Source: Chromatiales bacterium
GTDB taxonomy: Bacteria; Pseudomonadota; Gammaproteobacteria; Thiohalomonadales; Thiohalomonadaceae
NCBI GenBank assembly: GCA_003251535.1
Contig: QKFD01000122.1
Coordinates: forward strand, 1 to 64,000
Reading direction: 5' to 3'
DNA length: 64,000 nucleotides
In this document: positions 1 through 64,000 of the stretch, one piece after another
Numbering within the stretch: the first letter of the stretch is position 1
How the letters are laid out: each line of letters opens with the position of its first letter
Translations under genes and position numbers: made by a program
The notes under the pieces: model-generated
The model's database searches: none
Told to the model about the DNA's origin: nothing
The model's input: only the letters and a program-made list of their open reading frames with translations

Positions 1-10
1 AGATCTCCCC

Positions 11-1552
11 ATGACCTCGCACCCCACCCGCTCCGCCGAGCCCCGTTTCACCCTCTCACCCACGGGGGCTATCACCCTCGGGGCCGCCGGCCTGTTGGCC
101 GCCCCGTTGACCCACGCCGCTACCTTCAGCGTGACCAATCTGAACGACTCTGGGGTGGGGAGCCTGCGGCAGGCGATCCTCGATGCCAACGCCGCAGCCG
201 GTACCGATACGGTGGATCTCTCCGGGGTCACCGGTACCATCACCCTGACCAGCGGTAACCTGGTTGTCACCGACGCCCTGACCATCAGCGGCCCGGGTGC
301 CACGGCGCTGACGGTGAGCGGGAACAACAGCAGCAATATCTTCGCCATCAATGGCATTGCCGCCACCATCTCCGGCCTGGGGATGACGCAAGGCCAAGCG
401 AGCTTCGGCGGTGCGGTGGCCGTCTATGCGGGTGCCTCGCTCAATCTCAGCGACTGTATTGTGAGTGCCAGCCACAGTAGCAACGTGGGGGGCGGCTTGG
501 CCTTCTATGACGTCGGCAGCGTCTCCATCAGCAACTGCACCATTGATGGCAACAGCGCCACCAATCAGGGTGGCGGTATCTTCCTCTACGATCCCAACGG
601 CACCTTCGTCATTACCGATAGCGTTATCAGCAACAACAGCGCTGGGGGGAGCAGTACGGGCGGCGGCGGCGCCTATCTATACGGTAGCGAGGGGATCACG
701 ATTACCCGCACCACCGTGAGCGGCAATATGGCGAGCGGGCACGGGGGGGGGATCTGCTTCGTTGACTCCGACAACGTCGGCGATATCTTGGTGGACTCCT
801 CCACCTTCTCCGGTAACACCAGTTCGCAGTTTGGGGGCGGCATGAGCTTCCAGTGGCTGAACAGCGGTGGTGCTCGGGTGGTCAACTCCACCATCTCCGG
901 TAATAGTGCCAACTATGGCGGCGGTGTCGTTGCCTTCTATCTCGCTGATCCCGTAGCCCTTGAGCACAGCACCGTGGTCAACAATAGCGCGACCGCATCC
1001 GGTGGCGGTGTTGATTACCTCGGCTCTGGCGGGTTGGATGCCGCGGAGGGTGCGCTGCGTAAAGAGGCGACCATCAGCGGTAACGTTGCGCCCCAGTCGC
1101 TCTCCTTCGCCAGCGATGTATTTGGGCTGGATCACACCATCGTGGCCAATAACAGCGCCCCGTCGAATCCGGATACCGCGGGCTCTATGGAGGCGAGCTA
1201 CGCCTTTATTGAGAACGTGGGCAGTGCCAGTCTGACCGACTCCGGCGGCAACATCATCGGTCAAGACCCGCAGCTGGGCGCCTTGGCCAACAATGGCGGT
1301 ACTACCTTGACCCATCTGCCGGCCACCGGCAGCCCGGTCATCGATGCCGGTGATCCCGCCATCAGCGGCGCTCCGGCCAGCGATCAGCGGGGTGAGGCGC
1401 GCATCTATGGCACGGCTATCGATATCGGTGCCGTCGAGGTGGGCGAGACGACGCCAGCGGTGCCTACCCTCAACGACCTCGGCAAGCTGCTGCTCGGCGC
1501 GCTGTTGATCGCCACGGCGCTGGGCGCCGGCCGGCGGCGTATGGAGGGCTGA
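11..1552 (+). CDS. Exported parallel beta-helix protein with IPTL-type C-terminal sorting signal
   Basis: Probable surface or secreted protein. The first 36 residues look like a long signal peptide ending in a THA-A cleavage site. A segment resembling the LRQAI motif common at the start of such proteins follows (GSLRQAILDANAA). The middle is a series of GG and NNS-rich repeats (GGGI, SGNSA, NNSAT) typical of a right-handed parallel beta-helix. The last 30 residues contain VPTLNDLGK, a hydrophobic helix and RRR, the layout of IPTL-CTERM anchors that are processed by an exosortase-like system. No exosortase is in this window. The frame stays open to the left window edge, so the true start could lie further upstream. 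No function or ligand can be assigned. Confidence 0.75.
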   Translation: MTSHPTRSAEPRFTLSPTGAITLGAAGLLAAPLTHAATFSVTNLNDSGVGSLRQAILDANAAAGTDTVDLSGVTGTITLTSGNLVVTDALTISGPGATALTVSGNNSSNIFAINGIAATISGLGMTQGQASFGGAVAVYAGASLNLSDCIVSASHSSNVGGGLAFYDVGSVSISNCTIDGNSATNQGGGIFLYDPNGTFVITDSVISNNSAGGSSTGGGGAYLYGSEGITITRTTVSGNMASGHGGGICFVDSDNVGDILVDSSTFSGNTSSQFGGGMSFQWLNSGGARVVNSTISGNSANYGGGVVAFYLADPVALEHSTVVNNSATASGGGVDYLGSGGLDAAEGALRKEATISGNVAPQSLSFASDVFGLDHTIVANNSAPSNPDTAGSMEASYAFIENVGSASLTDSGGNIIGQDPQLGALANNGGTTLTHLPATGSPVIDAGDPAISGAPASDQRGEARIYGTAIDIGAVEVGETTPAVPTLNDLGKLLLGALLIATALGAGRRRMEG

Positions 1553-1561
1553 TCCTGGCCT

Positions 1562-1587
1562 GGGCGGGTGCCGTAGGGCGCCCGCCC
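1562..1587 (+). terminator. Hairpin after the beta-helix gene
   Basis: GGGCGGG at 1562-1568 pairs with CCCGCCC at 1581-1587. The inner GCC/GGC pairs and one G.U pair extend the stem to about 11 bp with a 4-nt loop. A pyrimidine-rich tract follows rather than a pure T-run. It lies 10 bp after the stop codon, so it is a likely transcript end. Confidence 0.5.
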
Positions 1588-1669
1588 CACCTCTTTCTCC
1601 TCCTTGTAACGGGCGTCTACCGCCCCTCCATGGCATAATGTGCGGCTCTCCCAAGCCAAACCGAACGCC

Positions 1670-2713
1670 GTGACCCGGATTACGCTCACCCGCCCGGACG
1701 ATTTTCATCTCCACCTGCGTGACGGTGCCGCCTTGGCCGCGGTCGTGGCGGATAGTGCCGCCCGCTTCGCCCGTGCGCTGGTCATGCCCAACCTCAAGCC
1801 ACCGGTGGTGACCACGGAGCAGGCCATTGCCTACCGTGAACGCATCCTGGCCGCCCTCCCTGCTGGGAGCGACTTCAACCCGTTGATGAGTCTCTACCTC
1901 ACCGAGACGACCTCAGCGGAGGAGATCGCCCGTGCCAAGGAGAGCGGCGTGGTGATCGCCGTCAAGCTCTACCCGGCCGGCGCCACCACCAACTCCGATG
2001 CGGGGGTGCGTGACCTCCTGAGCGCCGAGGCCGCCCTGGCTGCCATGGCGGAGCTGGGGTTACCGCTCTGTGTACATGGCGAGGTGGTGGATTCCGCGGT
2101 GGATGTCTTTGACCGGGAGGCGGTCTTTTTGCAGCGGGTGTTGGCGCCGGCGCTGGAGCGCCACCCCAACCTGCGGGTGGTGGTGGAGCACATCACCACC
2201 CGCGAGGCGGTGCGTTTTGTGGCGGCGGCGGGGAGTGGCGTGGCCGCTACCGTGACCCCTCAGCACCTGCTGCTCAATCGCAATGCCCTGTTTAGTGGTG
2301 GTTTGCGTCCCCACCACTACTGTCTGCCGGTCCTCAAGCGCGAGCTGCACCGGGAGGCGCTGCTGCTGGCGGCGACCCAGGGGAGCCCCAAGTTCTTCTT
2401 GGGGAGCGATAGTGCACCCCACTCGCGGCAGGCCAAGGAGTCGGCCTGTGGCTGTGCCGGTATCTATAGTGCCCACGCCGGGATTGAACTCTACGCCGAG
2501 GCCTTTGAGCTGGCTGGGGCGCTGGAGCGCCTGGATGACTTTGCCTCCCGTTTTGGCGCCGAGTTCTACGGCCTGCCACGCAACCAGGGCCAGCTGGTGC
2601 TGGAGCGTCAGCCATGGTCGGTGCCGGAGGCCCTGGCATTTGGTGATGAGCGCCTGGTGCCGCTGCGGGCCGGCGGCGAGATGCCGTGGCGGGTGGTGGA
2701 GGGGGGGCAATGA
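1670..2713 (+). CDS. pyrC: Dihydroorotase, class II (PyrC)
   Basis: Cytosolic zinc enzyme of pyrimidine synthesis that closes carbamoyl-aspartate to dihydroorotate. The metal site is visible in order: HLHLRD near the N-terminus, the carboxylated lysine in AVKLYPAG, VHGEV, EHITT, and the catalytic aspartate in GSDSAPH. A GTG at 1670 gives 347 residues starting MTRITLTRPDDFHLHL, matching the usual length of about 348. A second GTG at 1640 would add ten residues and lacks a ribosome-binding site. The 3' end overlaps the next gene by four bases (ATGA), so the two are probably translationally coupled. The family and activity are well supported; only the start is uncertain. Confidence 0.93.
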   Translation: MTRITLTRPDDFHLHLRDGAALAAVVADSAARFARALVMPNLKPPVVTTEQAIAYRERILAALPAGSDFNPLMSLYLTETTSAEEIARAKESGVVIAVKLYPAGATTNSDAGVRDLLSAEAALAAMAELGLPLCVHGEVVDSAVDVFDREAVFLQRVLAPALERHPNLRVVVEHITTREAVRFVAAAGSGVAATVTPQHLLLNRNALFSGGLRPHHYCLPVLKRELHREALLLAATQGSPKFFLGSDSAPHSRQAKESACGCAGIYSAHAGIELYAEAFELAGALERLDDFASRFGAEFYGLPRNQGQLVLERQPWSVPEALAFGDERLVPLRAGGEMPWRVVEGGQ

Positions 2714-3294
2714 GCAGCAATCAGTTGCCCAAACGGCTACAAAAGTACCGGGTGATCCTCGGCCGGATCCTCATCCCGCTGGTGCTCATCTATCTGTTTT
2801 GGTTCGAGCGCATCCCCGTCCATCTGTTTAACTCGCGTATCGGTCTCGTGGGAGTGGCGCTGGTGGCGCTGGGGGTGGCCATCCGCAGCCTCTCCGCCGG
2901 GATGTTGCACAAGAACGAGCAGTTGGCCTCCTCCGGGATCTACGCCGTGGTGCGCAACCCGCTCTACCTCGGCTCGTTGGTGATGTTGATCGGGGTCAAC
3001 CTGCTCATCATCCATCCGCTCTTTCTGCTCACCAGCCTCGCCCTGTTCCTGCTCACCTACGTCCCCACCATCCGCAACGAAGAGCGCGGTCTGGCGGCCC
3101 GCTATGGCAAGGCGTGGGTCGATTACGCCTCCAGTACGCCACGCCTGCTGCCGCGCCTGTCGCGCATTGGCGAGTTGCGCCACATCCAGTGGAGCGGTGA
3201 GCGCTGGTACCACAACCACGAGCACAACACGGTCATCGCCGCGGTGGCGGTCTTGCTGCTGTTACAGCTCTACAGCCGCTGGGTGGGAGGGTAG
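2710..3294 (+). CDS. Membrane methyltransferase of the isoprenylcysteine/phospholipid methyltransferase type
   Basis: A 194-residue membrane protein with about four hydrophobic segments. It has the family pattern: a helix-rich N-terminus, then LASSGIYAVVRNPLYLGS (the arginine-asparagine-proline SAM-binding motif), and near the C-terminus the NEER and YxxW-like segment (EERGLAARYGKAWVDYAS). Bacterial members methylate small thiols, lipids or unknown substrates, so the substrate here cannot be given. The ATG at 2710 sits in an ATGA overlap with pyrC and follows a G-rich ribosome-binding site. A GTG at 2686 in the same frame would add only a Gly-rich tail inside pyrC and is unlikely. RNase T follows five bases later. 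Confidence 0.75.
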   Translation: MSSNQLPKRLQKYRVILGRILIPLVLIYLFWFERIPVHLFNSRIGLVGVALVALGVAIRSLSAGMLHKNEQLASSGIYAVVRNPLYLGSLVMLIGVNLLIIHPLFLLTSLALFLLTYVPTIRNEERGLAARYGKAWVDYASSTPRLLPRLSRIGELRHIQWSGERWYHNHEHNTVIAAVAVLLLLQLYSRWVGG

Positions 3295-3298
3295 ATAG

Positions 3299-3925
3299 GT
3301 GGCCGAGACCCCCCACCGTATCCATCGCCGGTTCCGCGGCTATCTGCCGGTTGTGGTGGATGTCGAGACCGCTGGTTTCAACGCCGAGACCGATGCCCTG
3401 TTAGAGGTGGCCGCGGTGATCGTGCAGATGGACCCCGACACCGGCCGGATCTACCCCGGTGATACGGTCTCCGCCCACGTCGAGCCGTTTCCCGGCGCCA
3501 ATCTGGAGCGCCGCTCGCTGGAGTTTACCGGCATCGATCCCTTCCACCCGTTTCGTCTGGCGATGCCGGAGCGGGAGGCACTGGAGAAGGTGTTCGCCCC
3601 GATCCGCCGCGAGATTGTTGAACAGAGCTGCTCCCGCGCCATCCTTGTGGGCCACAACCCCTGGTTCGACCTCGGTTTTATCAAGGCGGCGGTGGAGCGT
3701 TGCAAGATCAAGCAGAATCCATTCCACGCCTTCAGCACCTTTGATACCGCCACGCTGGCAGGGCTCGCCTATGGTCAGACGGTGCTGGCGCGGGCGGCCA
3801 AGGAGGCGGGTATTCAGTGGGACTCCGGCCAGGCCCACTCCGCCCTCTACGATACCCAGCGCACCGCCGAGCTGTTCTGTGCGGTGGTGAACCGCTGGCA
3901 GGAGTTGGAGCTGCGCGCCCGCTGA
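3299..3925 (+). CDS. rnt: Ribonuclease T
   Basis: A DEDDh-type 3'-5' exoribonuclease of 208 residues (about 215 in E. coli) that trims tRNA and other stable RNA 3' ends. The catalytic acidic pair is in VVVDVETAG (D21 and E23). The HNPWFDLGF segment and HSALYDTQRT near the C-terminus supply the remaining aspartates and the histidine. FAP-like and RSLEFTGIDPFHPFR segments match RNase T rather than DnaQ epsilon. It starts with GTG four bases after the methyltransferase stop codon, so pyrC, the methyltransferase and rnt look like one operon. The next gene is convergent. Confidence 0.9.
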   Translation: MAETPHRIHRRFRGYLPVVVDVETAGFNAETDALLEVAAVIVQMDPDTGRIYPGDTVSAHVEPFPGANLERRSLEFTGIDPFHPFRLAMPEREALEKVFAPIRREIVEQSCSRAILVGHNPWFDLGFIKAAVERCKIKQNPFHAFSTFDTATLAGLAYGQTVLARAAKEAGIQWDSGQAHSALYDTQRTAELFCAVVNRWQELELRAR

Positions 3926-3941
3926 GCCCAGGGGCGGGGCC

Positions 3942-5336
3942 TCACTCCGCCAGCAGCATATCCCCCTCCACCTGCTCCCGGGCCTCCTGCCCTTGGTGGA
4001 TAAGCTCTATAAAGGTGGCCAGCAGGTGGGGGTCCCACTGACCGCTATCTCGCTCTCGCTCCAAGATCGACAGCGCCCGCTCCACCGACATCCCCTTGCG
4101 ATAGACCCGATCGCCGGTCATGGCATCCCAGGTATCGGCGATGGAGACGATGCGGGCCAGCAGCGGGATCGCCTCACCCTGTAGGCCGTCAGGGTAGCCA
4201 GCCCCATCCCAGCGCTCGTGGTGCCAGGCGGCAATCTCGGCAAACTCGCGGAAGCGCTTGAGGGGGCGCATGATGGCGGCCGTCATCTCCGGGTGGCTGC
4301 GCATCACCTCATACTCGGCATCGTCTAGCGGCCCCGCCTTGTTGAGGATGGCGTCGGGGATGCCGATCTTGCCGAGGTCGTGCATCAGTGCCCCCTGCTT
4401 GAGCATCCGTAGTTGCGCCTCCGAGAGGCCGAGGCGGCGCCCCAGCATCACCGAGAAGTTGGCTACCCGCGCGGAGTGGCGGGCGGTATAGGCGTCTTTC
4501 GCCTCCAGCGCCTTGGCCAGGGAGCGTAGGGACTGCATGTAGGCGTTCTCTTGATCGTTGAATAGCTGTTCCAGGCTATCGGCCATGCGGTTGACGGCAC
4601 CCGCCAGGCGACCGATCTCGTCTTGGGTCTTGATCTCCACCCGAGTGGTGAACTCCCCCTCCGCAATGCGGCTGGTGGCGGCGGCGATACGGCCTATGGG
4701 CTGGATCAGGCCCCGCAGCACCAACCAGCCGACCACCAGTAGTAGGGCGAGGGCCGCCCCACTGACCAGGCGCACCATCTCCTGCTCATAGCCATCATCC
4801 AGCTGGGCGATGAGGACGGAGGTCTCCTCAAGGTTGATCTCCACCTCCAGGCCGGCCACCACTCGGCCCCCCTCCCGCAGGGGAATGATGATGTCCACCT
4901 TGGGCACTTGGCGGCCTTTGGGGTCAGTGAAGCTCTCCACCTCGCTGCCGAGATAGGCGGTGCCCTCCCGCAACACCCTGCCGTAGTGGCCGGAGAGGTC
5001 GCGCAGGGGGGTGTTTTCGTCGGCGCCGGCCGCGGCATAGACGTGGCCGCTGGTGTCGTAGGCGTAGAGACGGTGGATGGCGAATCCGAGCTGGTCGGTC
5101 CCGTGTAAGGCGCGCTCCAGTATCGGCTGGAGGATGGCGGGATCGGCGGGCGAGCCGTTGCTGGCCGCCTCCAGTTCAAGGCCGAGTAGGTAGGTCTGGG
5201 CCTGACGTTTGGCCTGATCGAGGAGCGCCTGCTCCAGGATCACCTCGGTGCGATTGATAACCAGCAGGCTGAAGATGACTAGGCAGGCGAGGATGGCACC
5301 GAGGATACGGGCGGCGAGCGTGGGGCGTAGCGGCAC
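3942..5336 (-). CDS. Membrane sensor HAMP/HD-GYP phosphodiesterase
   Basis: A 464-residue inner-membrane signalling protein. One membrane helix spans about residues 10-27. A periplasmic sensor domain runs to about residue 185, followed by a second helix (ALALLLVVGWLVL), a HAMP segment, and a C-terminal HD-GYP domain. The HD pair is H319-D320 in MHDLGKIGIP, and the family signature HHERWDGAGYPDG is at 372-384. HD-GYP proteins with an intact GYP motif hydrolyse cyclic di-GMP, so a role in lowering c-di-GMP in response to a periplasmic signal is likely. The signal is unknown. The gene is convergent with rnt and upstream of nothing obvious in its direction. It may act with the PilZ proteins encoded at 54-55.6 kb, but that is inference. 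Confidence 0.88.
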   Translation of the reverse strand: MPLRPTLAARILGAILACLVIFSLLVINRTEVILEQALLDQAKRQAQTYLLGLELEAASNGSPADPAILQPILERALHGTDQLGFAIHRLYAYDTSGHVYAAAGADENTPLRDLSGHYGRVLREGTAYLGSEVESFTDPKGRQVPKVDIIIPLREGGRVVAGLEVEINLEETSVLIAQLDDGYEQEMVRLVSGAALALLLVVGWLVLRGLIQPIGRIAAATSRIAEGEFTTRVEIKTQDEIGRLAGAVNRMADSLEQLFNDQENAYMQSLRSLAKALEAKDAYTARHSARVANFSVMLGRRLGLSEAQLRMLKQGALMHDLGKIGIPDAILNKAGPLDDAEYEVMRSHPEMTAAIMRPLKRFREFAEIAAWHHERWDGAGYPDGLQGEAIPLLARIVSIADTWDAMTGDRVYRKGMSVERALSILERERDSGQWDPHLLATFIELIHQGQEAREQVEGDMLLAE

Positions 5337-5440
5337 AGGGCAGGCTCCGGTGGGGCGGACCGGGGGCCATTACAGCACCCCCGGCCGCTGACTCCAACCA
5401 TGGAGCGTGATGAGGGCAGGAAAATAGTGGCGCAGGGCCG

Positions 5441-5782
5441 CTAGGCGCCAGCTGCCTCTGGCTTGGACTTGGCCACGGCGGCCTCCACCATCTGCTTCAA
5501 CTCCCCCTTCTGGTAAAGCTCCATGGTGATGTCGTGACCACCAATCAGCTCGCCATCCACATACACCTGGGGGAAGGTGGGCCAGTTTCGGTAACGCGGA
5601 AGGTTTTGGAAAATATCTTGGTCAGTCAATACGTTGACGTATGCGAACTCGACCCCAGTGGCCGCCAGCGCCTGAGCCGTGCGGCTGGAATAGCCGCACA
5701 TCGGCAGCTGCGGGGTCCCCTTCATAAAGATCACCACGGGGTTCTCCTTGACTGCCAGATCGATCCGTTCCATTACGTCCAT
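5441..5782 (-). CDS. grxD: Monothiol glutaredoxin, Grx4 family
   Basis: A 113-residue cytosolic protein that carries and delivers 2Fe-2S clusters with glutathione, usually with a BolA partner. The monothiol active site CGYS is at C29. The glutathione-binding WPTFPQVY and GGHDI segments are present. The start used is the ATG at 5782, which follows a clear GAGAGG ribosome-binding site. The in-frame extension to 5821 lacks one. The length matches Grx4 (about 115). A short Ala- and Lys-rich tail ends the protein. Confidence 0.93.
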   Translation of the reverse strand: MDVMERIDLAVKENPVVIFMKGTPQLPMCGYSSRTAQALAATGVEFAYVNVLTDQDIFQNLPRYRNWPTFPQVYVDGELIGGHDITMELYQKGELKQMVEAAVAKSKPEAAGA

Positions 5783-6005
5783 AGTCTTGCTACCTCTCAA
5801 TTGGGAAAGTGGGTGGGCCAACCTCCCATGGGTGGGGATTCAGAGTAATAAACTCAAGATCCAGCGCCTCCTCCCGTCGATCCGCTAACTGGCTCACACG
5901 CGGCCCAATAGTGCTCCGGGATAAGCTGCGCTATGATGGGCCGACTTTCTTAAACGGGCGGCCTGGGCGCCAAAAAAAGAATCCGGAGCAAGGAGATAGA
6001 CAACG

Positions 6006-7559
6006 ATGATGAAGCTACGTATTAAGTACGTCCCGCAGCTGGTGGCGCTCACCCTTGGCACCGCTCTGAGCGCCCCCGCTCTGGGCGTCACCTTCTCGGT
6101 CAACACCACCAATGACACGGTGGATCGGCTCATTGGGGATGGGATCTGCGCCGACGCCAGTGGTCTTTGCTCTCTGCGCGCCGCTATCCAAGAGACCAAT
6201 GCCCTCACCAACCCCTCCTTTGATGTCTATGACGTCGTGCTGATCCCGAGCGGCACCTACACCCTCCAGATCCCCGGTGGCAGTGAAGACGCGGCCGCCA
6301 CTGGCGACCTCGATGTCACTGACGGCTTGATGATCCAAGGGTCTGGCGCCCAATCGACCGTTATCGACGCCCACTCCCTCGATCGCGTCTTCCACGTGCT
6401 GCACAACGTCTACTTCGACCTGAGTCGGGTCAGCCTGACCAACGGCCTGACCGGCAATGAGGGTGGGGCGGTGGCCATCGAACTCGGTTGGGGCTCTCTG
6501 GACGAGGTGGAGATCACCAACAGCCGGGCGGCCCGCGGTGGCGGTGTGGCGGTGATCGCTGGAGGCGGCCGAGTCGATCTGGATAAGGTCTCTATCCACG
6601 GTAATACCGCCTCGGTGGAGGGCGGTGGTGTCTTTAACCGCAACGAGATGTACCTGCTCAACACCACGGTGGCGGACAACAGCTCCACCGGCTACGGCGG
6701 TGGCGTGGCCAACTACGGTTCGTTGCAGACCCTCAACGCCACCATTGGCCGTAACACGGCCGGCAACCTGGGTGGCGGTCTGGCCAACTTTGAGAGTGGT
6801 CGGGCCAATGTGGTCAACACCATCATCGCCGAGAACAACGGCTATGACTGCTTCAACCCCGGCACCATGGCCGGTAGCTACAACCTGGAGAGTGGCACCA
6901 CCTGTAACTTTACCGGTGTCGGCTCCCTCCAGAGTGGCAATGCCGACTTCGCCAACCTGGGGCTGTTCGGTGGCCAGACCCGAAGCATGGCCATCCTGAT
7001 GGATAGCGATGCGCTCAACGCCGCCAATGAGGAGCTATGCCCGCCCAACGACCAGCGCGGCTTTGCCCGTACCGCTTGCGATATCGGTGCCTACGAGGCG
7101 CCGCTGCCGGTGGATCTGTCGGTGTCGGTCAACGCCAACCCGAGCACGGTCAAGAAGGGTGAAGAGGTGATCTTCGAGGTCAGCGTCGCCAATGGCCGCA
7201 ATCTGGCGATGGACCCCGTCCTCAACCTCCAGCTCGATAGCCACCTTGGCATCGTCTCCGCCAGCTCCAGCGTGGGCGGTTGCTCCTCGGCCGGCCAGAC
7301 GGTCTACTGCCAGTTCGGCTCCATGTATGAAGGGGAGGGGGCCCATGTGCAGGTGGTGGCCACCGCGTTGGGCTCCGGTAGCGGTCCGAGCATCGCCACC
7401 ATCACCCCGCAGCTGGAGGATGACGTGGACGATAGCAACAACTCCGACTCGGTGGTGGTCACGGTGAGCGGCGGTGGCGGCGGCGGCGGTGCCGTGAGCC
7501 CGCTGATGCTGCTGGCTGGTCTGCCGCTGTTGGTGCTGCGTCGTCGCCGTCGCAGCTAA
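6006..7559 (+). CDS. Exported beta-helix protein with DUF11 repeat and GlyGly-type C-terminal anchor
   Basis: A 517-residue exported protein with a signal peptide ending near residue 28 (APALG-VTFSV). The CSLRAAIQETNAL motif at about 57-69 marks the start of this class of parallel beta-helix proteins. GG-rich beta-helix coils follow to about residue 360. An Ig-like DUF11 domain (VDLSVSVNANPSTVKKGE) runs to about 490. The tail is a run of seven glycines, a hydrophobic helix and RRRRR, the layout of GlyGly-CTERM signals processed by rhombosortase and usually tied to type II secretion. A gsp operon lies at 57.8-64 kb. The ribosome-binding site AGGAG is at 5991-5995. It resembles the protein at 11-1552, but the sorting tail differs. 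Confidence 0.78.
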   Translation: MMKLRIKYVPQLVALTLGTALSAPALGVTFSVNTTNDTVDRLIGDGICADASGLCSLRAAIQETNALTNPSFDVYDVVLIPSGTYTLQIPGGSEDAAATGDLDVTDGLMIQGSGAQSTVIDAHSLDRVFHVLHNVYFDLSRVSLTNGLTGNEGGAVAIELGWGSLDEVEITNSRAARGGGVAVIAGGGRVDLDKVSIHGNTASVEGGGVFNRNEMYLLNTTVADNSSTGYGGGVANYGSLQTLNATIGRNTAGNLGGGLANFESGRANVVNTIIAENNGYDCFNPGTMAGSYNLESGTTCNFTGVGSLQSGNADFANLGLFGGQTRSMAILMDSDALNAANEELCPPNDQRGFARTACDIGAYEAPLPVDLSVSVNANPSTVKKGEEVIFEVSVANGRNLAMDPVLNLQLDSHLGIVSASSSVGGCSSAGQTVYCQFGSMYEGEGAHVQVVATALGSGSGPSIATITPQLEDDVDDSNNSDSVVVTVSGGGGGGGAVSPLMLLAGLPLLVLRRRRRS

Positions 7560-7569
7560 GGGGTAGGCC

Positions 7570-7597
7570 GGGTGGGGGGTGTGATGCCACCCCACCC
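7570..7597 (+). other. GC hairpin after beta-helix gene
   Basis: GGGTGGGG at 7570-7577 pairs with CCCCACCC at 7590-7597 across a 12-nt loop. It lies 10 bp beyond the stop codon and upstream of the strong terminator at 7645. It may protect the 3' end of the transcript. Confidence 0.4.
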
Positions 7598-7644
7598 TAG
7601 CCAGCGGGCGCTAGCGCCTGCCTGGTGTTGTGGCTTCAGTATGT

Positions 7645-7678
7645 GCGCGGCCGCCCTTGGGGCGGCCGCGCTTTTTTT
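7645..7678 (+). terminator. Strong intrinsic terminator between convergent genes
   Basis: A perfect 11-bp stem (7645-7655 with 7661-7671, arms GCGCGGCCGCC and GGCGGCCGCGC), a 5-nt loop, then seven T residues. It ends the beta-helix gene transcript, just before the convergent amidotransferase gene. Confidence 0.9.
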
Positions 7679-7685
7679 ATGTCAC

Positions 7686-9476
7686 TTAGTGGCACTCGTC
7701 CACGTTGAGCTGTAACCACAGCTCCAGTAGTGCTAAGTGCCAGAGCTTACTGCCGCGCAGGCGGGTGAAGTGGTCAGGGCACTCCGGATCGGTCAACAGG
7801 CGGTCCACATAGGCACGATTGAAGAGGCCACGGTTGCGGGCGGCCTGGGAGTCGAGGATGTCGCGCATGAAGTCGTAGAACTCGCCGCGGACATACTTCA
7901 GGGCCGGCATCGGGAAGTAGCCCTTGGGTCGATCGATGATGCTATCCGGTAACAGACCACGGGCGATACGCTTGAGGACATGTTTGCCGCCGCTGCCCAG
8001 CTTTAGCTCTGGGGGCAGCTGCATCGCCAGCTCCACCAGCTCGTGATCGAGGAACGGCACCCGCGCCTCCAACCCCCAGGCCATGGTCATGTTGTCCACC
8101 CGCTTGACCGGGTCATCGACGATGAGGGTGGTGACATCCATGCGCAGCACCCGGTCGAGGTAGGTCTCCGCCCCCGGCATGGCCAGCAGCTGTTGGATGG
8201 TGGCCGCGGTGTAGTCGGCCCCTCGATAGGGCTCTGCCACCGTCTCCAGCAGCTCGGCGTGGTCGCGGTCAAAGTAGTGGCGGGCGAAGCGCTCCAGATC
8301 GGAGCCGCCCCGTTCGGCCACCATCTGCGGATACCAGAAGTAGCCGGCGAATACCTCATCGGCCCCTTGGCCGCTCTGTACCACCTTCACCTCTTGCGCC
8401 ACCCGCTCGGCCAGTAGGTAGAAGGCGACCGCATCCTGTCCCACCATCGGCTCGGCCATCTGCGTCACCGCCTCTGGCAGCCGTTTTAATACCTCGTCGT
8501 TGGGGATGGAGTATTTGTGGTGGCGGGTGTGGTAGCGCTGCACCACCTGATCGGAGTACTCAAATTCACTCCCCTTCTCCTCCGGCACATCCTCGAAGCC
8601 GATGGAGAAGGTGAGCAGCTCGGCCACCCCCTGTTCCGCCAGCAGCGCCACTAGCAGGCTGGAGTCGAGCCCGCCCGAGAGCAGCACCCCCACCGGCACA
8701 TCGGCGATATCCAGCCGGCGTTTGACCGAGCGACGCAGGGCGTCGTGGATCAGTTCAGTCCACTCCTCCTCGCTCCGGGTCTCGGCGGGGCGCGTGGCGT
8801 AGAGCTGCCAGTAGGCGTGCTCCTCCATGCGTCCGTTGGGCTCGATGGTGAGGAAGTGGCCGGGGGCCAGTTTGCGGATCCCCTTGAGGATGGTGCGGGG
8901 GGCGGGGATCACCGCGTGCAGGCTGAGCTGGTGGTGGAGCGCCACGGGATCGATAGAGGTGTCTGTCCCACCGGCGGCCAACAGCGCTTGGGGGTTGGAG
9001 GCGAAGCGAAACTGGGCCCCGTCACGGCTGTAGTAGAGCGGCTTGATACCGAGCCGATCACGGGCGAGGAAGAGGCGCTGGGTGCCGATGTTCCAGATGG
9101 CGAAGGCGAACATGCCATGGAATCGCTCCACGCACTGCTCACCCCAGGCGGCGTAGGCCTTGATAATCACCTCGGTGTCACCGCTGGAGAAGAAGCGGTA
9201 GCCCATCCCTTGAAGTTCGGAGCGCAGCTCTTTGTAGTTGTAGATGGTGCCGTTGAACACCAGGGAGAGCCCCAGCTCGGCATCGACCATCGGCTGATGG
9301 GCGCGCTCGGAGAGGTCGATGATGGATAGGCGGCGGTGCCCGAAGGCGAGCGGCCCCTCCGAGTAGCTCCCCTCGTGATCGGGGCCGCGCCGCGCTAAGC
9401 GGTCCAGCATCCGGCCGATGGTCGGTAGATCTGGCACCCGCCCGTCCAGCCTCAGTTCACCGCAGATCCCACACAC
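7686..9476 (-). CDS. asnO: Glutamine-dependent amidotransferase of the asparagine synthetase family, NAGGN type
   Basis: A 596-residue two-domain enzyme. The N-terminal class II glutaminase domain (about 1-215) begins MCGICGE, so Cys2 is the nucleophile after Met removal. The C-terminal asparagine synthetase domain (about 240-590) has the ATP loop LLSGGLDSSLL. Segments such as DAELGLSLVFNGTIYNYKELR and the HHQLSLHAVIPAPRTIL stretch fit the subfamily that amidates the osmolyte dipeptide N-acetylglutaminylglutamine better than AsnB. That assignment is from remembered family features. The usual partner, the GNAT/ligase Ngg, is not adjacent. The start is a GTG with a GAGG upstream. Plain asparagine synthetase is the alternative. 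Confidence 0.75.
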   Translation of the reverse strand: MCGICGELRLDGRVPDLPTIGRMLDRLARRGPDHEGSYSEGPLAFGHRRLSIIDLSERAHQPMVDAELGLSLVFNGTIYNYKELRSELQGMGYRFFSSGDTEVIIKAYAAWGEQCVERFHGMFAFAIWNIGTQRLFLARDRLGIKPLYYSRDGAQFRFASNPQALLAAGGTDTSIDPVALHHQLSLHAVIPAPRTILKGIRKLAPGHFLTIEPNGRMEEHAYWQLYATRPAETRSEEEWTELIHDALRRSVKRRLDIADVPVGVLLSGGLDSSLLVALLAEQGVAELLTFSIGFEDVPEEKGSEFEYSDQVVQRYHTRHHKYSIPNDEVLKRLPEAVTQMAEPMVGQDAVAFYLLAERVAQEVKVVQSGQGADEVFAGYFWYPQMVAERGGSDLERFARHYFDRDHAELLETVAEPYRGADYTAATIQQLLAMPGAETYLDRVLRMDVTTLIVDDPVKRVDNMTMAWGLEARVPFLDHELVELAMQLPPELKLGSGGKHVLKRIARGLLPDSIIDRPKGYFPMPALKYVRGEFYDFMRDILDSQAARNRGLFNRAYVDRLLTDPECPDHFTRLRGSKLWHLALLELWLQLNVDECH

Positions 9477-9509
9477 GCTTGGCCTCGCTTTGTTGATGAG
9501 AGATGGAGC

Positions 9510-9550
9510 GGACCGTCTCTAGCGCTGGCGATGAGCCAGCGTCTCGGTCC
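9510..9550 (-). terminator. Two-part hairpin between BON lipoprotein and amidotransferase genes
   Basis: An inner perfect stem CGCTGGC/GCCAGCG (9523-9529 with 9535-9541) has a 5-nt loop. An outer stem GGACCG/CGGTCC (9510-9515 with 9545-9550) flanks it. No long T-run follows on the minus strand. It is either the end of the hyuB-BON transcript or part of the amidotransferase leader. Confidence 0.4.
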
Positions 9551-9570
9551 AGACAGACACATTTATATAG

Positions 9571-9897
9571 CTAGTTGCCTACCCGCAGGTGGCTGACCAC
9601 TCGGCTGACGCCGGTGACGCCACTGGCCACGGCGATCGCCTTTGAGGCGCTGGCCTGATCTGCCACTCGCCCATAGAGGGTGACCACCGCGCCACGACTC
9701 TCGACGGAGATCCCTTTGAGTGTGCCATGGGTGTGGAGCTGCCGCTCCACCCGTGCGCTCAGATCGGGGTTGGCACCCGGGGTGGTGTCGGTGAGTAGGG
9801 CCGTGGCGCAGCCGGAGAGGAGGAGCGTCAGGAGTAGGGCGGCCGACCATCGTAGGGTGCGACGGGGCCGAAGGCTGGGGCGGGAGAGGGGGGCCAT
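9571..9897 (-). CDS. BON-domain outer-membrane lipoprotein
   Basis: A 108-residue lipoprotein. The N-terminus is basic, then a hydrophobic stretch ends in the lipobox LLSGC, with the lipidated cysteine at about residue 30. One BON domain follows (SARVERQLHTHG through VSHLRVGN), with the typical TLKGISVESRGAVVTLYGRV core. BON domains bind phospholipid surfaces and are found in envelope-stress proteins such as OsmY and DolP. DolP has two such domains and this protein has one. Its ATG shares one base with the stop codon of the hydantoinase B gene (TAATG), so the two are translationally coupled despite having no obvious functional link. Confidence 0.83.
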   Translation of the reverse strand: MAPLSRPSLRPRRTLRWSAALLLTLLLSGCATALLTDTTPGANPDLSARVERQLHTHGTLKGISVESRGAVVTLYGRVADQASASKAIAVASGVTGVSRVVSHLRVGN

Positions 9898-11432
9898 TAC
9901 GCCTCCCCCCAGCCGCCGCCGCCTGGCGTGGCGATGGTGACGATATCGTTGGTGGCGGCCTCAAAGGCCACCTTGCCTGGCAGGGGGGTGCCGTTGAGGC
10001 GGTTTTCGCCGCGCTGGCCCTCACCCCCTCCCGCGACCCCCCAAGGGGCGTGGCGCCGGCGTTCGGTGAGTAGGGTGACATGGGCCGGGGCGAGCAGTTG
10101 GAACTCCCGCAGCAGGCCGTCGCCGCCACTGTGGTGGCCGGGGCCGCCAGAGCCGCGGCGTAGTTGATAGCGGGTGACGCGGACCGGGTAGGTCATCTCC
10201 AGTGCCTCGATAGGGGTATTGAGGGTATTGGTCATGTGGGTCTGAATGGCGCTGGGGCCGGGGCCAGTGGGCGAACCGCCCATGCCTCCGCCGATGGTCT
10301 CGTAGTAGTCCCACCCCCCCGCGGCGGTGCGGGCGCCCATGGCCAGGTTATTCATGGAGCCGTGGCTGGCCGCGGGGATGCGCCCCGGCAGGGCCGGGGC
10401 CAGCGCCCCCAGCAGGGCATCGACCACCCGCGTACTGGTCTCCACATTGCCGGCCGCCACCGCCGCCGGGCGGCGGGCATTGACTAGACACCCCTCTGGG
10501 GCGGTGAGCCGAATGGGGCGGAAGGTGCCGGCACAGGCGGGGGTCTCCTCCGGCATCAGACAGCGAAACACGTAATAGACTGCGGCAGCGGCCACCGATA
10601 GGGGGCAGTTGACGTTGCCGGGGGTCTGGGGTGCGGTGCCGCTGAAGTCCACTATCACCTCACCCTCTGTCGCGGTGACGCTGACGACGATGGGGAGATC
10701 GGCGTGGCCCACCCCATCGTCATCCAGATAGTCGGTGAAGGTGTAGCGCCCAGGGGGGAGGGCGGCAATGGCTTGGCGGGCGAGCCGTTCACCGTAGTCA
10801 TTGAGTGCCGCCAAGGCCGCGCCGAAGGGGGCGACCCCGAGTGCCGCAACCCGCTCCGTGAGTCGTGCCAGTCCAGCCCGGTTGGCGCTGATCTGGGCGA
10901 AGAGATCACCATGGCTGACGGTATGGTTGCGCAGACGCTCTAGGAGCCCGGCCAGCCACACCGTCTCCAGCTGGCCGCCGCGTAGCAGATGGGTGGGGGG
11001 GATCACCACCCCCTCCTCCTCCAGATGGCGGGAGATGGGCATGGAGCCGGGCGAATGGGCGCCGATATCGGCATGGTGGGCGCGGTTGGCGACGAAGGCG
11101 ACCCGCTGCCCGGCGACAAATAGTGGTGCTACTAGCGTGACATCCGGCAGGTGGGTACCGCCCAGGAAGGGGTCGTTGACTATCACCATGTCGCCGGGCT
11201 GCCAGTCGATACTGGCCACCAGATCACGCATGGCGTAGGCCATGCTGCCGAGATGGACCGGGATGTGGGCCGCCTGGGCGCAGAGCTGCCCCTCGCTATC
11301 GAAGACGGCACAGGAGAAGTCGAGCCGATCTTTGATGTTGGGGGAGAAGGCGGTGCGGCGCAGCACCGCCCCCATCTCCTCGCAGACGGCATCGATGCGG
11401 CTGGCAAATAGGGAGAGTGCGATGGGATCCAT
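9897..11432 (-). CDS. hyuB: Hydantoinase B / oxoprolinase-type subunit
   Basis: A 511-residue cytosolic protein of the HyuB family, the B subunit of ATP-dependent N-methylhydantoinases, 5-oxoprolinases and acetone-carboxylase-like enzymes. Recognisable segments are [56 protein letters not shown] and GGAG-rich stretches near the C-terminus. HyuB normally works with HyuA, which binds ATP. No hyuA is next to this gene or elsewhere in the window, so the substrate is unknown. The start at 11432 gives MDPIALSLF, the usual N-terminus. An ATG at 11489 would add 19 residues without family support. It is divergent from the two-component operon. Confidence 0.85.
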
Positions 11433-11628
11433 GGGGCGGGATATTACCGCGGGAACTCCATCGGGATGAACCGGATTTACCCCGCTCATGGCATTGGCGC
11501 GCTGGCTGTGCCTGACGGGTGACGGGGTTGTGATACTTCTGTGAAGCGGGGCCGGTACTCTTATCCTCAGGCACCTTTAGTGGGTGCTTCGCCCAATCTA
11601 GCGAGATTAACCGAATAGGTAGGCACCT

Positions 11629-12333
11629 ATGAGTAGACGTGTGCTGGTGGTGGAAGATGACCGCGACATCGCCGAGCTGCTCGCCCTGCATCTCCAGGAC
11701 GAGGGGATGGAGGTGGAGCTGAAGTTTGATGGCGCCGCTGGCTTGGAGGCGGCACGGGCCGGCCATTACGATCTACTGGTACTGGATCTCTCCCTCCCTA
11801 AACTAGATGGCCTCACCCTCTGCCGCACCCTGCGGGAGGCGGGGGGCAACTATCTCCCCATCCTGATGCTCACCGCCCGCAGTGCCGAGCTTGATCGGGT
11901 GTTGGGGTTGGAGCTGGGGGCGGATGACTACCTCACCAAACCTTTCTCCATTCGGGAGCTGGTGGCGCGGGTCAAGGCGTTACTGCGGCGGGCAGAGGCG
12001 ATGGCCGCCGTACCGGAAGAGGATGGGGCGCCGCTGCGGTTAGGGGAGCTGGTGATCGATCCCACACGCCACACCGTGCAGGTGGCCGGTGGTGAGGTGG
12101 AGCTGACCGCCCGCGAGTTTGAGCTACTGCTCCACTTTGCCCGCCACCCCGGTCGGGTCTACTCCCGCATCCAGCTATTAGATGAGGTGTGGGGCTATGG
12201 TCATGACGGCTATGAGCACACCGTCAACTCCCACATCAACCGCCTGCGCGGGAAGATCGAGCGGGATCCCGCCCATCCCCGCTATATCCAGACGGTGTGG
12301 GGGGTGGGCTATAAGATGGCGGAGCGGCTCTGA
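11629..12333 (+). CDS. OmpR-type response regulator
   Basis: A 234-residue DNA-binding regulator. The receiver domain (about 1-120) has the acidic pocket E9-D10-D11, the phospho-acceptor D53 in VLDLSLP, T in MLTAR, and the lysine in YLTKPF. The winged-helix domain (about 135-232) has the typical LTAREFELLLHFARHPGRVYSR and TVNSHINRLRGKIE segments. A ribosome-binding site (AGGTAGG) precedes the ATG. The stop overlaps the kinase start in TGATG, so the pair is translationally coupled. Targets cannot be read from the sequence. The divergent hyuB promoter region is a candidate because many such regulators control neighbours. Confidence 0.92.
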   Translation: MSRRVLVVEDDRDIAELLALHLQDEGMEVELKFDGAAGLEAARAGHYDLLVLDLSLPKLDGLTLCRTLREAGGNYLPILMLTARSAELDRVLGLELGADDYLTKPFSIRELVARVKALLRRAEAMAAVPEEDGAPLRLGELVIDPTRHTVQVAGGEVELTAREFELLLHFARHPGRVYSRIQLLDEVWGYGHDGYEHTVNSHINRLRGKIERDPAHPRYIQTVWGVGYKMAERL

Positions 12334-13787
12334 TGCCACGCACCCTCTACGCCCGTCTGGCGGTGACCCTCGCCCTTATTCTGCTGGCCGTGGGGGCCAC
12401 GCTCGCGCTGTTGGCACTCCAGGCGACCCAGCTCTTCGCCCAGGAGCTGGATCAGCGCTTCAACCGCGACCTTGCCCGCCAGCTGCTGGTACAGCGGGAC
12501 CTGGTGGGGGGCGAGCTGCTGGATCAGGCATCGGTCAAGGCGCTATTCAGCCACTACATGCACATCAACCCCGCCATCGAGATCTATCTGCTGGATAAGA
12601 CGGGCAAGATCCTCGCCTTCGAGGCGCCGCAGATGCGTATCAAACGGGAGCGGGTCGATCTGGCACCTATCCGCAACTTTCTCGCCGGGGCGGCGCTGCC
12701 GGTCTTGGGCGATGACCCGCGTGATGAGCAGCGGCGTAAGGTCTTCTCCGCCGCCCCCTTTCCCCTTAAGGGGGAGCCGCAGCAGTACCTCTATGTGGTG
12801 TTGGGGGGGGAGGCCATCGACTCCAGTCGGGCGATGTTGCGGGATAGCTACCTCGCCCGCTTCAGCCTCACCGCGGTGGCGGCGGTGGTGCTGTTTGGCT
12901 TTTTGACCGGTGCGCTGGCCTTCCATCTACTGACCCGTCGGTTACACCGACTGGCAGGGGCCATGGAGGGCTTTCGGGCCAGTGGCCTCCGCGGCCATCA
13001 GATCTACTCCGGCAGTGGGCGGGGGGATGAGATCGATCGCCTCGGCGAGAGCTTCAACCTCATGGCGGAGCGGATAGAGGAGCAGCTGGTGGCCTTAGAA
13101 CAGAAGGAGACCCTGCGCCGCCATCTGGTGGCCAATGTCTCGCATGACCTGCGTACCCCTTTGGCCGCCCTGCGTGGGTATCTGGAGACCTTACGGATCA
13201 AGGGCGACAGCCTGCCACTGACCGAGCGGGAGCGCTATCTGAAGGTGGCCCACCACCAGAGCGAGCGGCTCACTCGGCTGGTGGAGGAGCTATTTGAGCT
13301 ATCCAAGTTGGAGGCGCAGGAGGGGGTACCGCAGCGGGAGCCGGCACTGATTGGGGAGTTGATGTACGACGTGGCGCAGAAATTTGCGCTCAAGGCGGCC
13401 GAGCGCCAAGTGGCCTTGGAGATCGCCCCTGCCGCCGATCTGCCCCTCGTCTCTCTCGATGTGGCGATGATGGATCGGGTGTTGACCAACCTGCTGGAGA
13501 ACGCCCTGGCCCAACTCCCGAATGGGGGGCGTATCACCCTGGCGGCCTATCGAGGGGGCGATGGGGTGGTGGTGCAGATCACCGATACCGGTGCCGGGAT
13601 CAGCGCCGCCGATCTCCCGCACCTGTTTGATCGCTTCTATCAGGCGCCGGATCGGCGCGGGCGCGGGGCGGGTCTGGGGTTGGCGATTGTGCGGCGTATC
13701 TTGGAGCTGCATGGTGGGAGCATCGCCGCCGAGAGTCGGCCGGGGGCGACGACATTCCGTTTTGTACTGCCGCATGGGGCTGGCTGA
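12333..13787 (+). CDS. Membrane sensor histidine kinase
   Basis: A 484-residue inner-membrane kinase partnered with the preceding regulator. Membrane helices are at about 8-30 and 175-197. Between them is a periplasmic sensor of about 145 residues with a PAS-like IEIYLLDKTGKILAFEAP strand. A HAMP segment follows. The HisKA dimerisation helix carries H271 in VSHDLRTPLAALRG. The HATPase domain has N (NLLENALAQLP), G1 (DTGAGIS), F and G2 (GRGAGLGLAIVRRI) boxes. Nothing in the sensor identifies the stimulus. It is convergent with the rhodanese gene. Confidence 0.92.
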   Translation: MPRTLYARLAVTLALILLAVGATLALLALQATQLFAQELDQRFNRDLARQLLVQRDLVGGELLDQASVKALFSHYMHINPAIEIYLLDKTGKILAFEAPQMRIKRERVDLAPIRNFLAGAALPVLGDDPRDEQRRKVFSAAPFPLKGEPQQYLYVVLGGEAIDSSRAMLRDSYLARFSLTAVAAVVLFGFLTGALAFHLLTRRLHRLAGAMEGFRASGLRGHQIYSGSGRGDEIDRLGESFNLMAERIEEQLVALEQKETLRRHLVANVSHDLRTPLAALRGYLETLRIKGDSLPLTERERYLKVAHHQSERLTRLVEELFELSKLEAQEGVPQREPALIGELMYDVAQKFALKAAERQVALEIAPAADLPLVSLDVAMMDRVLTNLLENALAQLPNGGRITLAAYRGGDGVVVQITDTGAGISAADLPHLFDRFYQAPDRRGRGAGLGLAIVRRILELHGGSIAAESRPGATTFRFVLPHGAG

Positions 13788-13850
13788 GGCGGTGAGAGGC
13801 CCCGGCCACCAGCGCCTGGCGGGACGCTGGCGGCTGGGGAAGAGCGCGGA

Positions 13851-14438
13851 CTACTCGAAGTAGGCCTTATCCTTGTTCATGCTGTAACCCCAGGGCAGTT
13901 GGGCGTTTTTCCAGCCGTTGACCATCCGCTTACCCTTGTTGTCACCCTCTTTGGCCATGTCGCCCTCAAACCCTTCGTAGATGCTATAGACATGGGTGTA
14001 ACCGGCCTGGGCCATCAGGTTGGCGGCGTTGGCGCTGCGGTCACCAGAGCGGCACATGAGGACGACCGTGGCATCTTTACCGAGGCCCCGCTTTTGCAGT
14101 AGCTCCTCGATGGCCACCAGAAAACGGCTATTGGGGTTCATGGCATAGACGTTCTTCTTGTCATCCCACTCGGAGTAGTCCGCCTTCATGTAGGGAATGT
14201 TGGCGTCTACCAGCGTCGGGGCTCCGACAAACTCCACCTCTTCCGGGGTGCGCACATCCACGAACACCACCTGGTCGCCCTTGCTCTGCTTGGCCTCAAA
14301 GGCGTCACGAGCACTCATGTAGAGACCGAGCTTGGTCTGCTTTTTCTCTGGGAGCATCAGGGTGTCGCCGGCGTAGGCAGAGGAGAGGCCCAGGCCGAAG
14401 GCGAGGAGGAGGGTAACGGAAGCGAAGCGAATACGCAT
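13851..14438 (-). CDS. Periplasmic rhodanese-domain protein
   Basis: A 195-residue exported protein. The signal peptide ends at AYA-G (residues 23/24). A single rhodanese domain spans about 40-190, with VVFVDVRTPEEVEFVG and an active-site loop CRSGDRS with C129. Single-domain periplasmic rhodaneses move sulfane sulfur or act in redox signalling, and in sulfur-oxidising bacteria they are common. The start at 14438 has a GGAG ribosome-binding site 7 bp upstream. A longer in-frame version to 14522 would bury the signal peptide. The gene stands alone on the minus strand, convergent with the kinase. Confidence 0.85.
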   Translation of the reverse strand: MRIRFASVTLLLAFGLGLSSAYAGDTLMLPEKKQTKLGLYMSARDAFEAKQSKGDQVVFVDVRTPEEVEFVGAPTLVDANIPYMKADYSEWDDKKNVYAMNPNSRFLVAIEELLQKRGLGKDATVVLMCRSGDRSANAANLMAQAGYTHVYSIYEGFEGDMAKEGDNKGKRMVNGWKNAQLPWGYSMNKDKAYFE

Positions 14439-14789
14439 GACACAACTCCATGTATGTTGTTGTTGAAAAGGTGTTCTGACCCAGACGATCCGCGAGCCGA
14501 CCTCTCCAACTCGGCCGTCCATGGCACAAAACAGCCCTGAGTTTATGCGGGAATATGGACGAACTGCAATCTCTGATCGAGGGTTCTATGTACGTATTAG
14601 AGGATCATGAAATAGCCTATTCCGATCCGCCCGATTTGGGGTGCGACGGATGGGGAGGGCCTGGCGGACGGCGGAAGGGCGACTAGGGGAGGGGGCGCGC
14701 TGGGCGTTGCTGGCTGGGGGGGCCGATGGGGTGGGGTGCCCCCGTCTATAGGGGGCACCCGTCTGCGCTAGAGCCGCAAGCGAGCTGGA
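14439..14789. other. Intergenic region between rhodanese and tatC
   Basis: About 350 bp without a supported gene. The part next to the rhodanese start holds its ribosome-binding site and a weak minus-strand promoter candidate (TTGCAG, then CATAAA 16 bp on, near 14570-14545). The stretch around 14560-14640 is more AT-rich than its surroundings. The part next to tatC is very G-rich and ends in the hairpin at 14734-14760. Confidence 0.4.
14734..14760 (-). terminator. Perfect hairpin downstream of tatC
   Basis: GGGTGCCCCC (14734-14743) and GGGGGCACCC (14751-14760) form a perfect 10-bp stem with a 7-nt loop, about 30 bp beyond the tatC stop. No T-run follows on the minus strand, so it may stabilise the his-tat mRNA end rather than act as a classical terminator. 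Confidence 0.5.
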
Positions 14790-15635
14790 CTATTCGCCCG
14801 ACTTCTTCTTGTTGAGGGCCGTCTCGTCGGCGATGGCGCGGTCGAAGGCCGACTCCAGCTCTTCATCCTCCGCCTGGCCTGCCTCGCCACCTACCTGCTG
14901 CTGGGCCCGGTGGCGCATCAAGTAGCGCGAGGTGAACAGCCCGGCCTCGAACAGCACCAGGACCACGCCGGCGAAGAAGACCTGGGAGAAGACATCGGGG
15001 GGGGTGACAATGGCCGCCACAAAGAAGGCGCCGACGATGATGTAGGGGCGCTTGCTGGCCAGCCCCTCTGGGGTGGTGATGCCGGTGAGGTTGAGCAGCA
15101 CCGTGGCCACCGGGATCTCAAAGGCGAGGCCGAAGGCGAAGAAGACGGTGAGGACGAAATCGAGATATTTGCCGATATCGGTCATCACCTCCACCCCTTC
15201 AGGGGCAAAGGCGATGATGAATTTGAAGACCGTCGGCAGCACGATGTAGTAGGCAACGGCGGCGCCTAGGTAGAACAGCGCCACTGACGAAATCAGCAGC
15301 GGCAGCGCCAACTTCCGCTCATGGACATAGAGCCCTGGCGAGATGAAGGCCCACGCCTGGTGCAGCAGGTAGGGGATGGTGATGAAGATCGCCACCACCA
15401 GCGCCAGCTTGAACGGAATGATGAACGGGGAGGCCACCTCGGTGGCGATGAGGCTACCCCCTATCGGCAGCTGGGCGCGGAGCGGACCGGAGAAGTAGGT
15501 GTAGAGATCCTGGGCGATAGGGGTCAGCGCTATGAATACCAGCAACACCGCGATGACGGAGCGAACTAGGCGGGTGCGCAGCTCGATAAGGTGGCTGATA
15601 AACGGCTGTTCTTCCTGCTGCGGATCGCTACTCAT
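14790..15635 (-). CDS. tatC: Sec-independent translocase TatC
   Basis: A 281-residue inner-membrane core of the twin-arginine translocase, the part that recognises Tat signal peptides. Six membrane helices are visible. The N-terminal FISHLIELRTRLVRS motif is diagnostic, as is the FGLAFEIPVATVLL segment with the conserved glutamate. The C-terminus carries a charged tail (EDEELESAFDRAIADE) longer than in E. coli TatC (258 residues). It overlaps tatB by four bases and ends the his-tat gene run. Confidence 0.95.
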   Translation of the reverse strand: MSSDPQQEEQPFISHLIELRTRLVRSVIAVLLVFIALTPIAQDLYTYFSGPLRAQLPIGGSLIATEVASPFIIPFKLALVVAIFITIPYLLHQAWAFISPGLYVHERKLALPLLISSVALFYLGAAVAYYIVLPTVFKFIIAFAPEGVEVMTDIGKYLDFVLTVFFAFGLAFEIPVATVLLNLTGITTPEGLASKRPYIIVGAFFVAAIVTPPDVFSQVFFAGVVLVLFEAGLFTSRYLMRHRAQQQVGGEAGQAEDEELESAFDRAIADETALNKKKSGE

Positions 15636-16027
15636 GGGGTGTTTTGGTCTGGCTTGGTTTCGCCCTGAGCAGGGGCCGGCTCCGAGGTGAGTGTCGGGTT
15701 GGGGTTGGCGGCTGGCGGGTCGGCCTGGGGGGTGGTGGCCGCAGAGGCGCTGCTCTCCAGCTCCTCTTTGAGGCCATCTAGCGTGTGGCGCCCCTCTTCG
15801 ACGATCTCATGCAGGCCGCTGGCACGCGCCTGCTGCTCCATGACGCGCTTTAGCTCCTCGGCCTTGATCTCGCGTTCGATATCATCCCGAACGTTGGCCA
15901 CCATGCGCTTGGCGCGGCCTAACCAGAGCCCCGCGGTACGGGCAAGCCCCGGCAGCTTCTCTGGGCCGAAGACGATGAGGGCCACCACGCCCACCACCGC
16001 CATCTCCCAAAAACTGAAATCGAACAT
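15632..16027 (-). CDS. tatB: Twin-arginine translocase subunit TatB
   Basis: A 131-residue membrane protein that works with TatC in signal-peptide binding. It starts MFDFSFWEMAVVGVVALIVFGPEKLPGLAR, a short N-terminal helix followed by the conserved GPEKLP hinge. An amphipathic helix and a charged coiled region come next (NVRDDIEREIKAEELKRVM). The last 40 residues are Pro- and Ala-rich and disordered. It sits between tatA and tatC and overlaps tatC by four bases. Confidence 0.93.
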   Translation of the reverse strand: MFDFSFWEMAVVGVVALIVFGPEKLPGLARTAGLWLGRAKRMVANVRDDIEREIKAEELKRVMEQQARASGLHEIVEEGRHTLDGLKEELESSASAATTPQADPPAANPNPTLTSEPAPAQGETKPDQNTP

Positions 16028-16078
16028 GGGTTACAACGCCCTCGCCGGGAGCCCCCGACCTGCGGCCAAGAGGATGGG

Positions 16079-16324
16079 TTAGGCGCGATCCTTCTCGCGG
16101 GAGGACTCACCATCGATCACGGTGCGCCCCTTCTCCTCGATCTGACTGCGGGCGGTGGTCGGCTGGTCAGAGGGTTCCTCGTTGTCCCCCTCCTTCACTG
16201 CCTTGCGGAAACTCTTGATGGCAGCACCGAGATCCCCTCCCACGTTGGAGAGCTTCTTCGTGCCGAATACCAGCACCACTACCACCAATACGATCAGCCA
16301 GTGCCAAATGCTGAAGCTACCCAT
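16079..16324 (-). CDS. tatA: Twin-arginine translocase subunit TatA
   Basis: An 81-residue pore-forming Tat subunit. The N-terminal helix is followed by [28 protein letters not shown], which contains the FGxxKL hinge and the amphipathic helix typical of TatA. The C-terminus is short and charged. The spacing to tatB is 51 bp. It follows hisE by about 150 bp in the his-tat arrangement seen in several gammaproteobacteria. Confidence 0.95.
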
Positions 16325-16475
16325 CGTCTATCCACTCCTCGTCTCCCGCCGGGTGGCGGGGTGGTCGGTCATCGTTGCGGTCGCGCGCCGGAGCGGCGCC
16401 GATCACGGTATGTACCGTGGTTCGACCCTGTTCGGTTGGTGTCAGCAGCGCTAACTCGATAGCCTGCCCGTCGGC

Positions 16476-16796
16476 CTACTTTGGACTGCGGTTCGCCTTC
16501 TCTTCCAGGCCGGAGAGGCCAAAACGCCGATCTAGCTCTGCCAGTACCTGCTCCGGTTCCAACCCGAGCTGCTTCAGCATGACCAGGGTGTGAAACCAGA
16601 GATCGGCGGTCTCGTAGATCACCTCCTCCGGATTACCCCCTTTGGCGGCAATCACGGTCTCGGTAGCCTCTTCGCCCACCTTCTTGAGTATGGTATCAAG
16701 CCCCTTATGGTAGAGCTTGGCGACATATGAGCTGGAGGGATCGGCCCCTTTGCGTGCCTCTAGGACGGCGGATAATCGTAGCAGAACGTCGTTCAT
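16476..16796 (-). CDS. hisE: Phosphoribosyl-ATP pyrophosphatase
   Basis: A 106-residue cytosolic enzyme for histidine step 2, hydrolysing PR-ATP to PR-AMP. The all-alpha MazG-like fold is marked by [24 protein letters not shown] and the [17 protein letters not shown] segment, with EExxE metal ligands. It is a separate protein rather than fused to HisI as in E. coli. It starts within the last bases of hisI (4-nt overlap). Confidence 0.95.
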
Positions 16797-17179
16797 TGCG
16801 GGCCGTAAATGGTGTCGGGGGATTTAAGGACGGGATCCACGGCCTCCCAGCCATCCCGCTCTAGGCGGTGGTAGAAGCAGCTGGCGCGGCCGGTGTGGCA
16901 GGCGATGCCCCCCACCTGTTCGATGGTGATGAGGATCACGTCTTTGTCGCAGTCGGTGCGGATCTCTTTCACCCGCTGGATGTGGCCCGACTCCTCACCC
17001 TTGGGCCAGAGGCGGCTGCGGGAGCGGGAGTAGTAGACGGCGCGCCCCTCGCGGGCGGTCATCTCCAGCGCCTCGCGGTTCATGAAGGCGAACATCAGCA
17101 CCCGGCCGCTGCCCTCCTCCTGGGCGATGGCGGGCACTAGGCCGTCGCGGTCCCACTTGATCTCATCCAGCCAGCTCAC
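16793..17179 (-). CDS. hisI: Phosphoribosyl-AMP cyclohydrolase
   Basis: A 128-residue cytosolic zinc enzyme for histidine step 3, opening the adenine ring of PR-AMP. Diagnostic segments are [30 protein letters not shown], the DCDKD metal site, and [12 protein letters not shown] with zinc-binding cysteines. It overlaps hisF and hisE by four bases each. Confidence 0.95.
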
Positions 17180-17949
17180 AGGCGCACCTCGATACCCCGC
17201 TGAGCCATATACTGTTTGGCCTCGCCAACGGTGTGTTCACCGAAGTGGAAGATGCTGGCCGCCAACACCGCGTCGGCCCGCCCATCGGTCACCCCGGCCG
17301 CGAGGTGCTCCAGATTGCCCACCCCGCCCGAGGCGATGACCGGCACCTGCACCGCCTCGCTCACGGCCCGGGTCAAGGCGAGATCGAAGCCCGCCTTGGT
17401 ACCATCCCGATCCATGCTGGTGAGTAGGATCTCGCCGGCGCCGTAGGTCACCATACGCACCGCCCACTCCACCGCATCGATGCCGGTGGGCTTGCGACCG
17501 CCGTGGGTGAAGATCTCCCAACGCAGGGGCTCCCCCTCACCACTGACCCGTTTGGCATCGATGGCCACCACGATGCACTGCGAGCCAAATCGATCCGCCG
17601 CCTCTTTGACAAACTCGGGGTTGAAGACGGCGGCGGTGTTGATGGCTACCTTGTCGGCACCGGCGTTCAACATCCGCCGGATATCGTCGCCTTTGCGGAT
17701 CCCGCCCCCCACCGTGAGGGGGATGAAGACCTGGCCGGCCACCTCCTCCACCACGTGGACCATGGTGTCGCGGTCTTCATGGGAGGCGGTGATGTCGAGG
17801 AAGGTCAATTCGTCTGCCCCCTGTTCGTCGTACCGGCGGGCGATCTCCACCGGATCGCCGGCGTCTCGGATATCGACGAACTGGACCCCCTTAACGACGC
17901 GGCCCTTGTCTACATCAAGGCAGGGAATGATGCGTTTGGCGAGTCCCAT
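17176..17949 (-). CDS. hisF: Imidazole glycerol phosphate synthase, cyclase subunit
   Basis: A 257-residue TIM-barrel subunit that uses ammonia from HisH to make IGP and AICAR. The start [24 protein letters not shown] holds the first catalytic aspartate. The second is in the [11 protein letters not shown] segment, followed by [13 protein letters not shown]. Phosphate loops (TVGGGIR, ASGGVGN) are present. It lies 12 bp after hisA and overlaps hisI. Confidence 0.96.
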
Positions 17950-17961
17950 GCTGGCTCCGAA

Positions 17962-18702
17962 TTAGGTGGGGCAGAGTTGGTCTGCGAGCTGCTGGCCCTC
18001 AACGAAATCCAAGCTGCCCTCATAGATGGCACGGCCGGTGATGGCTCCCACAATCCCCTCCTCGGCGACGGCGCAGAGCGCCCGAATGTCATCGAGGTTG
18101 GTGATACCGCCCGAGGCGATGATGGGGACATTGACCGAGCGGGCGAGGCGGACCGTGGACTCCACGTTGACGCCGGTCATCATGCCGTCGCGGCCAATAT
18201 CGGTATAGACGATGGCGCTCACCCCGTCGTTCTCGAAGTGGCGGGCCATGTCGATGACGTCGTGGCGCGAGAGTTTGGACCAGCCATCCACGGCCACCTT
18301 CCCCTCTTTGGCGTCCAGCCCGACGATGACGTGGCCAGGGAACTCCAGACAGAGATCGTTAATGAAATGGGGGGTGCTCACCGCCTTGGTGCCGATAATG
18401 ACATATTGCACCCCCATTTCGAGGTAGGCCGCTACGGTCTCCTCGTCGCGGATCCCGCCCCCCACCTGGATGGGGATATCGGGGTAGGCGGCGCAGATGG
18501 CACCAATCACCTCACGGTTGACTGGCGATCCGGCGAAGGCGCCGTTTAGGTCGACGAGGTGCAGGCGCCTAGCGCCGGCCTCCACCCAACGGCCCGCCAT
18601 GGCCACCGGGTCGTCGGAGAAGATGGTCTCGTCCTCCATGCGGCCTTGGCGCAGGCGTACGCACTTGCCGTCTTTGAGGTCGATGGCGGGGATCAATAGC
18701 AT
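17962..18702 (-). CDS. hisA: ProFAR isomerase
   Basis: A 246-residue TIM-barrel enzyme for histidine step 4, an Amadori rearrangement of ProFAR. It starts [20 protein letters not shown] with the catalytic aspartate in AIDLK. Other markers are [25 protein letters not shown], and [14 protein letters not shown] with the second aspartate. It lies between hisH (42 bp gap) and hisF (12 bp gap). Confidence 0.96.
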
Positions 18703-18744
18703 CGTTGGGTCCTCTGGGCTCTCGCTGCTCGGATGCTAAGGTGG

Positions 18745-19392
18745 TCAGCTCTGGCCGTCCCAGCGCAGGAAATTGGCATAGAGCGCTAGGCCGGCGTGCT
18801 GGCTCTTTTCAGGGTGGAACTGGGTGGCAAAGATGTTGCCTCGCCCCACGGCAGCGGCGAACGGCACACCATACTCGCAACGGCCGGTCACCAGGGTGGG
18901 ATCGGTCGGCTGGACGTAGTAGCTATGGACGAAGTAAAACCGCTCATCCTGGGGGATGCCCTGCCAGAGGGGGTGCGCGCCGCTCTGGTGGACCCGGTTC
19001 CAACCCATATGGGGGACTTTGAGCCGTTCACCGCTCTGTGGGTCGAGGAGGGGATCGGCAAAGCGCTCCACCCTCCCGGGCAGCAGACCGAGACAGTCGG
19101 TACCATCATTCTCTGCGCTCCACTCCATCATCGCCTGCATCCCAACGCAGACCCCGAGGAGCGGCTTGCTCTTGGCCACCTCGGCCACCACCTGGTCGAT
19201 GCCCAGGCGGCGGATCTCCTTCATGCAGTCACGAATTGCCCCAACACCGGGCAAGACTACGTGATCGGCACCGAGGATAAGCTCGGGGTCGTGGGTGACT
19301 AAGACCTTGCGTGCCAATCGGGTGTGTTCCAGGGCCTTCGCCACCGAATGGAGATTGCCCATGCCGTAGTCGATCACTGCCACGGTGGTCAT
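18745..19392 (-). CDS. hisH: Imidazole glycerol phosphate synthase, glutaminase subunit
   Basis: A 215-residue class I amidotransferase that supplies ammonia to HisF. The nucleophile is C82 in GVCVGMQ, with H193 and E195 in QFHPEKS completing the triad. The N-terminus [14 protein letters not shown] is typical. The gene follows hisB by about 36 bp on the minus strand. Confidence 0.96.
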
Positions 19393-19428
19393 GATGTGGT
19401 GAGTTCCGCAAGCAAACGAGCGGGCGCC

Positions 19429-20019
19429 TCAGAGGCTCCCCTTAGTGGACGGGATACCCTGCATCCGCGGGTCCGCCTCAACCGCCATGCGCAGGGCACG
19501 GCCCAGCGCCTTGAAGATGGTCTCGGCGATGTGGTGGGCGTTACCGCCCCGCAGGGCGTCGATGTGTAGCGTGATGCGGGCATGGTTGACCAGGCCGGCG
19601 AAGAATTCATGGAACAGATCGACATCGAAGCTGCCGATAAGCTCGCGCGGATATTGGGCGTGATACTCAAGCCCCGGCCGACCGGAGAGGTCCACCACCA
19701 CCCGCGACAGCGCCTCGTCCAGTGGGACGTAGGCGTGGCCATAGCGGCGGATGCCCCGTTTGTCGCCCAACGCGGCCGCCAGCGCCTCGCCTAGGGTGAT
19801 ACCCACATCCTCCACCGTATGGTGGGCGTCGATCTGGAGATCGCCCTGCGCCTGGATGCGCAGATCGATAAGGCCATGGCGGGCCACCTGATCGAGCATG
19901 TGGTCAAGGAACGGGACCCCGGTGTCGAGCTGGGACTCGCCGCAGCCGTCCAGATCGATGCTGACTTCGATCCGGGTCTCGCGGGTCTCCCGCTTGATCG
20001 TGGCCGTGCGTGCTGACAT
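19429..20019 (-). CDS. hisB: Imidazoleglycerol-phosphate dehydratase
   Basis: A 196-residue metalloenzyme for histidine step 6, monofunctional and without the phosphatase domain fused in E. coli. Metal-binding histidines are in [18 protein letters not shown] and [13 protein letters not shown]. The start at 20019 has AGAGG seven bases upstream. A longer in-frame start to 20070 has no site. It is the first gene of the hisBHAFIE-tatABC run here. hisG, hisD and hisC are not in the window. Confidence 0.96.
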
Positions 20020-20304
20020 CGAAACCTCTGCTCCCCTTGGGGTCCGAAGCGACCCGAAGCGGCATAGCATACCTGCTCCCGGTAGCGGATTGAACCGGCT
20101 GTCTTAGCTCAACGAATGGGTGTAATCTCCGCAGCCTTACGGATTGAATGGTATTGGTGCCAACCGGCGGGAAGGTCCGGTAGCGACGCATATAGAACGC
20201 GGGTGAACTTAGGCGTCAGAGAACTGACGCAATGGGACATCGACTCTATATATAAGCGTATTACTGGGGTACTTGACACCGGGGGAGGGAGCAGGATCCC
20301 TGAA
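20020..20304. other. Intergenic region between divergent hisB and ccoN
   Basis: This 285-bp part holds the hisB ribosome-binding site and its presumed minus-strand promoter. A weak open frame from 20116 on the plus strand runs through the cco promoter and resembles no known protein, so it was not called. No other structure stands out. Confidence 0.4.
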
Positions 20305-20318
20305 TTGACAAACGTCAA
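20305..20318 (+). promoter_or_regulatory. FNR/ANR-type operator upstream of ccoNOQP
   Basis: A perfect palindrome TTGAC-AAAC-GTCAA that fits the FNR/ANR consensus TTGAY-N4-RTCAA. Its centre at 20311.5 lies about 42 bp before the start point expected from the -10 hexamer at 20342. This is the spacing of class II FNR-activated promoters, which is normal for cbb3 oxidase genes induced at low oxygen. Confidence 0.8.
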
Positions 20319-20341
20319 TGTTCTGATATCTTCTGTTCCGC

Positions 20342-20347
20342 TAATAT
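20342..20347 (+). promoter_or_regulatory. Candidate -10 element for ccoNOQP
   Basis: TAATAT, close to TATAAT, about 24 bp after the FNR palindrome. The predicted transcript starts near 20354. It lacks a good -35, as expected if FNR replaces it. Confidence 0.6.
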
Positions 20348-20353
20348 TCTCAC

Positions 20354-20732
20354 CGCTGCTTGGGGCATTCGGGGGTTTCCTGGCGGTGGCTGGTGCGGGG
20401 GCATCTGGAATAGCAGTTACGATGGCATAAAACCACAACGAGTCATCACCCGCCGGTGGCCCGCAGGCCGCCGCACGTCCCTTCTTCCGCGCCCGCCCCG
20501 TCTGTATCTGCGGTCCCTGCCGTTACCGCACGCCTCCGGATTTGCCAGGCAACACGACACGTCACAAAGGGGGTGTTTGCAGGCGAAAGATGAAACCGCT
20601 GTTGTTTTCCCCGAGGGTAGGACACGGGGTCCTTTCGCCATCGACCCTCACCCCAGTGCCCTCGAACGATTCGGGCGGTCACCGCCCGGGACCACCCGAA
20701 TTTATGAGATTCAATCGCAAAGGAGACTACTC
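20354..20732 (+). other. Long leader of ccoN mRNA
   Basis: About 380 nt between the predicted start point and the ccoN start. It includes the inverted repeat ATTCGGG (20669-20675) / CCCGAAT (20695-20701), with an overlapping alternative GGGCGGT (20673-20679) / ACCGCCC (20681-20687), just before the AGGAG at 20721-20725. A second promoter within it cannot be excluded. No convincing small ORF was found. Confidence 0.4.
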
Positions 20733-22160
20733 GTGGAAGCGACACAAGTAGAACAGAAATATAGCTTTGATGTAGTGCGGTGGTTTTCCATCGCAGCTGT
20801 CGTGTACCTGGTTGTAGGCACCCTCGTGGGTGTCTATGTCGCCTCTGAACTGGCCTGGCCTTGGCTCAATATGGATAGTCCCTATCTGAGCTTTGGTCGT
20901 CTGCGTCCCCTCCACACCAACGCCGTTATCTTTGCCTTCGGTGGCTGTGCCTTGATGGCCACGGCCTACTACTCGGTGCAGCGCACCTGCGGTGTTCGCC
21001 TCTTCAGCGACGCCCTCGGGTGGTTCACCTTCTGGGGTTGGAACGTCATCATCGTTCTGGCGGTCATCACCCTGCCTCTCGGCTTCACCTCCGGTAAGGA
21101 GTATGCGGAGCTGGAGTGGCCGGTGGATATCTTGATCGCGGTGGTGTGGCTCTCCTTCAGCTTCAACTTCATCATGACCGTGGCCAAGCGCAAGACCTCG
21201 CACATCTATGTGTCGAACTGGTTCTTCATGGGCATGATGGTGATGATCACCTATCTGCACGTGGTGAACTCGCTGGCTATCCCGGTCACCCTGTTCAAGT
21301 CCTACTCCATCTTCTCCGGTGTGCAGGACGCCATGATCCAGTGGTGGTGGGGCCATAACGCAGTAGGCTTCTACCTGACTGCTGGCTTCCTCGGCATCAT
21401 GTACTACTTCGTGCCGAAGCAGGCTGGGCGCCCGGTCTTCTCCTACCGCCTCTCTGTGCTGCACTTCTGGGCACTGATGTTCGGCTACGTGTGGCTGGGT
21501 GCGCACCACCTCCAGTACACCGCTCTGCCTGACTGGACCGGCTCCCTGGGTGCCGCTGTCTCCCTGGCGATGATCATCCCCTCCTGGGGTGGTGCCATTA
21601 ACGGCATGATGACCCTCTCTGGCGCCTGGGATAAGCTCCGCGACGACTACATCCTGCGCTTCCTCATCATGTCCCTGGCCTTCTACGCGATGTCCACCTT
21701 TGAAGGCCCGGTCATGTCCTCCAAGACCGTTAACGCCCTCTCTCACTACACCGACTGGACCGTTGGCCACGTGCACTCCGGCGCCCTGGGCTGGGTGGTG
21801 ATGGTGGCAGCTGGCGCCCTGTACCACCTGGTGCAGAAGCTCTGGAACACCGAGATGTACAGCGCCAAGCTGGTGAATCTCCACTTCTGGATGGCGACCA
21901 TCGGCGCCGTGGTGTACATCACCGCGATGTGGGTCTCCGGCATCATGCAGGGCCTGATGTGGCGGGACTACGACGAGTTCGGCACTCTGACCTACACCTT
22001 CGCTGAGTCGGTGGCTGCTATGCACCCCTACTACGCGATGCGTGCCATCGGCGGCATGATCTTCTGGGCCGGTGCTGTGGTCATGCTCTACAACGTCGTC
22101 ATGACCGTGCGTAAAGCCCCTGCGACCAGCACTGTGCGTGCAGCGGCAGCTCGCGCCTAA
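20733..22160 (+). CDS. ccoN: cbb3 cytochrome oxidase subunit I
   Basis: A 475-residue, 12-helix catalytic subunit of the high-affinity terminal oxidase. It binds heme b and the heme b3-CuB centre that reduces oxygen. Ligand histidines are visible in [37 protein letters not shown] and LVNLHFW. The start is GTG at 20733 ([13 protein letters not shown]), seven bases after AGGAG, which gives the standard CcoN length. A longer frame from 20577 would add unrelated sequence. First gene of ccoNOQP, expected to be induced by microoxia through the FNR site upstream. Confidence 0.97.
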
Positions 22161-22179
22161 GATGTGGGAGAACTAGCAA

Positions 22180-22893
22180 ATGGCTGATCAGATTCACTCT
22201 ACCAAGTTGCAGGACAAGGCTGAGCGTAACGTCTTCTTGATGTTCGTGATGCTGCTGGTGCTCCTGTCGGTCGGCGGCCTCGTTGAAATCGTGCCCCTCT
22301 TCTTCTTGAAGGACACGATGGAGCATAACCAGCACCCAGAGGTGATGTGGGACCGCAAACCTGGCCAGACCCTGGCGGACTGGAAGGCAGGCGATGGCGT
22401 GCGTCCTTACACCGCGCTGGAGCTGGCCGGGCGCGACATCTATCGGCGGGAGGGGTGCTACACCTGCCACTCGCAGATGATTCGCCCGTTCCGCGACGAG
22501 AAAGAGCGTTATGGCCACTACTCTCTGGCCTCCGAGTCGATGTATGACCACCCGTTCCAGTGGGGCTCCAAGCGCACCGGTCCGGATCTGGCTCGCGTCG
22601 GCGGCAAATACTCCGATGCCTGGCATGAGCGTCACCTGCGCGCCCCGCGCTCCGTGGTGCCCGAGTCAGTGATGCCGAACTACCCCTGGCTTGAAGAGAA
22701 CAAGCTGGACGGTGCTTTCGTGGCAAGCATGATGAGAGGCATGAAGACCATCGGCGTGCCTTACGAGGAGAGCGATATTGCCGGCGCCGCTGCTGCGGTC
22801 GAGGGTAAGACGGAGATGCAGGCGGTGATCGCCTTCCTGCAGGTCCTGGGCACCATGGTTAAGTTCGACGAGAACACGAACTACCGTGAATAA
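22180..22893 (+). CDS. ccoO: cbb3 cytochrome oxidase subunit II (mono-heme cytochrome c)
   Basis: A 237-residue periplasmic cytochrome anchored by one N-terminal helix (about 18-43). Heme c is attached at C93-x-x-C96-H97 in [16 protein letters not shown]. The methionine ligand is probably in VMPNYPW. The [36 protein letters not shown] core is typical of CcoO/FixO. It passes electrons between CcoP and CcoN. It lies 19 bp after ccoN. Confidence 0.97.
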
Positions 22894-23089
22894 GCTCCAG
22901 GAGTACTTCCATACCGACTGGGCGGCGATGACGCTGCATGACTGGATCGGGCTACTGCTCACCGTCACGGTCTTTCTCGCCCTGATATATGTGTATGCCT
23001 ATGTACTCCACCCAAAAAACCGCGAAAAGCTAGAGTCCCAACGTCGTCTACCGGACGATGAGGAACCCGATTCGGAGGATAAAAAATGA
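22886..23089 (+). CDS. ccoQ: cbb3 oxidase small subunit CcoQ
   Basis: A 67-residue protein with one membrane helix ([22 protein letters not shown]) followed by a charged cytoplasmic tail ([12 protein letters not shown]), the standard CcoQ layout. CcoQ stabilises the oxidase. It starts with GTG inside the end of ccoO (8-nt overlap) and overlaps ccoP by four bases. Confidence 0.9.
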
Positions 23090-23931
23090 GCGAAAAGAGC
23101 AATCCGTACAACGTGCCAGATACGGGGCACGTGTGGGATGACAACCTGCGGGAGCTCACCAATGATCCCCCCAAGTGGTGGATGATTGGTCTTCATGCCA
23201 GCTGGATCCTGGTGGTGATTTACACCATCATCTACCCCTCCTGGCCTTGGTTTGGGGGCGCCTACAAGGGCATGATGAGCTGGACGTCCATCGGTGAATA
23301 TAAAGAGGACATGAAGGCCATCGATGCCATCCGCGCTCGTTACGAGGAGAAGCTGCCTGGTATGTCGGCAGCCGCTATCCTGGGCGACAGCGAGCTGAGC
23401 CAGTACGTCACCAAGTCAGCCAAGGTGCTGTTCGGTGATAACTGCGCCGCCTGCCACGGTAACAACGGTGCCGGTAATACCGACTACCCGATCCTGGCAG
23501 ACGACGATTGGCTCTATGGTGGCAAGATCGACACCATCGTGCAGACCATCACTGGCGGTCGTCAGGGTGTGATGCCGGCCAAGGGCGGCGCTCAGCTGAC
23601 CGAGACCGAGATCGATCAGCTGGCTCAGGCCATCTCCAAGGGGGAGCCGACCACTGCTCCGGCTTGGCAGAAGGGCGCCTGCTTTGCCTGCCACGGCATG
23701 GACGGTAAGGGGATGCAGGCCCTCGGCTCTGCCAACCTGACCGACCACGTGTGGCGCTTTGGTAAGGGCAGCATCGACGACATCAAGTACACCATTACCC
23801 ATGGTGTTAATGACCCGAAAGACCCCGCCACCCGCAACGCGGTTATGCCTAAGTTCGGTGGTGGTAAGCTGAGCGAGACCGACATCAAGAAGCTGGCGGT
23901 GTTCGTGCATCAGCTGGGCGGTGGTAAGTAA
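23086..23931 (+). CDS. ccoP: cbb3 cytochrome oxidase subunit III (di-heme cytochrome c)
   Basis: A 281-residue membrane-anchored di-heme cytochrome that receives electrons from soluble c cytochromes. The N-terminal VWDDNLRELTNDPPKWW motif and one helix (about 34-55) are followed by two cytochrome c domains with C120-x-x-C123-H124 and C199-x-x-C202-H203. Methionine ligands lie in GVMPAKGG and AVMPKFGG. It ends the core ccoNOQP genes. A 36-codon ORF follows at 24010. Confidence 0.97.
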   Translation: MSEKSNPYNVPDTGHVWDDNLRELTNDPPKWWMIGLHASWILVVIYTIIYPSWPWFGGAYKGMMSWTSIGEYKEDMKAIDAIRARYEEKLPGMSAAAILGDSELSQYVTKSAKVLFGDNCAACHGNNGAGNTDYPILADDDWLYGGKIDTIVQTITGGRQGVMPAKGGAQLTETEIDQLAQAISKGEPTTAPAWQKGACFACHGMDGKGMQALGSANLTDHVWRFGKGSIDDIKYTITHGVNDPKDPATRNAVMPKFGGGKLSETDIKKLAVFVHQLGGGK

Positions 23932-24009
23932 GAGAGCAGGACCGTGTCCATTCGCTGCCCCGGTGGTCTGGCCACTGGGGCGGCTTGAGCAAGCAAGAGG
24001 AGTGAAACG

Positions 24010-24120
24010 ATGGACTGGGTAGAAATCGGTTCCTATGCAGCGGTCGTCATCTCAATCGTGATCATGATTTTCTTCCTTATCAAGGGTTATAACCTGATCT
24101 ATAAGGATGGCGATAAGTAG
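24010..24120 (+). CDS. 36-residue single-helix membrane peptide downstream of ccoP (CcoM-like candidate)
   Basis: ATG to TAG gives a 36-residue peptide. MDWVEIGSYAA leads into a hydrophobic helix (AAVVISIVIMIFFLI) and a short basic/acidic tail (YKDGDK). A strong ribosome-binding site (AGAGGAG) ends seven bases before the ATG. A strong terminator starts 25 bp after the stop, so it would be the last cistron of ccoNOQP. Pseudomonas stutzeri cbb3 oxidase carries a subunit of similar size and topology, CcoM, but encoded elsewhere. The link here rests on position, length and topology, not on sequence identity. Confidence 0.7.
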   Translation: MDWVEIGSYAAVVISIVIMIFFLIKGYNLIYKDGDK

Positions 24121-24145
24121 TTCCATCCTGGGTTCATGACCCATC

Positions 24146-24173
24146 AAGGGGGGCTTACATGCCCCCCTTTTTT
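24146..24173 (+). terminator. Intrinsic terminator of ccoNOQP and the 36-residue peptide
   Basis: GGGGGGC (24148-24154), loop TTACAT, GCCCCCC (24161-24167), extended by AA/TT, then a run of T residues to 24173. It separates the oxidase genes from the ccoGHIS assembly genes. Confidence 0.92.
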
Positions 24174-24217
24174 GCATCTGTCTCGCCGATGTGGCGGGCA
24201 CCTTGCGCATCAGCGTG

Positions 24218-24226
24218 TGGTAATAT
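24218..24226 (+). promoter_or_regulatory. Extended -10 promoter for the ccoG leader
   Basis: TGGTAATAT is a TGn extended -10 followed by TAATAT. No convincing -35 lies 17 bp upstream, which is usual for extended -10 promoters. Transcription would begin near 24233, giving a leader of about 290 nt before ccoG. Confidence 0.55.
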
Positions 24227-24232
24227 GCGGGA

Positions 24233-24505
24233 TTATGCAGAACCCCCACCTGATGAGGGATGTTCAGCCCGCCAGTGGGCACCAAACAAGCGGTTATCCT
24301 GGACCAGTCGGAGTCCGGGGGGAAGTGCAGGCACCTCTATAAAGAGGTGACCTGTAGATGGATCAGCGCAGCCGCCCGGTGGGGTGGGCAGACGCGGGGA
24401 GACGATGCTCCGTTGCGGAACGTGCCCTCAATCGTATGATTGGAAGGTGCACTGCCTGCCTCAACCGATGTCCAACAGACACGCTGTGACCGTGCGCCCC
24501 CGTAG
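24233..24505 (+). ncRNA. Candidate structured leader or small RNA upstream of ccoG
   Basis: This stretch has no coding frame but several short hairpins. CAGG-CACCTC (24328-24337), loop TATAAA, GAGGTG-A-CCTG (24344-24354) forms a 10-bp stem with one bulge. GGAC/GTCC is at 24301-24316. CAATC-GTAT-GATTG (24429-24442) is nested in GTGC/GCAC (24422-24425 with 24449-24452). A further CGCC/GGCG hairpin precedes the ccoG ribosome-binding site. I compared it by memory with 6S, SRP, RNase P, tmRNA and common riboswitches and saw no match. It may be a 5' UTR or an independent RNA. Folding was done by eye only. Confidence 0.4.
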
Positions 24506-24523
24506 GCGCGTGAAGGAGAGCCC

Positions 24524-25939
24524 GTGACGACCGAAGCAGATCAGAGCGTCCAAGAGCACGCGGACGAGCTCTATAACGAATATTGGCATGTGAATACCGG
24601 CGGCCAGACCATCCATGCCAAACGGATGCCTGGCCGCTTCCGCAACATCAAGTGGATGACCGCTTCGGTCTGGCTCATCTTCTTCATCGGTCCTTATATA
24701 CGTTGGAAGGACCGCCAGGCGATCTTGTTTGATATCCCTGGGCGTAAATTTCATATCTTCGATATCACCATCATGCCGCAGGACGTCTGGATGCTCTCTC
24801 TGACGCTCCTGTTCTTCGCCATCCTATTGGCTGTGGTGACCTCCATTGCTGGCCGCGTCTTCTGTGGCTACTTCTGCTTCCAGACGGTCTGGACCGATAT
24901 CTTCACCTTCATTGAGGAGAAGCTGGAGGGGCCGCCGCAGAAGCGACGCAAACTGGATGAGGCGCCCTGGAGTGGGCATAAGCTGCTCATCAAGGGGAGC
25001 AAGAACCTCATCTGGATCGCCATCGGTAGCTTTACGGGCATCCACTTCACCCTCTGGTTCGTTGATGCCTTTCAGATGTGGCATGGCTACCTCACCCTCA
25101 CTGCGCCAACCTTTGCCTGGGGGGCGGTGGTCGTATTTACCTTCTTCACCTACCTGTTTGGCGGCATCATGCGCGAGCAGGTCTGCTTCTGGCTCTGTCC
25201 CTACGCCCGCATTCAGGGGGTGATGTACGACAAGGAGACCATCCTCCCCACCTACGATTTCCATCGGGGTGAGCCGCGCGGCAAGCTCAAGAAGGGACAG
25301 GTAGCGGAGGGGCTGGGGGACTGCATCGATTGCGGTCAGTGCGTGGCGGTCTGTCCTACGGGTATCGATATCCGGCAGGGGCAGCAGGAGGGGTGTATCA
25401 CCTGCGCGCTCTGCATCGACGCCTGTGATTCGGTGATGGACAAGATCCAAAAGCCGCGCGGTCTTATCCGCTACGCCTCCTGGGATGAGATCGACGGCAT
25501 TCCCACCAAACCGTTCTGGCGCCGGGCGCGGCCACTGGTCTACATCACCATCATGGTGTTGGCGGCCGGGGGCATCCTCTATGGCCTGACCCATTTGGGG
25601 GCCCTCGACCTGCGGGTACTGCACGAGCGGCAGCCGCTCTATGTGCAGCAATCCGACGGCTCCATCCAGAACAAATATGAGCTGAAGATCCTCAATAAGC
25701 TCGACCACGACGTGCCGGTGGAGATCTCCGTGTCCGATGCCCCCAGTGGCTACATTATGGATGGGGCGAATGGGGTAATCACGGCCCGGGGCGGTGAGGT
25801 GACGGTGCGCACCGTGTTCATGCGGGTCAAGCCTGAAGCACTCACTGAGTCGCGCCTGCCGGTGACCTTTGTGGTGCGTTCGCAGGATGGGAAGTTGGAT
25901 GCACACTACGACAGCATGTTCTTCAGTCCAGATCGCTAA
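24524..25939 (+). CDS. ccoG: cbb3 oxidase assembly protein CcoG (FixG/RdxA)
   Basis: A 471-residue membrane iron-sulfur protein that helps supply copper for cbb3 oxidase, probably by reducing Cu(II). About five membrane helices are present, including the CGYFCFQTVW segment and the CFWLCPYARIQGVMYD loop. Two 4Fe-4S motifs follow (CIDCGQCVAVCP and CITCALCIDACD). A C-terminal immunoglobulin-like periplasmic domain completes it. The start is a GTG after GAAGGAGAG. First gene of ccoGHIS, transcribed from its own leader. Confidence 0.96.
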   Translation: MTTEADQSVQEHADELYNEYWHVNTGGQTIHAKRMPGRFRNIKWMTASVWLIFFIGPYIRWKDRQAILFDIPGRKFHIFDITIMPQDVWMLSLTLLFFAILLAVVTSIAGRVFCGYFCFQTVWTDIFTFIEEKLEGPPQKRRKLDEAPWSGHKLLIKGSKNLIWIAIGSFTGIHFTLWFVDAFQMWHGYLTLTAPTFAWGAVVVFTFFTYLFGGIMREQVCFWLCPYARIQGVMYDKETILPTYDFHRGEPRGKLKKGQVAEGLGDCIDCGQCVAVCPTGIDIRQGQQEGCITCALCIDACDSVMDKIQKPRGLIRYASWDEIDGIPTKPFWRRARPLVYITIMVLAAGGILYGLTHLGALDLRVLHERQPLYVQQSDGSIQNKYELKILNKLDHDVPVEISVSDAPSGYIMDGANGVITARGGEVTVRTVFMRVKPEALTESRLPVTFVVRSQDGKLDAHYDSMFFSPDR

Positions 25940-25957
25940 CGCGAGGTAACGAACGTA

Positions 25958-26494
25958 ATGTCCAACCCTTCTATAGCTACTGAAACAGGTATCTCGCAGT
26001 CCAATAAGTCGGCCTTTCGCAACCCGTGGGTATTGGGCTGGCTGGCACTGGTACTCCTCGTGCTGGCGGTCAACATCGGTATGGTGACAACCGCGGTTGT
26101 CACCAACCCGGGGCTGGTGGATAAGGACTACTACGAGAAGGGAAGGGATTACGAGCGCCACTTGCTGACGCAGATGGCAGCCAAGAGTGCGCTCGGGTGG
26201 AAGGTCCAACTGGATCCGCCCGAGCGCATCGTCATGTCAAAGCCGGATACCTTCCGCTTCACGGCGCTGGATTCGGCGGGTCGTCCCCTCACCCACGCCA
26301 AGGTGGAGGCCAAGGCCTATCGTCCCTCTGATGCGGATGCCGACTTCAGCGCCGTATTGAGTGAGACCTCGCCTGGTCATTACGAAGGCCCGATCTCCTT
26401 CAAGCTCAAGGGGATATGGGAGTTGACGCTGATCATCACCCTCGGTGAGCACAGTTACGACATCTCTCGCCGTATTATTGTGAACGCCAACTGA
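25958..26494 (+). CDS. ccoH: cbb3 oxidase assembly protein CcoH (FixH)
   Basis: A 178-residue protein with one N-terminal helix (PWVLGWLALVLLVLAVNIGMVTTA), then the family motif NPGLVDKDYYEKGRDYE and a beta-rich periplasmic domain. It is needed for assembly or stability of cbb3 oxidase. It lies 18 bp after ccoG and 22 bp before ccoI. Confidence 0.92.
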   Translation: MSNPSIATETGISQSNKSAFRNPWVLGWLALVLLVLAVNIGMVTTAVVTNPGLVDKDYYEKGRDYERHLLTQMAAKSALGWKVQLDPPERIVMSKPDTFRFTALDSAGRPLTHAKVEAKAYRPSDADADFSAVLSETSPGHYEGPISFKLKGIWELTLIITLGEHSYDISRRIIVNAN

Positions 26495-26516
26495 CTGGGC
26501 AGCCTGCGATCTCCGT

Positions 26517-29009
26517 GTGAAGGTCTCCGCCACCGTATCCTCAGCAACACCGGAAACTACCTCCAGCGCACCGGCCACCTGCTTTCACTGCGGGTTGCCG
26601 GTGCCGTCGGAGGTCCATATTGAGGAGTTTATCGACGGCGAGACGCGGCAGTTCTGCTGTGTCGGTTGCCGCTCGGTCTGCGCCACCATCTATGAGGCGG
26701 GCCTCCAGGGGTTTTATCAGCGGACCCCGGAGGGGACCCTCCTCTCACCCCCTCCAGAACCCCCCAAGGATCTCGCCCTCTATGACCTCGATGAGGTACA
26801 GAGCGAGTTCGTTACCCACGTCGGTGAGGAGCGGGAGATCCATCTCCTAGTGGAGGGGATCCACTGCGCTGCCTGCGTCTGGCTCATCGAGCGGACCCTG
26901 AGCCGTCTGCCTGGCATCATCAATGCCCAGGTCAACCTGAGCGGCAAACGGCTGCTGGTACGGTGGGACAACCAAAAGCTCCATCTCTCGGCCATCATCC
27001 GCCGGCTGGGGGAGATCGGCTATGCCGCGGTGCCGTTTGATCCGGAGACCGCCGAGGGGAGTTTGCGCAAACAGAACCGGCTGATGCTCTACCGCATGGC
27101 CTTCGCCGGTTTTGCCATGATGAATATGATGTGGATCTCCATCTCGCTCTACGCCGGTGCGGCGCAAGATGAGTTTCGGGATCTATTCCACTGGCTGGGT
27201 TTTGCCCTTGCCACCCCCACCCTGTTCTACTCTGGTTGGCCCTTCTTCCGTGGGGCACTGACTGGCCTCAAGAACGGCCATCCCACCATGGACCTGCCCA
27301 TCGCCATCGGGGCAACGGTCACCTACCTCTACTCCCTCTATGTCACCCTCTCCGGCTCCAGCGTTGGCGAGGTCTATTGGGATACGGTGGTCAACTTCAC
27401 CTTTGTCATCCTCATCGGGCGCTATCTGGAGGCGATGTATAAGCGCCAGGCGGTCGCCTCTACCCAACGGCTGCTGGATCTCCAGCCACGGGTCGCCACG
27501 GTGCTGCGGGAGGGGGAGGAGAAGGTGGTGCCGATCCGGGCAGTCTCACCGGGCGAGCAGGTGTTGATCCGGCCCGGCAATAAGATCCCAGTGGATGGCA
27601 CGGTGCTGGAGGGGGAGAGCGCGGTAGATGAGGCGATGCTCTCCGGTGAGTCGGCGCCAGTCCCCAAGGGGCGGGGCGATAGCGTCTCGGCCGGCACCAT
27701 CAATGTTGACTCTGCCCTGACGGTGGTGGTCACCGGCACCCTGCGCGACACCGCCCTCGGGCGCATCATCCGCCTGGTGGAGGAGGCGCAGGCCTCCAAG
27801 GCGCCTATTCAGTGCCTGGCCGATCGCATCGTCCCCTGGTTTGTGCTCGCCACCCTCTTCCTGGCCACCTGTACCTTCCTGTTTTGGCGCGGCTCGGGGC
27901 TGGAGTTGGCACTGATGGCGGCCACCTCGGTGCTCATCATCACCTGCCCCTGCGCCTTTGGTTTGGCTACCCCCATGGCCATTGCGGTCGCCTCTGGTCT
28001 GGGGGCCCGTAACGGCATCTTGATCAAGAACGGTGCCGTACTGGAGACCCTCTCCGACATCACCCACTTTGTGTTTGATAAGACCGGCACCCTGACAGAG
28101 GGGCAGATGCGGGTGCGGGAGGTGGTGGCCAGCAGCGCCATAGCCGAGGCCGATCTCCTGGCCCATGCCGCCGCCGTAGAGCGCTACTCAGAACACGCCA
28201 TCGCCCGCGCCATTATGGAGGAGGCGCAGCAGCGCTATCTCCCCTATACCCAACTACCGCTGAGAGAGTTCCGTAATACCCCCGGTTTTGGGGTCGCGGC
28301 CGAGGTGGCGGGGCAGGTGGTGCTGCTGGGCAACGGGGCCTGGCTGGAGCGCAATGCCGTGCCCCTCGATCCCGCCCTTGGTGAACGCACCCAAGCGCTG
28401 GAGGCCGAGGCGGTCACCTGTATCCAAGTAGCCATTGCGGGGCGGCATGTGGGGGTGATCGGCGTGGCCGATCAGCTGCGTGCAGACGCCGCCCAGTTGG
28501 TGGCGGAGCTACGCAGTGCCGGGATTCGCCTCACGCTACTCTCAGGAGATCGCCGGCCGGTGGCAGAGGCCATCGCCCGCCAGCTGGGTGGGATGGAGGT
28601 GATCGCCGAGGTGTTGCCGGAGCAGAAGGATGAGGTGATCCGCGCCCTGCAAGCACAAGGGGAGCAGGTGGCCATGGTAGGGGACGGCATCAACGATGCG
28701 CCGGCCCTTATCCGTGCCGACGTCGGTATTGCCATCGGTTCCGGGACCGATGTCTCGGTGGAGAGCGCCGATATCGTATTGATGAGTTCCGAGCTGGATA
28801 AGGTGCGACAGGCGGCCCTGCTCTCCCGTCGGACCCTACGCACCATTCGCCAGAATATCGGGATCTCCCTCGCCTATAACACCATCATGGTGCCGCTGGC
28901 GATGGCCGCCTTCATCACGCCCCTGGTGGCGGCCTTGACCATGCCGGTCAGTTCGCTGGCCGTGATATGGAATGCGGCGCGGATCCGCAACATGTTCCGC
29001 CACCACTAA
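26517..29009 (+). CDS. ccoI: Copper-transporting P1B-type ATPase CcoI (FixI)
   Basis: An 830-residue copper exporter that supplies copper for cbb3 oxidase maturation. The N-terminal cysteine-rich segment CFHCGLPVP is typical of FixI. A heavy-metal domain has C117-A-A-C120. Eight membrane helices are expected. The transport motif CPC is at 477-479 in ITCPCAFGLATP, and the phosphorylated D521 is in DKTGTLTEG. The hinge GDGINDAPAL is near the C-terminus. It starts with GTG 22 bp after ccoH and has only a weak ribosome-binding site. Confidence 0.95.
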   Translation: MKVSATVSSATPETTSSAPATCFHCGLPVPSEVHIEEFIDGETRQFCCVGCRSVCATIYEAGLQGFYQRTPEGTLLSPPPEPPKDLALYDLDEVQSEFVTHVGEEREIHLLVEGIHCAACVWLIERTLSRLPGIINAQVNLSGKRLLVRWDNQKLHLSAIIRRLGEIGYAAVPFDPETAEGSLRKQNRLMLYRMAFAGFAMMNMMWISISLYAGAAQDEFRDLFHWLGFALATPTLFYSGWPFFRGALTGLKNGHPTMDLPIAIGATVTYLYSLYVTLSGSSVGEVYWDTVVNFTFVILIGRYLEAMYKRQAVASTQRLLDLQPRVATVLREGEEKVVPIRAVSPGEQVLIRPGNKIPVDGTVLEGESAVDEAMLSGESAPVPKGRGDSVSAGTINVDSALTVVVTGTLRDTALGRIIRLVEEAQASKAPIQCLADRIVPWFVLATLFLATCTFLFWRGSGLELALMAATSVLIITCPCAFGLATPMAIAVASGLGARNGILIKNGAVLETLSDITHFVFDKTGTLTEGQMRVREVVASSAIAEADLLAHAAAVERYSEHAIARAIMEEAQQRYLPYTQLPLREFRNTPGFGVAAEVAGQVVLLGNGAWLERNAVPLDPALGERTQALEAEAVTCIQVAIAGRHVGVIGVADQLRADAAQLVAELRSAGIRLTLLSGDRRPVAEAIARQLGGMEVIAEVLPEQKDEVIRALQAQGEQVAMVGDGINDAPALIRADVGIAIGSGTDVSVESADIVLMSSELDKVRQAALLSRRTLRTIRQNIGISLAYNTIMVPLAMAAFITPLVAALTMPVSSLAVIWNAARIRNMFRHH

Positions 29010-29055
29010 CCGGCGGCTGCCTGCCAGTGCGCCAATGAATGAGGAGGATCGATCG

Positions 29056-29316
29056 ATGGATGTCATCTACCGTCTCATCCCCGGCATGATCGTGGTAGGC
29101 CTCATCCTCGTGGGGCTCCTCATCTGGGCGGTGCGCCAAGGGCAGTATGACGACCTAGATGGCGACGCCCACCGCATTCTCATGGACCAGGACGAAGAGA
29201 ACCTCCCGCAGGAGGCGGCCAGCCGTAAGCAGGGGCACGACAACCCTGCCAGCCGTCATGGGACCCAACGGCACTGGCCCGATGCCGACGATGATGATGA
29301 GGCTGACGACAGCTGA
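29056..29316 (+). CDS. ccoS: cbb3 oxidase maturation protein CcoS
   Basis: An 86-residue protein starting MDVIYRLIPGMIVVGLILVGLLIWAVRQGQYDDLDGDAHRIL, the CcoS layout of one helix followed by a WAVRxGQYDDLdgdA motif. CcoS is needed to insert heme b and copper into CcoN. The acidic tail (DADDDDEADD) makes it longer than the usual 45-70 residues. The ATG follows GAGGAGG ten bases upstream. It ends the ccoGHIS genes and is convergent with the next operon. Confidence 0.9.
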   Translation: MDVIYRLIPGMIVVGLILVGLLIWAVRQGQYDDLDGDAHRILMDQDEENLPQEAASRKQGHDNPASRHGTQRHWPDADDDDEADDS

Positions 29317-29326
29317 GCGCTGTCGT
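29306..29326 (+). terminator. Hairpin across the ccoS stop codon
   Basis: ACGACAGC (29306-29313) and GCTGTCGT (29319-29326) form a perfect 8-bp stem whose 5-nt loop contains the ccoS TGA. No T-run follows. It is a likely transcript-end structure between convergent genes. Confidence 0.45.
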
Positions 29327-29354
29327 GCGGCAAGGCTGAGGGGGCAGGGGACCG

Positions 29355-30035
29355 CTAGGGTTGCACCGTCCCCTTCTCATGCAGGGGCTGCATCAGCGCC
29401 TCAAAACGGCGTGGCGGCACATACTGGAATACCTCTTTCTTTCGCTCGCTGACCGCCACATCCAGGCCGATGGCGGGGTAGAGCCAATGCTCCACCGCAT
29501 CAGTCCCTTTCCCCTCCACAATCCGCTGAGCCGGTTGGCCGAAGCGGCCCTGCACCGTCTCGGCGGCGATCTGTAGCGAGGGGAGATAGGTGAGGCTGGC
29601 GATGGGGGCGGCACGCACCACCGCCACATCCTCTGGGGCGAGGGTCACTTTACGGGTGCCGCTGCCGAGGGTGGCGATGCGCAGCCCCCGCTTGAAGGCC
29701 TCCTCCAGCTGTTCGTGGCTAAGGTCCGCGGTGACCACCAACTTGGCCGAGAGGCCACCCAGCTCCACCCGGTCAAAGTAGCCTTCAGCGGTATATTCGC
29801 CTGCGTCGGTGGCAAAGAGACTGATCTCCGACTCATATTGCAGCAGTTTCTCAGCGGTCAAGATGTTGTCGGCCCCTACCTCCAGACCAAACACCCGGCT
29901 GTTACCGCCTTCGGTCACCTCCACCTGCCACGGGTAGACACCCGTGGCCATCTCCGGTCCCGGCAGCAGGATCCCCACCACCCCAGCAACGATGGCGAAC
30001 AGTAGGACGCCCAGTGCGGTTTTACCCTCTTTCAT
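29355..30035 (-). CDS. Unknown membrane-anchored protein
   Basis: 226 residues with one N-terminal membrane helix (about 7-27, TALGVLLFAIVAGVVGILLP) and a large periplasmic beta-rich domain. The domain contains AGEYTAEGYFDRVELGGLSA and ATLGSGTRKVTLAPEDV segments. There is no cysteine pair, heme motif or recognisable enzyme motif. Its start overlaps the upstream membrane gene by four bases, so the two form one unit, and both are convergent with ccoS. The next gene in their direction is absent. The position beside cbb3 assembly genes suggests an envelope or respiration role, but that is only context. Confidence 0.6.
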   Translation of the reverse strand: MKEGKTALGVLLFAIVAGVVGILLPGPEMATGVYPWQVEVTEGGNSRVFGLEVGADNILTAEKLLQYESEISLFATDAGEYTAEGYFDRVELGGLSAKLVVTADLSHEQLEEAFKRGLRIATLGSGTRKVTLAPEDVAVVRAAPIASLTYLPSLQIAAETVQGRFGQPAQRIVEGKGTDAVEHWLYPAIGLDVAVSERKKEVFQYVPPRRFEALMQPLHEKGTVQP

Positions 30036-30538
30036 TCTTCCAATACCTTGATGTCGGCGGGGGGTGAAAAGTGTTTGATCACCCAGTCGGGTAACAGGCC
30101 ACTATTGGCCTGGTGCATGGCATCCTGCTCCATCACGATGAGGATCAGCACCGTCAGCATGGTGGGCAGCACCCCAGCGCCGCCCAGGGCGAAGTGGTGG
30201 GGGCGCATATTGCCGCCACTCACCAGCACCACCGTGACCATCGCCAGCGCCATGATCGCCAGCATGATGATGAAGATACGGCTGCGGCGGGCGGCGATCT
30301 GCCAGTGGCAGGAGATATACCACGGTTGGCTGACCAGCGCCCTTTTGGCCCGAAGCAAGATGTAGGTGAGGGTGACAAAGGAGATGGTAGGCACCACCAG
30401 GATAACGGCCGGGAAGCTTTTTAGGGTCCCCAGGAGGCCAACAAAGAGCAGGATGTGGTTGGTGATGAGGTTGATGAGAAAGATCTCATGGGGGTGTTTG
30501 GCCCCCTTCCGCTCAGCGGCGGTGACTTCAAATCGCAT
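30032..30538 (-). CDS. Unknown four-helix membrane protein
   Basis: 168 residues with about four hydrophobic helices (FLINLITNHILLFVGLL, VILVVPTISFVTLTYILL, SRIFIIMLAIMALAMVTVVL and GVLPTMLTVLILIVM). A conserved-looking histidine-rich PHHF loop joins the third and fourth helices. The start at 30538 (MRFEVTAAERKG) was chosen because the longer frame to 30646 lacks hydrophobic or family features. It overlaps the downstream unknown gene by four bases. dtd lies 105 bp upstream on the same strand. No function is assigned. Confidence 0.6.
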   Translation of the reverse strand: MRFEVTAAERKGAKHPHEIFLINLITNHILLFVGLLGTLKSFPAVILVVPTISFVTLTYILLRAKRALVSQPWYISCHWQIAARRSRIFIIMLAIMALAMVTVVLVSGGNMRPHHFALGGAGVLPTMLTVLILIVMEQDAMHQANSGLLPDWVIKHFSPPADIKVLEE

Positions 30539-30642
30539 GTAGTTAGAGTCCGTTGCAGGTGGTTTTTCGATCCGCGCCGACGGGGCGCCCCCCAGACCGA
30601 AAAACGCAAATATAACAGAGCCGTGATGGGTTGGCGGCGCCC

Positions 30643-31098
30643 TCAAGGCGGTGGCACATGGAGGTGAAAGGTGACAGGACCCGCATTGATCAGCCGCACC
30701 TGCATGTCGGCACCGAAGCGGCCGCTCTGCACCGCCCCCCGTTCGCCATGCTGTTCCCAGGCCCGTTGCAGTAGATAGTCAAACAGATGCAGGCCCCAAG
30801 CCGGTTCGGCACAACTCCCGAAGCTGGGGCGCATCCCTTTGCGGGTGTCGGCGGCGAGGGTGAACTGCGGTACCAACAGCAGGCCGCCGCCGATCTCCTG
30901 CAAAGAACAGTTCATCTTGTCGTCTGCATCGGGGAAGATGCGGTAACCGAGCAGGCGCTCCAGTAGCCGATCTGCCTGCGCCTCGGTGTCGCCACGCTCC
31001 ACCCCGACCAACACCAGAAGGCCGCGGCCGATGCTGGCGATCTCCTCGCCCCCCACCGTGACCCCGGCCTCACTCACCCGCTGTAGCAGACCCATCAT
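30643..31098 (-). CDS. dtd: D-aminoacyl-tRNA deacylase
   Basis: A 151-residue cytosolic proofreading enzyme that removes D-amino acids and glycine mischarged on tRNA. Family motifs are present: LLQRVSEAGVTV at the start, QFTLAADTRKGMRPSF (the SQxTL-like motif with the catalytic threonine) and NAGPVTFHLHV (the cross-subunit GP motif). The start ATG lies in an ATGA overlap with pip. Length matches the family (about 145-150). Confidence 0.94.
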   Translation of the reverse strand: MMGLLQRVSEAGVTVGGEEIASIGRGLLVLVGVERGDTEAQADRLLERLLGYRIFPDADDKMNCSLQEIGGGLLLVPQFTLAADTRKGMRPSFGSCAEPAWGLHLFDYLLQRAWEQHGERGAVQSGRFGADMQVRLINAGPVTFHLHVPPP

Positions 31099-32063
31099 AG
31101 GAGGCGCTCCGCAAACTCATCGGTGGCGCGGATCAGGGCATCGACAATCCCCGCTTCCGTGGCGGAGTGGCCGGCGTCGGGGACAATCTCCAGGCGCGCC
31201 GCAGGCCAGGCGCGGTGTAGCTCCCAGGCGTTCTCCAGCGGGCAGACCACATCGTAGCGGCCGTGGACAATCACCCCGGGGATGGCGGCCAGCTGGTGCG
31301 CCTCACGCAGGAGTTGGTCCTCGCTGAGGAAGGCGTCGTTGACAAAGTAGTGGCATTCGATCCGGGCCAGGGAGAGGGCCGTGAAGGGATCGCCAAAGTG
31401 GGCGACCACTGCCGGGTTGCTGAGTAGGTTCGAGGTGCGCCCCTCCCACTGTGACCACGCCTTGGCCGCCGCCATCCGCTGGATCTCATTCTCCCCGGTG
31501 AGGCGGCGGTGGAAGGCGTGTAGCAGGTCATCCCGCTCTGCGGCTGGGATGGGGCGCAGATACTCCTCCCAGTAGTCAGGAAAGAGGCGGCTCGCCCCCT
31601 GCTGGTAGAACCAGGTGATCTCTTGCGGCCTACAGAGAAATATCCCCCGCAGGATCAGCGCCTTCACCCGGTCTGGGTGACTCTCGGCATAGGCCAGCGC
31701 CAAGGTGGAGCCCCAGGAGCCGCCGAATACCAGCCACTGCTCAATGCCAAGGTGGATCCGGATCCGCTCGATATCGGCCACCAGCGCCTGGGTGGTGTTC
31801 TGCTCCAGGCTGGCATGGGGGGTGGAGCGGCCACAGCCGCGCTGATCAAACAGCACGATGCGGTAGCGGCTGGGATCGAAAAAGCGGCGGTGCCACGCCT
31901 CGCAGCCGGCCCCGGGGCCGCCGTGGAGAAAGAGGGCAGGGAGGCCGGTGGGGTGACCGCACTCCTCCACGTAGAGCTGGTGAGGGGCCTCGACGGCGAG
32001 GGTGTGGCGAACGTAGGGTTCAATCTCGGGATAGAGGGTGCGCACAACTAGAGTCCTGGTCAT
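31095..32063 (-). CDS. pip: Proline iminopeptidase
   Basis: A 322-residue cytosolic alpha/beta-hydrolase that releases N-terminal proline. The oxyanion motif HGGPGAG is at 47-53, the nucleophile S116 in GGSWGS, D271 in GRYDVVCP and H299 in DAGHSATE. The FDQRGCGRSTPH segment is diagnostic of this family. It is followed by dtd with a four-base overlap. fumC lies about 100 bp upstream on the same strand. Confidence 0.94.
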   Translation of the reverse strand: MTRTLVVRTLYPEIEPYVRHTLAVEAPHQLYVEECGHPTGLPALFLHGGPGAGCEAWHRRFFDPSRYRIVLFDQRGCGRSTPHASLEQNTTQALVADIERIRIHLGIEQWLVFGGSWGSTLALAYAESHPDRVKALILRGIFLCRPQEITWFYQQGASRLFPDYWEEYLRPIPAAERDDLLHAFHRRLTGENEIQRMAAAKAWSQWEGRTSNLLSNPAVVAHFGDPFTALSLARIECHYFVNDAFLSEDQLLREAHQLAAIPGVIVHGRYDVVCPLENAWELHRAWPAARLEIVPDAGHSATEAGIVDALIRATDEFAERLL

Positions 32064-32162
32064 CCTACAGATCTACCCCCGCCCCGTTGGGCCCCCACCC
32101 AGATGGGTGGATCCCGGCCTTTGCGGTAGCTCAGGTCGGTGCGGGGACGGGGGGGGCTGGGG

Positions 32163-33539
32163 TTATGTTCCCCCGGTTAGCTGGGCCGGATCCAGTAGCT
32201 CCCGCAGCCGCTCTTCCGGGAGATCGGTCATCTCCTTGGCCACCTCTAGCACTGCTCGACCCTCGGCATAGGCCCGTTTGGCGATGGCCGCCCCCTGCTC
32301 GTACCCAATGACCGGATTCAGTGCCGTCACCAGGATGGGGTTGCGATCCAGTGCCCGTTCGATGTTCTCCCGGTTCACCGTGAAGCCCGCCATGGCCTTG
32401 TCCGCCAGCACCCGGGTGCCGTTGCCGAGCAGGGTGATGGACTGGAGCAGGTTGTAGGCGATCATCGGCTGCATCACGTTTAGCTGGAAGTTGCCGGACT
32501 GGGCGCCGATGGTGATGGCGGTGTCGTTGCCGATCACCTGGGCGCACACCATGGTCACCGCCTCTGGGATCACCGGATTGACCTTCCCCGGCATGATGGA
32601 GCTGCCTGGCTGGAGGGCCGGTAGGCTGATCTCCGCCAGTCCGGCCAGTGGGCCGGAGTTCATCCAACGCAGGTCGTTGCCGATCTTCATCAGCGAGGCG
32701 GCCACCGTCTTCAGCTGGCCACTCACCTCCAGCGCCACGTCCAGGCTGGAGAGCCCCTCGAAGAAGTTACCCATGGAGGTGAACGGTGCGCCGGTCAGCT
32801 CCGCCAACACGGTGGCCACCCGCGGGCCAAAATCCGCCGGGGTGTTGATGCCTGTGCCGACCGCCGTGCCCCCCTGGGGTAGGGCGCAGAGCCGCGGTAG
32901 TGTCCCCTCAATACGCTCGCCGCCGTGGCCCACCTGGGCGGCCCAGCCGGCCAGCTCCTGGCCGAGCCGTACCGGCATGGCATCCATCAGATGGGTGCGG
33001 CCGGTCTTCACTACCGTGGTCAGTTCAGCGGCGCGGTTCTCGATGGTGACCGCCAGGTGGTCCAGGGCCGGCAGTAGCCGTTGCTGGATCTCCAACACCG
33101 CTGCCACCTGCACTGCACTGGGGAAGACGTCGTTGGAGCTTTGCCCCATGTTGACCTGATCGTTGGGGTGGACCCGGCTGCCGAGCCGCTCCGAGGCGAG
33201 GTGGGCGATCACCTCATTGGCGTTCATGTTGGAGGAGGTGCCAGAGCCGGTCTGGAAGATGTCCACCGGAAAGTGGTGGTCGTGGTGGCCCTCTGCCACC
33301 TCCCGTGCCGCCAGGATAATCGCCTCAGCGGTGGCCTCCGGCAGGAGGCCGAGGTCACTATTGACCCGGGCGCAGGCCCCCTTGATGAGGCCAAGGGCGC
33401 GGATCAGCGGGCGCGGTAGGGTTAAACCCGAGATGGGGAAGTTCTCCACCGCCCGTTGGGTCTGGGCGCCATAGAGGGCGTCGGCCGGGACCTGGAGTTC
33501 ACCCATGCTGTCGCGTTCAATGCGATAACCGTCGTTCAT
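32163..33539 (-). CDS. fumC: Fumarate hydratase, class II
   Basis: A 458-residue cytosolic, iron-independent fumarase that interconverts fumarate and malate. Diagnostic segments are GAQTQRAVENFPISG, the TSSNMNANEV motif, TGRTHLMDAMP, and the superfamily signature GSSIMPGKVNPV. The start at 33539 gives MNDGYRIERDSMGELQVP, the usual N-terminus. The frame continues to 33581 without support. Confidence 0.95.
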   Translation of the reverse strand: MNDGYRIERDSMGELQVPADALYGAQTQRAVENFPISGLTLPRPLIRALGLIKGACARVNSDLGLLPEATAEAIILAAREVAEGHHDHHFPVDIFQTGSGTSSNMNANEVIAHLASERLGSRVHPNDQVNMGQSSNDVFPSAVQVAAVLEIQQRLLPALDHLAVTIENRAAELTTVVKTGRTHLMDAMPVRLGQELAGWAAQVGHGGERIEGTLPRLCALPQGGTAVGTGINTPADFGPRVATVLAELTGAPFTSMGNFFEGLSSLDVALEVSGQLKTVAASLMKIGNDLRWMNSGPLAGLAEISLPALQPGSSIMPGKVNPVIPEAVTMVCAQVIGNDTAITIGAQSGNFQLNVMQPMIAYNLLQSITLLGNGTRVLADKAMAGFTVNRENIERALDRNPILVTALNPVIGYEQGAAIAKRAYAEGRAVLEVAKEMTDLPEERLRELLDPAQLTGGT

Positions 33540-33862
33540 GGCAGTCCAAAAAAATTTTAATTGGGTTGCGGAAGAGTCCAACGTCCAGACAATGGAGATG
33601 GGCGGATATTGCCGCGGGGTCGGATCCTGCGCACAGGCTCAACTACAAGTCGTTATTAGAGATCCGGCGCTGCCGCCTGATTTTTCAATGCTTTGACCGA
33701 TAAGCATTGGACATGCCAGGACAGGGGGGAGGGCCGAGAGGGCAACTTGACCGCCTGATGGCAAATCCAGATCATACCCGCCTTTCTCACTAAGGGATAT
33801 GTGGGTGCCGGTGCCGGCCCCACCGCCAGAGTCAAGTTTCGGCACTAAATACGAGGAGCGCC
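33540..33862. other. Divergent promoter region fumC / pdhA
   Basis: About 320 bp with no gene. It contains two inverted repeats. CAATGCTT (33686-33693) / AAGCATTG (33702-33709) is a perfect 8+8 bp palindrome with an 8-bp spacer. AACTTGAC (33744-33751) pairs with GTCAAGTT (33831-33838). The second pair brackets the likely pdhA promoter. The pdhA ribosome-binding site GAGGAG is at 33852-33857. A TTGACC near 33748 could be a -35, but the -10 after it is weak. Confidence 0.45.
33686..33709. promoter_or_regulatory. Perfect palindrome between fumC and pdhA
   Basis: CAATGCTT and AAGCATTG with an 8-bp spacer form a 24-bp dyad that looks like an operator for a dimeric regulator. It does not match the E. 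coli PdhR box (AATTGGT-N3-ACCAATT). Its place between divergent central-metabolism genes suggests regulation of one or both. Confidence 0.45.
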
Positions 33863-34855
33863 ATGATCGCCGCTGAAAAGAAACGGCTGCTGCGCAAAAT
33901 GCTGTTCGCGCGCCGCTTTGAGGAGCGTTGCTATGAGGCCTATGTCGAGCGAAAGATCGGCGGCTTTCTGCACCTGTATCCCGGCCAGGAGGCATGTGCC
34001 ATCGGTGTGATGGCCGCGGCCCGTCCGGGTCACGACTATGTCATCACCGGCTACCGCGACCACGTCCACGCCATTGAGTGTGGGTCCGATCCCAAGGAGG
34101 TGATGGCGGAGCTGTATGGCAAAGAGACCGGCTCCTCCAAGGGGCGCGGTGGCTCTATGCACATCTTCGATGCCAAGCACCGCTTTATGGGGGGCTACGC
34201 CCTCGTCGGCGGGCCATTCCCGTTGGCGGCCGGTATGGCCAAGGGGATCAAGATGCGGGGCGGCGATGAGATCGCCATCTGCTTCTTGGGGGATGCCGCC
34301 AACAACCAGGGCACCTTCCACGAGACCATGAACATGGCCAGCGTCTGGCAGCTGCCGGTGCTGTTTGTCTGTGAGAACAACCTCTACGGCATCGGTACCG
34401 CCATCGAGCGCTCCACCGCCGAACTGGACCAGTACAAGCGGGTCTGCGGTTACAACATGGCCGCCGCCTGTACCGATGGTCAGGATATCGAGCAGGTGAT
34501 CCAGGCCGCTACCACCGCCGTCGATCACGTGCGCTCCGGCAAGGGACCCTACTTCCTGGAGCTGAAGACCTACCGCTATCGCGGCCACTCCATGTCCGAT
34601 GCCGGCTCCTACCGCACCAAGGAGGAGCAGGAGCTGTGGGCCAAGCGCGATCCCATCAATCTCCTGCGTGACCGCCTCATCGAGGAGAAGGAGATGACCT
34701 TGGCCGACTTCGAGGCGCTCGACAAAGAGCTGATGGCGGAGATCGAGAACGAGATCATCCCCTTTGCCGAGAACTCGCCGGAGCCGAAGGTGGAGGACCT
34801 GGAGAAATATGTGCTCGCTGAGCACTGCCCGTATGCCAAAGGGGAGGCGCACTGA
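33863..34855 (+). CDS. pdhA: Pyruvate dehydrogenase E1, alpha subunit
   Basis: A 330-residue subunit of the heterotetrameric E1 that decarboxylates pyruvate with thiamine diphosphate. Family segments are FEERCYEAYVERKIGGFLHLYPGQEACAIG, YRDHVHAIECG, GRGGSMHIF, and the phosphorylation-loop region YRYRGHSMSD. The ThDP motif reads GDAANNQG then ENNLYGIGT, with alanine where the usual GDG has its second glycine. It is followed by pdhB with a one-base overlap (TGATG). Acetoin dehydrogenase alpha is the main alternative, but its reductive genes are absent. Confidence 0.88.
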   Translation: MIAAEKKRLLRKMLFARRFEERCYEAYVERKIGGFLHLYPGQEACAIGVMAAARPGHDYVITGYRDHVHAIECGSDPKEVMAELYGKETGSSKGRGGSMHIFDAKHRFMGGYALVGGPFPLAAGMAKGIKMRGGDEIAICFLGDAANNQGTFHETMNMASVWQLPVLFVCENNLYGIGTAIERSTAELDQYKRVCGYNMAAACTDGQDIEQVIQAATTAVDHVRSGKGPYFLELKTYRYRGHSMSDAGSYRTKEEQELWAKRDPINLLRDRLIEEKEMTLADFEALDKELMAEIENEIIPFAENSPEPKVEDLEKYVLAEHCPYAKGEAH

Positions 34856-35835
34856 TGGCCGAGATGATGTTTTGGGAGGCGGTGCGCCGCGCCCACGATG
34901 AAGAGATGGCGCGCGATCCCATGGTCATCTGCATGGGCGAGGATATCGGCGTCGCCGGGGGGACCTACAAGGCGACCCGCGGCCTGTTCGACAAATATGG
35001 CCCGGAGCGGGTGATCGATACCCCTATCTCGGAGAACTCCTTCAGTGGCCTCGCCATCGGCGCCGCCTTCTGCGGGGTGCGGCCGATTGTGGAGATCATG
35101 TCGGTCAACTTTGCCTGGTTGGCGACGGACCAGATCATCAACACCGCGGCCAAGGTGCGTTACATGTCCGGTGGCCAGCTGGAGGCACCGGTGGTCTTCC
35201 GCTCACCGGGTGGCACGGCCCACCAACTGGGTGCCCAGCACTCCGCCCGCATGGAGAAGGTGTTCATGGGGATCGCCGGCCTGCGGGTGGTGACCCCCTC
35301 CAATCCGAAGCAGGCCTATGGGCTGCTAAAGTCAGCGGTGCGCTGCAACGACCCGGTGTTCATCAACGAACACGAGCTGATGTACAACATGAAGGGCGAG
35401 GTGCCGGACGAGGAGTTCTTCCACCCGCTGGAGGGCTCTGAGGTGGCGCGTCCCGGGCGTGACATCACCCTGTTCGGTTACAACATCTCTGTCCACTGGT
35501 GCCTACAGGCGGCTGACATCCTCTCCAAGCAGCACGGCATCGAGGCGGAGGTGGTCGATCTCTACTCCCTCAATCCGCTCGATCGGGCGGGGATTGCCGC
35601 CTCCGTCAGCAAGACCCATCGCGCCCTCATCGCCGAAGAGGCAGAGGCGCCGGTGGGGGTGGGCTCTGAGGTGATGGCCATCATCAACGAGGAGTGCTTC
35701 TTTGAGCTGGATGCGCCGCCGGTGCGGGTCTCCGCTGTCAATGTGCCCATCCCGTACAACCACACCCTAGAGAAGGCCGCCATCCCCAATGCCAAAGATG
35801 TGGTGGCGGCGGTCCTGAAGATGTTCGGTAAATAA
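34855..35835 (+). CDS. pdhB: Pyruvate dehydrogenase E1, beta subunit
   Basis: A 326-residue partner of the alpha subunit. Markers are MGEDIGVAGGTYKATRGL, the DTPISENSFSGLAIGAAF segment, the FRSPGGTAHQLGAQHS loop, and the C-terminal ALIAEEAEAPVGVGSEVMA region. It binds the pyrophosphate side of ThDP. The gene overlaps pdhA by one base and is followed 158 bp later by the E2-E3 fusion gene. Confidence 0.93.
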   Translation: MAEMMFWEAVRRAHDEEMARDPMVICMGEDIGVAGGTYKATRGLFDKYGPERVIDTPISENSFSGLAIGAAFCGVRPIVEIMSVNFAWLATDQIINTAAKVRYMSGGQLEAPVVFRSPGGTAHQLGAQHSARMEKVFMGIAGLRVVTPSNPKQAYGLLKSAVRCNDPVFINEHELMYNMKGEVPDEEFFHPLEGSEVARPGRDITLFGYNISVHWCLQAADILSKQHGIEAEVVDLYSLNPLDRAGIAASVSKTHRALIAEEAEAPVGVGSEVMAIINEECFFELDAPPVRVSAVNVPIPYNHTLEKAAIPNAKDVVAAVLKMFGK

Positions 35836-35993
35836 CCGAAGCGCAAATCCTTCACCAGCGCGGAGCGGGCGGATAGAGGTGAGGTGGAGCAGGTCACTGC
35901 CCCAGCCCAGTGGGGCGGGGCGGAGGCCGCCCCACCCCCTATATCGCCCACCCTCCCGGTGGTGGCCCCTTCTTCAAAAAAACGGAAGGCACC

Positions 35994-38900
35994 ATGGCTG
36001 AACCGTACATCATCAAGATGCCCCAGCTCTCCGACACCATGACCGAGGGTGTCATTGTCAGTTGGGAGAAGCAGGTGGGCGATGCGGTCTCCCGCGGCGA
36101 TGTGGTCGCCACGGTAGAGACCGACAAGGCCATCATGGACGTAGAGGTGTTCCGTGACGGTTTCCTCTCCGGTCCCCTCGCCCCGGTGGACACCAGTGTG
36201 GCCGTGGGTCATCCCATCGCCTATATCGTCGCCTCTGCCGATGAGGTGCAGGGGACGGATGCCGCCCCAGTGGCGACGCCAGCCACAGCAAACGATGGGG
36301 CGGTGGCCGATCTCCCCGTGGAGGCCACCCACACCATCAAGATGCCTCAGCTCTCCGACACCATGACCGAAGGGGTGGTGGTGAGCTGGGAGAAGCAGGT
36401 AGGACAGAAGGTGGCCCGAGGGGATGTGGTGGCCACGGTGGAGACCGACAAGGCCATCATGGATGTGGAGGTGTTCCGCGAGGGTTACCTCTCCGGCCCC
36501 ATCGCCGCATTGGATGCGGTCGTCCCGGTGGGGGAGGCGCTGGCCTATTTGGTCGATAGCGCCGAGCAGGTGAAACATGGCACCGCCTCTCCCAGTGCCG
36601 CCAAGGCGGCGCCGGCTGCCGCCAAGAGTGCGCCTGTCAGCCCGCCGCCGGTTGCCAGCGCACCGCTGCCGCCGGTCTCCCAGCGCACGGCCCAACCGGC
36701 GCCGCGCCCCCACAACAAATACGCCACGCCGCTGGCCCGCGCCTTGGCCGGCTCGCTGCATGTCAACCTCAACAACCTCAAGGGGAGCGGCCCCGAGGGG
36801 GTGATCACCGCCGATGACGTGCGCCGCGCCCAGCCCATTGAGCGGCCCACCGAGGTGGTGGAACAGGTGCCGGCCCACGCCCTGCCCCACGTGCAGGTGC
36901 CCGGTAAAGGGCGGCCGATGAACGCCATGGAGAAGGCGGTCTCCGCCTCCATGACCGCGGCCCTCACCATGCCCACCTTCCACGTCACCATGACCGCCAG
37001 GCCGGAGGCGTTGATCAAGGCCTCTAAGAAGCGCGGCGTCTCGGTGACGGTGGCCATCGCTAAGGCGTGTGCCGAGGCCATTGCCAAACACCCCTCCATC
37101 AACTGGGCCTACCAGCCGGTGGATAAGATCGTCGAACGCAACTGGATCGACATCGGCATGGCGGTGACCGCCGAGGGGGCGGGCCTGGTGGTGCCGGTAC
37201 TGCGCCACTGCGAATCGCGCCCCCTGGATGACCTCAACGAGGCGTGGAAGGGGTTGGTGGATCGCGCCCGCAAGCGCCGCCTGGCCCCAGAGGAGTACGC
37301 CAACCCCACCTTCATGATCTCCAACATGGGGATGATGGGGGTCGCCTCCTTTGACGCCATCCCCACCCCCGGCACCGCCGCTATCCTCGCCATCTCCGCG
37401 GTGGGGGCCGAGGGGATGCCGCTCACCATTACCGCTGACCACCGCGTGGTCAACGGGGCCGAGGTGGCCATGTTCCTCGGTACCCTCAAGGGGCTCATTG
37501 AGAATCCGCAGAGCTGGATGGGCCACATCGGTCCCGATATCCCCGAGGGGGCGTGGGACTACGATGTGGTGGTGATCGGCGGTGGCCCCGGTGGTGAAGA
37601 CTGTGCGCGTGACCTGGCGGGACACGGCCTCAAGGTAGCCATGGTCAACGACAGCCCCTTCCCCGGTGGCGAGTGCCTCTGGCGCGGCTGTATCCCCTCC
37701 AAGGCGTGGCGTGCCGCCGCTGACCGGGTGCGCGACCGCGCCCACGACGCCCTGCTCGGTATCGAGGGCACCACCGGCGCCAGCGTCAACTGGCAGCAGC
37801 TGGAGCAGCACCGTCGCGGAGTGCTGGAGGAGCGCGGCAAGATGGCGCTCAACACCGATAAAGGGGTGCGCATCGAGGTGATCCAGGGATTTGCCTGGTT
37901 CGAGACCGACCACCGGCTCTTTATCGACCAATCCCGCCTCGCGGAGGAGCCCCACGCCCGTCCGCAAAAGGGGGATGACAGTCAGGGGCGCCACATCACC
38001 TTCGGCTGTGCCGTCATCGCCACCGGTGCCCCGCCCTTTGTCCCCCCCATCCCCGGGGCACACGCTGGGCTTACCTCCGGCGGGGTACTCACCTCCGATA
38101 CCGTCTGGTTCCTCCCCGGCATCCCCAAGCGGTTGGGGGTGATCGGCGGTGGTGCCATCGGTATGGAGATGGCGCAGATCTTCCAGGACTTCGGCACCGA
38201 GGTGGTGCTGTTGGAGGGGAAGGATCGGGTATTGGCGGAGGTGGAGCCGGAGATCGCCAAGGCCCTCACCGCCGTGCTGAACGAGGATCCCAACCTCACC
38301 ATCCACACCTCGGTGAAGGTAAACGCGCTAGAGGGTGGCCCCGGTGAGATGCGGATGGTGTTCGAGACCGCGGCCGGGGAGCAGCAGACCTTCGAGTGTG
38401 ACTATGTGCTCATGGCCACCGGCAAGCGGCCGGTGCTGGAGCCGTTGCGGCTCAATAACGCTGGGGTGGCGGTGGAGAACGGCGTCATCAAGGCGGATAA
38501 ACGGTGCCGTACCAGCGTCCACCATCTCTACGCCGTGGGTGATGTGATCGGCGGTTACATGTTGGCCCACACCGCCGGCCAGCAGGGGCGGGTGGCGGCC
38601 GCCGCCATCTTGGGCGAGGAGATGGCCTATGACGAGGCCAAGGACTCCGGGGTGATCTTCACTCGGCCTGAGGCGGGGTTTGTCGGGTTGTCCATGGAGC
38701 AGGCCAAGGCGCGTGGCATCGATGCGGCCGAGGTCAAGGTGCCGATGAACATCGACGCCAAGGCGATGATCACCGGGGAGAAGCACGGCCTCATCAAGAT
38801 CGTCGCCGACAAGGCCTCCCATCGGGTGATCGGTGTCCATATGTTGGCGGACCACACCGATACGCTGATTGGCGAGGCGGTGATGATGGTCTCCGGCAAT

Positions 38901-39020
38901 ATGACCCTGGAGCAGGTCGGCGAGGCGATCCATCCCCACCCCACCCAGACCGAGCTGTTTGGCGAGTTGGCGCGCCGGCTCCTCTCCCGCTTGCGGCGCA
39001 GCGCCAAGGTGAAGGCGTAG
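35994..39020 (+). CDS. Fused dihydrolipoyl acetyltransferase-dihydrolipoyl dehydrogenase (E2-E3)
   Basis: One 1008-residue protein holding two pyruvate dehydrogenase components. Two lipoyl domains carry K45 and K153, each in an ETDKA turn, and share near-identical MPQLSDTMTEGVxVSWEKQVG starts. A Pro/Ala linker leads to the E1/E3-binding domain (about 240-280, ATPLARALAGSLHV). The acetyltransferase core (about 300-515) has H483 in DHRVVNGA. Without a gap comes a flavoprotein disulfide reductase (about 520-1008) with VVVIGGGPGGEDCA, redox cysteines C561 and C566, GGGAIGMEMAQ and HPHPTQTE. The start is the ATG at 35994 after GGAAGG. No separate lpd is in the window. Confidence 0.93.
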   Translation: MAEPYIIKMPQLSDTMTEGVIVSWEKQVGDAVSRGDVVATVETDKAIMDVEVFRDGFLSGPLAPVDTSVAVGHPIAYIVASADEVQGTDAAPVATPATANDGAVADLPVEATHTIKMPQLSDTMTEGVVVSWEKQVGQKVARGDVVATVETDKAIMDVEVFREGYLSGPIAALDAVVPVGEALAYLVDSAEQVKHGTASPSAAKAAPAAAKSAPVSPPPVASAPLPPVSQRTAQPAPRPHNKYATPLARALAGSLHVNLNNLKGSGPEGVITADDVRRAQPIERPTEVVEQVPAHALPHVQVPGKGRPMNAMEKAVSASMTAALTMPTFHVTMTARPEALIKASKKRGVSVTVAIAKACAEAIAKHPSINWAYQPVDKIVERNWIDIGMAVTAEGAGLVVPVLRHCESRPLDDLNEAWKGLVDRARKRRLAPEEYANPTFMISNMGMMGVASFDAIPTPGTAAILAISAVGAEGMPLTITADHRVVNGAEVAMFLGTLKGLIENPQSWMGHIGPDIPEGAWDYDVVVIGGGPGGEDCARDLAGHGLKVAMVNDSPFPGGECLWRGCIPSKAWRAAADRVRDRAHDALLGIEGTTGASVNWQQLEQHRRGVLEERGKMALNTDKGVRIEVIQGFAWFETDHRLFIDQSRLAEEPHARPQKGDDSQGRHITFGCAVIATGAPPFVPPIPGAHAGLTSGGVLTSDTVWFLPGIPKRLGVIGGGAIGMEMAQIFQDFGTEVVLLEGKDRVLAEVEPEIAKALTAVLNEDPNLTIHTSVKVNALEGGPGEMRMVFETAAGEQQTFECDYVLMATGKRPVLEPLRLNNAGVAVENGVIKADKRCRTSVHHLYAVGDVIGGYMLAHTAGQQGRVAAAAILGEEMAYDEAKDSGVIFTRPEAGFVGLSMEQAKARGIDAAEVKVPMNIDAKAMITGEKHGLIKIVADKASHRVIGVHMLADHTDTLIGEAVMMVSGNMTLEQVGEAIHPHPTQTELFGELARRLLSRLRRSAKVKA

Positions 39021-39064
39021 CGGTGGCGGAGTAGGCAAACCAGGGGTGCTACCACCCCAGTAGT

Positions 39065-39093
39065 GCAGACGGCGGCCATGGGCCGCCGTCTGC
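39065..39093 (+). terminator. Perfect hairpin after the pyruvate dehydrogenase operon
   Basis: A 13-bp perfect stem (39065-39077 with 39081-39093, arms beginning GCAGACGGCGG) has a 3-nt loop and lies 45 bp after the stop codon. No T-run follows on the plus strand. It can also serve the convergent minus-strand gene ending at 39138. Confidence 0.55.
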
Positions 39094-39137
39094 GTTATGG
39101 CGCTGAGCACCGACCTCCCCGTGTTTACGCAACCCCC

Positions 39138-39761
39138 TTAGTGATCTGCCAGCGGCTTCTGAGGGGGCGACGCGGGGGGACCCGCAGGGGCGCGTTTTGC
39201 CTGTTCGGAGCGCTCTATATCGGCCCGCCATTGGGGCAGTTGGGCGGCCAGCCGTTCCATCTCTGAGCGATCAGTTGCCGCCGCCAACACTGGATCATGG
39301 GTGGCAATCCACTGCCGAGTCATGGCCTGGATCTGGGGGTGATAGATCAAATGGACCTTGAATCGCTCCAGATGCCTGACCGAGAGAACGGAGCAGATCA
39401 GCTTGACCGATCGCCTGTGGTGACCGATGACGGTCACATTTTCCGCAGCCCCCCAAAACGCACTAATGATGTAGACCTTGGCCCCCCCTCTGAAGAGCCG
39501 GGTGCCATCTCTGATCTCCTTGCCACCCGGTCTGTATGGCCGCGTCTGAATGATGTTGGCCTCAATACACCATAACTCGCCCGGCTCTGCGTTCAGGGGC
39601 GCGCCGGGGTTGGCCAGGGCCGTACCCGATAGGGATGGCTCATGGGTCTGACCGAGGGGTATGGATGGATAGGTAGACGGTAGACTCGCGTCATGGGGCG
39701 AGGGCCCCTCTGTCCTCTCCTCTCCCAAGATATCAACAGGTTCAAGTCGTGGTTTGTCCAT
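39138..39761 (-). CDS. Unknown protein overlapping the TetR gene
   Basis: A 207-residue protein with no recognised family. The first 60 residues are polar and low in hydrophobics. The middle looks folded, with LWCIEANIIQTRPYRPGGKEI, FRGGAKVYIISAFWG, and a VIGHHRRSVKLIC strand pattern. The tail is charged, ending in a Pro/Ala-rich stretch. There is no signal peptide or membrane helix. The ATG at 39761 lies 20 bases inside the end of the TetR gene, so the two are probably co-transcribed and this protein may be what TetR controls. That is inference. Confidence 0.55.
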   Translation of the reverse strand: MDKPRLEPVDILGEERTEGPSPHDASLPSTYPSIPLGQTHEPSLSGTALANPGAPLNAEPGELWCIEANIIQTRPYRPGGKEIRDGTRLFRGGAKVYIISAFWGAAENVTVIGHHRRSVKLICSVLSVRHLERFKVHLIYHPQIQAMTRQWIATHDPVLAAATDRSEMERLAAQLPQWRADIERSEQAKRAPAGPPASPPQKPLADH

Positions 39762-40374
39762 CGAGCATGGCCAGGCCGAGGGTGAGCATGTGGCCATTGA
39801 GGGTGGCGAGCTGATCAAGAAACGCATCATCGATGGGGTGCCCCATCTGCTCTTCAAAAATAGAGCGCAAGAGCATCGGGGTCATGGCCAGGCTGATAAA
39901 ACTCATGCGCACCACATCGGGATTCAGATGAGGGGCCACGGCGCCTTTGTCTTTAAGCTCTTCTAATCGGCGAGCGCCACGGAGGCGACCGCGCTCGATC
40001 AGTCGCAAAACATATCGTTTGCCTGGGCCGTGGTTGAGGGCAAGGATTTTAATAATCAGTTTGGGAAACTCTGGCCGGGCTGCGACGGTTTCGTAGTAGA
40101 GGCGCAGCAGACTGGCAAACCCTTCCAGATGGGAGAGCATAGGGCTATCTAACTTATCGAGTAGGGGCGCTATGGTCTCGCGGATCATCTCTTCAAAGAG
40201 TCCCTCTTTATTGCCGAAGTAGTAGCGAATCATGGAGACATTGGCCTCTGCTCGCTCGGCAATCATTCGGGTGGTTACATTTTCATATTCATCGGCCAAA
40301 AAGCAGTCCAGTGCGGCCTCAATGAGGCGTGCCCGGACAGAGGTGGAGGGGATATCGTTCATTGGGGATGTCAT
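39742..40374 (-). CDS. TetR-family transcriptional regulator
   Basis: A 210-residue regulator. The N-terminal helix-turn-helix has ARLIEAALDCFLADEYENVTTRMIAERAEANVSMIRYYFGNKEGLFEEMI, with the typical YYFGNKEGL. The C-terminal ligand domain is of the CerR/YbiH-like type (LLRLYYETVAARPEFPKLI), and no ligand can be named. There is a second possible start at 40362 (MNDIPSTS). Neither has a clear ribosome-binding site. The gene overlaps the downstream unknown gene and may regulate it or itself. Confidence 0.85.
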   Translation of the reverse strand: MTSPMNDIPSTSVRARLIEAALDCFLADEYENVTTRMIAERAEANVSMIRYYFGNKEGLFEEMIRETIAPLLDKLDSPMLSHLEGFASLLRLYYETVAARPEFPKLIIKILALNHGPGKRYVLRLIERGRLRGARRLEELKDKGAVAPHLNPDVVRMSFISLAMTPMLLRSIFEEQMGHPIDDAFLDQLATLNGHMLTLGLAMLDGQTTT

Positions 40375-40504
40375 CGACGGCCGTCAGCGTGCTCGGATAG
40401 TCTACCGTTGTCAGGGCACGATTGTGACGGACTCTCGTCAAGGATGCCGTTTTGTTTGGCATCGAGGGGGGCTGGGTTTGAGTAGGTGAAGGCCACTACC
40501 CTAG

Positions 40505-40538
40505 ACAAAAAACGGCCGCCCTTGGGCGGCCATTTTTT
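40505..40538. terminator. Bidirectional intrinsic terminator between acs and tetR
   Basis: GGCCGCCC (40514-40521), loop TT, GGGCGGCC (40524-40531) forms a perfect 8-bp stem flanked by A-run and T-run tracts, so it can stop transcription both ways. On the minus strand it ends acs 25 bp after its stop codon. Confidence 0.9.
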
Positions 40539-40562
40539 GTTACATCGGCACAGACCGGCGAC

Positions 40563-42503
<1,941 letters not shown>

Positions 42504-42695
42504 CGCTTACTCCTACGGTTCAGATGGGATTTTCTGGTCAGAAACAGGGCGCCCCTTGATCCCCCAACTGCTGCCGGCAGGGGCGGTTGCTTTTTGGTTC
42601 TCTTCCTTGATCCCCTGGGGCACTGCAAGTGCCTCTACGCTGGGGCGGCGCTCCTGCGGCCAGGGCTTGTGCTGGCGGCGGAGGTCGGTGTTCCC

Positions 42696-43388
42696 TCATG
42701 GCTTCACTAAAAACCCCTTCAGCGGTGGTGCCCTGGCACTGTCCCGTCCGGCCACCTGGGCGATGAACAGTTCGGCGCAGGCGAGGGCGTCGCTGAGGGC
42801 GTTGTGGGCCCGGTAACGCGGGAGATTATACCTATTACGCAATTGGGCTAGACGTAGATCATTGGCGCTATAGGGGCGCATCCGCTGCTCAAGCCACCGT
42901 TTCTCCACCAGTTGGGTGTCTACGGTGGGGATGATGAACTCTCCGCCGTATAGACGGCGGCAGCCGTGGGCCAGAAAACCCTGTTCGATGCGGGCGTGGT
43001 GGGCGATGAGGACCCGCCCCGCCAGCAGCGGCAGCAGCCGGGCCATGACCGCGCTGATGGGCTCCCCTTGGGCGGCCCGGTCGTCGGTGATGCGGTGGAT
43101 GACGGCGCTCTGCTCGGGGATGGCGCGGGTCGGCAGGACATACCAGTGGCAGGCGGTGGCCAGGTCGATGCGCAGGCCATCGAGGCAGACGAGGCCTACG
43201 CTCAGGATCTCGTCGTGCTGCGGATCGAGGCCGGTGGTCTCTAGATCGAGGGCGACGTAGCCCACTGCACTACAGGGGGTGTGGCGGGGGACAAAGGGGG
43301 TGGCCAGGTAGTCCCGCAGGGGGCCGGCGCCGGTCTTGCCAAGGAGCCGTTTGCGGCGACCATCAAGGGAGAAGAGGGCGGCAAACAT
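42696..43388 (-). CDS. DnaQ-like 3'-5' exonuclease next to DUF294 sensor
   Basis: A 230-residue DEDDh exonuclease domain, with catalytic D and E in VALDLETTG, IAHHARIEQGF in the middle, and HNALSDALACAEL at the end. It resembles the epsilon subunit of DNA polymerase III but has a distinct N-terminus (about 40 residues, RRKRLLGKTGAGPL). Its ATG shares one base with the stop of the DUF294 gene (TAATG), so it is tightly co-expressed with that sensor. Such exonuclease-DUF294-symporter sets occur in other proteobacteria. The role of the exonuclease there is unclear. Confidence 0.82.
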   Translation of the reverse strand: MFAALFSLDGRRKRLLGKTGAGPLRDYLATPFVPRHTPCSAVGYVALDLETTGLDPQHDEILSVGLVCLDGLRIDLATACHWYVLPTRAIPEQSAVIHRITDDRAAQGEPISAVMARLLPLLAGRVLIAHHARIEQGFLAHGCRRLYGGEFIIPTVDTQLVEKRWLEQRMRPYSANDLRLAQLRNRYNLPRYRAHNALSDALACAELFIAQVAGRDSARAPPLKGFLVKP

Positions 43389-45253
43389 TAGTAGAGGCGG
43401 CCGCCCTGATTGCGTTGACTGAGGGCATTTTGCACGGTGCGGATCACCGAGAAGGCGTCCTTGAGGTGGCTCCGCTCCAGGGGCGATAGCTCTGCCGGCT
43501 TGACGTAGTTATCTGCTACTTCGCCGTGGGTGGTTTGGCGCGCCTGGTGGCGGGCCCGGAGGGTGGCGATAAACTCCAAGGCATCCTCCAGGTCCGCCGC
43601 CGTCTCCGCCGGCATTGCCCCTAGCTCTGCCGCCGCCCGCAGCCGCTCCAGGGAGTTGATCTCCGGCAATCCGGCGGCGAGGGCGTGGAGGCGCGCGAGA
43701 TCGACAATGGGGATGATGGCGCGGTGTTTGACGTCGAGACTCTTGGCGTGGTCGCCGTCGCTCACGAGGACGAAGTTACGGAAGAAGCCGAGTGGCGGGC
43801 TGTTGGTGAGGGAGTTGGCGGCCAGGTAGGCGTGGAACACCTTGTTCTCTTTGGCCAGTGCCACCGCCTCGGCATGGAGCTTGTCGTGCAGCAGCGACTC
43901 GCCGTAGATGGCGCGGGTGTCGAGGAAGTTGACCGCCAGCATCGCCTTTTTGCGCTCGGCGTGGAGGATCCAGTCGTGGAAGTAGTCGCGCCATACCCGG
44001 AGTGGTTGCCGCCAGCGGGGGTTGCTCGCCATCACCTCGCCAGGGCAGCGGGAGAAACCGCAGAGGTCGAGGCCGTCGTTGACGAAGTGGGCGAGGGCGC
44101 CAAACCAGCTGTCGTGGCGCTCGGCGTCGTAGGCATCATCGATGATGATGCCGTTATCTTGATCGGTGTGGATGGTCTGCTCGCGCCGCCCTTGGGAGCC
44201 GCCGGCGATCCAGACATAGGGCAGCGGGGGGGGCCCCAGCCGTATCTCTGCCAGTTCGATGAGGCGCTGGGTGATGGCATCGGTGACGGAGGCGATGGCA
44301 TGGCCCAAGTGGTAGGCGGTGGCGCCCGCGGAGACGATCTGTACCTGCAACTCGGGTAGTTGGGTTGCTACCCGGGCCAGCTCCTCCACCGAGCCGCAGG
44401 TGCGTACATCGCCCACCAAGAAGATGGGGTTGGCGCTCTGGTAACGCACCAGATCTGTGGTGGAGATGAGGCCGCAGACTCCATCGCGCCCCATCACCGG
44501 CAGGTGGTGGACGTTGAGCCGGGTCATGGTGATGAGCGCCTCGAAGGCGGAGGTCTCGCGGGTCACCTTGTGCAATTTGCGGCTCATGATGGCGCTGACC
44601 GGCTGCTCGTAGGGGATCGCCTCGGCGACGGCGTGGCGCAGATCGCGGTCGGTCATGATGCCAAGCAGCACTCCACCCTCGCTGACCAGCAGCGCCGAGA
44701 TGCGCTCTTGATTCATCAGCTGTGCCGCCTCGCGGATGGAGATCTGCGGCTCCACCTGCACCGGGGCGCGGGTGACTAGGCGCGAGACCTCCACCGTCAA
44801 TAGGCCGATGCCGGAGGAGCAGGACTGCTGGAGGGCATCGATGGCACGCTTCAGACGCTCCCGGATGGAGCGCTCAAACAGCTCGTCAAACGTGGGGTAG
44901 CGCTGGCGCAGCTGGGCGACCCGCTCGCACGGCAGCAGATAGAACAGGCTGTCCTCCACGGTGTAGACGCGGAGATCGGTACCTAGCTCCTCCTGGTCGC
45001 AGGGGCTATTCCAGATCTCTCCCTCGCCATATTTACCGAGCAGCTCCTTTTTGGTGTCGCGCAGCTCCAGGGCGCCACTGCGTACCAGGTAGAGGTAGGC
45101 GCCATCGGCATCGGGGGGCGGGAACGGGGTGCCGCGCCTTAGATAGCGCACCGACAGCTCCAGAGGCAGCCGATCTAGCACCTCATCCGGCAGTCGATCA
45201 AACGGCGGATGGGCGGCCAGAAAGTCGCGGATTTCGAGTAGTTCTACATCCAT
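43388..45253 (-). CDS. cNMP-binding/CBS/DUF294 nucleotidyltransferase-like sensor 1
   Basis: A 621-residue soluble signalling protein. Domains in order: a cyclic-nucleotide-binding-like domain (about 15-135), two CBS domains (about 150-275, with VTRAPVQVEPQISIREAAQLM), a GlnD-like nucleotidyltransferase domain (about 300-430, with GGSQGRREQTIHTDQDNGIII), and a C-terminal DUF294 helical domain. CBS pairs sense adenine nucleotides, and the NTase domain suggests it modifies a partner. Partner and signal are unknown. It is the most divergent of the three paralogs here. It sits directly downstream of the DUF4212-type symporter. Confidence 0.85.
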   Translation of the reverse strand: MDVELLEIRDFLAAHPPFDRLPDEVLDRLPLELSVRYLRRGTPFPPPDADGAYLYLVRSGALELRDTKKELLGKYGEGEIWNSPCDQEELGTDLRVYTVEDSLFYLLPCERVAQLRQRYPTFDELFERSIRERLKRAIDALQQSCSSGIGLLTVEVSRLVTRAPVQVEPQISIREAAQLMNQERISALLVSEGGVLLGIMTDRDLRHAVAEAIPYEQPVSAIMSRKLHKVTRETSAFEALITMTRLNVHHLPVMGRDGVCGLISTTDLVRYQSANPIFLVGDVRTCGSVEELARVATQLPELQVQIVSAGATAYHLGHAIASVTDAITQRLIELAEIRLGPPPLPYVWIAGGSQGRREQTIHTDQDNGIIIDDAYDAERHDSWFGALAHFVNDGLDLCGFSRCPGEVMASNPRWRQPLRVWRDYFHDWILHAERKKAMLAVNFLDTRAIYGESLLHDKLHAEAVALAKENKVFHAYLAANSLTNSPPLGFFRNFVLVSDGDHAKSLDVKHRAIIPIVDLARLHALAAGLPEINSLERLRAAAELGAMPAETAADLEDALEFIATLRARHQARQTTHGEVADNYVKPAELSPLERSHLKDAFSVIRTVQNALSQRNQGGRLY

Positions 45254-45367
45254 CGCCGGTGGCTCTCGTCAAGTGCGGCAAGGCGCTCTACGGTAACGGA
45301 ATGGCGGGAGATTTTCACCACAAGAGAGTAGGGGCTCTCCGGTGGGGAAAAGCCCCCGGAAACGGCA

Positions 45368-45400
45368 AACGGAGGGTGGGCATGGGGCCCACCCTCCGTT
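45368..45400. other. 14-bp perfect hairpin between sensor 1 and symporter
   Basis: AACGGAGGGTGGGC (45368-45381) and GCCCACCCTCCGTT (45387-45400) form a perfect 14-bp stem with a 5-nt loop. It is one of two consecutive perfect hairpins after the symporter stop, neither with a T-run. Confidence 0.55.
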
Positions 45401-45410
45401 GTCGTATGGG

Positions 45411-45436
45411 TGGGGTCCTGCCAAGGCAGGACCCCA
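45411..45436. other. 12-bp perfect hairpin at the symporter gene end
   Basis: TGGGGTCCTGCC (45411-45422) and GGCAGGACCCCA (45425-45436) form a perfect stem. It begins 7 bp beyond the symporter stop on the minus strand, ahead of the second hairpin. Confidence 0.55.
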
Positions 45437-45442
45437 CACGCC

Positions 45443-47209
45443 TTAGTGGGCGTGCGCGGCACCGGCGCCCTTGGGCACGCGGATATCCTCCACCAGCTGC
45501 TGCACCTTCTCCGGCGGGGCCGAGGTGACCGCGGAGATGGCGAAGGCGACGATGAAGTTGAGCACCATACCCACTACACCAATCCCCTCCGGCGAGATGC
45601 CGAACAGCCAGTTCTCCGGCTTGTTCTCCGCCAGCGGGGTGATGAATACACCCTTGAAGTAGAGGATGTAGCCCATGGTGAAGATGAGGCCCACCAGCAT
45701 CCCGGCGATGGCACCTTCACGGTTAATCTTCTTGGAGAAGATCCCCATGAGGATAGCCGGGAAGAGCGATGCCGCCGCTAAGCCGAAGGCAAAGGCCACC
45801 ACCTGGGCGACGAAGCCGGGTGGGTTGTAGCCAAGATAGCCCGCGATCGCCACCGCCACTGCGGCCGCGATACGGCCCGCCATCAGTTCAGACTTTTCGC
45901 TGATGCTGGGCATGACGATGCCCTTCAACAGGTCATGGGAGATGGCGGCAGAGATAACCAGCAACAGACCCGCCGCAGTGGAGAGCGCCGCCGCGATACC
46001 GCCCGCCGCCACTAGGGCGATGACCCAGTTGGGCAGTTTGGCGATCTCTGGGTTGGCCAGCACCATGATGTCACGGTCAACCGTCAGCTCGTTGCCCTTC
46101 CAGCCGAAGCCCTCCGCCTTGGCGGCGAACTCCTTGCTCTTGTCGTTGTAGTACTGGATGCGGCCGTCACCGTTCTTGTCTTCAAACTTGAGCAGACCGG
46201 TGTTTTCCCAACGCTTGAACCAGTCGGGACGGCTATCGTAGGCGAGGGAGCCGGTCTCGGCGCCCACTTCACCCGGCTGCACGGTGGCGTGCAGGTTGTA
46301 ACGGGCCATGGCACCTACAGCCGGAGCGGTGGTGTAGAGCAGGGCGATGAACACCAGTGCCCAACCGGCGGAGGAGCGGGCATCGCGTACCCGCGGCACG
46401 GTGAAGAAGCGGACGATGACGTGGGGCAGACCAGCGGTACCGACCATCAACGCCATGGTGATGGCGAAGGTGTCGATCATGCTTTTACTGCCTTTTGTGT
46501 ACTCCGTGAAACCGAGATCCATCACCACTTGGTTGAGCTTATCGAGGAAGAAGGCATCTCCCCCGGCTACGTGGCCACCCAAGGCGATCTGCGGGATGGG
46601 GTTGCCGGTCACCTGTAGGGCGATGAAGACCGCCGGTACGGTGTAGGCGAAGATAAGCACCACATACTGCGCCACCTGGGTGTAGGTGACCCCCTTCATG
46701 CCGCCGAGCACCGCGTAGAGGAAGACGATACCCATACCGACCAACAGGCCAGTCACGATATCCACCTCTAGGAAGCGGGAGAAGACGATACCCACGCCGC
46801 GCATCTGGCCGGCGACATAGGTGAAGGAGATGAAGATGAGGCAGATGATCGCCACCAGGCGTGCGGCATTGGAGTAGTAACGGTCACCGATGAATTCAGG
46901 CACCGTGAACTTGCCGAACTTGCGCAGGTAGGGGGCGAGCAGCAGCGCCAGCAGCACATAGCCGCCGGTCCACCCCATGAGGTAGACCGAGCCGCCGTAG
47001 CCGAGGAAGGCGATGAGACCGGCCATGGAGATAAAGGAGGCGGCGGACATCCAGTCGGCGCCGGTGGCCATGCCGTTCAGGACCGGGTGGACACCACCGC
47101 CCGCCACATAGAACTCGCCGGTGCTGGCGGCGCGGGCCCAGAAGGCGATGCCGATGTAGAGGACAAAGGTGGCGCCAACAACGATATAAGTTAGGGTTTG
47201 CAGATCCAT
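45443..47209 (-). CDS. Sodium:solute symporter, large subunit (VC_2705-like, ActP-related)
   Basis: A 588-residue membrane transporter of the SSS family with about 13 helices. Markers are ATGADWMSAASFISMAGLIAFLGYGGSVYLMGWTGGY and GTAGLPHVIVRFFTVP, which follow the sodium-symporter signature. Between helices lies a long polar insert carrying DKNGDGRIQYYN, close to an EF-hand calcium loop but with asparagine at position 12. The start at 47209 has GGAG seven bases upstream. It follows the DUF4212 gene by 11 bases. Substrate is probably acetate or a similar short acid, from linkage to acs. Confidence 0.88.
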   Translation of the reverse strand: MDLQTLTYIVVGATFVLYIGIAFWARAASTGEFYVAGGGVHPVLNGMATGADWMSAASFISMAGLIAFLGYGGSVYLMGWTGGYVLLALLLAPYLRKFGKFTVPEFIGDRYYSNAARLVAIICLIFISFTYVAGQMRGVGIVFSRFLEVDIVTGLLVGMGIVFLYAVLGGMKGVTYTQVAQYVVLIFAYTVPAVFIALQVTGNPIPQIALGGHVAGGDAFFLDKLNQVVMDLGFTEYTKGSKSMIDTFAITMALMVGTAGLPHVIVRFFTVPRVRDARSSAGWALVFIALLYTTAPAVGAMARYNLHATVQPGEVGAETGSLAYDSRPDWFKRWENTGLLKFEDKNGDGRIQYYNDKSKEFAAKAEGFGWKGNELTVDRDIMVLANPEIAKLPNWVIALVAAGGIAAALSTAAGLLLVISAAISHDLLKGIVMPSISEKSELMAGRIAAAVAVAIAGYLGYNPPGFVAQVVAFAFGLAAASLFPAILMGIFSKKINREGAIAGMLVGLIFTMGYILYFKGVFITPLAENKPENWLFGISPEGIGVVGMVLNFIVAFAISAVTSAPPEKVQQLVEDIRVPKGAGAAHAH

Positions 47210-47220
47210 GTAGCCGCTCC

Positions 47221-47499
47221 TCAATCTTCTTGGAGATCGAACTCGCGATCGATCTTGTTCATGCGCCAGGCATAGAAAAAGATGAGAGCGACGAATGCGT
47301 AGATGGAGCCCTGCTGAGCGAACCAGAAGCCCAGCTTGTAACCCCCGATGGTGAACTGATTCATGACATCCACCAGCAGGATGCCGAGGCCATAGGAGAC
47401 GACAAACCAGATGATCATGCAGATGAACAACACCTGCAAATTGGCCTTCCAGTAAGCCGCCGCCGTGCGGGACGCGCCCGACGTGTCGGTAGATTGCAT
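47221..47499 (-). CDS. DUF4212 symporter small subunit
   Basis: A 92-residue membrane protein with two hydrophobic helices (LQVLFICMIIWFVVSYGLGILLV and SIYAFVALIFFYAWRM). The AAYWKANL start and the FWFAQQGSIYAF and NKIDREFDL segments are typical of the DUF4212 proteins encoded beside this symporter type. A strong ribosome-binding site (GAGGAGG) precedes the ATG. It is coupled to the large subunit. Confidence 0.87.
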   Translation of the reverse strand: MQSTDTSGASRTAAAYWKANLQVLFICMIIWFVVSYGLGILLVDVMNQFTIGGYKLGFWFAQQGSIYAFVALIFFYAWRMNKIDREFDLQED

Positions 47500-47625
47500 C
47501 GTTGTATCCTCCTCAAGGATGTTGTTGTGTACTGCCCTTCCCCTGTTTCAGCGCCCCACTCCCGGTTCGGGGCGCGCCTCATTGCGGTCGGTGGCAGTTG
47601 GGTGGCCGCACCGACCAGAAGTTGG

Positions 47626-49512
47626 TTACAGCTGGTAGTCCAAGGTGATCTTTGATTGCAGCTTGCGCGCCTGGCGGAACGCCTCTTTCAAGATGCGGCG
47701 ATCCAGCTCATTCAAGGTGTCGGGATCGACGTGGTTGCTGCGCGGCAACCCCTGCTCCACTTGGCGGCGGTGGGTACGCATCCGCAGCAGTTGAATGAAG
47801 TGGTAGGACTCGGCCCAGGCATCCACATCGGCCTGACGCAGCCCCCCTTTGGCGGCCACCGCTTTGAGCCGGGCGACGGTGTTGGTCTCGCTGATGCCGT
47901 GGGCCAGGGCGTAGAGCCGGGCGCCATCGACAAAGGGGGTGAGACCATTGAGTTTGAGATCGAGGGTGTGGGGGTGTTTGCCGCCACTCGATACCACGAA
48001 GTCACGGATGAGCCCTAGCGGTGGGCGATTGCGCAGGGCGTTGGCGGCCATCTGGCGGCGGAAGCGGCTGTTGGGGATCACCTGTTCGGTGAGGCTGCCC
48101 CGCAGCTGTTCGGCGCTGGCCGACTCGCCCCAGAGCAGCCGGAAGTCGAAGAAGATGGTGGCCTTGAGCAGATGTTCCGGGGTGCCCTGATCGATCCAAC
48201 GGCCGAAGCGCTGCTGCCACTCGGTCAGGCTCATGCAGCACTCGGGGTTGCTGGCCATGATGTTGCCCGGACAGAGGGGGAAGCCGCAGGCGTCGAGCGC
48301 CTCATTGACCCGGCGCGCCAGCGGCATCAGCTTGGCCCGCACCGCATCGGCGCTCTCCCCCGGTGGCAGCTCAAAGATGATGCCGTTGTCCTGATCGGTC
48401 CGCAGTGTCTGCTCATGCCGCCCCTCGCTGCCGAAGGCGAGCCAGCCAAAGAGGACGCCAGGGTCGTGCTCCGCCAGGATGAGGTTCAGGACCCGCTGGG
48501 TGAGGCTGTCATTGAGGGCGGTGAGGATCTGGGTCAGCTGCTCTACCGAGGCGCCTTGGGCCAGCATCTGGTCGATGAGGCGGTGGACATCCTGCTCCAG
48601 ACCAGATAGCTCATCTACGCTGCGGGCGTGGGCGATGGAGCGGGAGAGACTCACCAGGCCCACCCGCTGCAAGGAGAATAGGTCCCGCTCGGAGAGCACA
48701 CCAATCAATCGCTCCCGCTCTACTACGCAGATGTGGCCAAAGCCCTTTTGGGCCATCAGCCGGGCGGCGTCGCAGGCGAGAGTCGCGGGGGGGAGGGTGA
48801 TGGGTGCGGGGGTCATCACCTCATGAATGGGTGCTTCGAGCGGGATCTGGGGTAGCACCACCCGGGAGAGCACATCGTGCAGGGTGAAGATGCCGAGGGG
48901 ACGCCGCTCGCCATCGACCACGCCGATGGAACCCACCCGCTCGCGCTGCATGGTTTCGAGCGCGCTGCGGATGGAGACCGATGGGCCGCAGGTGATGGGC
49001 TGGCGTCGCACCAAGGTGCCGAGGGGGGTGCTAAGAGAGTCTTCGGAGACCCGCGAGGCGGAGCTGGCCTGGACCCCCTTTAGGGCGTTATCCAGGAGAT
49101 TGGCCAACCGGCGGGTGGCGAAGTCGTGAAAGACGGCGCTCTTGTTGAGTAGCTCATCGAACTCATCGCGGGAGAGTTCAAAGCAGAAGGTGTCCTCCAC
49201 CGCCCGTTGGGTGAGGCGCACCGGGCGGCGGGAGAGCAGGGCGCCCACCGGGAAGCACTCACCGGCGGTCAGCTCCCAGGCACTCTCACTGCTGTCGCTG
49301 GCGTCCGCTTCGCCGCGGACCCGGCCCTGTTTGATGATGTAGAAGCGGTCGGCCGGACCGGAGTCGGGGCCAACGATCACCTCGCCATGGTTGTAGAAGG
49401 CGAGCTTCAGACGCTTGGCCATAAACTCCAGATGGGCCGGCGCCATCTGATCGAAGGGCGCGTGCTGCCGCAGGAAGTCAGTAATAGGGCCGAGCGAGCT
49501 GTTGATCATCAT
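47626..49512 (-). CDS. cNMP-binding/CBS/DUF294 nucleotidyltransferase-like sensor 2
   Basis: A 628-residue sensor with the same domains as its paralogs: cNMP-binding (FDQMAPAHLEFMAKRLKLAF), CBS pair, GlnD-like domain (AFGSEGRHEQTLRTDQDNG), and C-terminal DUF294. It is closer to sensor 3 than to sensor 1. It starts with ATG-ATG at 49512 and has no obvious ribosome-binding site directly upstream. Upstream lie a sigma-54 promoter match (49557-49572) and palindromes (49634-49684). Its transcript probably continues into the DUF4212-symporter pair 126 bp downstream. Confidence 0.85.
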   Translation of the reverse strand: MMINSSLGPITDFLRQHAPFDQMAPAHLEFMAKRLKLAFYNHGEVIVGPDSGPADRFYIIKQGRVRGEADASDSSESAWELTAGECFPVGALLSRRPVRLTQRAVEDTFCFELSRDEFDELLNKSAVFHDFATRRLANLLDNALKGVQASSASRVSEDSLSTPLGTLVRRQPITCGPSVSIRSALETMQRERVGSIGVVDGERRPLGIFTLHDVLSRVVLPQIPLEAPIHEVMTPAPITLPPATLACDAARLMAQKGFGHICVVERERLIGVLSERDLFSLQRVGLVSLSRSIAHARSVDELSGLEQDVHRLIDQMLAQGASVEQLTQILTALNDSLTQRVLNLILAEHDPGVLFGWLAFGSEGRHEQTLRTDQDNGIIFELPPGESADAVRAKLMPLARRVNEALDACGFPLCPGNIMASNPECCMSLTEWQQRFGRWIDQGTPEHLLKATIFFDFRLLWGESASAEQLRGSLTEQVIPNSRFRRQMAANALRNRPPLGLIRDFVVSSGGKHPHTLDLKLNGLTPFVDGARLYALAHGISETNTVARLKAVAAKGGLRQADVDAWAESYHFIQLLRMRTHRRQVEQGLPRSNHVDPDTLNELDRRILKEAFRQARKLQSKITLDYQL

Positions 49513-49556
49513 CGGAGTCGTGCCGGATCGGGTTGGTGTTACGTGCCTCCTATGTC

Positions 49557-49572
49557 TGCAATTCCTTTGCCA
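49557..49572 (-). promoter_or_regulatory. Sigma-54 promoter for sensor 2
   Basis: On the minus strand TGGCA-AAGGAA-TTGCA matches the -24/-12 consensus TGGCAC-N5-TTGCA, with exact GG-to-GC spacing. The predicted transcript starts near 49546, about 34 nt before the ATG at 49512. The dyads at 49634-49684 fall about 90-140 bp upstream of the start, where an enhancer-binding protein would bind. Confidence 0.65.
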
Positions 49573-49633
49573 TTATTGAATTTCTAATGAATTCAGATGG
49601 ATGACTCGTTGGTGGGTGTTTCGTTGGGGGGGT

Positions 49634-49684
49634 GGGTGTTACGTGGGGTAACACCCATACTGTTACGAGGGGAAACGGTAACAG
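49634..49684. promoter_or_regulatory. Paired TGTTAC/GTAACA palindromes upstream of sensor 2
   Basis: TGTTAC-N5-GTAACA (49637-49653, extended by GGG/CCC to 49634-49656) is followed by CTGTTAC-N11-GTAACAG (49660-49684). A further GGTGTTACGTG copy lies at 49536-49546. The repeated core suggests binding sites for one regulator. The first dyad could also fold as a terminator for the upstream actP gene. Confidence 0.55.
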
Positions 49685-49706
49685 GAGAGACCCCCTCCAG
49701 CGGGGG

Positions 49707-51587
49707 CTAGTGGGCAGTGGCCCCTTCGGCGTGGATGCCGGTGGTTTGGCGCACATGTAGCTCATCCCAGCGCAGTTCAGCACGGCGGTCGCGGAACAGT
49801 AGCGAGCCGAGAATGACCCCTAAAAAGCCGATGGGGATGGAGATGATCCCCGGATTCTTGAGGGAGATGAGCGGTGCCCGTAGCCCCACGAGGGAGCGCT
49901 CTTGGCCGGCATAGCGGGCGAGGGTGGTGGCCGCGGTTTGGCAGCGCTGGGTCAGCTCGGCCTGCTCGTTGAGCCGTTGGGGGCGGGTCTCGGCGTCGGC
50001 CTGGAGCAGCTGCTGGCCCAATATCTCCTGTTGCGCTGCGCAGTGGGTGAGGGTGGCCTGGGCCGCCTGGGTGAGCGGCAGGGGGTAGGTCATGTTAGGG
50101 GAGATCAGCACCAGACCAATGGCGCTGCCCGCCCCTAGGGCCATGCCCAGTACCACCCCGCCGGTGTTGCAGCGGCGCCAGTAGAGGGTCAGGAGGGTCG
50201 CTGGGAGGTTGCTGGAGGCGGCGACGGCAAAGGCCATGCCCACCAAGTGGGCCACATTTTGCCCCTTGGCCAAGATGCCGATGGTGATGGCCAGCAGGCC
50301 GACGCCAAGGGAGGCGATGCGGGCCGCCGTCACCTGTCGTTGTGGGGTGGCGCGCTCCCCCTCGATGACCCCTACATAGATGTCATGGGCGATGGCTGAG
50401 GCCGAGGCCAGCACCAGTCCGGCCACCACGGCGACGATGGTGGCAAAGGCGACCGCCGCGACGAAGGCGAGGAGTAGGTTTCCCAACAGGGCGTTGGCCC
50501 CGCCCCCCAAATACTGCGCCAGTAGGGGGGCGGCCAGGTTGCCGCCACTATCTACCGCGCTGATCTCTGCTGCCCCAACATGGATGGCCGCCCCCAGACC
50601 GAGGAACAGGGTGAGCAGATAGAATCCGCCGATGATCACCATCGCCCATACCACTGAGCGGCGCGCCTCCTGGGCGGTGGGGACGGTGAAGAAGCGCATC
50701 AGGATGTGGGGTAGGCCGGCGGTGCCGAAGATCAGGGCCAGGCCTAGGGAGATCTGATCGATGGGGTCGTGTAGAAACAGCCCCGGCTCCAAGAAGCGCT
50801 GCCCCAACGCCTCAGGCCCTAGGTGGGCCGCCTCCCCACCCAACAGCTGAGCCACCTGGGTTTGGACCTTGGGGTCGTTGACCACCGCGGCCAAGAAGTC
50901 AGGGAGGCTAAAGCCGTAGGGGGCCCAGACCAGCACCACCAACACCAGCGAGGCGCTGACCAGCAGCACGGCCTTGACGATCTGGACCCAGGTGGTGGCC
51001 ACCATGCCGCCAAAGACCACATAGGCGAGCATCAAGATGCCCACCGCCAGTACCGAGATCTCATAGTCGATGCCGATGAGGCTCTTCACCAAGACGCCCC
51101 CGCCCACCATCTGGGCCGTGAGGTAGAACACCGAGACGGTGAGGGTGGCGAGGGCGGCGGCGATCTTGGCGGTTTTGGGGTCGTTGCGGAAGGCGAGGAG
51201 GTCACCGAGGGTGTACTTGCCGATGTTGCGGCACGGTTCGGCGATCACCAGTAGGACGGTGACATAGGCCACCAGGAAACCTACTGAGTAGAGGAAGCCG
51301 TCGTAGCCATAGAGCGAGATGAGGCCGGCGATGCCGAGAAAGGAGGCCGCGGAGAGGTAGTCGCCCGCGATGGCCCAGCCGTTCTGGAGGCCGCTGATGG
51401 AGCGGCCCGCGGCATAGAAGCCCTCAGCGGAGGTGATCCGTTTGGCGGCCCAGTAGGTGACAAAGAGGGTGATGGCGATGATGGCGCCGAAGAGGGCGAG
51501 GGTCAGCCAGCGATATTCAGCGGCTACCACCCCCGCGGCCAGGGCCGGCGCTGGGGCAATTAGTGGGAGTAGGGCGAGGCGTCTCAT
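49707..51587 (-). CDS. actP: Acetate permease ActP-like sodium:solute symporter
   Basis: A 626-residue SSS-family transporter with about 13-14 helices and an N-terminal signal-like segment (LLPLIAPAPALA). Markers are GWAIAGDYLSAASFLGIAGLISLYGYDG, the VGGGVLVKSLIGIDYE segment, GTAGLPHILMRFFTVP and the ASSNLPATLLTLYWRR motif. E. coli ActP has 549 residues. Much of the extra length is a polar, Gln-rich insert near the C-terminus (about 500-590, QQEILGQQLLQADAETRPQR). It is coupled to the DUF485 gene by an ATGA overlap, as actP is to yjcH. Acetate is the likely substrate. Confidence 0.88.
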   Translation of the reverse strand: MRRLALLPLIAPAPALAAGVVAAEYRWLTLALFGAIIAITLFVTYWAAKRITSAEGFYAAGRSISGLQNGWAIAGDYLSAASFLGIAGLISLYGYDGFLYSVGFLVAYVTVLLVIAEPCRNIGKYTLGDLLAFRNDPKTAKIAAALATLTVSVFYLTAQMVGGGVLVKSLIGIDYEISVLAVGILMLAYVVFGGMVATTWVQIVKAVLLVSASLVLVVLVWAPYGFSLPDFLAAVVNDPKVQTQVAQLLGGEAAHLGPEALGQRFLEPGLFLHDPIDQISLGLALIFGTAGLPHILMRFFTVPTAQEARRSVVWAMVIIGGFYLLTLFLGLGAAIHVGAAEISAVDSGGNLAAPLLAQYLGGGANALLGNLLLAFVAAVAFATIVAVVAGLVLASASAIAHDIYVGVIEGERATPQRQVTAARIASLGVGLLAITIGILAKGQNVAHLVGMAFAVAASSNLPATLLTLYWRRCNTGGVVLGMALGAGSAIGLVLISPNMTYPLPLTQAAQATLTHCAAQQEILGQQLLQADAETRPQRLNEQAELTQRCQTAATTLARYAGQERSLVGLRAPLISLKNPGIISIPIGFLGVILGSLLFRDRRAELRWDELHVRQTTGIHAEGATAH

Positions 51588-51913
51588 GGAGGTAACTCTT
51601 GAAAGCGGTGGGCCTGTTGGATCAGCTCTTGGGCGAGGAGATCAAACTCGCGGTTGGCCCGCCGTACGTAGAGGATGGCGATCCCCCAGGCCACAAGGAA
51701 CTCGGCAAAGGCGAGCAGTAGGCCCACATTGAGTACCCCCCACACCTGGAGGGCGAAGAGGGGCCGGAGGTAGGCGGCGCCGATGGGGAGTAGAAGGTAG
51801 CAGGTCACTGAAAAGAGCATGGCGCCCCACAGCAGGCGGCGCTTCTTGCGGCGCAGTGCCAAGAAGCGGGGATCGGCGGCGATGGCGCCCCAGTTGATCT
51901 GCGGTTGGCCCAT
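51584..51913 (-). CDS. DUF485 membrane protein (YjcH-like)
   Basis: A 109-residue membrane protein with two helices (LLWGAMLFSVTCYLLLPIGAAYL and LNVGLLLAFAEFLVAWGIAILYV) and a charged C-terminus (RRANREFDLLAQ). DUF485 proteins are encoded beside acetate permeases, where YjcH is a small accessory. The start at 51913 gives MGQPQINWGAIAADPRFLALRRKKRR, a typical N-terminus. It overlaps actP by four bases. Confidence 0.85.
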   Translation of the reverse strand: MGQPQINWGAIAADPRFLALRRKKRRLLWGAMLFSVTCYLLLPIGAAYLRPLFALQVWGVLNVGLLLAFAEFLVAWGIAILYVRRANREFDLLAQELIQQAHRFQELPP

Positions 51914-52007
51914 GGGTATCCGACCTCGGTAAGCAGGGGGGGGAGGGGTCACGGGTGCCGAGCCATCGCCCGGGCGGAAGGCTCAGCAGCGGCTCGCTCC
52001 CCGATCT

Positions 52008-53885
52008 TCAAAACTGAAAAAAGGTCTCCAATTTTGTCTGTAACTTGCGTGCCTGGCGGAAGGTCTCTTTGAGGATACGGCGCTCCAGGTCGTTGAGCTG
52101 ATCGGGATCTACCCGATTGGTCATGCTGTGGCCGGCACGGGCGGCGGCCTGCTGGCGGCGCAGGCGCAGTAGCTGGAGGAAGAGAAAGCCCTGTACCCAG
52201 CCCTCTACCGTTGCCTCCTCCAACTGCCATTTCCGCCCGGCGGCCCGCAGCCGCTCTACGGTGCCACTCTCCTGGAGCCCGGCGGCCAGGGCAAAGATGC
52301 GGGCGGCATCGACGAAGGGGGTGATGCCCTTAAGTTTGAGATCGAGGCTGTGGGGCTGCTCGGCGTCATCCTCTACCACAAAGTCGCGCACCAGGCCGAG
52401 GGGGGGGCGGTGGCGCAGGGCATTTTCCACCAGGCGTTTGAGGAAGGCGCGGTGGTCGCGCGGGACCTGTGCCAGCCAGCCCTTTAGTTCCTCCACTGGT
52501 TCACCTGGGCCATGGAGGGGGCGTAGGTCGAAGTAGATGGCGGCGTTGATGAGGTGTTGGGGCCCCCCCTCCTCAATCCAGGCCAGAAAGCGACGGCGCC
52601 ACTCCTGGAGCGAGAGGCAACAGGCGGGATTACTCGCCATCACGCGGCCAGGACAGAGTGGAAAGCCGACCTGGGCCAAGGCCGTGTTGATGCGCTGGGC
52701 GAGGGGGAGTAGCTCCTGGCGCACCTCCTCGTCGCTACGGCCGGGAGGGGACTGGAACAGGATGCCGTTGTCTTGATCGGTCTTTAGCGTCTGCTCTAAC
52801 CGCCCCTCACTACCGAAGGCGAGCCAGGTGTAGGGGACGCTAGGGCGGCCCAGCTCCTGCTCGCAGAGGTGAATGACACGGCGGGTGATCTGGTCGTTGA
52901 GGGTGGTGACTATCTGCTGGATCTGCTCCATGGAGGCGCCCTGGGCCAGCACCTGTTCTACCAGGCGATAGCGCTCCTGCGCCAGTTCGGCCAGCCCCTC
53001 GATGCTCTCTGCCCGGGCCACGGAGCGGGAGAGGCTCACCAGCCCCACCCGTTGCAGGGAGAAGAGGTCCCGTTCAGAGACCACCCCCGTCAGGCGCCCT
53101 TCATCGACTATCAGTAGGTGCCCCATACCGTGTTGCACCATGATGCGTGCGGCTTCGTAGGCGTAGGCGCTGGAGGGGAGGGCGATGGGGGCGCGGGTCA
53201 TGACACCCTCAATGGGCTGTTCCAACCCCTGACCACCGAGGGCGATGCGCGCCAGGATGTCGTGCAGCGTAAAGATACCCACGGGCCGCTCGCCCTCCAC
53301 CACCACGATACTGCCGACACGCTCGTGCTCCATCAGCCGTAGGGCAAAGCGCAGCGCCGCCGTGGGGGGGCAGGTGACTGGTGGCCGTCGCACCAAGGCG
53401 TGCAATGGGGTGTTGAGCGACTCCTCGGCCACAGCATTGGCCGAGCCGGCTTGGGCCCCCTTCAAGGCGTTGTCCAGCAAGGCGGCGAGGCGGCGGGTGC
53501 AGAAGTCGTGGAATACCGGGCTCTGGGCCAGGAGCCGATCAAAACCCTCCCGCGCCAGCTCGAAACAGAAGGTATCCTCCACCGCCCGCTGGATCAGGCG
53601 TACTGGGCGGCGACCCAGCAGCGCCCCCACCGGGAAGCACTCACCGGGGGTCAGCTCCCAGGCCCCACCGCTCTCGCCGCCACTCTCCCCGCGTACCCGC
53701 CCCTGCTGGATGATGAAGAAGCGATCGGCTGGGCCCTCGGCCGGTCCGATGATCACCTCACCTCGGCCGTAAAAGGCCAGCTTCAGACGCCTGGCGAGAA
53801 ACTCCAGGTGGGGGGCGGTCATCTGATCGAAGGGGGCGTGGCGGCGAAGGAATTCGATGACGGGGAGCAGCGGGGTGTCGTTCAT
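52008..53885 (-). CDS. cNMP-binding/CBS/DUF294 nucleotidyltransferase-like sensor 3
   Basis: A 625-residue sensor with the same four-part domain order as sensors 1 and 2. The NTase motif is AFGSEGRLEQTLKTDQDNG. Much of it aligns closely with sensor 2, for instance FLRRHAPFDQMTAPHLEFLARRLKLAF. It is the first gene of the block in the direction of transcription and is followed by DUF485 and actP. A TTG at 53897 is an alternative start; neither has a strong ribosome-binding site. It probably controls or modifies the transporter or Acs, but no partner has been identified. Confidence 0.84.
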   Translation of the reverse strand: MNDTPLLPVIEFLRRHAPFDQMTAPHLEFLARRLKLAFYGRGEVIIGPAEGPADRFFIIQQGRVRGESGGESGGAWELTPGECFPVGALLGRRPVRLIQRAVEDTFCFELAREGFDRLLAQSPVFHDFCTRRLAALLDNALKGAQAGSANAVAEESLNTPLHALVRRPPVTCPPTAALRFALRLMEHERVGSIVVVEGERPVGIFTLHDILARIALGGQGLEQPIEGVMTRAPIALPSSAYAYEAARIMVQHGMGHLLIVDEGRLTGVVSERDLFSLQRVGLVSLSRSVARAESIEGLAELAQERYRLVEQVLAQGASMEQIQQIVTTLNDQITRRVIHLCEQELGRPSVPYTWLAFGSEGRLEQTLKTDQDNGILFQSPPGRSDEEVRQELLPLAQRINTALAQVGFPLCPGRVMASNPACCLSLQEWRRRFLAWIEEGGPQHLINAAIYFDLRPLHGPGEPVEELKGWLAQVPRDHRAFLKRLVENALRHRPPLGLVRDFVVEDDAEQPHSLDLKLKGITPFVDAARIFALAAGLQESGTVERLRAAGRKWQLEEATVEGWVQGFLFLQLLRLRRQQAAARAGHSMTNRVDPDQLNDLERRILKETFRQARKLQTKLETFFQF

Positions 53886-53989
53886 TGGTAGCTTCAATGC
53901 TTTCCGTTGTGACTATTAGAAAACATCGCTTGGCCTAAGACCAGTCCCCCCGGTGGCTGATCTTGCTGGTCTCAGGGCAGGGCTACCCC

Positions 53990-54016
53990 TCGCCCCGCAG
54001 ATGACCTACGGGGCGA
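53990..54016 (-). other. Hairpin between PilZ gene and sensor 3
   Basis: TCGCCCCG (53990-53997) and CGGGGCGA (54009-54016) form a perfect 8-bp stem with an 11-nt loop. It is a candidate end of the PilZ transcript. The surrounding 206 bp show no other feature. Confidence 0.4.
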
Positions 54017-54091
54017 CTCTTATCGCTAAGGGGGGACAAGGGCGGAGGTTCGTTCCCCAGCGCGGGAGGCGGGGTGGGGCGGGCGCTGGCT

Positions 54092-54838
54092 TTACCCCTG
54101 CATCATGCGGCGGCGCTCCAGCTCTGTGCGGTGGATGAAGCGCTGGATGGCGGCACATTGGCGGTTATCCAGATGGAGGAACATGCAACCCACCCGGTAG
54201 GTGCTGCCCTCTTCATGGTGCTGGGTGGCAAAGCGGTTGCGGATCTGCATATCGGCGACGATCTCCTCGCCGGTGGGCAGCTCCACCCGCACCTCGCGGA
54301 TCACACTCCCGGGCTCCCAGGGGAAGTCGCTCGCCTTCGGCTCCAGCAGACCTACCCCGCCGATGCTGATATCCAGCACCGGGGCCTCCACCTGCTCCCC
54401 CTCTTCGCTGGTGAATATGCAGCGCAGACGGGTGGCGGTGGGGGTGGTGATGCGATAGAACTCCCGCCGCTGGATCCGTACCAATGAGTCGGGCAGGAGG
54501 GCGATGAAGGCGGGGGCATCCTCGTAGTCAATGGCAATCAGGTGCTCCAGGCGGAACTGCACCCGCACCTGGCGGTGGCTGGCAACGGCCACCGCTTGCC
54601 GCTGTGCCAGCAGCCGGCGATTGATCTGTTCATCGGGGCCATAGTCGAGGATCACCCGCCCGGTGCCCTCCTCTACCGCGAGCACGCTGGTGAGGAGAAA
54701 CTCTCTGCCATTGTCGAAGTAGGCGGAGATGAGCTGGTGATCACGGGCCAGTTCCCGCAGGATGCGTTGGATCTCGGTGCGGTCGTAGATCCGGAACTTC
54801 TCTAGATCGAGGTCGGGAATGTCGAGCTTGGCTTCCAA
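54092..54838 (-). CDS. YcgR-like PilZ-domain protein 1
   Basis: A 248-residue cytosolic c-di-GMP receptor candidate. An N-terminal YcgR-type domain (about 15-120) is followed by a PilZ domain with RIQRREFYRI and DISIGGVGL, which give the RxxxR and D/NxSxxG c-di-GMP motifs. Proteins of this shape brake flagellar motors or control other outputs. The start is TTG at 54838, since the frame has no later methionine near the N-terminus. It lies 13 bp after the second PilZ gene and was probably made by tandem duplication. Confidence 0.83.
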   Translation of the reverse strand: MEAKLDIPDLDLEKFRIYDRTEIQRILRELARDHQLISAYFDNGREFLLTSVLAVEEGTGRVILDYGPDEQINRRLLAQRQAVAVASHRQVRVQFRLEHLIAIDYEDAPAFIALLPDSLVRIQRREFYRITTPTATRLRCIFTSEEGEQVEAPVLDISIGGVGLLEPKASDFPWEPGSVIREVRVELPTGEEIVADMQIRNRFATQHHEEGSTYRVGCMFLHLDNRQCAAIQRFIHRTELERRRMMQG

Positions 54839-54851
54839 CGGATCTTCCCCG

Positions 54852-55616
54852 TCAGTCGGGTTGAGAGGCGCGCTGCTCGATTTGCAGCTTGTTGATATAG
54901 CGCTGGATGATCACCAGCTTGTCCGGTGCGAGGTGGGCGTAGCGGCAGCCGATGCGGTTCACCTCGTTGCCATCCCGCTGCCGCAGCCGGTGGGCACTGC
55001 GGATCTCCAGATCGACGTTGAAGCTATCAAAGTCAGGGATGGTCAAGTAGCACTGCTCCAACACGGTGGTCGGTATCGGTTCGATGCGAAAGGTGGGATC
55101 GATCAGACCGATCCCACCGACACTGATGTCGCTGACATTGAGCGTCAGCGTACCACCATCCGGACAGGGGATGCGGCAGGTGACGGGGTTCATCAGCGGG
55201 ACATGGACCCGAAAGAACTCCCGACGTTGTAACCGCAGGACCGATTCCGGCAGTGGGGCGGCGAACACCTCCCGCCCCTGGAACTTGGCCCGGGAGAGGC
55301 CGCTTAGCGAGAAGCGTACCGCTACCCCGTCGTGCTTAGTGACGCAGACCAGCCGTTCCGCTGCCTGGGCCCGGCGATTGAGCGTCTCCTCTGGGCCGAT
55401 ATCCAGTACCGCCAGGTCCCGCTCCGGTAGGACCGCCAGCACCGCCGTCAGCATATGGTGTTTCCCACCCCCAAAGTAGGCGGTCACGATGTCCGGCCGT
55501 TTACTCAACTCCTTGAGTACGCTGATCACCTGGTCGCGGGAGCGGAGTATGTACTCCTCCTGACCTTGGGTGGGCTCGAACAGCTCCGTCTTCTGGCGAG
55601 GGTCTGAGGTATCCAT
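54852..55616 (-). CDS. YcgR-like PilZ-domain protein 2
   Basis: A 254-residue paralog of the downstream gene, with the same YcgR plus PilZ layout. The c-di-GMP motifs are RLQRREFFRV and DISVGGIGL. It starts with ATG at 55616 and is the first gene of the pair. The two differ enough in sequence to have separate partners. With the HD-GYP gene at 3.9-5.3 kb, the window encodes both the removal and the sensing of c-di-GMP. Confidence 0.84.
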   Translation of the reverse strand: MDTSDPRQKTELFEPTQGQEEYILRSRDQVISVLKELSKRPDIVTAYFGGGKHHMLTAVLAVLPERDLAVLDIGPEETLNRRAQAAERLVCVTKHDGVAVRFSLSGLSRAKFQGREVFAAPLPESVLRLQRREFFRVHVPLMNPVTCRIPCPDGGTLTLNVSDISVGGIGLIDPTFRIEPIPTTVLEQCYLTIPDFDSFNVDLEIRSAHRLRQRDGNEVNRIGCRYAHLAPDKLVIIQRYINKLQIEQRASQPD

Positions 55617-55694
55617 AGGGTGTGACGGGGAACGTGTCCCAAAAGCCTTATATCTTAACGGCTGTTCCGTACAGAACTGTAGATATCCCTCCCT

Positions 55695-56132
55695 CTAGCC
55701 GAATAGGCGCTGCCAGAAGCGGCGTCGCCCGGCGGGGGCGGGTTGGGCGGCGGGTAGGTCGATAGGGGGGTGGCGGCTGATGACCCAGCCAGGTAGCGGC
55801 GGTGGCCCTAGCCCTGAGCCGCAGACGGAGCCGAGGTTATTAGGGTCATAGATTTTGACTAAGGTGGGCTCCTGCGGGTCGTCGGCGTAGACGATGCCGC
55901 AGTAGTCGTAGTCATGCTCCCGACGCAGCAGGGCATCCAGCTCATCAATGAAGCGGTGGACCTGTTCGGCCGAGGCGGGTTGGGTCGGGGGCGGCTCGCC
56001 GACGGCATATAAATAAAGAGTCGCGTCCGGGGCCGCCTTGAGCTGTTGCCACAACCCATCCAGCTGCTCCCAGCGCAGCAGGTTGGTGAGGTAGCCGTGG
56101 AAGGCGCGGAGAAAGGGGGAGGTCGCTTCCAT
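55695..56132 (-). CDS. Unknown conserved-looking protein
   Basis: 145 residues from the ATG at 56132. The sequence has a helical first half (FLRAFHGYLTNLLRWEQLDGLWQQL), a beta strand, a second helical part (VHRFIDELDALLRREHDYDYCGIVYADD), and VKIYDPNNLGSVCGSG before a Pro-rich tail ending in RRRFWQRLFG. There is no signal peptide or known motif. In-frame starts further upstream (56165 and beyond) run into the divergent rmlA region. No ribosome-binding site settles the choice. Confidence 0.55.
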   Translation of the reverse strand: MEATSPFLRAFHGYLTNLLRWEQLDGLWQQLKAAPDATLYLYAVGEPPPTQPASAEQVHRFIDELDALLRREHDYDYCGIVYADDPQEPTLVKIYDPNNLGSVCGSGLGPPPLPGWVISRHPPIDLPAAQPAPAGRRRFWQRLFG

Positions 56133-56276
56133 GGGGGGCCTGTGCTCGATAGAACCGGTGGGCATTGTGGGCCAATCAGCGCGCAAAAGGTAGGTACATA
56201 GGCCATTGGCGGGGTTGGACGGGCGGGGAGGAGTTGAGTATTCTGGCACCCCTTTCCGTCCCCATGCCGAGTGGAC

Positions 56277-57164
56277 ATGCAGCCCCAACCCAAAGGTATC
56301 ATTCTCGCCGGCGGCTCCGGTACCCGGCTCTACCCCCTGACCAGGGCGGTAAGTAAGCAGTTACTGCCGGTGTACGACAAGCCGATGATCTACTACCCCC
56401 TCTCTACCCTGATGTTGGCGGGGATGCGGGAGATCTTGATCATCACCACCCCCCATGACCAGCCTCTGTTTCAGGAGCTGCTGGGGGATGGCAGTCAGTG
56501 GGGGATCTCGCTGAACTATGCGGTGCAGCCGGAGCCCAACGGCCTGGCCCAGGCGTTCATTATCGGCCGCGACTTCTTGGCCGGTGGCCCCTCCTGCTTG
56601 ATCTTGGGAGATAACATCTTCTACGGTCATGGGCTCTCGGAACTCCTGGTGCGGGCCTCCCGGCGTAGTGCTGGCGCGACGGTGTTCGGCTACTGGGTCA
56701 AGGACCCGCAGCGCTATGGCGTGGTGGAGTTCGATAAGGGGGGGAGCGTCCTCTCCCTAGAGGAGAAGCCTGTCGCCCCTCGCTCCAACTATGCGGTGAC
56801 GGGGCTCTACTTCTACGACCAACGCGCCCCTGAGCTGGCCGCGACCCTCGCCCCCTCGCAGCGGGGGGAGCTGGAGATCACCGATCTCAACCGCCTCTAT
56901 CTACTGGAGGGGCAGCTGACGGTGGAGAAGTTGGGGCGGGGGACTGCCTGGCTCGATACCGGGACCCATGAGTCGCTGATGCAGGCGGGTAACTTTATCG
57001 AGACCATTGAGGCGCGCCAGGGGCTTAAGATCGCCTGTCCCGAGGAGCTGGCCTACCGCAATGGCTGGATCGATGCCGCGGCGCTAGAGCGCTTGGCCAA
57101 GGGGTACAACAACGGTTATGGCGAGTATCTGCTCGCCCTACTGCGCCATGGATTGCCAACATGA
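56277..57164 (+). CDS. rfbA: Glucose-1-phosphate thymidylyltransferase
   Basis: A 295-residue enzyme for the first step of dTDP-rhamnose synthesis. It has the nucleotide-binding motif [37 protein letters not shown], the [11 protein letters not shown] segment and [20 protein letters not shown]. The start is the ATG at 56277; a GTG two codons upstream is also possible. It overlaps rfbC by four bases. rfbB and rfbD are not in this window. Confidence 0.94.
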
Positions 57165-57721
57165 ACGTGATCACGACGGAACTCCCTGGGGTGCTCATAG
57201 TCGAACCGCGAGTGTTCGGCGATACCCGGGGCTGGTTTGCCGAGAGCTGGAATCGGGAGCGTTATGCCCAGGCGGGTATCGACCTCCCCTTTGTCCAGGA
57301 TAATCAGTCGTTCTCTGCCCGTGGCGTGCTGCGGGGACTCCACTTTCAGAATCCCAACTCCCAGGGCAAGCTGGTCTCCGTGCTGCTGGGCGAGGTGTTC
57401 GACGTGGCGGTGGATATCCGCGTCGGCTCCCCCACCTTCGGCCGTTGGGTGGGGGTGCATCTATCGGCGGAGAACCATCGCCAACTGTGGGTCCCCCCCG
57501 ACTTTGCCCATGGCTTCTGCGTCTTGAGTGAAACTGCGCTGTTTACCTACAAATGCACCGATCAATACAACCCGGCCGCCGAGGGTTCCATTCTCTGGAA
57601 CGACCCCGAGATTGCCATCGATTGGCCCATCCGCGAGCCGCTGCTATCGGACAAGGATCGCGCTGCGCCGGGTCTGTCCCAGTTTCCGGTGGAGCGGTTA
57701 CCCCGCTTCCCCGGGCAGTGA
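57161..57721 (+). CDS. rfbC: dTDP-4-dehydrorhamnose 3,5-epimerase
   Basis: A 186-residue cupin-type enzyme for the third step of dTDP-rhamnose synthesis. Markers are [34 protein letters not shown] with the catalytic histidine, [18 protein letters not shown] and [13 protein letters not shown]. It ends 36 bp before gspE, so secretion genes may share its transcript. Confidence 0.94.
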
Positions 57722-57757
57722 GTCACAGGTACGGAACCAGAGATCAGGAGGGTGCCT

Positions 57758-59437
57758 GTGGCCAAGCGGCTCGGTGAGATGTTGGTCGAGGCTGGCCGGC
57801 TGAAACAGGTCGACCTAGAGCGGGCCGTACGCGCCCAGCAGGAGAGCGGTGGCCTACTCGGCGAGCTGCTGGTGCGGCTGGGGATGATCTCCGAGCGGGA
57901 TCTAGGTGAACAGTTGGCCGCCCAGCTTGAACTCCCGCTGGTCCGCGGCAAGGACTATCCCGAAGAGCCGGTACTGGAGGATGTGTTGCCGGTACAGTTC
58001 CTCAAATCGGCTCAAGTGGTGCCGCTGGCGGAGACGCCGGGGAACTTGGTGGTGGCCACCACCAAGCCACAAGACCTCTTTCTGCTCTCCTCCCTCAAGC
58101 TGGCCACTGGCCGGGAGATCGCGGTGCGCCTGGGGCTGGCCACAGAGATCTCCGATGCCATTGAGCGGCTCTATGGGGGTGAGCGCTCCAGCATGGGGCA
58201 GATTGTCGAGCATCTGAGCGACGATGACAGTCCCGATGCCGCCGACATTGAACACCTCAAGGACCTCGCCTCCGAGGCGCCGGTGGTGCGGCTGGTCAAC
58301 CTCATCATCAACCGCGCCATCGACAGTCGCGCCTCCGATATCCATATCGAACCCTTCTCTGGCCAGCTCACGGTCCGCTACCGTGTTGACGGTGTGATGC
58401 AGGAGGTGGAGTCCCCCCCTTCACGCCTGACTGCCGCCATTATCTCCCGTGTCAAGATCATGGCGCGGCTCAATATCGCTGAGCGGCGCCTGCCGCAGGA
58501 TGGCCGTATTCAGCTACGGATCCAAGGTAAGGAGATCGACCTCCGAGTCTCCACCGTCCCCACCATGCACGGCGAGAGCGTGGTCATGCGCGTGCTGGAT
58601 AAGGGTGGCATGAGCATGAACCTGGAGGCGCTTGCCTTCTCGGAGCACAACTTCACCACCATCCAGCGGGTGTTGGCCCAGCCCCACGGCATCTTCCTGG
58701 TGACCGGCCCCACCGGCTCCGGTAAGACCACCACCCTCTATGCGGCGCTGACCCGGCTCAACACCCCGGAGCGGAAGATCCTCACCGTTGAGGACCCGGT
58801 GGAGTACCAGATTGGCGGCATCAATCAGATCCAGGTGAAGGCGGCCATCGGCCTCAACTTTGCCCGCGCCCTCCGCGCCATCGTGCGGCAAGACCCCGAT
58901 GTCATCATGATCGGTGAGATGCGCGACCTGGAGACCGCCCAGATCGCCATTCAATCGGCCCTGACGGGTCACTTGGTACTCTCCACGCTCCACACCAATG
59001 ACGCTGCCTCCGGTGTCACCCGTCTGCTCGACATGGGGGTGGAGGACTATCTCATCACCTCCACCGTCAACTGCATCATGGCGCAGCGTCTGGTGCGTCG
59101 CCTCTGCGACCACTGCAAGACGCCCTACAAGGTGATGCCGGAGGTGGTACAGGAGATGGGGGTCGCCTCGCTGGTGCCCGATGCCTCCACCCTCTGGCAC
59201 GCCGGCGGCTGCGATGAGTGCAACCACACCGGTTTCCACGGTCGGATGGGGATCCATGAGTTGCTGGTGGTGGACGATGAGGTGCGCCGTTTGGTGCTGG
59301 CCCATGCTACCGCCGGTGAGATTCAAAAAGCGGCGTTGGCCGCAGGGATGACCACCATGTACTTGGATGGGGCGGTCAAGGCCTTTGCCGGTTTGACCAC
59401 CATAGAGGAGGTCCTGCGGGTGACGCAGGAGGATTAA
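57758..59437 (+). CDS. gspE: Type II secretion ATPase GspE
   Basis: A 559-residue cytosolic ATPase that powers the type II secretion pseudopilus. Domains: an N-terminal GspE/PilB-type domain with LRE-like helices (GEMLVEAGRLKQVDLERAV), the Walker A loop GPTGSGKTT with K323, Asp and His boxes (VEDPVEYQIGGINQIQ, LSTLHTNDA), and a zinc CxxC pair (CDHCK then CDECN). The GTG at 57758 is the likely start because AGGAGG (57746-57751) ends six bases earlier. An in-frame GTG at 57752 sits on that site. Related PilB-type pilus ATPases are an alternative, but the gspFGHIJK neighbours settle it. Confidence 0.93.
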   Translation: MAKRLGEMLVEAGRLKQVDLERAVRAQQESGGLLGELLVRLGMISERDLGEQLAAQLELPLVRGKDYPEEPVLEDVLPVQFLKSAQVVPLAETPGNLVVATTKPQDLFLLSSLKLATGREIAVRLGLATEISDAIERLYGGERSSMGQIVEHLSDDDSPDAADIEHLKDLASEAPVVRLVNLIINRAIDSRASDIHIEPFSGQLTVRYRVDGVMQEVESPPSRLTAAIISRVKIMARLNIAERRLPQDGRIQLRIQGKEIDLRVSTVPTMHGESVVMRVLDKGGMSMNLEALAFSEHNFTTIQRVLAQPHGIFLVTGPTGSGKTTTLYAALTRLNTPERKILTVEDPVEYQIGGINQIQVKAAIGLNFARALRAIVRQDPDVIMIGEMRDLETAQIAIQSALTGHLVLSTLHTNDAASGVTRLLDMGVEDYLITSTVNCIMAQRLVRRLCDHCKTPYKVMPEVVQEMGVASLVPDASTLWHAGGCDECNHTGFHGRMGIHELLVVDDEVRRLVLAHATAGEIQKAALAAGMTTMYLDGAVKAFAGLTTIEEVLRVTQED

Positions 59438-59535
59438 GGCGTGGTGCGCAACATTCATGGTGGCCATGGGAACGGGATGCGGGGCCAGCGGCCACCTCTT
59501 GGGAGTGCTGGCTCGGTCTCACCGGAGGGGGTTTG

Positions 59536-60759
59536 ATGGCCCGTTTTCACTATCGTGCCAGCACCTTGGCCGGCGATCTGCAAGAGGGGGAGATGGATGC
59601 CGGCAGTGAGCAGGAGGTGGCGGATCGCCTCAGTGCCCTCGATTTACTGCCATTGCGGATCGATGCCGCGGCAATCAGTGGCGGTGGCGGGGGTTTAAGC
59701 CTCAGCTTCGGGCCGCGAGGGGGGCGGATACGGCAGAAGGATATTGTTGTCCTGACGGGCGAGTTGGCCACCCTGCTGCAAGCGGGACTACCCCTTGATC
59801 GCGCCCTTCAGGTGATGATCCAGGTGGCCGAGCGGCCCGCCGTTGCCACCCTCATGAGCCAGGTGCGTGATGAGATCCATGGGGGAAGCTCCTTAGCGGA
59901 GGCGCTGGCGACCCGCGAACACATCTTTGGGCGCTTCTACATCAATATGCTCCACGCCGGTGAGGCCGGTGGGGCGATGGAGGTGGTGCTCGCCCGCATG
60001 GCGGAGTACCTGGAGCGCTCCAAGGCGCTCAAGGAGACGGTCACCTCGGCGCTCATCTACCCGGTGATCCTGCTGGTGGTGGCCGTCACCTCGGTACTGG
60101 TTCTGCTGACCTTCGTCGTGCCGCAGTTTGCCCAGATGTTCAACGACGTGGGCAAGGCACTACCGGTGCCTACCCAGATCGTGATGGCCGTCGGTGAGGC
60201 GCTGCGGAGCTACTGGTGGGCCATCATTGGCGGAACGGTTGCTACCGTGTGGGGCCTGCGTCGCCTGTTTCGTGATGAACAGCGACGTGCCTGGCTCGAT
60301 GCGCGACTGCTCAAACTACCGTTGGTAGGGCGGCTCATCACCGAGGTAGAAACCTCAAGATTTGCGCGGACTTTGGGAACCCTTTTGAGCAACGGGGTGT
60401 CTCTGCTTCAGGCGATGAGTATTGTCGCCAACACCCTCTCTAACCGGGTCCTGGTGGCCGAGGTACAGGCGGCCAGCGGTGCGGTGCGGGAGGGGCGAGG
60501 CCTGGCCGATACCCTGGCCGCTAGTCGGCGCTTTCCCCCCTTCGCTATCCACATGATCCAGGTGGGGGAGGAGAGCGGCCAACTGGAAGAGATGCTGCTC
60601 AAGGTGGCGGTGGCCTTCGACAACGAGGTCAATGCCACTATCAAACGGCTGTTGGCGCTGTTGGAGCCAGCGATGATCCTCGGTCTGGGTGCCATCATTG
60701 CCGGGATCATCATTTCCATACTGATGGCGATCATGGGTGTCAACGAACTGGCCTTCTAA
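59536..60759 (+). CDS. gspF: Type II secretion inner-membrane platform protein GspF
   Basis: A 407-residue protein with three membrane helices and two repeats of the GspF domain. Examples are LATLLQAGLPLDRALQVMIQVAE and RTLGTLLSNGVSLLQAMSIVANTL. The N-terminus MARFHYRASTLAGDLQEGEM is typical. It contacts GspE and the pseudopilus. The start is ATG at 59536 with GGAGGGGG upstream. A 98-bp gap separates it from gspE. Confidence 0.94.
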   Translation: MARFHYRASTLAGDLQEGEMDAGSEQEVADRLSALDLLPLRIDAAAISGGGGGLSLSFGPRGGRIRQKDIVVLTGELATLLQAGLPLDRALQVMIQVAERPAVATLMSQVRDEIHGGSSLAEALATREHIFGRFYINMLHAGEAGGAMEVVLARMAEYLERSKALKETVTSALIYPVILLVVAVTSVLVLLTFVVPQFAQMFNDVGKALPVPTQIVMAVGEALRSYWWAIIGGTVATVWGLRRLFRDEQRRAWLDARLLKLPLVGRLITEVETSRFARTLGTLLSNGVSLLQAMSIVANTLSNRVLVAEVQAASGAVREGRGLADTLAASRRFPPFAIHMIQVGEESGQLEEMLLKVAVAFDNEVNATIKRLLALLEPAMILGLGAIIAGIIISILMAIMGVNELAF

Positions 60760-60815
60760 CCGTGTGGAGGAGGGTCCGCTGCGGTAGTAGAAGCGTCTGA
60801 AATGGAGCAATTGCG

Positions 60816-61247
60816 ATGTCCAACTGTAATGCACGCCGCCGTAACCGCGGTTTTACCTTGATTGAACTGTTGGTGGTGTTGACCATTCTCGGTCTGTTGG
60901 CGGGATTGGTGGGACCGCGGGTCATGAAGTCGCTGGATGACGGTAAAGTGAAGACCGCCAAACTCCAGATCCACGAGTTCTCCGCTGCACTCGACCTCTA
61001 CAAGTTGGAGGTGGGTAACTACCCCAGCAACGACCAGGGGCTCCAGGCCCTGGTGCAGAATACCGCCAATATCCGTGGCTGGAATGGGCCCTACCTGAAA
61101 AAGTCACAGGTACCGCTCGATCCCTGGAACAACCCCTTCCAATACCGTTTTCCCGGGCAGAATGGTCCGTTTGACATCGTTAGCTACGGCGCCGATGGCA
61201 CCCCCGGTGGTGAGGGCGACAAGACCGATATCAATAGTTGGGATTAA
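60816..61247 (+). CDS. gspG: Type II secretion major pseudopilin GspG
   Basis: A 143-residue major pseudopilin. The prepilin site is RRNRG-FTLIELLVVLTILGLLAGLVGPRV, with E at position 5. The GspG-specific loop follows: NYPSNDQGLQALV, GWNGPYLKKSQVPLDPWNNPFQYRFPG and SYGADGTPGGEGDKTDI, the last a calcium-binding region. It is cut by a prepilin peptidase not encoded here. Confidence 0.96.
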   Translation: MSNCNARRRNRGFTLIELLVVLTILGLLAGLVGPRVMKSLDDGKVKTAKLQIHEFSAALDLYKLEVGNYPSNDQGLQALVQNTANIRGWNGPYLKKSQVPLDPWNNPFQYRFPGQNGPFDIVSYGADGTPGGEGDKTDINSWD

Positions 61248-61250
61248 TCC

Positions 61251-61703
61251 ATGCCCCGTCGCCCCAGCCTGCCCAGAGCCGCCGGCTTCAGCCTCATGGA
61301 GTTGATGCTGGTGCTGGTGCTGCTGGGGTTGGCGGCGGCGGTAACCATCCCCTACCTCGGCAACATGGGCGGCGCGGGTCTCACCGGCGCCGCCCGAGAG
61401 CTGGCCGCGGGAATGAAGCTGGCCCGGAGTCGGGCCGTAGTGGCAGCCACTGAAACCGTACTGTTCATCGACCTCAACAGCCGTACCTTTGCTGTCAGTG
61501 GTGATAGCCAGGCCCGCGAGCTGCCGGAGAACCTCTCTATCGAGCTGGAGACCGCGCAGTCGGAGTTGGCTGACGAGGGGGGCGGGTACCGCTTCTTCCC
61601 CGATGGCTCCTCCACCGGCGGGAGTGTACTGCTGGGTCTCAACGAGCGGACGATGCGGGTCAACGTCGATTGGCTTACCGGCCGGGTTTATATCACCGAA
61701 TGA
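61251..61703 (+). CDS. gspH: Type II secretion minor pseudopilin GspH
   Basis: A 150-residue minor pseudopilin. The prepilin cleavage site is RAAG-FSLMELMLVLVLLGLAAAV. The rest is the beta-rich GspH domain (ARELAAGMKLARSRAVVAATETVLFIDLNSRTF). It starts three bases after gspG and its stop overlaps the gspI start. Confidence 0.9.
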   Translation: MPRRPSLPRAAGFSLMELMLVLVLLGLAAAVTIPYLGNMGGAGLTGAARELAAGMKLARSRAVVAATETVLFIDLNSRTFAVSGDSQARELPENLSIELETAQSELADEGGGYRFFPDGSSTGGSVLLGLNERTMRVNVDWLTGRVYITE

Positions 61704-62086
61704 TGGCGCGTCCCCCCCTACAACGCGGCTTCTCTCTGCTAGAGGTGCTGGTGGCCTTCTCGGTGCTGGCTATTGCCTTGGCCATCATCTTTCAGCTGGT
61801 GGGGACGAGCCTGCGCAATGCCGCGGCCTCTGACGAGTATGGTCAGGCCGTAGTGGTGGCAGAGTCGGTCTTGGCCCGGGTGGGTCGGGAGTGGGCGGTG
61901 GATGGCGGTGGTATGGGGGGGGACGATGCTGGATACCGCTGGCAGCTGGAGGTCGCCCCATTCGGTGACAACAGTGGCCTCCTGCCACTCTACGAGGTGG
62001 TGGTGGTGGTGAGCTGGGATAACGGTAGCGGGGGGACCCGCTCCCTCACGCTCCACAGCCTGCGTCTTGGTGAGGCACAGCTATGA
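61700..62086 (+). CDS. gspI: Type II secretion minor pseudopilin GspI
   Basis: A 128-residue minor pseudopilin with the cleavage site LQRG-FSLLEVLVAFSVLAIAL and the family stretch YGQAVVVAESVLARVGRE. The start is the first of two adjacent ATGs at 61700, in an ATGA overlap with gspH. It overlaps gspJ by four bases. Confidence 0.91.
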   Translation: MMARPPLQRGFSLLEVLVAFSVLAIALAIIFQLVGTSLRNAAASDEYGQAVVVAESVLARVGREWAVDGGGMGGDDAGYRWQLEVAPFGDNSGLLPLYEVVVVVSWDNGSGGTRSLTLHSLRLGEAQL

Positions 62087-62670
62087 GGCGGGTCCAGCGA
62101 GGCTTCACCTTAATGGAGGTGATGATAGCGCTGGTGCTGATCTCGCTGGTGATGGCCATGCTATTTGCCGGTCTGCGCTCAGTGGCGCGCTCATGGGATG
62201 CCGCGGAGGCGCGTACCTCCGATGGTTCTCAAATACGGGCAGTGGAGGAGTTTCTCCGCGCCAAACTGCGGCAGTCCTGGAGTGTGCAGGTACGGCATGA
62301 TCGCGGGGCCTTTTCGGCCTTTAGCGGTGACAGTGAACAGTTGCGCTTTGTGGCGCCCATGATGAATCAGCTCGGCCCTCCGGGGCTCTACCTGGTGGAG
62401 ATCCGCCTGGAGAAGGATGTGTTGTCGCTGCGTCTCGCCCCCTATGACCACGAGGTGGGGGAGGATGCGCTGGATGAGTCGGAGAGCTATCCGCTTATCG
62501 AAGGGGTGAACAAGTTTGAGGTGGGCTACTACGGCGCCTTGGATCGGACGCAGGATCCGGAGTGGGTAGAGGAGTGGCAAGAGCAGCCCAATCCGCCACT
62601 CATGGTGCGGATCGCCGTGCAGCGGCACGGGGTCAACTGGCCCGAGCTGGTGGTGGCGCTACCGCAATGA
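62083..62670 (+). CDS. gspJ: Type II secretion minor pseudopilin GspJ
   Basis: A 195-residue minor pseudopilin. The site is VQRG-FTLMEVMIALVLISLVMAML. A beta-rich domain with SEQLRFVAPM and PLIEGVNKFEVGYYG follows. It overlaps gspI and gspK by four bases each. Confidence 0.91.
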   Translation: MRRVQRGFTLMEVMIALVLISLVMAMLFAGLRSVARSWDAAEARTSDGSQIRAVEEFLRAKLRQSWSVQVRHDRGAFSAFSGDSEQLRFVAPMMNQLGPPGLYLVEIRLEKDVLSLRLAPYDHEVGEDALDESESYPLIEGVNKFEVGYYGALDRTQDPEWVEEWQEQPNPPLMVRIAVQRHGVNWPELVVALPQ

Positions 62671-63611
62671 TGACGCTAGTGATGCCACAACAGTGGGCGA
62701 CACCGCACCGGCAACGTGCGATGGCGTTGGTGATTGTGCTCTGGTTCCTAGCCCTGTTGACCCTCATGGTGGGCGCCCTGGCCTACTCCATGCGGGTGGA
62801 GACCCAGACCGTCAGTAACGCTGTGGTCTCTGCCCGTGGTCGGGCCGTGGGCGAGGCGGCCATCTTCTGGGCCATCGCCGAGATGGCCAAACCGGAGGAT
62901 GAGCGCCAGGTCCTAGAGGACGGCACCCCGTTTGAGTGGGAGTTTGGGGGGGCCAAGGTGACCATCACCGTCTTGAATGAGGCGGGTCTGGTGGATATCA
63001 ACACCGCCAGCCGCGAGTTGATGGCCAAACTATTCACCGACTTGGGGGGGCTTGAGGCAGAGCAGGTAGATGCGCTGCTCGATGCCATCACCGATTTCCG
63101 GGATCAGGATAATGTGCGCTCGCTGAACGGGGCTGAGGATGAGGACTATGAGGCACAAGGGCTACCGGGTGCCAAGGATGCGCCATTCGAGAGTGTGGAG
63201 GAGTTGCAGCGAGTGATGGGGATGACAGGGACTCTCTACCGAGCAGTGGCACCCTATATGACGGTGTATAGCCACTCCAGTGGGGTCAATCCGCGTTACT
63301 CCCCGCGGGGTCTGCTGCTGGTGTTCGCCGATGGGGATGCCGCGGCAGTGGACAGCTGGATGGCGGAGCGCGCGGAGGCGCCTAATAGCGCGATGCCGGC
63401 CTTTGGTCAGGGGATGTTCGCCCCGAGCCGGCGTAATAGCTACCGTATCACCGCCGATTCTGGCTTTCCCGACGGTACGGGTCGGATACGGGTCTCCGCC
63501 ACCGCCTTCGTTTATCCACAGCAGCAGCCGCCGTATGTTATAAATGCTTGGCGCGAGCAGGTCCCGGGTGCAGGGGCCGTCGTGGACGACCAGGGCATCC
63601 CCTCTCAGTGA
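62667..63611 (+). CDS. gspK: Type II secretion minor pseudopilin GspK
   Basis: A 314-residue tip pseudopilin. The N-terminal membrane segment is QRAMALVIVLWFLALLTLMVGALAYSM. It has no glutamate at position 5, as usual for GspK, and alanine replaces the usual glycine before the cleavage site. The central domain has VDINTASRELMAKLF, typical of GspK helix-hairpin-helix segments. The start ATG overlaps gspJ by four bases. Confidence 0.92.
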   Translation: MMTLVMPQQWATPHRQRAMALVIVLWFLALLTLMVGALAYSMRVETQTVSNAVVSARGRAVGEAAIFWAIAEMAKPEDERQVLEDGTPFEWEFGGAKVTITVLNEAGLVDINTASRELMAKLFTDLGGLEAEQVDALLDAITDFRDQDNVRSLNGAEDEDYEAQGLPGAKDAPFESVEELQRVMGMTGTLYRAVAPYMTVYSHSSGVNPRYSPRGLLLVFADGDAAAVDSWMAERAEAPNSAMPAFGQGMFAPSRRNSYRITADSGFPDGTGRIRVSATAFVYPQQQPPYVINAWREQVPGAGAVVDDQGIPSQ

Positions 63612-63660
63612 TCTGCCCGTTTCGGTCTGTCCAAATCTACTCAGGAGCTTTCGCAATCCA

Positions 63661-64000
63661 ATGACCACCACCTCGGCGCCGCGTCGAAACGCGCTCGGCT
63701 TGGCTGCGCTCAAACCGTTGGGTGCCCAGCTGGTTGATGCCCTGTTCAGCTGTTTCCCGCGTAAGTGGCTTGCCCTGTTGCACTCCTCGCCGGCACGTCT
63801 GGTATTGGAGCCGCAGGGGGAGGCACTCACTGCCTGGGAGGAGGGGGGCGAGGCCGGGCGTCGTAGTGTGGGAGGGGTGCTGGAGGGAAGGGCCAAGCTG
63901 ACGGTGGATGCGAGCGCTTATCACATCGTCCTGCGCTTGCCGGCCGATCAGGCGCTGCACAAAGAGCTGGCCCTGCCCTTAGAGGCCGAGGCGGAGCTAC
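63661..64000 (+). CDS. Type II secretion GspL-like protein, truncated by window end
   Basis: The first 113 residues of a protein that continues past the window. The start at 63661 gives MTTTSAPRRNALGLAALKPLGAQLVDALFSCFPRKW, an AGGAG lies 13 bases upstream. The rest (HIVLRLPADQALHKELALPLEAEAEL) matches the actin-like N-terminal region of GspL/PilM-type assembly proteins. The position after gspK supports GspL, but a PilN-like assignment is possible and the C-terminal domains are not visible. Confidence 0.6.
   Translation, partial: MTTTSAPRRNALGLAALKPLGAQLVDALFSCFPRKWLALLHSSPARLVLEPQGEALTAWEEGGEAGRRSVGGVLEGRAKLTVDASAYHIVLRLPADQALHKELALPLEAEAEL

Follow-up and report, generated by a model that had tools for sequence, protein, structure and literature searches.

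Introduction

The operon of the cbb3 oxidase is usually described as four genes, ccoN, ccoO, ccoQ and ccoP. In Pseudomonas stutzeri the crystallised cbb3 complex has a further small component, CcoM (PDB 5djq chain N), which PMC8267372 describes as needed for the stability of the complex; PMC10433244 is cited as well for P. stutzeri. In Campylobacter jejuni, two small proteins with a single helix, CcoX and CcoY, are encoded behind ccoP, and oxidase activity is lost or lowered in their mutants (PMC8267372); in Shewanella CydX is the last cistron of a terminal-oxidase operon (PMC3899249). The sole curated CcoM model, NF041600, recognises the Pseudomonas type.

Here we examine an ORF behind ccoP in a 64,000-nucleotide stretch from a Chromatiales bacterium (contig QKFD01000122.1, positions 1 to 64,000), referred to as the window. 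On the basis of sequence comparison and analogy, we hold with fair confidence that it is the fifth and last cistron of the operon and encodes a single-helix inner-membrane protein, which probably stabilises the assembled oxidase as CcoM does.

Organisation of the cbb3 locus

The following features, all on the forward strand, were identified in the window:

20733–22160 (+): ccoN, catalytic subunit (TIGR00780, E 5e-204), with a GTG start assigned by its ribosome-binding site
22180–22893 (+): ccoO, monohaem subunit, from the ORF list; relatives' ccoO at the same position is 75–80% identical
22886–23089 (+): ccoQ, between ccoO and ccoP, with a weak FixQ match (E 0.04, below the cut-off)
23086–23931 (+): ccoP, dihaem subunit (TIGR00782, 209.7 bits, over the cut-off)
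23954–23984 (+): hairpin with a 14-bp stem and no T tract, located between ccoP and the peptide gene
23995–24002 (+): Shine-Dalgarno sequence AAGAGGAG, read from the sequence, 7 nt 5′ of the ATG
24010–24120 (+): gene for a 36-residue single-helix membrane protein (ORF list, homologs, dN/dS, AlphaFold, profile match and CcoG tree)
24146–24175 (+): intrinsic terminator, with a 9-bp stem at 24146–24169 (7 G-C pairs) and then a T run
24524–25939 (+): ccoG, from the ORF list, first gene of the following assembly-gene cluster and outside the structural unit

The ccoQ gene is conserved in all relatives, and CcoG at this place is 66–74% identical in the members of the same family that carry the peptide. 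The terminator is followed by ccoG-ccoH-ccoI-ccoS, with the CcoS-like ORF behind ccoI near 29.06 kb. A displaced ccoQ was rejected as the identity of the small ORF, since the operon has its own at 22886–23089, and a displaced ccoS was rejected because of the CcoS-like ORF behind ccoI.

The original prediction had presented the ORF as the last cistron of ccoNOQP, with an excellent ribosome-binding site, one membrane helix and a strong terminator just after it. Each of these points was borne out. The Shine-Dalgarno sequence AAGAGGAG stands 7 nt upstream of the ATG, and AlphaFold, run with a 34-sequence alignment, predicted one helix at residues 3–32 with a mean pLDDT of 90. The 9-bp stem at 24146–24169 with its T run has an RNA fold z of −3.6 and the most G-C pairs among the six terminator-like sites in 18.5–28.5 kb. 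Across 34 loci with the peptide, a hairpin with a T tract lies 3′ of the peptide gene in 26 and 5′ of it in five only, so the peptide gene appears to close the ccoNOQP unit and to lie within the structural transcript.

The hairpin at 23954–23984, which had gone unmentioned in the original prediction, recurs in the ccoP-peptide spacer of most relatives, usually without a T tract, with the structure kept between unrelated sequences. Counting a hairpin if it ranked above nearly all mononucleotide shuffles, we detected one in 84% of 32 peptide loci versus 42% of 85 control regions behind ccoP; the spacer hairpin is thus enriched at peptide loci and not exclusive to them. Its role may be to shield the message upstream of it or to set how much peptide is made.

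The leader of ccoG (24176–24523, about 350 nt) is GC-rich and exceeds that of most relatives in length; its folding excess is modest (z = −1.8), and neither Rfam nor the other loci contained a match to it. At the other end of the operon, a perfect palindrome, TTGACAAACGTCAA, with 2 mismatches from the FNR consensus, is present at 20305–20318, about 415 nt upstream of ccoN, where it overlaps a promoter-like site.

Evidence for a genuine gene

The ORF runs from ATG to TAG (24010–24120, +) and its product, MDWVEIGSYAAVVISIVIMIFFLIKGYNLIYKDGDK, has 36 amino acids; Shine-Dalgarno-like sites also precede the homologous ORFs. The dN/dS of the gene was 0.03–0.32 in those related-locus pairs in which dS was unsaturated, and 28 non-independent pairs that are 60% or more identical gave 184:110:472 changes at the first, second and third codon positions. 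Stop codons interrupt the +1 frame in 34/34 homologs and the +2 frame in 27/34. An excess of frame-breaking substitutions had been named originally as what would speak against the gene; the substitutions observed are mostly synonymous, a pattern indicating that purifying selection acts on the peptide. We therefore regard it as near certain from the sequence comparison that the ORF is a genuine gene, which would be translated.

Aspartate at position 2 is invariant in the family. No lysine or arginine is found in the first 20 alignment columns, and all 34 members have at least one after column 24; owing to this distribution and the positive-inside rule, the peptide is predicted to lie with its N terminus outside and its C terminus inside. 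The family has no conserved metal-binding motif.

Distribution of the peptide

A search of 56 relatives detected homologs at the same position within the same family. Among 370 genomes of the class, 38 matched the peptide profile (E ≤1e-3) and 211 had ccoP; in all 29 loci fetched from this search the peptide has ccoP before it and ccoG after it. Sampling across the phylum brought in 11 more carrier genomes, all from one family outside the class. In ten of these the peptide ORF has the same two neighbours, and at the eleventh locus (L236, on a short contig) ccoP and ccoG flank a profile match. Conservation downstream of ccoP, raised at the outset as the check to make, was thus seen in many genomes in which the frame is kept. 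Altogether, the carriers belong to about 20 families (counted by family codes) in two classes of one phylum. Five named relatives were matched, the nearest being a MAG named Thiohalomonas denitrificans, followed by a more distant Sedimenticola MAG; the organism of the window thus probably belongs in Thiohalomonadaceae or close to it. A plasmid search found nothing.

All strong matches whose neighbourhood was read are situated between ccoP and ccoG, except for three extra, unlinked copies:

L183 (genome G141, contig C7), 702677–702787 (−): between an NfeD-like gene and glmS
L185 (G319, C11), 16329–16439 (−): away from any cco gene
L184 (G007, C1), 166807–166917 (+): away from any cco gene

Each of these three genomes has a linked copy as well. 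The unlinked copies have a common RITRLMK(S/T)CNS ending. They suggest that the peptide gene, like ccoM, can leave the operon.

The peptide marks one clade of cbb3 loci

CcoG was used as the marker of the cbb3 locus for tree building. In a tree of 84 rows, all 38 peptide loci fell on one side of one branch, and the Pseudomonas-type locus was not sister to the peptide clade, which we count against our explanation. The sample of this tree was biased to carriers, because its peptide loci came from searches with the peptide as query. We added 40 further ccoP loci, chosen by their ccoP only, in genomes where ccoP had scored lower, and these revealed five loci inside the clade without the peptide (L213, L216, L218, L228 and L231). 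The final FastTree tree, with 110 rows, contains a clade of 60 loci (support 100); the peptide is present in 55 of them and in 0/50 loci outside. Five changes are required to explain this distribution, such as a single gain and some four losses, and the five loci without it indicate that the gene is dispensable in some lineages. Our best reading overall would be that an operon-encoded, CcoM-type accessory subunit marks one large clade of cbb3 oxidases.

Different small membrane ORFs stand behind ccoP in some loci of other cbb3 clades. Six of these loci (L131, L156, L163, L166, L177 and L214) have two-helix ORFs of 83–88 residues directly behind ccoP; the one from L156 had no Pfam match. In another (L179), a DUF3149 protein (E 3e-10) is a possible counterpart.

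Relation to CcoM and other families

No Pfam or NCBIfam model matches the peptide family. CcoQ/FixQ (PF05545) and CcoS/FixS had no match to the peptide, DUF4006 (CcoX) none among the 34 peptides, and NF041600 listed none of the 34 at E up to 0.1. Hits of Pfam Pox_A9 and TMEM132_C (E 0.005–0.007, below the cut-off) were set aside as chance matches to membrane helices. PDB hits were likewise put down to chance, whether the query was the peptide or the profile (8p4t, E 0.75; peptide transporters, E 4.1). The peptide had no match in the PDB, where none of the five distinct CcoN sequences was recognised as coming from a peptide carrier. A description of the peptide was not found in the searched literature, which leaves out most subscription papers; mentions of a 'fifth subunit' in two purple-sulfur genome papers concern hydrogenases.

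The peptide had originally been likened to CcoM in size and topology, and ccoM was said to be unlinked to the operon. The second statement is right for Pseudomonadaceae: ccoM has no nearby cco gene in any of the 41 neighbourhoods read (29 + 12), nor in genome G166. The P. stutzeri CcoM sequence was retrieved from the PDB as 5djq chain N. CcoM occurs in 46/59 Pseudomonadaceae (one copy has an internal stop), and NF041600 matches 21/21 Pseudomonas CcoM. The P. stutzeri CcoM was not found in the genome studied here, and the peptide profile found nothing convincing in those Pseudomonadaceae genomes (best E 0.014). We count this pattern, with CcoM missing here and the peptide missing where CcoM is present, in favour of our explanation. 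An unlinked 40-residue ORF resembling CcoM (37% identity, E 0.005) was seen in genome G336 (L054, 1501–1620); as the ccoG of that genome groups with Pseudomonas, CcoM may extend beyond Pseudomonadaceae.

The likeness to CcoM went further than size and topology, although NF041600 has no match. The profiles of the peptide and CcoM aligned without gaps over 30 columns at 79.8% probability, and at 90.3% with larger alignments, though short membrane helices easily inflate such matches and 30 columns are weak proof of homology. The coinciding conserved columns are D2/D4, G7/A9, S8/G10 and V12/V14 (peptide/CcoM). Shuffles of the CcoM core columns reached the peptide-CcoM score in 0/500 trials, and shuffles within blocks of four columns in 2/500. 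Real membrane helices, taken from CcoQ, CcoP and CcoG at the peptide loci, gave 0.4–1.9% against CcoM and 0.1–10.6% against the peptide. It is probable, though not proven, that the peptide and CcoM share ancestry. Because NF041600 recognises none of the peptides, we did not file them as CcoM.

Proposed role and alternative explanations

We propose that the peptide gene is transcribed as the fifth and last cistron of the structural operon, before the terminator, and that its product would insert in the inner membrane with the N terminus outside and the C terminus inside. There it would probably sit beside the CcoN and CcoP helices of the assembled oxidase, at a site that we can only infer, where its helix may stabilise the oxidase as CcoM does in P. 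stutzeri. Judged by analogy, a subunit role is likely; the peptide may work like CcoM, whose ancestry it may share. Given the precedents of CcoM, CcoX and CcoY, a stabilising helix is the most economical role.

That the ORF arose by chance over a conserved spacer is hardly conceivable. Short ORFs do commonly arise by chance, with 134 of 25 aa or more counted in 10 kb, and hairpins flank this one on both sides, but a dN/dS well below 1 and the third-position bias exclude a spurious ORF in practice, and the start codon with its Shine-Dalgarno sequence and the conservation over about 20 families argue in the same direction. A different origin is harder to dismiss: the peptide could be a subunit of unrelated descent whose helix came by convergence into a CcoM-like place. 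We find this doubtful, yet far from negligible, as the CcoG tree sets the CcoM clade apart from the peptide clade, NF041600 does not match the peptide and 30 columns are few, and other clades have other small membrane ORFs behind ccoP. Set against it are the gapless 90% profile match with its coinciding columns (D2/D4, G7/A9, S8/G10 and V12/V14) and the much weaker results of the shuffled and real-helix controls.

Two further explanations place the action of the peptide elsewhere. It might be a transient assembly or biogenesis factor, for copper or haem insertion or for the joining of CcoP, that stays outside the mature oxidase. The gene adjoins ccoG, and assembly is the task of many small proteins linked to cbb3 (ccoGHIS, and reportedly CcoQ in P. 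stutzeri, to judge by the title of a paper); however, the peptide is grouped with the structural genes by the terminator in 26/34 loci, has no conserved metal-binding motif and resembles in its profile a component of a crystallised complex, CcoM, so that we consider an assembly factor unlikely. Membrane enzymes commonly have small regulators with a single helix, and the copies away from cco genes in three genomes imply that some relatives may act outside the oxidase; the peptide might then tune the oxidase or couple it, perhaps to the bc1 complex or the oxygen supply, without stabilising it. Its position behind ccoP and its restriction to one oxidase clade point instead to a fixed partner, and a purely tuning role seems to us very improbable.

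The stabilising subunit that we prefer leads to a wider proposal, that an undescribed operon-encoded fifth subunit characterises a major cbb3 clade, spanning two classes of one phylum, and shares its ancestry with CcoM. Taken as a whole this is tentative, and we give it slightly less credence than its denial. If it is true, CcoM would be an ancient part of the oxidase whose gene moved out of the operon in Pseudomonas, and the unlinked copies of the peptide would reflect such a move in other genomes. Should the peptide be a subunit, many bacteria would have cbb3 oxidases with a fifth subunit encoded in the operon, one that no searched library names and that could escape notice in purification, structural work and annotation. 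Whether CcoM, the peptide, DUF3149 and CcoX/CcoY are one ancestral part or repeated inventions across the cbb3 clades also becomes testable.

Comparison with known systems

CydX (YbgT), with about 38 residues and a single helix, is likewise the last cistron of a terminal-oxidase operon, but it belongs to the cytochrome bd oxidase, and the peptide has no Pfam match to it. The DUF3149 proteins (PF11346), single-helix proteins of about 40 residues, stand behind ccoP in another cbb3 clade (L179), whereas their matches to the peptides are at chance level (best E 0.047, 2/34 members). CcoX (DUF4006) and CcoY of C. jejuni are, like the peptide, small single-helix proteins encoded directly behind ccoP; CcoX is a separate sequence family as far as DUF4006, the one model compared, can tell.

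CcoM (NF041600; PDB 5djq chain N) shares with the peptide the length of 36 residues, the single helix and the occurrence in genomes with a cbb3 oxidase, and both have an N-terminal aspartate and a basic C-terminal side. On the other hand, a conserved GxGYFIWKD-type end is peculiar to CcoM, the two belong to oxidase clades that the CcoG tree separates, and the ccoM gene is unlinked to the oxidase genes, whereas that of the peptide is directly behind ccoP.
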